Source: an uncultured Candidatus Melainabacteria bacterium
Lineage (GTDB): Bacteria; Cyanobacteriota; Vampirovibrionia; Gastranaerophilales; Gastranaerophilaceae
Length of the DNA: 30,227 nucleotides
NCBI GenBank assembly: GCA_934754735.1
Contig: CAKVJE010000013.1
Coordinates: forward strand, 1 to 30,227
Reading direction: 5' to 3'
The position numbers were made by a program, and so were the translations under genes. Within the stretch, counting starts at the first letter, position 1, and each line of letters opens with the position of its first letter. Positions 1 through 30,227 of the stretch are shown here, in pieces. The notes beneath the pieces are model-generated. The model searched no databases. It was given only the letters and a program-made list of their open reading frames with translations, and had not been told where the DNA came from.

Positions 1-530
1 GCATCTTTGGATGATTCATCCATGTTTTCTACAAGACGTCTGATTGATGAGTTCAAGAGTATGTTATCACGTCTGTCTGGTTTAAAGCTTTCTTGATATT
101 GTCTTAAATCAAAAATTGAATTTCTATTAATTATATCAAGCGCTTCGTTTTGAAGTTTTGAATTGTATATTGAATAATATCTTACAGTATGTTCACTCTC
201 CGTTTTGTTGTCCCAAATCAAAATGGCAACAAATCTGTGAGTTAATACACATAAGAATTCTGTTCCCGCCCAAACTTTTTCACGCAAGTTTTCGCTATCG
301 TCAGAATAATCAATATCTTCTATTTCAGAAAATTCAAGTCTTTTAAGCAAACCTAAAATTCCGGCTTTATCAATGATTCTATGTAAAACAATAGCTTCTT
401 CCGGCTTGTCAAGCAATGGTTCTAAAACTCCACGAATTACACATCGTAGTGCTTGACGAGACAGAAAACGATTTTCTTGCGAATCAATCAGTTCTTTTAG
501 ATAGTTTTGTTGTCTTACAATTTTTTTCAT
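1..530 (-). CDS. Partial unknown protein (3' end outside window)
   Basis: An uninterrupted minus-strand reading frame starts at ATG 528-530 and runs off the left edge, giving at least 176 residues with no stop. The start is supported by an AAAGG ribosome-binding sequence six bases upstream. The protein begins MKKIVRQQNYLKELIDSQEN and contains a mixed alpha/beta stretch (EFLCVLTHRFVAILIWD) around residues 90-106, but I recognise no family. It lies directly downstream of the NarL-type response regulator on the same strand, with a 156-bp gap filled by two repeat elements. By position it could be a partner sensor protein, but no kinase motif is visible in the part present, so that is only a guess. 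Codon use resembles the neighbours. Confidence 0.7.
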   Translation of the reverse strand, partial: MKKIVRQQNYLKELIDSQENRFLSRQALRCVIRGVLEPLLDKPEEAIVLHRIIDKAGILGLLKRLEFSEIEDIDYSDDSENLREKVWAGTEFLCVLTHRFVAILIWDNKTESEHTVRYYSIYNSKLQNEALDIINRNSIFDLRQYQESFKPDRRDNILLNSSIRRLVENMDESSKD

Positions 531-552
531 TTTTGCCTTTGAATATTTTTTG

Positions 553-585
553 TTTTTGTTGGGTTGTAAACCCAACCTACATTTT
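553..585 (-). repeat. Dispersed hairpin repeat (GTAGGTTGGG type), copy 1
   Basis: Read on the minus strand this is AAAATGTAGGTTGGGTTT, one variable base, then CAACCCAACAAAAA. Its core is a perfect 8-bp stem GTTGGGTT/AACCCAAC with a 3-base loop at 558-576. It matches the copy at 24199-24231 at all but one position. Both copies lie between genes and are oriented with the flanking transcription. Confidence 0.75.
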
Positions 586-595
586 GCATTCACTT

Positions 596-686
596 TCCCT
601 CGCCCCTTGTGGGAGAGGGGAGAAAATCAAGTTGAGAACCATTTATGGTACGAAACTTAGATTTTCGGGTGAGGGGTAAACTCCCC
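596..686. repeat. Dispersed G/C-rich structured repeat, copy 1
   Basis: The element opens with CCCTCGCCCCTTGTGGGAG and ends with TTCGGGTGAGGGG, with an inner AAAATCAAGTTGAG / ACTTAGATTTT inverted repeat. It therefore can fold into nested hairpins. It is about 15-fold richer in G/C runs than the surrounding DNA. It ends directly at the stop codon of the response regulator gene (687). Related copies occur at 9437-9516 and 30067-30150, also directly after stop codons. Confidence 0.75.
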
Positions 687-1394
687 TTACGCTGAAATCT
701 TAACCTTCTTGCTCAAAAATCCGTTATTAATTGCATACAAAACAGCTTGTGTTCTGTCATTAACTTGCAATTTTTGGAAAATATTATTTACGTGTGTCTT
801 AACAGTTGTTTCAGAGATGAACAATTTGTTGGCAACACCTTTATAAGTAATACCTTGAGTTAAAAGTTCCAAAACTTCTTCTTCTCTTTGAGTTAATTCG
901 TTAAGCAAGTTTTCTTCTTTTTCAATTTCTGCTCTTGCGTTTTCGTTTCTGAATGTTTGTTGAAAGTATTCAAAGAATCTTGAAGTTAAAGCGTTTGGTA
1001 AATAGATTTTACCGTTTAAAACTTCTTCGATTGCATAAATAAGTTGAGCAGATGCCATAGTTTTTAGAACATAGCCTTTAGCACCAATCTTCATTGCTCT
1101 AAAAATTAAATCAGCATCATCATATCCAGAAAGCGCCAAAATTTTTGTATCTAAACCAAGTTTTTCGATATCAATAATACCTTGCAAACCGTCTCTGTCA
1201 GGCATATTCATATCAAGTAAAACGATATCCGGTTGATATTTCTTGATTAAATTCAAACCTACTGTAACATTTGTTGCGATACCAACAACGTCAAAAGTTC
1301 CTTCAAGGTTCAAAAGTTCTCTTATACCGGCCAAATGTTCATAGTTGTCATCAATAAGAAGCACTCTCGATTTCTTCTTAAACTCACGTCTCAT
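687..1394 (-). CDS. NarL/FixJ-family two-component response regulator
   Basis: A 235-residue phosphorylation-dependent transcription regulator. The N-terminal receiver domain (about residues 9-125) shows the acidic pair D15/D16, the phospho-acceptor D61 in IVLLDMNMPD, S89, and the conserved lysine K111 in GYVLK. A LuxR-type helix-turn-helix domain follows (about 167-225), with TQREEEVLELL and the recognition-helix segment SETTVKTHVNNIFQKL. The domain order and length are those of the NarL family, which act as dimers on DNA after phosphorylation by a sensor histidine kinase. ATG 1392-1394 is preceded by GGAAGGAAGAG, a good ribosome-binding site. No kinase is identified in the window; the partial downstream gene is the only positional candidate. 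Target genes cannot be read from the sequence. Confidence 0.92.
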   Translation of the reverse strand: MRREFKKKSRVLLIDDNYEHLAGIRELLNLEGTFDVVGIATNVTVGLNLIKKYQPDIVLLDMNMPDRDGLQGIIDIEKLGLDTKILALSGYDDADLIFRAMKIGAKGYVLKTMASAQLIYAIEEVLNGKIYLPNALTSRFFEYFQQTFRNENARAEIEKEENLLNELTQREEEVLELLTQGITYKGVANKLFISETTVKTHVNNIFQKLQVNDRTQAVLYAINNGFLSKKVKISA

Positions 1395-1516
1395 ACTCTC
1401 TTCCTTCCCTCATCGTAAATTGTTTTTTTTTCTACACTATTTATATTACCCCCTTATAGAGGATATTTTCATCAATTGAACGGTTAATTTTCAAGCATTT
1501 AGGCTAGATTGAAAGA

Positions 1517-1536
1517 TATAGACCGAATGGTCTATA
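1517..1536. promoter_or_regulatory. Perfect palindrome TATAGACC-GAAT-GGTCTATA, candidate operator
   Basis: An 8-bp perfect inverted repeat with a 4-base centre in the 255-bp gap between rdgB and the response regulator gene, about 120 bp upstream of the latter's start. The half-site pattern TAGACC-N4-GGTCTA resembles the box described for the TetR-family repressor NemR of E. coli. No TetR-family gene is present in the window, and it could also fold as a short RNA hairpin. Confidence 0.45.
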
Positions 1537-1628
1537 AACAGCTTTAATTTATTGTGAAAAGCGGGGTTTGAGAATTAATTACCCAATTCGGCAATTCGTA
1601 TGAGTGTACTATAATCAGGGTAGTTCAA

Positions 1629-1655
1629 AAGTAGGAATACAAAAATATCCTACTT
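1629..1655 (-). terminator. Weak stem-loop overlapping the end of rdgB
   Basis: AAGTAGGA and TCCTACTT form an 8-bp stem with an 11-base loop. It overlaps the rdgB stop codon and is followed on the minus strand by only a short T run (TTTG), so termination may be inefficient. Confidence 0.4.
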
Positions 1656-2231
1656 GACACAAATTTTATTAGTTTGCAGGTAGTCACAAACTTGTCTTAA
1701 TGCTACTGAACGATGGGAAATTTGATTTTTTTCTTCTTCGCTCAATTCCGCCATTGTACGCGTATCATTTTTTAATAAGAAAATCGGGTCATAACCAAAA
1801 CCATTTTCTCCGCGCGCTTCTCTTGTAATTGAACCTTCACAAATTCCCGTTGTAGAAAATTCAATTTCTCCGTTTGGATTAATTAAAGTCATACAACACG
1901 CAAAATGTGCAGTTCTATCGGTTTTATCTTTCATTTCTTTTAAAACTCGCTCAATTCTTTTTGCAGGTGTTTCAGCATAACGAGCTGAATATATTCCCGG
2001 AGCACCACCTAATGCGTTAATACAAAGCCCTGAGTCATCGGCTAGACTCCAAGTCTTAGTCAATTCCCACGCTGCTTTTGCTTTAATTAGAGAGTTTTCT
2101 TCAAAAGTAGTTCCATTTTCTATCGGGTCAAAACCTTCCGGCGGTAAAATAAATTCCAGACCGCTTCCTGCCACAATTTCATTAATCTCTTTAACTTTGT
2201 GGGCATTTGAAGATGCCAAAACGATTTTCAT
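1650..2231 (-). CDS. rdgB: XTP/dITP diphosphatase (HAM1/RdgB family)
   Basis: A 193-residue house-cleaning nucleotide pyrophosphatase of the HAM1 family. These enzymes hydrolyse deaminated purine nucleotides (dITP, XTP) to the monophosphate and pyrophosphate and so keep non-canonical bases out of DNA. All family signatures are present in order: the N-terminal ASSNAHKVKEI substrate loop, the ADDSGLCINALGGAPGIYSARYA block, the ENGFGYDPIF motif and the C-terminal SHRSVAL motif. The length is normal for the family. The gene begins 9 bp after the ilvB stop, so the two are probably cotranscribed, although their functions are unrelated. The ATG at 2229-2231 has a modest GAGAAC upstream sequence. Confidence 0.95.
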   Translation of the reverse strand: MKIVLASSNAHKVKEINEIVAGSGLEFILPPEGFDPIENGTTFEENSLIKAKAAWELTKTWSLADDSGLCINALGGAPGIYSARYAETPAKRIERVLKEMKDKTDRTAHFACCMTLINPNGEIEFSTTGICEGSITREARGENGFGYDPIFLLKNDTRTMAELSEEEKNQISHRSVALRQVCDYLQTNKICVK

Positions 2232-2240
2232 ACTGTTCTC

Positions 2241-3860
2241 CTAAATATTTTCAAATGAATCAATTACGATATCAATAATTGCCGTGCCATCGTGGTTTAT
2301 TGCTTTTTCTAAAGCCGGAATTAATTCTTCTTTTTTCTCAACTCTAATCGCAAATAAATCATAAGCTTCTGCGATTTTGGTAAAATCCGGATTTATCATT
2401 TCAACTTGATAACGTCTATTGTAAATTTTTTCTTGAAGTTCGCGCACCATGCCAAGATAACTGTTATTCATAATAATAACTTTTAGTGGAATGTTGTGTT
2501 CGCGGCAGGTTGCAAGCTCTTGTAAATTCATTTGGAATGAACCATCGCCTGTAATATTTAGTACAAGGTTGTTAGGATTTGCAATGTAAGCTCCGATTGA
2601 CGCAGGAAGCCCAAATCCCATTGTGCCAAGTCCGCCTGAAGTTATAAATTTTCTCGGTTTATTAAAGTTGAAAAATTGTGCGGTTAACATTTGGTGCTGA
2701 CCGACATCCGTAACAACAACAGGTTCAAAATATTTTGTAAAATCTGAAACTGTTTCTAAAACATAGGAAGAGTGTAGTTTTTCGGAGCTGGTATCTTCAA
2801 ATTTTTCTTCTTCATCAGTACTTGCATCAATTTCCATAAGCCATTTTTCAGGTCTTTCAAATTTATTGCTAGAAGCAGTAAATTCCTGCAAAAATTCTTT
2901 AATATCCACAATAATTTCATAATCAACGGTTTTAGAAGCCGGTTTTAAATTGATACTGGCAATTTTAAAGCTTTTATTGAATTCGTTGTTTTTGCAAGTT
3001 GAACGGTCAGAGAAGCTTGCGCCAAGTGTGATTAGTAAATCACATTGTTTAAGTGCAGAATTTGCAACCTCAACTCCATTCAACCCAATCATGCCGAGAT
3101 ATAATTTGTTTTCCGAAGGATAAATTCCAATTCCCATAAGAGTAGAAACAACTGGACATTGAATTTTTGATATAAATTTTTCAACTTCTTCTGAAGCATT
3201 GATACATCCGCCTCCAAGCATAACAAGAGGTTTCTGTGCGTTTTTTATTAAATCAGATAACGTTGAAATTTCTTTAGAAAAATCTTTTATTGTTGTAGGT
3301 TGCTTTTCTTCTGATGATTTTCTCTCATGATATTCAGCCTCTAAAATATTTCTGGGAAGTGCCACTACTACAGGACCTTTAACGCCAGATGTTGCTTCTT
3401 GAAAAGCAGATTTTATAACTTGTGCAATGTCGTCATCATATTTAAGCGTATAGACTTTTTTGCAACAAGAACCGACGATTGATTCAATATCTACATTTTG
3501 GAAAATCTTGCCGGATTTGTTTGTAGAAGGTACATCTCCTGCTAAAACTACAAGTGGAGTTGAATCAGCATAAGCATTGGCAATTCCTGTTATAGTATTT
3601 GTAAAACCTGGGCCGGAAGTTACTAAAACAACACCTGCTTTTCCGCAAACTCTTGCATAACCTTCTGCTGCATGTACAGCAGCTTGTTCATGGCGAACAA
3701 GGTAATGTTTTATTTTTTTTACTTGAGAAAGTTCATTGTATATGCTTAAAACGGCAGCACCAGGGTAACCAAATACGCTTTCTACTTCAAGTTCAACAAG
3801 TGTTTGAACAAGAACTGCGGCAGAGCTTAGAGTTTTTACCTTGCAAATAGATTTAATCAT
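2241..3860 (-). CDS. ilvB: Acetolactate synthase, large (catalytic) subunit
   Basis: A thiamine-diphosphate enzyme of 539 residues from the start chosen here. It condenses pyruvate (or pyruvate plus 2-oxobutyrate) in the first common step of branched-chain amino acid synthesis. The catalytic glutamate lies in RHEQAAVHAAEGYAR (E58). The TSGPGFTN segment follows, and the ThDP/Mg-binding motif runs from GDGSF (about 438) to IIMNN (about 466). The open frame extends 25 codons further upstream, but only to a GTG, through a stretch unlike the family and without a ribosome-binding site. The ATG at 3858-3860 gives MIKSICKVKTLSSAAVLVQTL, where the family usually begins. No small regulatory subunit (ilvN) or other branched-chain gene is adjacent. 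A different pyruvate-using ThDP enzyme cannot be excluded, but the motifs favour acetolactate synthase. Confidence 0.88.
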   Translation of the reverse strand: MIKSICKVKTLSSAAVLVQTLVELEVESVFGYPGAAVLSIYNELSQVKKIKHYLVRHEQAAVHAAEGYARVCGKAGVVLVTSGPGFTNTITGIANAYADSTPLVVLAGDVPSTNKSGKIFQNVDIESIVGSCCKKVYTLKYDDDIAQVIKSAFQEATSGVKGPVVVALPRNILEAEYHERKSSEEKQPTTIKDFSKEISTLSDLIKNAQKPLVMLGGGCINASEEVEKFISKIQCPVVSTLMGIGIYPSENKLYLGMIGLNGVEVANSALKQCDLLITLGASFSDRSTCKNNEFNKSFKIASINLKPASKTVDYEIIVDIKEFLQEFTASSNKFERPEKWLMEIDASTDEEEKFEDTSSEKLHSSYVLETVSDFTKYFEPVVVTDVGQHQMLTAQFFNFNKPRKFITSGGLGTMGFGLPASIGAYIANPNNLVLNITGDGSFQMNLQELATCREHNIPLKVIIMNNSYLGMVRELQEKIYNRRYQVEMINPDFTKIAEAYDLFAIRVEKKEELIPALEKAINHDGTAIIDIVIDSFENI

Positions 3861-3898
3861 CGTGAAAATATTATACATCAAAATTAAATAAAAGACTT
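3861..3898 (-). promoter_or_regulatory. Candidate promoter immediately before ilvB
   Basis: On the minus strand a perfect TATAAT (3870-3875) lies only 9 bases before the ATG at 3860. A transcript starting at the usual distance would have a leader of two or three bases. The -35 region is weak. Confidence 0.5.
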
Positions 3899-3987
3899 GA
3901 TTTTTGATTTTGTTTAAGTTAAGATTGTTTTGCACTAGTTGGGCATTGATAATTTTATATTAGAAGTCAGCTTCTATAGTTGCATTT

Positions 3988-4064
3988 CGGGATGTAGCGC
4001 AGTTTGGTAGCGCACCTCGCTTGGGACGAGGGGGTCGCACGTTCGAATCGTGTCATCCCGACCA
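3988..4064 (+). tRNA. tRNA-Pro (anticodon UGG)
   Basis: The sequence folds as a full cloverleaf. The acceptor arm is CGGGATG/CATCCCG, the D arm contains AGTTTGGTAG, the anticodon stem is CCTCG/CGAGG with loop CTTGGGA (anticodon TGG), and the T arm contains GTTCGAATC. The discriminator base A (4061) is followed by an encoded CCA (4062-4064). It is flanked by the divergently placed ilvB and followed at once by a strong terminator. Confidence 0.96.
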
Positions 4065-4070
4065 TTTAAA

Positions 4071-4103
4071 AAATAAGAGTTTCAATTAATGAAACTCTTA
4101 TTT
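4071..4103. terminator. Bidirectional terminator after tRNA-Pro
   Basis: A 13-bp perfect stem AAATAAGAGTTTC/GAAACTCTTATTT with a 7-base loop is followed by a T tract on the plus strand and by an AAAA-derived T tract on the minus strand. It can end both tRNA-Pro and the minus-strand rsgA-ispA-PAP2 operon, whose last gene stops at 4148. Confidence 0.9.
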
Positions 4104-4147
4104 TTTTATCTTTTATAATATTAAACAACCTATTTTGCTGTTTGAAA

Positions 4148-4609
4148 TTATCCTAGCAAATGATGAATTAAATAAGCGTAAGCAATTCCGTAAATTGCAC
4201 CTGCAAAAACTTGCATTGGAGTATGTCCTAAAAGTTCTTTTAATTTTCCGCCGGCTTCTTGTAAATCTTGTTTATACAAATCCATAATAATTTTATTTAA
4301 GCAAGCTGCTTGTTTGCCTGCGGCGCGTCTTACACCTGCTGCATCATACATAACAATGAAGGCATAGCCCAACGCAATTGCAAATTCTATAGAGCTAAAT
4401 CCTTTAATTAGTCCTACAGCAGTAGAAAGTCCCATCACACCCGCAGAATGTGAACTTGGCATGCCGCCGGTTGTTGTAAATAATCTTAAATCTAAATTTC
4501 TTTTTATAATAAGATGCAAAAAACATTTAATAATCTGCGCGGTTACAATGCCTGAAAAAGCTACTAAAATTACTTCATAACCTGTACCGTAAATTTGTGA
4601 TAAATCCAT
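4148..4609 (-). CDS. Divergent PAP2-family membrane protein (DUF212, YuiD-like)
   Basis: A 153-residue integral membrane protein. Hydrophobic segments lie near residues 8-30, 55-90 and 130-150. The phosphatase-like signature GGMPSSHSAGVMGLSTAVG (about residues 48-66) and the later AAGVRRAAGKQA block define the DUF212 'divergent PAP2' family, which also occurs in plants and cyanobacteria. The substrate is not established for the family; lipid phosphates or polyprenyl phosphates are possible. The start codon overlaps the ispA stop by one base (TAATG), implying translational coupling. Its position after a polyprenyl diphosphate synthase makes a role in isoprenoid phosphate metabolism attractive, but this is inference. 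Confidence 0.85.
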   Translation of the reverse strand: MDLSQIYGTGYEVILVAFSGIVTAQIIKCFLHLIIKRNLDLRLFTTTGGMPSSHSAGVMGLSTAVGLIKGFSSIEFAIALGYAFIVMYDAAGVRRAAGKQAACLNKIIMDLYKQDLQEAGGKLKELLGHTPMQVFAGAIYGIAYAYLIHHLLG

Positions 4610-5478
4610 TAATCTCCAACCCTATTCTCTAATTTGTCTAATATTTCTTTGAAAATATCAGAATTATACTTATCAATTATACCATAACATTCCTTAATTA
4701 GGTAATTGAATTTATGTCTAGCCTCTTCTAACCCGTATAATGAAACGTACGTAAGCTTTCCGGAGTTTTTATCCTTGCCAACGGTCTTGCCAAGTTCTTC
4801 AAAGGAAGAAATTTCATCCATAATATCATCATATATTTGAAACGCTAAACCAAACTTTTTAGCGAAATTATCAAATTCATTGAGAGTAGCATCATCCGCT
4901 CCGGCAACAATAGCACCGATTCTTACTGCAAGCCTGAATAATACGGCAGTTTTATTCAAATGAATAAAATCTAATGTTTCTTTTGGTGATTTAACAAGTT
5001 TTCCGCCTTCGGACTCAATATCAACTACCTGTCCTGCAATAAGCCCGTAAGCACCTGCAAATTTTGTATATTCATGTAAAATTCTTACAATTTGCGTCAT
5101 AGAAAGCAAATCTTTTGATTTTTCAATAATAAGCTGAGGAGCGAAAGTTAAAAGTGCATCACCGGCTAAAACAGCGTTAGCTTCTCCGAAAACTTTATGG
5201 TTTGAAGGTTTACCGCGTCTGAAATCATCGTTATCCATGCAAGGTAAATCATCGTGTATAAGACTTTGTACGTGCAACATCTCAATTGCACAAGCAGAAG
5301 GAAGTGCTTTTTTTATATCTGCGCCTAAAATTCGAGCAGTTTCTAAACACATTACAGGTCTTAAGCGTTTCCCAGGAAGCATTAGCGTATATTTCATCGC
5401 TTTAAAAATATCCTCAGGATACACTATTTGTAAATATTCGTCTAAATGTTCGTTTACTAAATTAATTAATTCCTTCAT
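4609..5478 (-). CDS. ispA: Polyprenyl diphosphate synthase (farnesyl/geranylgeranyl type)
   Basis: A short-chain trans-prenyltransferase of 289 residues that adds isopentenyl diphosphate to allylic diphosphates. The first aspartate-rich motif is DDLPCMDNDD (76-85), with the two-residue insertion typical of bacterial IspA/CrtE enzymes. The RRGK that follows, GKRLRP (36-41) and the second motif DDIMD (217-221) are all present. The product is probably C15 or C20; the small residues before the first motif do not settle this. The open frame starts at TTG 5484, but the in-frame ATG at 5476-5478 lies eight bases after AAGGA and is preferred. It overlaps the end of rsgA by 17 bp and its stop overlaps the PAP2 start, so the three genes form a tight operon. 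Confidence 0.92.
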   Translation of the reverse strand: MKELINLVNEHLDEYLQIVYPEDIFKAMKYTLMLPGKRLRPVMCLETARILGADIKKALPSACAIEMLHVQSLIHDDLPCMDNDDFRRGKPSNHKVFGEANAVLAGDALLTFAPQLIIEKSKDLLSMTQIVRILHEYTKFAGAYGLIAGQVVDIESEGGKLVKSPKETLDFIHLNKTAVLFRLAVRIGAIVAGADDATLNEFDNFAKKFGLAFQIYDDIMDEISSFEELGKTVGKDKNSGKLTYVSLYGLEEARHKFNYLIKECYGIIDKYNSDIFKEILDKLENRVGD

Positions 5479-6463
5479 TTTCAATGTCCTTATAAATATT
5501 TTGTTTTAATGTGTTTCTTGCGCTCTCTCTTTTGCGAGAACTAATTTTTACAGCTGTTTTATTATGTTGTTGTTTATGAGTACTTTCTGTTTTAACACCT
5601 TGATATTTAACACGTTCTTTATACTCTTGAGCTTCTTTAAGAAATTCTATATAACTTTGATAACGTGTTTCATCAATTTTATCAAAATGCTCTTTTACAC
5701 AACAACTTGTTTCCGTTAAATGCAAACAATCTTGAAATTTACAATATTCTTTGTATTGTGCAATTTCAGGAAAAAGTAAGTCAACTTCGTTCGGCATTAG
5801 AAAATCAAATTTCAAATTGCTAAATCCAGGGGTGTCAACAATTCTGGAATTTTCATCAATCGGAATGATTTCACAGTGCCTTGTTGTGTGCGTTCCACGT
5901 TGTGTTTTTTCACTAATTTCTTTTGTGCGCAAATGCAAATCAGGGCAAACTGCATTAATCAAACTGGATTTTCCAACACCTGAAGAACCGCAAAGTACAG
6001 AGGTTTTTCCAGATAAAATTTCTTTAAATTCTTCTATTCCAAATCCTTCTAACGCTGAAGTGAATAAAATATCGTAACCTAGAGGTTGATAAATTGAAAA
6101 AACTTTTTCAATCGTTTTGTCGTCATTTGAAAGGTCGTTTTTGTTGAAGCAAAGAACGGCTTCAAGATTATGATATTTGGCAAAACTGATATATCTGTTC
6201 AGTTGTGTAAAACTTAATTCAGGCTCTTTAACAGCTGAAATAATAATTACTCTATCAATATTTGCAACAGTCGGACGAGTAATGAAATTTTTTCTTGGTA
6301 AAATCTTCTCGATTGCACCATCTTTAAATTCGACAAAATCTCCAACAAAAATTTTTTGCTTTTGTTTTTTTAAAACTTCGCGAATTTTGCACTCATATTC
6401 TTGACCGTTAGAGTTCACATAATAAAAATCTGAATGTATTTTAAAAATCTGACCATTTGCCAT
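5462..6463 (-). CDS. rsgA: Ribosome small-subunit-dependent GTPase A
   Basis: A 333-residue circularly permuted GTPase that helps late maturation of the 30S subunit. An N-terminal OB-fold (about 1-65) precedes the G domain in the permuted order G4-G1-G3: NKND (107-110), GSSGVGKSS (159-167), a switch segment TQRGTHTT (188-194), then DTPG (210-213). A C-terminal zinc knuckle follows, with C241, C246, H248 and C254/C255 as likely ligands. The tail after residue 300 is basic, which fits rRNA binding. First gene of an operon with ispA and the PAP2 protein. No ribosome-binding site precedes the ATG; instead an extended -10 box lies six bases away, so the message may be leaderless. Confidence 0.95.
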   Translation of the reverse strand: MANGQIFKIHSDFYYVNSNGQEYECKIREVLKKQKQKIFVGDFVEFKDGAIEKILPRKNFITRPTVANIDRVIIISAVKEPELSFTQLNRYISFAKYHNLEAVLCFNKNDLSNDDKTIEKVFSIYQPLGYDILFTSALEGFGIEEFKEILSGKTSVLCGSSGVGKSSLINAVCPDLHLRTKEISEKTQRGTHTTRHCEIIPIDENSRIVDTPGFSNLKFDFLMPNEVDLLFPEIAQYKEYCKFQDCLHLTETSCCVKEHFDKIDETRYQSYIEFLKEAQEYKERVKYQGVKTESTHKQQHNKTAVKISSRKRESARNTLKQNIYKDIENEGIN

Positions 6464-6498
6464 ATATAGATTTTACCATAACTAAAGGAGATTTTAAA
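6464..6498 (-). promoter_or_regulatory. Candidate promoter of rsgA, placed for a leaderless mRNA
   Basis: On the minus strand TTTAAA (6493-6498), a 17-bp spacer and an extended -10 TGG-TAAAAT (TAAAAT at 6470-6475) end just six bases before the rsgA ATG. Transcription would start at or next to the A of the ATG. Confidence 0.5.
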
Positions 6499-6558
6499 AG
6501 CTTAATAAAATTTGATAAAATCGGTTGATATTAGCAGAAAAAATATTATAAACTAAAA

Positions 6559-6577
6559 CCCCCGAAAATTTCGGGGG
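6559..6577 (-). terminator. Terminator after the 438-aa unknown gene
   Basis: A perfect 9-bp stem CCCCCGAAA/TTTCGGGGG around one base, followed on the minus strand by TTTTAGTTT. It lies 24 bp beyond the stop of the 6601-7917 gene. Confidence 0.85.
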
Positions 6578-6600
6578 CATATATTTGAGAAAGGAAAATT

Positions 6601-7917
6601 TTATGCTGGTATAATTTCACATGCAACACCTTTTGGAATTTTTTTGTCTTGATTAATTTTTTCAATTGTTTTTCTAATTTCTTCTTCATGGTTTTGTAAA
6701 TATGCTTTATAATCTGTAGAATTTGCAAATTTTGGTTTTCCGCCATCTATGCTAATACTTACAATTTCATTGTCTCTTACAAGAATTTTATCTTTGCCTC
6801 TTGTAATTTCCATTGTTCCGATTTTGAAGCCTTCTGGAATATTGCCTTTATCTAAAAATTTCTTTTCTGTAATTGCGCTGATATCACGTCCTGCTTTTTT
6901 AGCATCATACAAATATGCTTCAAGATCTTTAGAGCCTTTTTGTAAAGCTTTTAATCTTGTCAAACTTCTGTAGTCTGTAATGACATCACCTATGGTCTTA
7001 TCTTTTGGTATAGAAATAGCACTACGTTTAAATTCTGCAACATTATCTCCAATTCGAGTTTTATAAACAAAATCACGCAAATTTGTTTCTTTACTCATAA
7101 TTGTTTCTGTATCACCGTTTAAAATTTTGGTTACCATTTCCTCCACTTCTGTGGCTCGTTTGTTTGCAGTAGTATTACCGCTTGTTATAATTTTGCCATC
7201 TTTGTCTATTAGAATTTCTGTTGTAGGCTTGCCTGAATTTTTTCCTCCAGCATCCAAAATTGATTTAATTTTATATTCACCATTTGTCTTTCGACTGAAT
7301 TCCACTGTATAATTATGACCTACTGTTTTAATATCAAATGTACCACTTGTTACACTGGTTTCCCCAGTTTTAAAACGAAGTCCGCTTAATCTTCTAAATT
7401 CTTTATCGCTTTCCAATATTTGTTTTATTCGATTTGCGTCATTTATAGTTTCAGTTTTTCCTGGAACATAATATTCAACTTTTCCATTCTTTGCATATTT
7501 AACAACAAGATTTTCTAACTTCTTGTTATTACTTTTTGTAGCTTCTTTAGCAGCTTCTGTTACTGCATCTTTGCCTTTACCGAACATTCCGGTAAGTTTA
7601 TCCCATAATTTTTTTCTATGCTTACCTTTGCAAGCTACTTGATCAATAATAAGAGCGCCGGCACCGATTGCAATAGCTCCTAATCCGAGTACAGAACCGG
7701 TGCTAGAATCAGGTGCTTCTGAATAATCTGCTTGTGGCAAATTTGTAACGCCCGCATTTGTTGCTACAGAAGCTGATTGTTGAACTTGTGGGACTTGAGT
7801 TGCACTAGTTTGCGTTACATTTTGAGTTCCCTTAAAATTTGGATTGTAAGTTTGTAATGTTGCCAATAGATATGGATCAACATTCCCAGCGCTTAAAGCT
7901 TGAATTGCATCTGTCAT
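6601..7917 (-). CDS. Unknown membrane-anchored protein, 438 aa
   Basis: I do not recognise this family. The N-terminus (MTDAIQALSAGNVDPYLLAT, then a Gln/Thr/Ser/Val-rich stretch to about residue 72) is low in complexity and has no cleavable signal peptide. A single hydrophobic Gly/Ala-rich segment (about 75-92) is followed by a strongly basic patch (CKGKHRKKLWDK, 96-107), which suggests one membrane span with the long C-terminal part on the cytoplasmic side by the positive-inside rule. Residues 125-438 are soluble, Lys/Glu/Thr-rich, with short beta-like strands (for example TVEFSRKTNGEYKIKSIL). ATG 7915-7917 has AAGGTG seven bases upstream. It has its own terminator and a conserved upstream module shared with the 56-aa and EF-hand genes, so it is likely a regulated single-gene unit. 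Confidence 0.8.
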   Translation of the reverse strand: MTDAIQALSAGNVDPYLLATLQTYNPNFKGTQNVTQTSATQVPQVQQSASVATNAGVTNLPQADYSEAPDSSTGSVLGLGAIAIGAGALIIDQVACKGKHRKKLWDKLTGMFGKGKDAVTEAAKEATKSNNKKLENLVVKYAKNGKVEYYVPGKTETINDANRIKQILESDKEFRRLSGLRFKTGETSVTSGTFDIKTVGHNYTVEFSRKTNGEYKIKSILDAGGKNSGKPTTEILIDKDGKIITSGNTTANKRATEVEEMVTKILNGDTETIMSKETNLRDFVYKTRIGDNVAEFKRSAISIPKDKTIGDVITDYRSLTRLKALQKGSKDLEAYLYDAKKAGRDISAITEKKFLDKGNIPEGFKIGTMEITRGKDKILVRDNEIVSISIDGGKPKFANSTDYKAYLQNHEEEIRKTIEKINQDKKIPKGVACEIIPA

Positions 7918-7950
7918 AATTAATCACCTTTTAACTTATATTAATTCCCT

Positions 7951-8020
7951 TATATACATGAAGTATTTTGTTCTTCAAAAATTGCCTTTTTATTTATTAA
8001 TGCTTAATAATTTGTTACAA
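7951..8020 (-). promoter_or_regulatory. Conserved upstream module, copy A
   Basis: On the minus strand: TTGTAACAA (8012-8020), about 25 bp later GGCAATTTTT (box starting at 7986), then AAATACTT (7961-7968 region) and a TATATA tract (7951-7956). The distance from AAGTATT to ATTGC on the plus strand is 20 bp, exactly as in copies at 17892-17959 and 29485-29553. It sits 34 bp upstream of the start of the 438-aa gene. Confidence 0.7.
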
Positions 8021-8070
8021 ATTCATTCGGTGATGCATAATAACTAAACAAAAAATAAAGTAATAAATTA

Positions 8071-8099
8071 TTGATTTTAAGGCCTGCTTAAAATATAAT
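8071..8099 (+). promoter_or_regulatory. Promoter of the LCP gene
   Basis: TTGATT (8071-8076), a 17-bp spacer and a perfect TATAAT (8094-8099), ending 22 bp before the ATG at 8122, with AGAGAG as ribosome-binding site between. Confidence 0.8.
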
Positions 8100-8121
8100 T
8101 TTTACTAAAGAGAGATAATAA

Positions 8122-9435
8122 ATGAAAATAGCAAATAATAATCAACAAGAAGAATATAAAGCATTTTTAAAAAATATAAGAGAAGAAAAAGAAGAAACAT
8201 CTAACTTCGCAAAGTTGCTTTTTACGGTAGTTTTAGCGATTTTATGTGCAGTTATAGTTTGTGTAACTGTAGTTGAAAATAATTTCTTTTTAAACAAAAT
8301 CGATTCAGAACAAGCTGACGATGCGAGCGGATTTTTTAAGTTTGCAAGAAAGCAGAGAAATAATTTTGAAGTTCCGTTTTCTCCAAGACGACAAAATATC
8401 TTACTTTTAGGTGTTGACTCAAATGGTGATAGCGCTGATATATGGGAAGGTACTCGTTCAGATACGATTATGGTTGTGAATATCGACCCAAAAACGCATT
8501 CGATTAACGCGATTTCAATTCCTCGTGACAGTAAAGTTTATCTTCCGGATAACAAAGGGGTTCAAAAGATTAATGCTGCACACGCTATAGGTGGAATTAA
8601 TCTTGTTAAAAAGACTTTGAAAGAAACTTTTGGTATAAAAATTGATAAATACATTGTTGTTCATGACGAAGCCGTTGAAAAAGTTGTAGACGCGTTGGGC
8701 GGAATTCCTATTTATGTAGAAAAACCAATGCATTATCATGATTACGCAGGACATTTGCATATTGATTTAAACAAAGGTGATACTGTTTTGAATGGCAATC
8801 AAGCTGTTGGTTATTTGAGATATAGAAAAGACGGACTTGGTGATATTGGTAGAACTCAACGTCAACAATGGTTTATGAGAAGTTTGTTTGAAAAACTGCA
8901 TTCGCCTCAAATTATTACAAAAATTCCTGAAGTGTTAAATATTTGTAGTACTTATATAAAAACTGATATGAGTTTTTATGAATTATCACAATATGCAGCG
9001 TTTGCAAGAAGCGTTGACGAAAACAAAATTGAAATAGCAACACTTCCCGGTGCGCCAAACCAAAAAGGTTATATAAGTTATTGGATTTTAGACCCTAAAA
9101 AGACTCAAGAAGTAATCAACCGAATGATTTATAGAGATAAACCGGCGCTTGACGGTACAAAATTCAAGGCGGGAATTATGTATTCTCCGCGCAAAGAGGA
9201 AGAAGCACAGGCTTTGAAAGAAAAGTTTAACGAGCTTGGGTATGAAGTGAATATGCTAAAAATTACTCATCTTTCTCATACGAGATTTGTAGCAAACAAG
9301 GGCGCTGTAACAATAGATTTCTTAAATTGGTTACAAAAGAAAATGCCTGAATTAAACAATATGCAATTTGTTTATGATCCAACCGAAACATTCTCAGTAG
9401 GAAGTGATTTTACGGTAATTTTAGCAGAAGGATAA
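8122..9435 (+). CDS. LytR-CpsA-Psr (LCP) family envelope ligase
   Basis: A 437-residue membrane-anchored protein. A cytoplasmic N-terminus rich in Lys/Glu (1-30) precedes one transmembrane helix (31-51), placing the rest outside the inner membrane. The LCP domain (about 90-260) shows NILLLGVDS, GTRSDTIMVVNID (109-122), the SIPRDSKV signature (132-139, R135/D136) and GYLRYRKDGLGDIGRTQRQQ with its catalytic arginines. A C-terminal LytR_C-like domain (about 350-437) follows, with AGIMYSPRKEEEA and LKEKFNELGY. Family members move glycopolymers from polyprenyl phosphate carriers to peptidoglycan. The polymer attached here is unknown. Monocistronic by layout; promoter at 8071-8099. Confidence 0.93.
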   Translation: MKIANNNQQEEYKAFLKNIREEKEETSNFAKLLFTVVLAILCAVIVCVTVVENNFFLNKIDSEQADDASGFFKFARKQRNNFEVPFSPRRQNILLLGVDSNGDSADIWEGTRSDTIMVVNIDPKTHSINAISIPRDSKVYLPDNKGVQKINAAHAIGGINLVKKTLKETFGIKIDKYIVVHDEAVEKVVDALGGIPIYVEKPMHYHDYAGHLHIDLNKGDTVLNGNQAVGYLRYRKDGLGDIGRTQRQQWFMRSLFEKLHSPQIITKIPEVLNICSTYIKTDMSFYELSQYAAFARSVDENKIEIATLPGAPNQKGYISYWILDPKKTQEVINRMIYRDKPALDGTKFKAGIMYSPRKEEEAQALKEKFNELGYEVNMLKITHLSHTRFVANKGAVTIDFLNWLQKKMPELNNMQFVYDPTETFSVGSDFTVILAEG

Positions 9436-9436
9436 A

Positions 9437-9516
9437 ACCACTCTCTCTCCTAGGGGGAGGGTAGTAGTTGTGCTTGAGACTACGTCGAAGGCTACAACTA
9501 CGGGTGGGGGCTTTTA
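9437..9516. repeat. Dispersed G/C-rich structured repeat, copy 2
   Basis: Begins two bases after the LCP stop codon with CTCTCTCCTAGGGGGAGGG and ends with CGGGTGGGGG. An inner 8-bp inverted repeat GTAGTTGT/ACAACTAC spans about 9464-9499. The outer parts match the copies at 596-686 and 30067-30150, while the interior differs. A short related fragment TCTCCCCACGGGGGAGA follows near 9671-9688. In the rest of the 366-bp gap (9436-9801) I see only AT-rich DNA and the candidate promoter element at 9751-9785. Confidence 0.65.
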
Positions 9517-9750
9517 GAATGGAAAATTGAAAGTGGAAAATTGTTTTAATTATATGTAAAACGAAAAATCCAGCTTTTTAGAAATTGCATTTTTTATAAT
9601 ACCCTCTTAAGAATTGCTAAATTCAAAGGCTAATAAAATAAAAAAAATATGCCTTTTCATTAAGCAATTCTATCTCCCCACGGGGGAGAATGTGCACAAC
9701 TATTCCATTCGTAATTATGTAAATTTTTGTAAAATTAGCATAACATATTA

Positions 9751-9785
9751 GCAATTTTTTTAATTTTTAACTTTTAAGATATATA
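9751..9785 (+). promoter_or_regulatory. Possible weak copy (D) of the conserved upstream module
   Basis: GCAATTTTTTTAATTTTTAA followed by CTTTTAAGATATATAG resembles the GGCAATTTTT / AAATACTT / TATATA module in order and spacing, but with several mismatches. It lies just before AGAAGG and the ATG at 9802. An upstream TGTAAATTTTTGTAAAAT (9719-9736) is also found near copy C (29577-29594 region). Confidence 0.35.
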
Positions 9786-9801
9786 GAAGGAATGTGTATT
9801 A

Positions 9802-11427
9802 ATGTCAACTTTTGGAGATTACAAATCATATAAAAAGTATGAACCGGCTTATGCAAGCTGGAAAAATCAGCGTGATATTCAAGAATCAAAGCGTATTGCA
9901 TACTTAAAGCAAAATCCAAATGAAATTTCAAAGGAAGATATTCAACGAGGTCAAGCGCTTATTCGTGCTATTGATATTATGGATGAATATTCTCAGAAAC
10001 GTGCGCAGGATACGGAAGTCGCAACTCAATCCGTTGTCTCAATGGCACAAGAAGTTATGATTTTTGCAGGAATGGGGTTAGGTGCACTAGTTAGTAAGTT
10101 AAAACCTGTTAATAATTTAATAACTAAACTCATGAAAAATACAAAACGCGCACCTTTTGTAAGTATGATAATCCCTGTTGTTATTGGTGGTGCTTTAGGC
10201 ACAATTGCATCCTTCCCTTTACAAGCTTGGGGTGCGAAAGCCGAAGTTTCTGCGTCCAGACGCGGACGATTTGAAGCTATGCGCAATGAACTAAAAAATC
10301 CAAATGGTTTTGCGGTTCTTACTGATGAACAAATATCTGAAGCTAATGAAAAGGCTAAAAATATTGTTCTTGCAGAAGATAAAAAAGGGAATAAAATGAG
10401 TGCCAAACTTTCAGAAGCTTTTGGTATTAACACATTGAAATCAATGGCATTAGATGGTGGAGAATACAAAAAGCAGAAAAAAGCTTTTGAACTTGAGCTG
10501 GCAGAAGACAATGCCCATATTAATGATGTAATGAGTAAAGATGATATTGAAAAAGCTAAAAAAGACCAACAACTTTTAACAAAGCTTGTAGAAAAAATTG
10601 ATATTGCATCACAAGACTATGCCGAAAACGCGGAACTTGCAGCCGGCACATTTGTAACGGGTGTAATGGCATTATCATTTTTAGGTGATTTGGCGGTATC
10701 TAAACTAATGAAGATGTGCAAAGTACAGTCTGCACAAAAGATTTCTGTAGTTACTAAAATTGCTGGGATAGCAGCTTCTTTAGGAGCAACGCTTTGGACT
10801 GCACAAATTGCAAAACAAGCTTCAAGAGTTGGCAGATACAAAGTTAAACAAGAATTGATGCAAAATCCGGAAGCTTTTGTTTATGTGGACGATAAAAAAG
10901 CAAATGGAATAAAAGATTTTGAATTAAATACAACAAAAAAACAAAGCATGTTTGAATTCTTGAAATCTGCTTATAAAAACAATAAAGAATACGAAAAATA
11001 TCAAAAAACAACAGCAAAAAACGAAAGACGTTTCTATAAGGCAATTGAAGATTTAGAGCTTAGTGAAGAACAAATAAGAGATGCAAAACAATTACAGAAA
11101 AACGCATTTAGAACGTTTAATAAAGTTGATGACAATTCTCAAAAATACTCTGAAAGTGTTGAAGCTCTTGGACAAGCAAGTATGTTTCCAATTAATTTAA
11201 TTTGTACTGGTGTTGGTATGGCAATTGGAATACCACTATTATTAAAGAAAACAAAAACATCTTTGCAAGGGGCTGAAAACTTTGCAAAATACCTCGGAGT
11301 TACGCTTCTTAGCTCATTGCCGGCAGTTTTAGCAAACGCATATATTACAAAACAACAGAAAAAAGCTTCTCGAGTTGCCGATATGCTTGCGATTAATGAA
11401 TTGCAAGATTATCGCAGTTTTAAATAG
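9802..11427 (+). CDS. Unknown membrane protein with three internal repeats, 541 aa
   Basis: No known family is recognised. The protein has about six hydrophobic segments, in pairs: 80-98 and 119-139, 280-300 and 315-335, 460-481 and 496-515. Each pair is preceded by an amphipathic helix of similar sequence (KEDIQRGQALIRAIDIMDEY at 44-63, KDDIEKAKKDQQLLTKLVEK at 246-265, SEEQIRDAKQLQKNAFRTFN at 421-440). Each pair is followed by a basic ASR-x-GR-like motif: SASRRGRFEAM (150-160), QASRVGRYKVK (339-349) and KASRVADMLAI (521-531). So the chain is three copies of helix-TM-TM-basic motif; the N-terminus (about 20-40) looks like a further half copy. No signal peptide. AGAAGG precedes the start. Predicted inner-membrane location; function unknown. 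Confidence 0.82.
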   Translation: MSTFGDYKSYKKYEPAYASWKNQRDIQESKRIAYLKQNPNEISKEDIQRGQALIRAIDIMDEYSQKRAQDTEVATQSVVSMAQEVMIFAGMGLGALVSKLKPVNNLITKLMKNTKRAPFVSMIIPVVIGGALGTIASFPLQAWGAKAEVSASRRGRFEAMRNELKNPNGFAVLTDEQISEANEKAKNIVLAEDKKGNKMSAKLSEAFGINTLKSMALDGGEYKKQKKAFELELAEDNAHINDVMSKDDIEKAKKDQQLLTKLVEKIDIASQDYAENAELAAGTFVTGVMALSFLGDLAVSKLMKMCKVQSAQKISVVTKIAGIAASLGATLWTAQIAKQASRVGRYKVKQELMQNPEAFVYVDDKKANGIKDFELNTTKKQSMFEFLKSAYKNNKEYEKYQKTTAKNERRFYKAIEDLELSEEQIRDAKQLQKNAFRTFNKVDDNSQKYSESVEALGQASMFPINLICTGVGMAIGIPLLLKKTKTSLQGAENFAKYLGVTLLSSLPAVLANAYITKQQKKASRVADMLAINELQDYRSFK

Positions 11428-11544
11428 TTTTTTAATGATATATGTTGCACAATTATGAAGGTTCAAGCAATGCTTGAGCAATATGTTTATGCTAAAATTT
11501 AGTTCGTATTAAACATTTTTAATCTTTAACAGAAAGGGCGCAAC

Positions 11545-12156
11545 ATGAACGATTTATTAAATTTAATTCAATCAAGACAAAGTGTCAGAAAATATTCCGA
11601 AAAACATATTCCGGATGAAGATTTGAGAAAAATTTTAGAAGCCGGACGACTTGCACCGTCTTGGATGAACGTTCAATCTTGGAAGTTTATTCTGGTTAAA
11701 TCTCAAGAAAACAAAGATTTGCTTGCTGAACTTTCTTTAGGTCAATCGCATGTGAAAAACGCGGATGCTTTAATCGTTTGTATTGCAGATGAAAATGCTT
11801 GGGAAGAAGCAAAAATAACACATATTAAAAACCCTGCTTTGAACCCTGCTTTACAAGCTGAGGGTGCATTGCGCGTAAGAACTATGGAACAATTGATTTA
11901 TCCGATAGCTTATATGATGCTTGAAGCTGAATGTTTGAATGTAAAATCGTGTATTATTGGCGCTATGGGTAACGAAATTACAGGCGTTTTGTCAGAAGTT
12001 TATGCGAAAGTTAAAACTCAATTAGGCTTGGGCGAAGGTCAAATTCTATCTTCTATTATTACTTTGGGTTATGAAGTAGAACCGGCAGAAGTTAATAAAA
12101 AGCGTAAAGAGTTTGACGAAGTCGTATCTTTGGAAAAACTTGGAAATAAGTTTTAA
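11545..12156 (+). CDS. Nitroreductase-family FMN oxidoreductase
   Basis: A 203-residue protein of the nitroreductase fold, which binds FMN and uses NAD(P)H to reduce varied substrates. The N-terminal SRQSVRKYSEKHIPDEDL and EAGRLAPSWMNVQSWKFILV are the classic FMN-contacting opening of the family. The C-terminal GEGQILSSIITLGYEVE supplies the glycine-containing segment near the flavin. The length is typical. A dedicated ribosome-binding site (AGAAAGGGCG) precedes ATG 11545, and a strong terminator follows, so it is a single-gene unit. The physiological substrate cannot be deduced; nothing adjacent links it to a pathway. Confidence 0.9.
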   Translation: MNDLLNLIQSRQSVRKYSEKHIPDEDLRKILEAGRLAPSWMNVQSWKFILVKSQENKDLLAELSLGQSHVKNADALIVCIADENAWEEAKITHIKNPALNPALQAEGALRVRTMEQLIYPIAYMMLEAECLNVKSCIIGAMGNEITGVLSEVYAKVKTQLGLGEGQILSSIITLGYEVEPAEVNKKRKEFDEVVSLEKLGNKF

Positions 12157-12167
12157 TAATAGTATCT

Positions 12168-12208
12168 AAAAAATGTGGCTCAACCGAAATGGTTGAGCCA
12201 CATTTTTT
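12168..12208. terminator. Bidirectional terminator after nitroreductase
   Basis: An 18-bp stem including ATGTGGCTCAACC/GGTTGAGCCACAT with loop GAAAT, A-rich on the left and T-rich on the right. It serves the plus-strand nitroreductase and the convergent symporter gene. Confidence 0.93.
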
Positions 12209-12231
12209 TATTGATAAAAAACAATTCTTTA

Positions 12232-13563
12232 TTATACTTCAACTTTAGTTTTTTTACCTGTAAAATCTTTTTGGAAACTTACATCGTGTTTTATTTTAGT
12301 AAGTGTGTTAGTTTTTAGATTTTTCATCTTTATAAATTCTGCCATTTTGTTGTAATCAAAAGCATTTTCCCAACGTGCTATAACAACTGTAGCGACACAA
12401 TTGCCAATTAAATTAACAGTTGTTCTCCCCATATCCAGAATTTGGTCTATGCCTAAAAGCACAGCTACTCCAACAATTGGATAACCAAAACTAGTTAAAG
12501 TTCCGGCTAAAACTATGATAGAAGCTCTCGGAACACCTGCAACTCCTTTACTTGTAAGCATCAATGCAAACATAACTACAAGTTGTTGTTCAAAAGTCAT
12601 GGTAATGCCTACTAATTGGGTTGAAAATAATACTGCCATTGCTAAATATAGAGTTGAACCGTCAAGATTGAAAGTATAACCGGTTGGCATTACAAAACCC
12701 ACAATTGATTTTGGAACACCAAACTTTTCCATTATAGACATTGCTTTGGGTAGAGCAGCTTCTGAACTTGCGGTTGTGAAGGATAATAAAGCCGGTTCTT
12801 GTATCGCTTTAATCAAGCCTCTAATGGAAATTTTAACTATTTTGCAAGCGAGAACCAACACTAATGCAACAAAAACAATTAGCGCTACATATAAAGATAA
12901 AATTATTTTTCCGTAATTTAGCAGAATTGTGATTCCATTTGAACCTACTGTATAAGCAATTGCACCAAATATACCAACTGGTGCAAAAAACATTACATAT
13001 TCTGTAAATTTAAACATTACGGATGCGACAGAGTTGAGAATATCAATTACCGGCTGAGCTTTTTTACCTGCTGCGCAGACTGCAAGAGCAAAGAATATAC
13101 AGAATACTACAATTTGTAAAAGATTACCATCTGCCATTGCTTGAAAAATGCTTGTAGGGCAAAGACTTAATAGTAATTCGCCAAAAGAATTATGTTGTGT
13201 AGTTGATGCCATTTGCACTATTCTATTCAAACCAATTTGAGTTGTCGCGATATGTTCCATTCCAACTCCTGGTTTAAATAAATTCGCAACACCTAAGCCA
13301 ATAAACAGAGCTAATATTGTAACAACTTCAAAATATGCAATTGTTTTTATACCTAGGCGGCCTAAACTTTTTACATCACCATGTCCGGCAATACCAACAA
13401 CAAGTGTTGCAAAGAGTAAAGGTGCAATAATCATTTTAATCATTCTAAGAAAAATTTCTGCTAACACATGAAGTTTTGTTGCAAAAGCTGGAAATAACCA
13501 GCCAACAAAAACACCTAAAAATAGTGCTACAAAAATCGCTATAGTTAATCGTGATTGCTTCAA
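12232..13563 (-). CDS. Dicarboxylate/amino acid:cation symporter (GltP/DctA family)
   Basis: A 443-residue inner-membrane secondary transporter with about eight hydrophobic segments and two re-entrant loops. Diagnostic motifs are TASSEAALP (264-272, first hairpin), NLDGST (299-304), KGVAGVPRA (339-347, second hairpin) and DQILDMGRTTVNLIGN (373-388). The arginine in MGRT is the residue that selects acidic amino acid side chains in glutamate/aspartate members, so glutamate or aspartate uptake is more likely than C4-dicarboxylate. The open frame continues upstream to TTG 13623, but that codon lies inside a good -10 box. The TTG at 13561-13563, preceded by AAAGGAAAAGATT, is the probable start. 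It is monocistronic and divergent from surE. Confidence 0.9.
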   Translation of the reverse strand: MKQSRLTIAIFVALFLGVFVGWLFPAFATKLHVLAEIFLRMIKMIIAPLLFATLVVGIAGHGDVKSLGRLGIKTIAYFEVVTILALFIGLGVANLFKPGVGMEHIATTQIGLNRIVQMASTTQHNSFGELLLSLCPTSIFQAMADGNLLQIVVFCIFFALAVCAAGKKAQPVIDILNSVASVMFKFTEYVMFFAPVGIFGAIAYTVGSNGITILLNYGKIILSLYVALIVFVALVLVLACKIVKISIRGLIKAIQEPALLSFTTASSEAALPKAMSIMEKFGVPKSIVGFVMPTGYTFNLDGSTLYLAMAVLFSTQLVGITMTFEQQLVVMFALMLTSKGVAGVPRASIIVLAGTLTSFGYPIVGVAVLLGIDQILDMGRTTVNLIGNCVATVVIARWENAFDYNKMAEFIKMKNLKTNTLTKIKHDVSFQKDFTGKKTKVEV

Positions 13564-13622
13564 AATCTTTTCCTTTATATCTTTTGCGCATTGTAAAATT
13601 CCAATTCGCTCTTCGTTACTCA

Positions 13623-13650
13623 ATTATACACGAAAAAGATTTTATGTAAA
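13623..13650 (-). promoter_or_regulatory. Promoter of the symporter gene
   Basis: On the minus strand TTTACA (13645-13650), a 16-bp spacer and a perfect TATAAT (13623-13628). Transcription would start near 13616, which rules out the TTG at 13623 as a start codon. Confidence 0.7.
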
Positions 13651-13671
13651 AATTTTTAATCATCATTTTTC

Positions 13672-13680
13672 TGGTATAAT
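13672..13680 (+). promoter_or_regulatory. Extended -10 promoter of surE
   Basis: TGG-TATAAT (13672-13680) is a perfect extended -10 element, with only a weak T-rich -35. It lies 25 bp before the surE ATG; a TAGGAGA ribosome-binding site follows. Confidence 0.7.
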
Positions 13681-13705
13681 AAATTCATAATTTCTAGGAG
13701 AAACT

Positions 13706-14500
13706 ATGAAAATACTTGTATCTAACGACGATGGAATTTTAGCAAACGGTATACGAGCTTTAATTGAAGCTCTTTCCCCATGTCATGAAGTTTATGTCGT
13801 AGCACCTGATAGAGAAAGAAGCGCTGCGGGTCATTCGCTTACTTTACAAACTCCGCTTAGAGTTGAAGAAGTTGATGCAAAATACGGAGCAAAACGTTGT
13901 TGGATGACAACAGGTACTCCGGGAGATTGCGTAAAACTCGCGATAAATGCGATTTTAGAAAAAGACGAACTGCCGGATTTGGTAATTTCGGGGATTAATC
14001 ATGGGCCGAATTTAGGTGCTGATATTTTATATTCAGGAACTGTAAGTTGCGCGATGGAGGGCGCTATGATGGGATATCCGAGTATTGCAACTTCGCTAGC
14101 AAGTATAAGCACAGAATATGAATCTTTTAAAGTAGCAGCTGAGTTCATTGCGACTTTGTTAGATAAAATCGATATTAAAAAATTTCCTTCGAAAACAATC
14201 TTGAATATAAATGTTCCGGGGTTAGATAAGGAAGATATTGGTGGGGCTTCTGCTACAGAACTTGGAAGCAGGATGTTTACGGATGCTTATGAAAAACGAA
14301 TAGATCCGCGCGGAAAAGTTTATTACTGGATGGCAGGAGAATTGGTTAATGAGCCGGAAAATGCGTCAACAGATATAGCAGCGGTTAGAAATAATAAGAT
14401 TTCAATCACTCCTGTTACTTATGAAATGACCAGAACTAATATTATAGAAGATTTAGAAGAAGACTTATGTCGTGAAAAATTATGTAATTGGTTTCAGTAG
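13706..14500 (+). CDS. surE: 5'/3'-nucleotidase SurE
   Basis: A 264-residue metal-dependent phosphatase that removes phosphate from nucleoside monophosphates. The SurE metal-site residues are all visible: D8/D9 in SNDDG, S39 in RERSAAGHSLT, and N97 in SGINHGPNLGADILYSGTV. The length matches the family. First gene of a compact plus-strand group: the DtxR-like regulator starts 9 bp after its stop. The good ribosome-binding site and the extended -10 upstream support the ATG at 13706. A housekeeping survival/nucleotide-pool role is known for the family; nothing here ties it to the metal-type regulator beyond cotranscription. Confidence 0.95.
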   Translation: MKILVSNDDGILANGIRALIEALSPCHEVYVVAPDRERSAAGHSLTLQTPLRVEEVDAKYGAKRCWMTTGTPGDCVKLAINAILEKDELPDLVISGINHGPNLGADILYSGTVSCAMEGAMMGYPSIATSLASISTEYESFKVAAEFIATLLDKIDIKKFPSKTILNINVPGLDKEDIGGASATELGSRMFTDAYEKRIDPRGKVYYWMAGELVNEPENASTDIAAVRNNKISITPVTYEMTRTNIIEDLEEDLCREKLCNWFQ

Positions 14501-14509
14501 GAGCAAAGA

Positions 14510-15019
14510 ATGAAAGAATTGACTGTAAGCCTCGAAAACTATTTGTTAACGATATATGAACTAATTAAAGATAATGATGAAATTAAAGTTCACGATGTTG
14601 CAGAAAAAATGCGCATAGGTGGTGCTTCAACTTCCGAGGCTATTAAAACGCTTGCAGCAAAAGAATTTATAGATTACAAACCATATCATCCGATTAAAAT
14701 TACGCAAAAAGGTATTGAAGCTGCAGAAAAGAAGATTTTGCGACATCAAATAATTGCAAAATTTTTGTTCGAAGTTCTGATGTTAGATGCAGATAATATT
14801 GAGAATTTTGCGTCAAAAATGGAATTTTCAATGCCAAATGACGTGTTAGAAAGATTTATTGAATACTTAACTTTTATGCAAAAGTGTAGCTGTAAAGAGC
14901 CAAAGTGGGTTAAGAGTTTTCACAAGTATTTGGAAAACGGAAAAATGCAAGAAAAATGCATACTTTGCGCTAAAAATAAAGAAAATTTTGACAATAGCGG
15001 TTGCTGTGGCTGTAAATAA
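14510..15019 (+). CDS. DtxR/MntR-like regulator with Cys-rich tail
   Basis: A 169-residue protein with the DtxR-family winged-helix domain (about 4-70: ENYLLTIYELIKDNDEIKVH, then GGASTSEAIKTLAAKEFIDY) and dimerisation domain (about 72-120). Lined up by eye with diphtheria DtxR, the numbering matches without gaps. H79 and E105 are kept, but the other ligand positions are changed: N10, A83, E98, S102 and F106 replace Met/Asp, Glu, His, Cys and His. There is no SH3-like third domain. Instead the last 45 residues carry seven cysteines (126, 128, 150, 153, 165, 166, 168). It may therefore sense something other than Fe/Mn through its normal sites, for example Zn, an iron-sulfur centre or redox state. 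Between surE and the SpoIID-like gene, probably cotranscribed. AGGAGC precedes the start. Confidence 0.85.
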   Translation: MKELTVSLENYLLTIYELIKDNDEIKVHDVAEKMRIGGASTSEAIKTLAAKEFIDYKPYHPIKITQKGIEAAEKKILRHQIIAKFLFEVLMLDADNIENFASKMEFSMPNDVLERFIEYLTFMQKCSCKEPKWVKSFHKYLENGKMQEKCILCAKNKENFDNSGCCGCK

Positions 15020-15048
15020 AAGATTTACGGATGTATAATATTAATATT

Positions 15049-15918
15049 ATGGGGATTAGAAGAACTTTAATACTGATTTTAACATTTATTTGTTTTATTA
15101 GTCCTTGTTTTGCAATAAAAATAGGGCTTCAAACTCATGTAAACAGAACATTTATTGGTGCTTCAACGAAAGCTGATATTATAAATTGCGATACAAATAA
15201 ATTGATTTTTGTAATGGAAAAGATGAAAGGTTATGAAATGAAACCTTATCGAGGAGTAATCGCAATAAAAGTTGATGGCGAATGGAAAAAAATGAATGCT
15301 AATAAAATTGTTATAAAACCGGAGCCAAACGGGTTTGTAAGTGTTAAAAGAAAATGGTACAGAGGGCATTTTAAAGTTATAAATGACGGTTTAGGATTAA
15401 CCGTTATAAATGATATTCCTATGGAAAAATATCTGCAAGGAGTTGTGCCTTCAGAAATGCCTTCAAGTTGGGAACATGAAGCACATAAAGCGCAAGCAAT
15501 TGCTGCTAGAAGTTACGCTATTGCGAATAAAGGCAAACGTGCAAAATACGGATATGATTTAAAAGATACTCCGGAAGATCAGGCTTATGGTGGAGCAAGC
15601 GCAGAAAAATCAAATACAAATGATGCTGTTACTGAGACTGCAAATATAGTTCTTGTTTGCCAAGGTAAAATAGTACCTGCTTATTATTCAGCTTCTGCCG
15701 GAGGAAGAACGAATACTGGCGGTCAAGTTTGGTCAAGAGATTTGCCGTTCTTAAAATCAGTACCGTCTTTTGATGAAGGCATAAAAAAGAACGGGCATGG
15801 AGTCGGTATGAGTCAATATGGTGCGAATAATCTTGCAAAGCGCGGATATAATGCATATCAAATTTTAAAATATTTTTATGCGAATACAAAATTTGCAAGA
15901 GTTAGGAATGAGTATTAA
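15049..15918 (+). CDS. Exported SpoIID/LytB-domain protein
   Basis: A 289-residue secreted protein. From ATG 15049 it begins MGIRRTLILILTFICFISPC, a clean signal peptide ending near FA-IK (residue 22). The SpoIID domain (about 105-285) shows IPMEKYLQGVVPSEMPSSW with the catalytic-type glutamate E126, then AHKAQAIAARSYA, DQAYGG, YYSASAGGRT and the C-terminal GHGVGMSQYGA. SpoIID-type enzymes are lytic transglycosylases acting on peptidoglycan stripped of stem peptides; homologues in non-sporulating diderms, including cyanobacteria, are thought to act in wall remodelling. An ATG six codons earlier (15031) overlaps a perfect TATAAT at 15034-15039, so the later start is preferred and the mRNA may have almost no leader. 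Confidence 0.9.
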   Translation: MGIRRTLILILTFICFISPCFAIKIGLQTHVNRTFIGASTKADIINCDTNKLIFVMEKMKGYEMKPYRGVIAIKVDGEWKKMNANKIVIKPEPNGFVSVKRKWYRGHFKVINDGLGLTVINDIPMEKYLQGVVPSEMPSSWEHEAHKAQAIAARSYAIANKGKRAKYGYDLKDTPEDQAYGGASAEKSNTNDAVTETANIVLVCQGKIVPAYYSASAGGRTNTGGQVWSRDLPFLKSVPSFDEGIKKNGHGVGMSQYGANNLAKRGYNAYQILKYFYANTKFARVRNEY

Positions 15919-15956
15919 TATTTATTGCGCGTGGTTAATTATAAATATTAACGAAT

Positions 15957-15990
15957 AAAAAAAGACTTTCCAAATTGGAAAGTCTTTTTT
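15957..15990. terminator. Bidirectional terminator between SpoIID-like gene and tRNA-Leu
   Basis: A palindrome centred at 15974, AAAGACTTTCCAA/TTGGAAAGTCTTT, flanked by A and T runs on both sides. It can end the plus-strand operon and the minus-strand tRNA. Confidence 0.92.
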
Positions 15991-15994
15991 AAAT

Positions 15995-16081
15995 TGCCCT
16001 TGGCCAGACTTGAACTGGCACCGAGGGTGAACCCCGATTGGATTTTAAGTCCAACGCGTCTACCGATTCCGCCACAAGGGC
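15995..16081 (-). tRNA. tRNA-Leu (anticodon UAA)
   Basis: On the minus strand the acceptor arm GCCCTTG/CAAGGGC, the D arm GGCGGAATCGGTAGAC, the anticodon loop ACTTAAAAT (anticodon TAA), a long variable arm and the T arm GTTCAAGTC form a standard class II leucine tRNA of 87 bases. CCA is not encoded. Its 5' end is partly copied and inverted in the adjacent sequence. Confidence 0.96.
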
Positions 16082-16222
16082 AAGCGGATTATTTAATTAT
16101 CATTTTTCTCTGCGGCGGAATCGGTAGACTGGTCTACCTCCCCTCTCACAAAACTTGACATTGAGTCAACTTTTGTTCGGCAGAGTGCCACAAGGGCAAG
16201 CGGATTATTTAGTTGTCATTTT
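16082..16222. repeat. Scrambled partial duplication of the tRNA-Leu 5' region
   Basis: The 36 bases 16071-16106 (tRNA 5' end plus flank) recur as a direct copy at 16187-16222 with two differences. Between them, 16114-16129 (GGCGGAATCGGTAGAC) is an exact inverted copy of tRNA bases 16058-16073. It runs on into GGTAGAC-TG-GTCTACC, a near-perfect palindrome, and then into CCTCTCACAAAA, a 12-mer also found at 30144-30155 beside the dispersed repeat there. No complete second cloverleaf can form. The rest of the gap up to prmC (16223-16296) is plain AT-rich DNA. Confidence 0.8.
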
Positions 16223-16296
16223 GTTTTTGCTGACATAAATATCAACAGAATTTATCTTAATATAAAATAATCCATAAGTCAAACATTTATTCAAAA

Positions 16297-17121
16297 TTAC
16301 TTCAATCTGCCGTAAATTATTCTATCAATACCCGCCAAATCTTTTTTTACAGCAATATCCGTAAAATCTTTTTTCATAAATTCTTTTACTGATTCAGATT
16401 CGCCAATGCCAAGTTCAAACAGCAGATAACCGTTTGGTTTTAAATATTCCGGCGCATGAGTAACAATTTCTCTATAAAATCTTAAACCATTTTCATCTGC
16501 AAATAAAGCAATTTGCGGTTCATAATTAACTTCATCTGAAAGTATTGTTCCAAGTGGAATATAAGGTGGATTTGAAATTATCATATCAAATTTTTCTTCA
16601 TCACGCACTTTTGAAAATAAATCAGATTTTCTAAAAACCGCTCGATTGTTAATTCCTAGTCTTGTTACATTGTCAAGTGCAATTCTTAGAGCATCAGAAG
16701 ATATATCAACTCCTAAAACAGTAGCCTTTGTTTTTTTTGCAATTGTACAAGCTATGCAACCGGAACCTGTGCCAATATCTAAAACTTTCTCAAAACAATT
16801 TTGTTTAATTAGTTCAATCGCTTTTGTTACTAGAATTTCTGTTTCGTCGCGTGGAATTAGAACGTCAGGCGTTACTTTAAAAAATTCACCCATAAAATAC
16901 GCTTCACCAATAATATATTGAATAGGTAATCTTGTATTTGCACGTTTTTCTACTTTTTTGTTAAGAATTTCTAATTGTTCGTCTGTTAATTCAACACCTT
17001 TGCACTTATCAAGTTCTGTATAATTGCAAAAATGTTCAAGTAACATTTTTATTTCTCTTATTGCCTCATTTGGCTCAATTCCCGCATCAATCAAGGTTTT
17101 TGTAATCGTCTGAATGTTCAT
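16297..17121 (-). CDS. prmC: Release factor glutamine methyltransferase PrmC (HemK)
   Basis: A 274-residue SAM-dependent methyltransferase that modifies the GGQ glutamine of peptide chain release factors. A helical N-terminal domain (1-75) is followed by the Rossmann methyltransferase domain. The diagnostic residues are LIPRDETE (88-95), the SAM-binding DIGTGSGCIA (115-124) and the catalytic NPPY (184-187). The length is normal. Its first 35 bases overlap the end of the 168-aa gene upstream, indicating translational coupling. In many bacteria prmC follows prfA, but here it follows an unknown gene, so the operon setting is unusual. Confidence 0.95.
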   Translation of the reverse strand: MNIQTITKTLIDAGIEPNEAIREIKMLLEHFCNYTELDKCKGVELTDEQLEILNKKVEKRANTRLPIQYIIGEAYFMGEFFKVTPDVLIPRDETEILVTKAIELIKQNCFEKVLDIGTGSGCIACTIAKKTKATVLGVDISSDALRIALDNVTRLGINNRAVFRKSDLFSKVRDEEKFDMIISNPPYIPLGTILSDEVNYEPQIALFADENGLRFYREIVTHAPEYLKPNGYLLFELGIGESESVKEFMKKDFTDIAVKKDLAGIDRIIYGRLK

Positions 17122-17593
17122 TTAAAATTCTCTCAATCTCATCTCTTATATCAAGCTTAGACAGCTCTTCCACATTCTTTTTTTCTATAGAATATTTTTT
17201 ACATAATCTATCATAATAGTAAAGTTGTTTTTTTGTAGGTTTTTCTTTTGACATCTTTACTTCCTGCAAAAATTTGCGTTTCTTGCGTTCAAATTCTTTG
17301 TTTGCTTCAATTATTGGACGCTGGCGTTCTTTATACTCATAATATTTAATGCACTCTTTGATATACTCTTCTGTGTCACGCAAAAAATCCCTATCATCAA
17401 TTACATTTTCCAAAAATGGAAATCGTGATGCGTGTTGAGCAAGATAATATTTTTCATCCTCAAGAAACTTATCCAATATATCTGAATAAGTTAAACCCAA
17501 ATTCTGTTTCACTAACGCCCTTAAATAATTACATACCCCGCTTTTTTGTGTTTTGTCAAAGTCGGGGTATATTCTGTTTTTAATCTGGTACAT
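17087..17593 (-). CDS. Unknown charged protein upstream of prmC, 168 aa
   Basis: I do not recognise the family. The protein is soluble, without signal peptide or membrane segment, and very rich in Lys, Glu, Asp and Tyr. Residues 60-115 are probably long helices. A segment KPTKKQLYYYDRLCKKY (about 118-134) resembles the 'TxKQLxYIxxLC' helix found in several small DNA-associated or nuclease-associated proteins, but the match is short. AGAGGAAATG precedes ATG 17591-17593. It overlaps prmC by 35 bp and lies 93 bp downstream of the 56-aa gene, so all three may be one transcript driven by the conserved module at 17892-17959. Confidence 0.8.
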   Translation of the reverse strand: MYQIKNRIYPDFDKTQKSGVCNYLRALVKQNLGLTYSDILDKFLEDEKYYLAQHASRFPFLENVIDDRDFLRDTEEYIKECIKYYEYKERQRPIIEANKEFERKKRKFLQEVKMSKEKPTKKQLYYYDRLCKKYSIEKKNVEELSKLDIRDEIERILNEHSDDYKNLD

Positions 17594-17685
17594 TTAAACC
17601 ATTTCCTCTGTTTTTCTTTTTTCCTTTTCCGCTTAGTCACTTTTGCTTAGGCTCTGTTGCGCAGTGTGTTTTACACCAACAACTT

Positions 17686-17856
17686 TTACCATTTTAGCAA
17701 GTCTTCAATTCCAAATTTCTTTCCTGCTTCTTCGTTTGTGAACTTCATCAACTTTTCTTTTAATGGGTTTGTCTGATAAGTTCGATGTCGTTCCTCATTA
17801 TGATTAACAAATTCTTTGTTAGTAATTACTGTAAATCTCTTTTGTTCAGTTGTCAT
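17686..17856 (-). CDS. Unknown small protein, 56 aa
   Basis: A short minus-strand gene, ATG 17854-17856 to TAA 17686-17688, starting MTTEQKRFTVITNKEFVNHN and ending in a Trp (EDLLKW). It is hydrophilic, with no membrane segment, and I know no homologue. It is considered real because AGAGAGG lies eight bases before the ATG and because the DNA upstream holds the best copy of the conserved module also found before the 438-aa and EF-hand genes. The gap to the next gene (17594-17685) holds no evident terminator. Confidence 0.6.
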   Translation of the reverse strand: MTTEQKRFTVITNKEFVNHNEERHRTYQTNPLKEKLMKFTNEEAGKKFGIEDLLKW

Positions 17857-17891
17857 TTCTTATGCCTCTCTTATGTTTAAATATCTCTTAT

Positions 17892-17959
17892 GTATATATA
17901 AAGTATTTAACTCATAAAAAATTGCCTTTTTTGACTCGTTTTATTAAGAATTGTAACAA
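17892..17959 (-). promoter_or_regulatory. Conserved upstream module, copy B
   Basis: On the minus strand: TTGTTACAA (17951-17959), GGCAATTTTTT (ending near 17916), AAATACTT (17901-17908) and TATATATAC (17892-17900). Spacing between the boxes is identical to copies A and C. It lies 36 bp before the 56-aa gene. Confidence 0.7.
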
Positions 17960-18020
17960 AGAGTTTAAAATTTTTCAAATTTTGTAATGTATCGTTACAT
18001 ATTAAAGAAAAGTATTATTA

Positions 18021-18081
18021 AAATTAATCTCTCCCAGTTTTCTATATTTTTAATAGCATAGATATTGAGAGAGATTAATTT
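18021..18081. repeat. 13-bp inverted repeat downstream of the DnaJ-like gene
   Basis: AAATTAATCTCTC (18021-18033) and GAGAGATTAATTT (18069-18081) are perfect inverted copies separated by 35 bp. They lie 20 bp past the dnaJ-like stop codon. Without a clear T tract on the minus strand, they could be a weak terminator, a small element or an operator pair. The 17594-18100 gap otherwise contains only the 56-aa gene and its upstream module. Confidence 0.5.
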
Positions 18082-18100
18082 GATGGTAAGTTTTTTTATA

Positions 18101-19132
18101 TTAATCCATTAGTTCTTTGATTTTTTTATACAAATCAATTATGTCTTTTGATTGGTTTTTAGGGATTACAATTTTTATTTTTGCAGTTAAGTCTCCGTAA
18201 CCATTAGCTTTGGGCAATCCCATTTGTTTTAATCTTAACGATTGACCACTTGAAACACCTGCAGGTATTTTAATATTTAGTTTTCCATGTAATGTTTCAA
18301 TGTCTTTATTACATCCTAAAACAGCATCTGGTGGAGTTATTTCAACTTCTTTAATCAAATTCTCTCCATCAAATTCATATTCTGCATCTTTAAAATGAAT
18401 TATTAGATATAAATCACCTTTTCTGCCATATTCGTCAGTTTTTCCTTCGCCTTTTAGACGAACTTTCTTACCTTCGGTTACTCCTTTTGGTAATTTTACT
18501 TTTACTGTTTTAGGAGTTGAAATAATACCTGTTCCGCCACAATGAGAGCAATATCCACCATGACAATATGGACATTTTTCCATGTCAGTAAAAGTTACAG
18601 ATATAGGTTTTCCGTCAAAAATTTCTCTAGCAGTAACATTTAAATTTTTTGTTATATCTAAATCTTCAGATTTAGGTTGCTGTGCGCTTCTTCTGGTATG
18701 TGTTTGCGCTCCACCTCTAGCTGCTTGTGAAAAATCAAAACCGCCGAAGTTTGCACCCTGAGCACCAGACATTCCACCCATCATGTCACCAAATAATGAG
18801 CCAAAGAAGTCGGAGAATCCACTTCCGCCAAAATCGAAACTTTGAGCGCCACCTTGGTTAAAATTAAAACTAAAGTTTTCAAATCCAGGAGGAGGTGTAT
18901 AATCAGCACCACCTTGCCAGTTTGAACCCAAGCTATCATATCTTTGACGTTTTGCTTTATCTGACAAAACTTCGTATGCTTCATTTATATCTTTAAATTT
19001 TTCTTCAGCTTCTTTTGTTTTATTTACGTCCGGATGATATTTACGTGCAAGCTTTCTGTATGCAGATTTGATTGTTGCCGCGTCAGCATCACGACTTACA
19101 CCCAATGTTTCATAGTAATCTTTGTATTTCAT
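18101..19132 (-). CDS. DnaJ-family co-chaperone with reduced zinc finger
   Basis: A 343-residue Hsp40. The N-terminal J domain (about 4-68) has the HPD triad at 33-35, which stimulates Hsp70 (DnaK) ATPase. A Gly/Phe-rich linker follows (about 75-145). The zinc-binding region is shortened to two Cys pairs, C187/C190 and C195/C198, forming one zinc site instead of the two found in standard DnaJ (four CXXCXGXG repeats). Two C-terminal beta-sandwich substrate-binding domains (about 205-335) complete the chain. Similar short-finger forms exist in cyanobacteria, so dnaJ type A/B naming is uncertain. No dnaK or grpE is adjacent, and no CIRCE element is seen upstream. Confidence 0.9.
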
Positions 19133-19228
19133 ATTAAGTCCTTTTTACTCTATACTTAAATATTAATACAAAAAATGTCGAAATCGAAATTTTTTAATCT
19201 TTTTTTAACGAAAAATAGAATAAGCAAT

Positions 19229-19259
19229 AAAAATGGGCGACTTAAAATCGCCCATTTTT
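19229..19259 (-). terminator. Terminator after the TpsB-like gene
   Basis: A 12-bp stem AAAAATGGGCGA/TCGCCCATTTTT with a 7-base loop, 20 bp past the stop codon at 19280. Confidence 0.9.
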
Positions 19260-19279
19260 GAATTATTAAAGATATTTTT

Positions 19280-21058
19280 CTATAATTTTTCAGGATTTCT
19301 TAGTGGAATTAATCGGTCTAAATCAGAGTTTATACTAAAGTAGAATCTAGCAGTATTTTCGTTGTAAGAACGACCTAGAGGGAAACCTACACCGATTTGA
19401 GCAGTTAACCAATCAGTAAAGTTAATGTAAGTACCGAAACCAACTGAATGTAAGAATGTTTGAGGGTAATTATAAATGTTACCATTTTCACCAAGCCAAC
19501 CCCAATCGTAGAATACTGCAAGTTTTAATCTTTCATCAACTTTTGGCATCAATTTGTACAAATATGGAACAGGGAATCTGTATTCAACTGTACCTGTAAC
19601 ACCGTAGTCACCGATTAATTCAGCCGGTTGGTAACCTCTTAATGTGTAAGGACCACCCATTTGCATTTGTTCAGCTGCAAATAATTTGTTTGGTGAATAT
19701 TGACCGTTAACTCTTACAATACCCATACTTCTTGCAAATAATCTTTGTACACGGGTTGCGCCGGCATTAACTTTAAAGAATGTTGTATCTTGAATAGCAC
19801 CGTGTCCGTCACCGCCCATACCAAAGTCAACGCCTACGTTACCAATCCAACGACCATAATTATCATCCGTCATGCCGTATAAACCGGAACGCCATACATT
19901 CAAGTTGTAATCTGATAATCTAAGTGGATTACCTGAAATATTAGCAGATGTATTTGCGTTAACATAATCGTAACCTGTATAGAAAATCAAATCAGACTTA
20001 GCTGTTTGAATTAATGGTTGGGTTAATTTAAAGAAGTAACTTTGTGCGTTACCTTTAACGTTTAATGATTTATAAGGTCCGCCCAATCTTACGTGTGAAT
20101 CAGAAAAATCGAATGATAATCTTGTTCCGTAAGATGAAACAGGAAGTGAATAACCGGCCATCCAACCAGTCGCACCGGATGAAAGAATTGTACCGCCATA
20201 AACTTTATCACCCAAACCCGTTAAGTTATCCATACCAACTAGGAATGAAACTCTTTGAGCGCCTGTATATGAACGACCGTAGTCATCATAAGAGAAGTTC
20301 AAATTAACAGGGAATCTATCTCTAACATTCAAAGTGATTGCAGTATTTTCATCACCTTCTTGTTGTCTTTCAACTTCTGTTTGAACTTGAACATAATCTT
20401 CTCTATTGATTTCTTTCATTGCTCTTTGAAGGTTTTTAGCATTAAATACATCGCCTTCTCTCAAGCCAGCTTTGCCCATAATGATATGTCTTAAATACCA
20501 TTCGCGAGTCCATTTTTCACCATCAATATTAAGCTCACCGACTTTACTTTCAATAATCTTAATTGTTGCAACACCGTCCACAATTCTTTGAGGAGGAACT
20601 GTTGCATAAGAAGTCAAATAACCTTTAGCTCTATATAAGTTTGTTACTTTTTGACAAACTTCTAATAATTCATCAAAGTAAACATCTTCACCAAGAACTT
20701 CCAAACCTAATTTCTCAAGTTCGTCTGAGGAAATTTTTGTATTGCCTTCAAAATTAATTTTTTGTAACAAGAAGTGAGGGTTGTATAACATACCTTCTCT
20801 AGCTTGGTTTTCTTCTACAGAAGCATCGTAAATTTCTTCATCTTTAGTTACATCATCAAAAGATTGGATGTAACTCTTGTTGATTTCATAGTGATTTGTA
20901 TTTTGTAATTCGGTAGTGTTGTAAGCTCCAGGGTTATATCCGCCTAAAGAAGCTTGTGCACTAGCAGGTAATGTTGTTCCTGCCATGGGGTCAGCAATCG
21001 CTTTGTTTACAGCGAATAGGCATAAAACTGTGAGCAAATAGCTTATCTGTTTCTTCAT
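19280..21058 (-). CDS. Outer-membrane TpsB/FhaC-like POTRA transporter
   Basis: A 592-residue Omp85-superfamily protein. The signal peptide MKKQISYLLTVLCLFAVNKA ends near residue 22. A disordered stretch (25-95) is followed by two POTRA domains (about 97-171, with FEGNTKISSDEL and TIKIIES; and about 174-247, ending TLNVRD), which work in the periplasm. A 16-strand beta-barrel (about 250-592) follows, with the conserved LRGY of barrel motif 6 at 473-476. The two-POTRA layout and 'YATVPPQRIVDG..TIKIIE' block are those of two-partner-secretion transporters (ShlB/FhaC) rather than BamA. It shows that the cell has an outer membrane. No secreted TpsA partner is in the window. Single gene with its own promoter and terminator. 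Confidence 0.9.
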   Translation of the reverse strand: MKKQISYLLTVLCLFAVNKAIADPMAGTTLPASAQASLGGYNPGAYNTTELQNTNHYEINKSYIQSFDDVTKDEEIYDASVEENQAREGMLYNPHFLLQKINFEGNTKISSDELEKLGLEVLGEDVYFDELLEVCQKVTNLYRAKGYLTSYATVPPQRIVDGVATIKIIESKVGELNIDGEKWTREWYLRHIIMGKAGLREGDVFNAKNLQRAMKEINREDYVQVQTEVERQQEGDENTAITLNVRDRFPVNLNFSYDDYGRSYTGAQRVSFLVGMDNLTGLGDKVYGGTILSSGATGWMAGYSLPVSSYGTRLSFDFSDSHVRLGGPYKSLNVKGNAQSYFFKLTQPLIQTAKSDLIFYTGYDYVNANTSANISGNPLRLSDYNLNVWRSGLYGMTDDNYGRWIGNVGVDFGMGGDGHGAIQDTTFFKVNAGATRVQRLFARSMGIVRVNGQYSPNKLFAAEQMQMGGPYTLRGYQPAELIGDYGVTGTVEYRFPVPYLYKLMPKVDERLKLAVFYDWGWLGENGNIYNYPQTFLHSVGFGTYINFTDWLTAQIGVGFPLGRSYNENTARFYFSINSDLDRLIPLRNPEKL

Positions 21059-21079
21059 AATTTCAGGATTCCTAATTTC

Positions 21080-21108
21080 ATTCTATGTATATTTTATTGG
21101 GTTGTAAA
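21080..21108 (-). promoter_or_regulatory. Promoter of the TpsB-like gene
   Basis: TTTACA (21103-21108), a 17-bp spacer and TAGAAT (21080-21085) on the minus strand. A half-matching TTGTTACA element lies directly upstream (21110-21117 region). The rest of the 260-bp gap up to 21318 is AT-rich and holds TTGTAACAA at 21168-21176. Confidence 0.6.
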
Positions 21109-21318
21109 TTTGTTACACCCTAACATTATATTTTAAATAAAAACTCTAAACAAATTTTATTGCCAGTTTGTAACAAAATATTAACGCGTTATACTTAATT
21201 TTAACTCATGTATGAACTTTTGTAAAGATGTTTATATACAAATGTTATAAATCGTTTAATTAGTGGAACTATAAAGTATATCACTTAGGTAATAAAATTT
21301 TACAATGAAGGAGTAAAA

Positions 21319-21624
21319 ATGATTAACCCAGTTGGAGCAATAAGTTCAACTTCTGATCCGGAGTATTTGAGAATACTTAGAGAGCTCATGCAAATGGGAA
21401 TTACACCTAGTGGCAATAAAAACACAGACGCAGCTAAGTTAAAACAGCTTAAAACAGAATTAATTGAAAAAATTCAGACAAAACAAGAGGAAGAACAAAA
21501 GCAATCAATTCAGGTTCAACCACTTGAAGCAACAAAAGAAACACAAGAAAAGCAAAAGCTTGAAGAAGAACGAACCGGAGCGATGACATTAGCAGAACTT
21601 AATAAATTATATTTTAATTTGTAG
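21319..21624 (+). CDS. Unknown small coiled-coil-like protein, 101 aa
   Basis: I do not recognise it. The N-terminus (MINPVGAISSTSDPEYLRIL) is followed by a helical, extremely Lys/Glu/Gln-rich region (about 35-90: KLKQLKTELIEKIQTKQEEE and onward) that could form a coiled coil, and a short hydrophobic end (LAELNKLYFNL). No signal peptide or membrane segment. AAGGAG seven bases before the ATG strongly supports the start. It has its own terminator shared with the convergent DUF561 gene. Tentatively an adaptor or structural protein, but nothing shows this directly. Confidence 0.75.
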   Translation: MINPVGAISSTSDPEYLRILRELMQMGITPSGNKNTDAAKLKQLKTELIEKIQTKQEEEQKQSIQVQPLEATKETQEKQKLEEERTGAMTLAELNKLYFNL

Positions 21625-21627
21625 CAT

Positions 21628-21664
21628 AAAAAAGCAGAGTGACAAAATGTAACCCTGCTTTTTT
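21628..21664. terminator. Bidirectional terminator between convergent genes
   Basis: AAAAAAGCAG (21628-21637) pairs with CTGCTTTTTT (21655-21664) over a 17-base loop. It lies between the 101-aa gene and the DUF561 gene, both of which end here. Confidence 0.8.
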
Positions 21665-21688
21665 AATATTTTAAAAATACTTTTTGAA

Positions 21689-22444
21689 TTAAACTAATTC
21701 AACAACATATTGAGCATTGCGTTCAGCGATTTCTACCAAGCTTCTTGAAACTGCTAACATAGAAATTTCTGAATCCAATTTGTTTACACAAGAACCGCAA
21801 CCGATAGCTGAAGCACCTGCTGCAAATGCCAATGAAGCAGTTGTAGGGTTAATACCTGTTGCTGTCATAATAGGCAATTCAATATTTCTTGAAAGTTCAA
21901 TTGTATTAGAAATAGTTAATTCAGCTCTTTCTACCAAACCTCTAACGCCGTTTGAAGGAGCTTCGTTAGAGAAATGACCTTCTGTTTGGATTAAGTCAAT
22001 ACCAAGATTTTCTAAATCACGAGCTAATTCAACTTGTTCGCCGATTTCTAATTCGCCAGGAATAGTTACACAGAAAAATACATCATCACCAACTAATTCT
22101 CTAGTTCTTCTAGCAAGGCTTAAAACTTGAGAAGCTGTGAAAGTTTGACCTTTTTTGTATAATGCATCGAAGTTACCAAGTTCAACAGCGTCAGCGCCTA
22201 AAGCTACAGCGTGAGCCAATTCTTGAGGTTCTACTGAAGAAACAAACAATGGTAATTCAGTCATGCTTCTTGCCATTGCAATAATATCTGGATTTGCACA
22301 AATATCAATAGCACTTGCGCCTGAGTTTGAAGCTGATTTAACAACTTTTTTTACGCTTTCAACGTTAAAATTATCAATACCTGCAATAATTTTTACTGCT
22401 CTTTTTTCAGCTAAAGCTCTTTTAAAACTTTCGATTCTTGACAT
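21689..22444 (-). CDS. DUF561/Ycf23-like TIM-barrel protein
   Basis: A 251-residue (beta/alpha)8-barrel protein of the Ycf23 family, known mainly from cyanobacteria and red-algal plastid genomes. Characteristic segments are AVKIIAGIDNFN (16-27), GASAIDICANPDI (42-54), LPLFVSSVEP (64-73), GADAVELGNFDALY (83-96) and the late GASAIGCGSCVN. Its catalytic activity is not established; the fold suggests a small-metabolite aldolase, isomerase or synthase. The open frame extends 17 codons further, but AAAGGAGA sits five bases before ATG 22442-22444, and the family starts there. A good promoter lies just upstream. It is among the strongest hints of cyanobacterial relationship in the window. Confidence 0.88.
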   Translation of the reverse strand: MSRIESFKRALAEKRAVKIIAGIDNFNVESVKKVVKSASNSGASAIDICANPDIIAMARSMTELPLFVSSVEPQELAHAVALGADAVELGNFDALYKKGQTFTASQVLSLARRTRELVGDDVFFCVTIPGELEIGEQVELARDLENLGIDLIQTEGHFSNEAPSNGVRGLVERAELTISNTIELSRNIELPIMTATGINPTTASLAFAAGASAIGCGSCVNKLDSEISMLAVSRSLVEIAERNAQYVVELV

Positions 22445-22486
22445 ATTTTTCTCCTTTTGTGTCGATTGTGATATAACATCGAGTTT

Positions 22487-22515
22487 ATTATACATTAAAA
22501 TTTAAAAGCTGGCAA
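22487..22515 (-). promoter_or_regulatory. Promoter of the DUF561 gene
   Basis: On the minus strand TTGCCA (22510-22515), a 17-bp spacer and a perfect TATAAT (22487-22492). Transcription would start near 22480, giving a leader of about 36 bases with the AAAGGAGA site. Confidence 0.85.
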
Positions 22516-22595
22516 TACATAACCGCTCGAAATTAATAAGGGTAATTGTTTTAAGCTATAAATTTTGCCAAAATTTTATTAAACAAGGAGGCGCA

Positions 22596-23252
22596 ATGAA
22601 AAAACAAATAATTAGTGCAATCTTACTTGTATTCATATCTTCACCGGTTTTTGCGTTTGGAAAAGTCGAAAAAAATCCGGTAAGTATTTATGAAAAAATT
22701 AATCCGGCTATTGTAACCGTAGATTCGCAAATTCCGGACGGTTTATCTTGCGGTACAGGTTGCATTATTGATAAATCAGGTGTAATTTTAACCAGCGCGC
22801 ATGTTGTTGATATAGGGAAAACTGTAGTTGTTACAATGAGTAATGGCCAAAACTACGATGCCAAGGTTTTAAAACATTTAGGAAATAATAAGGATATTGC
22901 GCTTCTTAAAATTGATGCAAAAAAGGATTTAAAAACTGTTAAACTTGGTAATTCTTCTAAAGTTAAAGTTGGACAAAAAGTTTTAGCAATAGGAAATCCG
23001 TTTGGATTTAGCGGAACGCTTACGCAAGGAATTGTATCAAGGATAGATTACACAAAAAATAGAATTCAAACTGATGCCGCAATTAACCCCGGTTCATCAG
23101 GCGGGCCTTTGTTGAACACAAATGGCGATGTTATAGGTATCAATCAGGCTATTTATAATCCGGATAATAATATATCAAATATCGGTATTGGTTTTGCGAC
23201 TCCAATAAATTTGGTTAAAGAGTATTTAGAAGAAAATAGTGCATCTTTCTAA
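22596..23252 (+). CDS. Exported HtrA/DegP-like serine protease without PDZ domain
   Basis: A 218-residue trypsin-fold protease. A signal peptide (MKKQIISAILLVFISSPVFA, 1-20) sends it to the periplasm. The catalytic triad is complete: H69 in TSAHVVD, D100 in NNKDIALLKID and S168 in INPGSSGGPL. The IGNPFGF loop is typical of HtrA. The chain stops directly after the protease domain (GFATPINLVKEYL), so both PDZ domains of classical DegP/DegQ are missing; it resembles short HtrA-like proteases. Two cysteines (52 and 56) could form a disulfide. A strong AAGGAGG site precedes ATG 22596. Likely a single-gene unit for periplasmic protein quality control; substrates unknown. Confidence 0.92.
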   Translation: MKKQIISAILLVFISSPVFAFGKVEKNPVSIYEKINPAIVTVDSQIPDGLSCGTGCIIDKSGVILTSAHVVDIGKTVVVTMSNGQNYDAKVLKHLGNNKDIALLKIDAKKDLKTVKLGNSSKVKVGQKVLAIGNPFGFSGTLTQGIVSRIDYTKNRIQTDAAINPGSSGGPLLNTNGDVIGINQAIYNPDNNISNIGIGFATPINLVKEYLEENSASF

Positions 23253-23363
23253 CTTCTACTTATAACGTTTTTAAATCGTAAATTTTCGTTACAATTGACA
23301 TGAAATCATGAGCAATTTTTTGTTATTTACTATACAATGTAATAATGAATTAAGGACGGATTT

Positions 23364-24200
23364 ATGGTGGATACTTTTGAACTAACAAATTATAATTTTT
23401 ACTCAAGTCGTTTGGATATGGAACTCATATCCAGTATTGTAGATACTTTGAAAGAAATTCTTGAAGAGGATAAGAAAGAAGAACAACCACTATTCTTAAA
23501 AGTTGCTGACGACTTTATTTTGAATATTGCGCGCAAAGTTGTTCAAGAAAAGAAAAAAACATTTCTTATCGGTATAACAGGCGAAAGTGCTTCAGGCAAA
23601 ACTGTTTTTGTTGACAACACGATTGAAGCAGTTGTTCGTGATAAAAAAGAAGGTATTTATACTGTAATTCGTCAAGATGATTATTACAAAGACACTTCAA
23701 AAGAACTTCAAGAAGCCGGAAGTTATGACGCTTTATTTAAAACAGGTTTTAGTTTTGATACTCCTGAAGTAATAAATTTAGCGCTTATGCGTGAACATTT
23801 GTTAGGTTTAAAACAAGGTGAAACAATTGTTTCTCCAAAATATGATTTTGTAACTTGTGTTTCAAATCCGCAAGGTGACATTAAAAAGCCTGCTAAAGTG
23901 ATTCTTACCGAAGGTTTATACGTTTTAAATGAAGAAGTACGTGATATTATGGATGTAAAAGTTTACGTTTACACTCCAATCGAAGTTATTAAAGAACGTT
24001 GGTACAAGCGTGCTGTTTCTCGCGGTAAAACAGGCGAAGCGGCTGATTTGCAGTTTAAAGATGTGAACGCAACTGCGCAGCAATACATAAGACCTACTTA
24101 TCAAATTGCAGATTGTATAATTAACGGCATGGTTGATAAGGATTACATTAAAGTTATTACTGATAAAATTCTTGTAAGGCTTGCAGAAGTTTGTTGTTAA
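23364..24200 (+). CDS. Uridine kinase-like P-loop kinase
   Basis: A 278-residue protein of the uridine kinase/phosphoribulokinase P-loop family. The Walker A motif is GITGESASGKT (70-80); RQDDYYKD (103-110) matches the substrate-binding DxFY-type loop, and ILTEGLYVLNEEV corresponds to the 'VEGIL' strand. The extra N-terminal 60 residues are helical and charged. Uridine kinases phosphorylate uridine/cytidine in pyrimidine salvage, but relatives use other small substrates, and this one is divergent enough that the substrate is uncertain. AAGGA precedes ATG 23364. A pair of hairpin repeats starts at its stop codon, and queD follows 100 bp later on the same strand. Confidence 0.8.
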   Translation: MVDTFELTNYNFYSSRLDMELISSIVDTLKEILEEDKKEEQPLFLKVADDFILNIARKVVQEKKKTFLIGITGESASGKTVFVDNTIEAVVRDKKEGIYTVIRQDDYYKDTSKELQEAGSYDALFKTGFSFDTPEVINLALMREHLLGLKQGETIVSPKYDFVTCVSNPQGDIKKPAKVILTEGLYVLNEEVRDIMDVKVYVYTPIEVIKERWYKRAVSRGKTGEAADLQFKDVNATAQQYIRPTYQIADCIINGMVDKDYIKVITDKILVRLAEVCC

Positions 24201-24277
24201 AATGTAGGTTGGGTTTTCAACCCAACAAAAATTTGAAAAAAAAGTAGGTCGTGTTGAACAATTTTCATTCAACACGA
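24199..24277 (+). repeat. Two adjacent GTAGGT hairpin repeats, copies 2 and 3
   Basis: Copy 2 (24199-24231) has the stem GTTGGGTT/AACCCAAC and is nearly identical to the element at 553-585. Copy 3 (24244-24277) begins with the same GTAGGT but has a different stem, TCGTGTTGAA/TTCAACACGA (10 bp, 9-base loop). The stem sequences differ but pair perfectly, so structure rather than sequence appears to be kept. The first one overlaps the stop codon of the uridine-kinase-like gene. Confidence 0.75.
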
Positions 24278-24299
24278 CAACAACTAAAAAGGAAAAGAC

Positions 24300-24659
24300 A
24301 TGTTTGAATTAAAAGCACAATTATATTTTTCAGCCGCACACCACTTATTAAATTATGATGGTGAATGTGAAAATCAACATGGACATAACTGGTTGGTTGA
24401 AGCTTACGTTAAAGGCGAAACTTTAGATAAAAGTAATATTTTGGTAGATTATAAGGTTTTGAAAAAAGAATTAAAAGCTGTTCTTGATTTATTAGATCAC
24501 AAAGATATTAACGAACTACCATTCTTTGAAAACGAAAGTCCTTCAAGTGAAATGATTGCAATGTTTATATATAACAAATTAAAAGAAAAAATTGTTCAGG
24601 TTTCAAAGATTTCAGTATGGGAAACAGCAACTTCTTGCGCAAGTTATTTTGAAGAATAA
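24300..24659 (+). CDS. queD: 6-carboxytetrahydropterin synthase (QueD/PTPS family)
   Basis: A 119-residue member of the 6-pyruvoyl-tetrahydropterin synthase family. In bacteria QueD makes 6-carboxy-tetrahydropterin from dihydroneopterin triphosphate in the queuosine/7-deazaguanine pathway. Zinc ligands are visible as H15 in AAHHLL and H27/H29 in NQHGHNW; the catalytic cysteine C23 lies in GECEN. DYKVLKK, LLDHKDINEL and the C-terminal VWETATS complete the pattern. The length is typical. AAAGGAAAAG precedes the start. No other queuosine gene (queC, queE, queF) is near. Its stop codon directly abuts that of the convergent xer gene. Confidence 0.93.
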   Translation: MFELKAQLYFSAAHHLLNYDGECENQHGHNWLVEAYVKGETLDKSNILVDYKVLKKELKAVLDLLDHKDINELPFFENESPSSEMIAMFIYNKLKEKIVQVSKISVWETATSCASYFEE

Positions 24660-25508
24660 TCATTTATTAATTGCAAAATATACTTCTTTCAGACGTTTTT
24701 TGCTGATATGAGTATATAATTGAGTGGTTGAAACATCGCTATGCCCTAAGAGTTCTTGTACAACTCTCAAGTCTGCACCGTTTTCAAGCAAATGTGTTGC
24801 AAAGCTGTGTCTTAGAGTGTGTGGTGAAATATTTTTATGAATCAATTTGCCTTGATTGTGGATAAAACTATAAATATCTTGGCGTGTAACAAATTTCCCG
24901 TTATCTTTAATCAAAAGATTTTTAGTAGTCAAACCAAACTTCTTAATCAAAAAATCTCTTGTTGGTAAAAATTCTTTGATAACAAATTTTGCTTGTTCGC
25001 CGATTGGAATTATGCGCTCTTTTGAACCTTTACCAAAACAGCGGACGTATTTTGATGATAAATCTATATCGTTTATTTTAAGATTAACAAGCTCAGAGAC
25101 TCTTAATCCGCAGCTATAAAGCAACTCCATAATTACATGTTCAAGCGGAGTTAAATTATTATGCAACATCTCATCAATTTCTTTAACAGAAACTACTTTT
25201 GGCAATCTTTGAGGAGTTTTCGGCTGTTCTAAAGTCGCAGCAGGGTTTTTATCCAGAATTCCTGATGAGGTTGCCCATTTAAAAAATCCTCTCAAAGACG
25301 CAACCTTTCGAATAACGCTAGTCGGAGCGAGTTTTCTTTCTCTAAGAGTTCTAACATAAGAATTAATTGTCATTCGGCTTATTGATTTAATATCTTCAAT
25401 GCTTTGCGCAAAATCAGATAAATCACGCCTGTAGGCATCAATCGTATTTTGCGAAAGCCCTTTTTCCAGCTCCAAATATTCTAAATATTCTCCGATTGTT
25501 TGGTACAA
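24660..25508 (-). CDS. xerD: Tyrosine recombinase XerC/XerD
   Basis: A 282-residue site-specific recombinase that resolves chromosome dimers at dif. The N-terminal SAM-like core-binding domain (1-85) contains YLELEKGLSQNTIDAYRRDL. The catalytic domain carries the full active site: R136 (YSCGLRVSEL), K163 (GKGSKER), H230/R233 (HTLRHSFATHLLE), H256 (LLGHSDVSTT) and nucleophile Y265. Its size and close match to the Xer pattern favour the housekeeping recombinase over a phage integrase; XerC versus XerD cannot be told apart here. The start is TTG 25506-25508, with AGAGGA eight bases upstream. It follows the HNH-like gene by 15 bp on the same strand. Its end directly abuts queD without a terminator. 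Confidence 0.92.
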   Translation of the reverse strand: MYQTIGEYLEYLELEKGLSQNTIDAYRRDLSDFAQSIEDIKSISRMTINSYVRTLRERKLAPTSVIRKVASLRGFFKWATSSGILDKNPAATLEQPKTPQRLPKVVSVKEIDEMLHNNLTPLEHVIMELLYSCGLRVSELVNLKINDIDLSSKYVRCFGKGSKERIIPIGEQAKFVIKEFLPTRDFLIKKFGLTTKNLLIKDNGKFVTRQDIYSFIHNQGKLIHKNISPHTLRHSFATHLLENGADLRVVQELLGHSDVSTTQLYTHISKKRLKEVYFAINK

Positions 25509-25523
25509 ACTTTTTTCCTCTAT

Positions 25524-26555
25524 TTATTTCCAACGGTTTTCATACTCTTCTACTGCTTGCGCAGCCTCTTCTTCCGAATATTTGTATCCCGAAAGGCTAA
25601 GCATGATGCGTCCTGCTGATTCCTCAAACAACTTTTTCTTAATTTTATAAGGATATGTTTCGTTGCCTTGAAGTTTGCCTTCGTGGATTGCTTTTACTAT
25701 ATCATCAATGTAAATTTGTGTGTATTGAGGAATTTTAGGAAATCTTTTTATATATTCACAAAGCGGCATATTCTCGCGATAACGATTCCCGCTAGCTGAA
25801 GTTAAAAGAAAATTTCCCATGGTATTCAATCCACCTGCAGAAGCCGGTGTGATATGTTCAATAGAACCTGTAGATGCGATAAAAATACGTCTTACAATTT
25901 CTGTCTGTTGGCGTTTGGAATACTTTACGACAAATGCGTTTCTGCTGCTTTCTGATGTCGGAAGAAAAAGCGCTTTATTTTTTATATCATTAAAAATTTC
26001 TCGTTCGTTTTGATTAGGAATAATTTCTTCTAAAGAGCTCAAAAAAGTTTTTCGCTTGAATGTATCGTGTTTTGAGTTTGCCAGAATAATCTGTCTGCAT
26101 TTTGTTGTTTTAGAGCGGATTTTTAAAGCCGTTTGCGGAGAGAGTTTTCTTGTTAAATAATCTACGTCGTCCAGCACTTCCATTTCTTCTAATTTTAATT
26201 TCGTAAGACAATTTGTCTTAATCATCTGCAAGCAATTCTGCAAATTATCATCCGGATTTAATAGAGAAAAATCCTTAAAAATTGCAAACATAGCTTTTTC
26301 TATAGGCAACATAAAATCTTGATAATTATTTAATAACAGAATTGTATCTTCGGCAGTATGACATTTGGTCAAGCCTTTTTCGAACGGCTTAATTGTTTCC
26401 GTTGGAATGATTTTTACCCCGCGATAAGGACAAGTAATGTTTTTTAGCCTTCTTAAAGGCTTACCTGCAGATGTTTTACCCTCGTATGGAATATCATAAT
26501 AATAATAATTGAGGTAATTTTCGAGAGTGATTTTTTTGAGTTTCTTTTTTGGCAT
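25524..26555 (-). CDS. HNH-endonuclease-like protein, 343 aa
   Basis: A soluble, largely helical protein with a C-terminal HNH-like (His-Me finger) segment at 231-265: IEHITPASAGG, then N248 in GNFLL and N257 in GNRYR. This is the usual spacing of E-H...P.S.GG......N.......N.  The N-terminal TCPYRGVKI (41-49) looks like a zinc knuckle that has lost one cysteine. Basic clusters at 1-10 and 145-170 suit nucleic acid binding. The family is not otherwise recognised, and catalytic activity is a prediction. The open frame begins at TTG 26570, but ATG 26553-26555 with AAGG six bases upstream is preferred. It lies between the helicase (67-bp gap) and xer (15-bp gap), all on one strand, so the three may be one transcript for DNA processing. 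Confidence 0.7.
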   Translation of the reverse strand: MPKKKLKKITLENYLNYYYYDIPYEGKTSAGKPLRRLKNITCPYRGVKIIPTETIKPFEKGLTKCHTAEDTILLLNNYQDFMLPIEKAMFAIFKDFSLLNPDDNLQNCLQMIKTNCLTKLKLEEMEVLDDVDYLTRKLSPQTALKIRSKTTKCRQIILANSKHDTFKRKTFLSSLEEIIPNQNEREIFNDIKNKALFLPTSESSRNAFVVKYSKRQQTEIVRRIFIASTGSIEHITPASAGGLNTMGNFLLTSASGNRYRENMPLCEYIKRFPKIPQYTQIYIDDIVKAIHEGKLQGNETYPYKIKKKLFEESAGRIMLSLSGYKYSEEEAAQAVEEYENRWK

Positions 26556-26622
26556 AACACGCCTTATCAATTGTAATTCTTGTTTTCATGATAACAAATT
26601 GTGTAAGATTTCGCAATGTTTG

Positions 26623-28629
26623 TTATTTTTTAATACTCAAAACAGGTCTTCCAAAGCTAATTTTTGTAACTCTTAAATCTCCGTTCTCAACAAGCGTATC
26701 AATTAATTCGCCAATCGCTTTTTGACGCCAACCGGCTAAAGCTCCGAGAAATTTTGAAGAAGTTACATTTTCGTTATAACCGTTGTCTTTAATTTGTCTG
26801 CTTCCTGCAAGAATTTTTGCAAATCCGCTTTTTCCATATTGTCCGCTAAATGTGGTAACGCATTCCAATACAATATTTTTAGCTTCTTCTACAGAAACTT
26901 TTTCCTTCTCTTCTTCAAATTCAAATTCTAATGCTAAATTATTCGGTTGAACATCGCCAACTTCTTTCAAATTCTCATAAAATTCTGCAACACGATTATC
27001 AACCAAAACTTTTTCAGGCTCAAAATTCTTTAAATAAAGTCCCTCTAGCGTCTTAACACGACTCATTGCAACATAAGATTGTCCGCGTTCAAAAATTCTT
27101 GAGCAATCAACAACAAGTCTATCAAGTGTCATACCTTGAGATTTATGAATTGTAATACCATAGGCCAGTTTTAACGGGAATTGCATTCTCTCAGCGACAA
27201 CTCGGTCATTGTAAAAATATTCAAACTTGTTTTTTGGAATACTTGCAACAACACCATTATCAAATTTTATACTTATTGCATCATCTCCAAAACCTTCAAT
27301 CACACCGCAAGCACCGTTTATTAAGCCTTTATTGAAATCCATATTTACAAGTAACATCACTCTTGCGCCAAGTTTTAATGCAATCTCTTTTTCCGCCCTG
27401 CAATTTTTAGAAAAGATTTCTAAAATATAACTTTCGCTTTCCGTAAATCCATCCGTAATAAGTCGGTTTCCGCGATAAACTCCGTCTTCTGCATAAAAAA
27501 TCTTTGCAGGTTCTTCAATCATGTTGAACTTTGCCAAATTATATCTGTTTGCTTCTTCGTTAGTTGAAAAAATATGTAAAATATCTGAATCTTCATCTTC
27601 TACACAACGAGTTTTAAGGAGTTCTACATCCTCTACTTCAAGGCAATTTTCTCTCATGTGCGCCAGTGCTGTGATAAAACTTTCTTCGTTTTGCCTGTAG
27701 TTTTTCTTTAGTACAACATTTTTAAGCCCTAAATTTTTCCAAACCGGAGAATCAAAACAATAACGCCTAATTTCGCCTTCTTTTTCTACAGGCGGAAGCT
27801 GAAAAAAGTCGCCGATAAAAATAACTTGAATTCCGCCAAACGGGTCGTTGCATTCTCTTACCGCGCGCAAAACTTCATTAATATATTCAAACGCCTCAAT
27901 ATTAAGCATTGAAATTTCATCAACAGCTAGAATTTTGCAATTCATAATTTGTCTATATTGTGTCGGACGTTTTTTGATTTTTTCTACGGTATTAAAAACC
28001 GTATTTCTGCAAAGTCCAACTCCTGCCCAAGAATGTAATGTTTGACCCTTTACGTTAACTGCAGCAATTCCGGTTGTGCTTGTAATGGTTAATTTCTTTT
28101 TAAAATGTTCTTTTAATTTGTTTAGAATGTAACTTTTTCCTGTTCCGGCAAAGCCTGTCAAGAAAACGTTTTCGCCATTTTTTAGAAGTGTTAATATTTT
28201 TAAATAAGTTTCGTCCTCTTCTTCTTTTGGTTTAATAACTTCTTTTTGCTTAGGTTTTTTAACGACTTCATATTCGTCGGCAAATTCTAATTCTTTATCA
28301 AAATTTATTTGGTCAAAATTAATCATGCTATAAAGACAGAGCTCGCCTTTTCCGCTAATTCGAGTAAAGTTTATAGGTTTTTGACCTTCTTTAAGCTCAT
28401 ATTTAAGTTTATTCTCTGCGACCCATTCGTTAGAAGAAAATCCATAAATACGTTTTAAACAATCCAAAATACATTGCGTGATTGACATATATTTGCGTCC
28501 GTCTTGATTAACATGAATTGCAGAAATATTAGGCATTAAATTTTCTGCCAAATTCTGTAGCTCTGTATAATCAGCATTTTCAGATGTAAATATATTTAAT
28601 AGCTCAGTCGGATTTGAAAAATTGTTCAT
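26623..28629 (-). CDS. PIF1-like SF1 helicase with C-terminal RQC-like domain
   Basis: A 668-residue ATP-dependent 5'-3' DNA helicase. A variable N-terminal region (1-140) of unknown fold precedes the helicase core: Walker A GFAGTGKS (159-166), motif Ia STTGIAA, DEIS (237-240), GDFFQLPP (273-280), KNYRQ (309-313), GITIHKSQG (491-499) and YVAMSRV (519-525), the PIF1/RecD2 set. Residues 585-668 (FSGQYGKSGFAKILAGSRQI, later GWRQKAIGELIDTLVENGDL and GRPVLSI) resemble the winged-helix RQC domain of RecQ helicases. PIF1 enzymes unwind G-quadruplexes and stalled forks. The open frame extends 62 codons upstream to a TTG inside rpmE, but ATG 28627-28629 has an extended -10 box six bases before it and is preferred. 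Confidence 0.9.
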   Translation of the reverse strand: MNNFSNPTELLNIFTSENADYTELQNLAENLMPNISAIHVNQDGRKYMSITQCILDCLKRIYGFSSNEWVAENKLKYELKEGQKPINFTRISGKGELCLYSMINFDQINFDKELEFADEYEVVKKPKQKEVIKPKEEEDETYLKILTLLKNGENVFLTGFAGTGKSYILNKLKEHFKKKLTITSTTGIAAVNVKGQTLHSWAGVGLCRNTVFNTVEKIKKRPTQYRQIMNCKILAVDEISMLNIEAFEYINEVLRAVRECNDPFGGIQVIFIGDFFQLPPVEKEGEIRRYCFDSPVWKNLGLKNVVLKKNYRQNEESFITALAHMRENCLEVEDVELLKTRCVEDEDSDILHIFSTNEEANRYNLAKFNMIEEPAKIFYAEDGVYRGNRLITDGFTESESYILEIFSKNCRAEKEIALKLGARVMLLVNMDFNKGLINGACGVIEGFGDDAISIKFDNGVVASIPKNKFEYFYNDRVVAERMQFPLKLAYGITIHKSQGMTLDRLVVDCSRIFERGQSYVAMSRVKTLEGLYLKNFEPEKVLVDNRVAEFYENLKEVGDVQPNNLALEFEFEEEKEKVSVEEAKNIVLECVTTFSGQYGKSGFAKILAGSRQIKDNGYNENVTSSKFLGALAGWRQKAIGELIDTLVENGDLRVTKISFGRPVLSIKK

Positions 28630-28644
28630 AAGCCGATTATAGCA
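28630..28644 (-). promoter_or_regulatory. Extended -10 just before the helicase ATG
   Basis: TGC-TATAAT (TATAAT at 28636-28641) ends six bases before the ATG, and no ribosome-binding site lies between. This suggests a leaderless transcript. The -35 region is weak. Confidence 0.5.
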
Positions 28645-28664
28645 CAGATTATATTTATGTATAC

Positions 28665-28695
28665 AAAAAAAGAAGCCCGTAGGCTTCTCTTTTTG
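28665..28695 (-). terminator. Terminator after rpmE
   Basis: AGAAGCC (28671-28677) pairs with GGCTTCT (28682-28688) over a 4-base loop, with further A/T pairing outside and a seven-T run on the minus strand. Confidence 0.85.
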
Positions 28696-28711
28696 TAAAA
28701 TCTTAACAAAA

Positions 28712-28912
28712 CTATTTTGTTCCGTAACGTTTTTTGAATCTTTCAACACGTCCTTCAGAGTCAAGAATTTTTTGTTGACCAGTGTAGAATGGGTGGCAGT
28801 TAGAACAAATTTCAACTGTTAGACCGTCTACAACAGAACCTGTTTCAATTTCGTTACCGCAAACACATTTGATAACAGTTTTTTTATAATCTGGATGGAT
28901 TCCGTTTTTCAT
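28712..28912 (-). CDS. rpmE: Ribosomal protein bL31 (zinc-binding form)
   Basis: A 66-residue large-subunit protein, [20 protein letters not shown] onward. The zinc-ligand cysteines C16, C18, C36 and C39 define the C+ (zinc-containing) form rather than the YkaB-like zinc-free paralogue. The [10 protein letters not shown] and DSEGRVERF segments are typical. The open frame runs 19 codons further upstream, but GAAGG lies before ATG 28910-28912 and the family starts with MK.G.HP. It has its own promoter and terminator and is separate from other ribosomal genes. Confidence 0.97.
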
Positions 28913-28967
28913 TTTAAACCTTCTTTCTTTGTTCAAGATTCCAAACTTGAATTTTTCGACCAAATAC

Positions 28968-28996
28968 ATGATATTATGCTAAAATTTAATTTTCAA
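28968..28996 (-). promoter_or_regulatory. Promoter of rpmE
   Basis: TTGAAA (28991-28996), a 17-bp spacer and TATCAT (28968-28973) on the minus strand, leaving a leader of about 45 bases. Confidence 0.65.
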
Positions 28997-29081
28997 GTAT
29001 TAGATATTATAAAAGTAGGTTTATTTGACATTTTGTTACAATTGGAGCTTGTGGTATTATATTTATTCAAGTCCGCTCTTA

Positions 29082-29450
29082 TTATAAGTTATTATTCGTA
29101 TTTTTTTTTGCTAATTCTTGACGATATTTTTGTGTATTTTTGTGATATGAGTATATTTTTGTTAAATTTTGGACAATGTTTTTATTGAAATAAATAAGAG
29201 GTTCTTTTAGAAGACTTGACACTTCTTTATCGCGATAATTGCAAATTTCTTCAGCAGACAATTTTCCATCTTTATTGGTGTCTATAACATCAAAGCCGGT
29301 TCTCCATTTGTCTATGTCTATGTTTGTGTCTTCTTTGTTTGTGAATTGTTTATTTCGAGTGTCCCCAGCATAATATTTTTTGCTAATTGTGCCTATGTAC
29401 GATAACGTATTGTATTGTATTGTATTGTATTGTATTGTATTGTCGCTCAT
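29082..29450 (-). CDS. EF-hand protein with an in-frame pentanucleotide tract, 122 aa
   Basis: A small hydrophilic protein with no signal peptide or membrane segment. One canonical 12-residue calcium-binding loop is clear: D57-x-N59-x-D61-G62-x-L64-S65-x-x-E68 in DTNKDGKLSAEE. An acidic stretch at 40-49 may be a decayed partner. The C-terminal half is Lys/Asn/Tyr-rich and helical. Directly after MSD the DNA is seven copies of a five-base unit, translated as the periodic NTIQYNTIQYNT. As the unit is not a multiple of three, gain or loss of one copy shifts the frame, and both other frames stop within eight codons. GGAGAAACAGC precedes ATG 29448-29450. The upstream DNA holds copy C of the conserved module. 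Function unknown; likely calcium-responsive and phase-variable. Confidence 0.75.
   Translation of the reverse strand: MSDNTIQYNTIQYNTLSYIGTISKKYYAGDTRNKQFTNKEDTNIDIDKWRTGFDVIDTNKDGKLSAEEICNYRDKEVSSLLKEPLIYFNKNIVQNLTKIYSYHKNTQKYRQELAKKNTNNNL
29408..29442. repeat. Pentanucleotide microsatellite (TATTG)7
   Basis: Seven perfect tandem copies of TATTG (35 bp; CAATA on the coding strand) begin eight bases after the A of the ATG of the EF-hand gene. No other microsatellite of this length is seen in the window. Confidence 0.97.
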
Positions 29451-29484
29451 GCTGTTTCTCCTATCTATAAAAATTAAGTCGTAT

Positions 29485-29553
29485 GTATATATAAAGTATT
29501 TACACTTTAAAAAATTGCTCTTCTAAAAAGAGAAAATTTACATTCTGTTACAA
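29485..29553 (-). promoter_or_regulatory. Conserved upstream module, copy C
   Basis: On the minus strand: TTGTAACAG (29545-29553), GAGCAATTTTTT (ending near 29508), AAATACTT and TATATATAC (29485-29500). The 20-bp box-to-box distance equals that of copies A and B. It lies about 35 bp before the EF-hand gene. The rest of the 29451-29742 gap holds the rpsJ promoter. Confidence 0.7.
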
Positions 29554-29609
29554 AAATGAGGTAAAATTGTAAATTTTTGTAAAATCTTAAAGCAAATCTC
29601 AAGCCTTTG

Positions 29610-29638
29610 TTGACACTATTTTATGTTTGATTTACGAT
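29610..29638 (+). promoter_or_regulatory. Candidate promoter of rpsJ
   Basis: A perfect TTGACA (29610-29615), a 17-bp spacer and TACGAT (29633-29638), about 105 bp before the rpsJ start. A TATAGT at about 29647-29652 is an alternative -10. Confidence 0.5.
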
Positions 29639-29742
29639 TGTTATGCTATAGTCGAAAGAATAGCATAATCTCTTTGTGGTCATTGATTTGACTGCATTTT
29701 GAGGATTATTTGTGTAAAAGACATAAAATAAAGGAATGAAAA

Positions 29743-30060
29743 ATGACAACAGCTAAAAGACAAAGAATTAGAGTTTGTTTAAGATCTTACGAACATAAAT
29801 TAGTTGACGTATCAGCTGAAAAAATCGTAGAAACAGCAAAAAGAACAGACGCTAAAGTAGCAGGTCCTATTCCTTTACCTACAAAAAGACGTATCTATTG
29901 TGTATTGCGTTCACCACACGTAGACAAGAAGTCAAGAGAACACTTCGAAATTCGTACGCACAAACGCATTATCGATATTTACGAACCTACTCAACAAACA
30001 ACTGAAGAATTGAGTAGATTAGACTTACCAGCAGGCGTAGATATTGAAGTAAAATTATAA
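29743..30060 (+). CDS. rpsJ: Ribosomal protein uS10
   Basis: A 105-residue small-subunit protein that also acts in transcription antitermination as NusE. The whole chain matches uS10: [71 protein letters not shown] and the C-terminal [22 protein letters not shown] precedes ATG 29743. In most bacteria rpsJ opens the S10 operon with rplC next, and in cyanobacteria it often closes the str operon after tuf. Here neither tuf nor rplC is beside it inside the window; a repeat element and a possible new promoter follow directly. Confidence 0.98.
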
Positions 30061-30066
30061 CTTCAA

Positions 30067-30150
30067 TCCCCTCACCCCTTGAGGGAGAGGGAAGAATTTC
30101 AAGTTGAGCTTTGCGAAACTTAGAAATTCGGGTGTGGGGTTTACCTCTCA
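30067..30150. repeat. Dispersed G/C-rich structured repeat, copy 3
   Basis: Begins six bases after the rpsJ stop with CCCCTCACCCCTTGAGGGAG and ends with TTCGGGTGTGGGG plus TTTACCTCTC. An inner AATTTCAAGTT / AACTTAGAAATT pairing allows nested hairpins. It closely matches copy 1 (596-686) and, in its outer parts, copy 2 (9437-9516). Confidence 0.8.
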
Positions 30151-30162
30151 CAAAAGCCAAAA

Positions 30163-30193
30163 TTGAAAACTTAATAAGCATTATGCATATAAT
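30163..30193 (+). promoter_or_regulatory. Possible promoter for the gene beyond the right edge
   Basis: TTGAAA (30163-30168), a rather long 19-bp spacer and a perfect TATAAT (30188-30193). A ribosome-binding-like GGAAGGTGAA ends the window, so a plus-strand gene probably starts just outside. Confidence 0.4.
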
Positions 30194-30227
30194 GTGAACT
30201 ACGACGTCAGGTAAGACGGAAGGTGAA

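Follow-up and report, generated by a model that had tools for sequence, protein, structure and literature searches.

A pentanucleotide repeat of seven perfect units lies just inside the reading frame of a small EF-hand gene in an uncultured Candidatus Melainabacteria bacterium (Gastranaerophilaceae), and its anatomy makes the gene a candidate translational phase-variation (contingency) locus, a reading to which we give about an even chance. What is new here is a fair candidate for an on/off repeat of a familiar contingency type placed on an EF-hand gene. The window, by which we mean the whole stretch of 30,227 nucleotides that was analysed (contig CAKVJE010000013.1, assembly GCA_934754735.1), carries a 122-residue ORF with a single EF-hand on the minus strand at 29082..29450, delimited by an ATG at 29450 and a stop codon ending at 29082. 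The repeat occupies 29408..29442 in the coding leader of this ORF, where it reads (TATTG)7 on the plus strand and (CAATA)7, or equivalently (AATAC)7, on the coding strand. Tandem Repeats Finder reports it at 29407-29443 with a period of 5, 7.4 copies and 100% matches, so the seven perfect, uninterrupted TATTG units noticed in the first-pass annotation are indeed there. The same annotation placed the repeat eight bases after the ATG, which is right if the ATG codon is counted; the tract begins at base 9 of the ORF (A of ATG being base 1), five bases past the codon.

The tract is improbable by chance. The period-5 run at this site is 37 bases long, whereas no such run in the window exceeds 12 bases once the tract has been taken out, and it lies far above the maximum of 18 reached in 900 simulated windows (300 for each Markov order; longest runs of 17, 18 and 17 bases at orders 1, 3 and 4, respectively).

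Copy number sets the reading frame of the gene. Among copy numbers from 3 to 11, only 4, 7 and 10 are in frame, with products of 117, 122 and 127 residues, and the other six give products of 15-25 residues. With six copies the product has 20 residues and ends at a TAG in the eighth codon past the tract, and with eight copies it likewise has 20 residues and ends at a TAG in the fifth; the computed frames thus agree with what had been proposed for six, seven and eight copies. The annotated start is preceded by a ribosome-binding site, AGGAG, seven bases upstream of the ATG (29458..29462, minus strand). Between the tract and residue 64, the EF-hand frame contains no ATG, GTG, TTG or CTG, and the first possible start past the tract in this frame is a TTG at residue 64, inside the calcium loop. 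At copy numbers 5, 6, 8 and 9, these four codons are likewise missing from that frame between the nearest upstream stop and residue 20. As there is no rescue start before residue 64, the protein would be lost together with its frame. One observation named in advance as counting against phase variation is a start past the tract that gives the conserved N-terminus of homologues; the window offers no usable one, and the reading is not refuted on this point.

The proposed mechanism is that slipped-strand mispairing during replication would add or remove CAATA units, so that the EF-hand protein would be translated with four, seven or ten units, while translation would end after 15-25 codons with other unit numbers. 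Cells would then be EF-hand-positive or EF-hand-negative in a random and reversible manner, presumably with frequent change in tract length and selection for both states. Of the contingency design claimed at first, the in-frame tract near the start, the immediate truncation and the missing rescue start all stand, but both readable sequences of the gene carry seven units. Phase variation of the EF-hand gene is in our view plausible.

Well-described systems offer close comparisons. In Neisseria, the copy number of a pentanucleotide, (CTCTT)n, sets the frame of the opa genes (PMC13183285). These genes encode surface proteins and carry the repeat in the signal-sequence region, and their phase variation is established. 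The window tract resembles opa in unit size, position and frame logic, and differs from it in that the gene has no recognised surface feature and that switching here is a candidate only. The PhasomeIt catalogue for Campylobacter uses a cut-off of at least five pentanucleotide units, and 91% of the repeats found there are poly-G/C (PMC6321876). Like the phase-variable genes of that catalogue, the window gene has its repeat inside the frame and above the cut-off, with seven units, and one copy-number class leads to the long product while the others truncate it. A recent review reserves the term phase variation for demonstrated reversibility and a high rate (PMC11868660), and by that standard the window locus is a candidate only.

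The encoded protein is small and has few recognisable features. Its EF-hand loop, DTNKDGKLSAEE, spans residues 57-68 (29247..29282, minus strand), was located from the sequence and by Pfam, and is unchanged in the close homologue P0002. Canonical EF-hand loops have D at position 1, D or N at positions 3 and 5, G at 6 and E at 12, and the loop fits this pattern. The bit scores nevertheless fall below the curated cut-off of each of the three Pfam models (24.0 against 25.9 for PF13202, with an E-value of 2.4e-05; 22.3 against 25 for PF13405; 21.1 against 25.4 for PF00036), and the precomputed annotation of the protein database does assign PF13202.13. The protein thus shares one loop with the EF-hand proteins of these three families, and departs from the family norm in that its single, unpaired hand scores below the curated cut-offs. 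Neither a second, paired hand nor a coupled effector domain was found; the remaining Pfam matches at E <= 1 are weak, and no NCBIfam model matched at E <= 0.01. The term regulator, used in the first-pass annotation, consequently finds no support in a protein with one weak EF-hand (PF13202) and no other domain. Five PDB chains match at E <= 0.1, each of them via the EF-hand part, and an AlphaFold2 model built from three sequences has a mean pLDDT of 40.5. No surface feature was recognised in the protein, which may bind calcium through its loop.

Close homologues, searched for among about 5.8 billion proteins at E <= 0.001, are few: two of 6 candidates passed, namely P0001, the window's own cluster, whose 3 members come from 3 contigs, and P0002, a single-member cluster that is 91% identical to the query across 95% of its length. 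Since these two clusters contain only four member sequences between them, the protein is close to being an orphan, and relaxed constraint is possible. Both P0001 and P0002 carry NTIQYNTIQYNT, the same 12 residues and hence seven units, as seen at the protein level in two sequences. Once the dissimilar C-terminal ends (6 and 12 residues) and a gap of two residues are excluded, the two proteins differ at 9 of 114 aligned residues, with none of the differences among the 48 positions of residues 45-92 and all nine among the 66 elsewhere. If changes were evenly spread, the chance of none falling in residues 45-92, a region picked post hoc, would be about 0.007, that is (66/114)^9, and the lack of substitutions in this post hoc region suggests that the product has been kept.

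A wider profile search at E <= 10 retained 354 of 729 candidates, and the best 120 of the 354 were compared pairwise with the query. Among these 120, aligned pieces lying wholly inside residues 35-85 account for 219 of 333 and pieces reaching beyond for 114 of 333, and the NTIQY repeat occurs only in P0001 and P0002. The next best pairwise score after P0002 in this set belongs to P0054, a protein of 149 residues without a Pfam domain that comes only 54th by profile (E 3.9e-4) and is 46% identical to the query over residues 19-78, ahead of P0010 with 37% pairwise identity. P0054 has TIS, YAG, the EF-hand, EIC and RDKEV in common with the query, and on this likeness it is likely a true distant relative. 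Its N-terminus, MVQPANNRP, belongs to a different short leader that stands ahead of the shared part and has no tract. The repeat would then belong to a variable leader that, judging from the alignment, may be dispensable. Taken together, the ribosome-binding site, the 91%-identical homologue and the likely distant one indicate that the EF-hand gene is probably real. Viral contigs yielded no homologue when queried with S10 (encoded next to the EF-hand gene), the EF-hand protein or P0054.

The strongest alternative, which we regard as a serious possibility although clearly short of an even chance, is that a microsatellite expanded by chance in a leader that tolerates change, within a fast-evolving and weakly constrained gene, with no selected switch; slippage would then be no faster than the tract length implies, and out-of-frame forms would be null alleles. 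The near-orphan status of the protein and the different leader of P0054 both favour this explanation, and so do the changed C-terminal tail of P0002 and the equal unit number in P0001 and P0002. An imperfect hexamer repeat at 29309..29331 (minus strand; Tandem Repeats Finder and alignment) has one unit less in P0002, and a run of nine A near the 3' end of the gene (29101..29109, minus strand) appears to have changed as well, since the C-terminal tail of P0002 equals, except for one residue, the window DNA read with one A fewer in this run. The tail of P0002 has accordingly been altered by a change of frame, and seven units in both P0001 and P0002, beside a differing hexamer and poly-A run, is the finding that speaks most strongly against a tract that often changes length. 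Chance expansion accounts less well for the absence of substitutions in residues 45-92 (0/48 against 9/66 elsewhere, the region being picked post hoc) and for the perfection of the tract and its conservation, at the protein level, in both sequences. A further query with residues 64-122, aimed at short gene calls that off-state alleles might leave, returned no candidate. Both negatives, the constant unit number and the missing short calls, carry little weight because protein databases hold called, in-frame genes (4, 7 or 10 units), and gene callers may omit short off-state alleles.

It is also conceivable, if doubtful, that the gene has two slippage controls on one calcium-binding protein, an on/off switch through (CAATA)7 at the start and a choice of tail between A8 and A9 at the end, in which case the window and P0002 would represent two states of the tail switch.

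A stable leader is an unlikely explanation: here the A-rich, unstructured repeat would aid translation initiation, or the NTIQY peptide would itself matter. The RNA of the start region does fold weakly with seven copies, the only copy number for which folding was computed (minimum free energy -3.64 kcal/mol, z-score 1.05), and P0001 and P0002 share the same peptide, but P0054 manages without the repeat and such a role needs no perfect DNA repeat. Least probable is a promoter role, in which overlapping TACAAT hexamers would resemble a -10 box and tract length would tune transcription, for although GCGACA-16-TACAAT at 29446-29419 gives 9/12 matches, the region has no surplus of promoter-like sites (9 against 6.7 +/- 2.6 in shuffles) and the mRNA would begin inside the gene without a start codon before residue 64.

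A literature search for phase variation in Gastranaerophilales returned nothing, and neither did one pairing CAATA with phase variation as whole words, while phase variation combined with EF-hand and simple sequence repeats returned Beggiatoaceae repeats only. EF-hand was absent among the matches listed for slipped-strand mispairing or phase-variable genes, as was calcium-binding among those listed for Melainabacteria or Gastranaerophilales. The cyanobacterial papers listed for phase variation with tandem repeats and frameshifts showed no double switch of the kind considered above, and the available part of PMC5877343 contains nothing on such repeats. Should the tract prove variable within populations, random switching would reach a small protein of calcium-binding type without a recognised surface feature, and metagenome reads would allow its on and off states to be counted.

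The same repeat unit also occurs in other genomes. When contigs of genomes were scanned with the EF-hand query, three loci were returned, of which a MAG labelled Prevotellaceae contributed two and a Flavobacterium the third; these were apparently matched via the tract, and PF13202 was found in neither of the two genomes. At the Flavobacterium locus (L010:1501-1525), (CAATA)5 stands directly before the first ATG of an ORF, where its length could alter start spacing. Runs of (CAATA)5 or longer were present in 4 of 200 genomes of the MAG's family, the MAG included, and the reversed pattern in none of the 200. The viral collection held (TATTG)5 in 4 stretches, and one contig of this collection has (CAATA)23 (L007:9148-9262), which lies in no ORF with at least 50 codons on either side of it.

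Altogether 11 separate Bacteroidota tracts were counted, and 10 were examined (G071:C128 was left out). Five of the 10 lie within longer ORFs of two MAGs from one Bacteroidota family, namely in genes for a GT2 protein (8 units; L065:2264-3276), a hexapeptide transferase (5 units; L066:499-1145), a GT11 protein (20 units; L067:2521-3605), an acyltransferase (13 units; L068:2671-3799) and a FUT8-like protein (11 units; L059:1874-2917). In each of the first four, one ORF stops shortly past the tract, and a second, read in another frame, begins at the tract itself. The two ORF pieces match the same family in the GT2 gene only; the downstream piece alone matches in the GT11 and hexapeptide genes and the upstream piece alone in the acyltransferase gene, so that in these three we infer continuity of the gene from a single matching piece. 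In the FUT8-like gene, from one of these two MAGs, the tract lies near the 3' end and the frame continues for 21 codons to the stop. The other five tracts have no assignable ORF; three of them border on short open frames (43, 55 and 102 codons), and two sit at contig ends.

The frame breaks at the four Bacteroidota tracts resemble OFF alleles and may reflect switching there, although consensus or assembly errors in the MAGs may also lie behind them. Glycan-type genes are familiar targets of phase variation. The five genes share with the window an identical CAATA unit inside coding sequence, and differ from it in having the tract 65-308 codons into the ORF, in 5-20 units, and in other gene types and another phylum. 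By analogy, which is not proof of switching in the window, they indicate that a CAATA repeat can be long and frame-breaking in genes of glycan type. Only six of the 32 pentamer classes with four A/T bases, forming three complementary pairs and including CAATA, are free of stop codons on both strands. Together with the occurrence of CAATA in Bacteroidota glycan-type genes, this suggests that AT-rich pentamers lacking stop codons offer convenient starting material for switches of this kind.

The EF-hand gene lies between two ribosomal protein genes identified by NCBIfam, rpmE (L31; 28712..28912, minus strand) in the same direction and rpsJ (S10; 29743..30060, plus strand) in divergent orientation. 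The PDB chains matching S10 are led by one at 145.7 bits, and chains labelled plastid or chloroplastic come 11th (130.8 bits) and 15th (127.9). The window S10 may be cyanobacterial. A promoter-like site precedes rpmE at 28996-28968, such sites not being in excess, and the only Rfam matches at gathering thresholds in the window are two tRNAs. The PIF1-type helicase ORF at 26623-28815 starts, as called, at a TTG inside rpmE, but translation probably begins at a downstream ATG (MNNFSNP). Two large ORFs at 6601-7917 and 9802-11427 (438 and 541 residues) have weak Pfam matches, with E-values of 0.089 or more, and an HtrA-type protease of 218 residues at 22596-23252 matches the protease part of the models and seems to stop before the PDZ domain.
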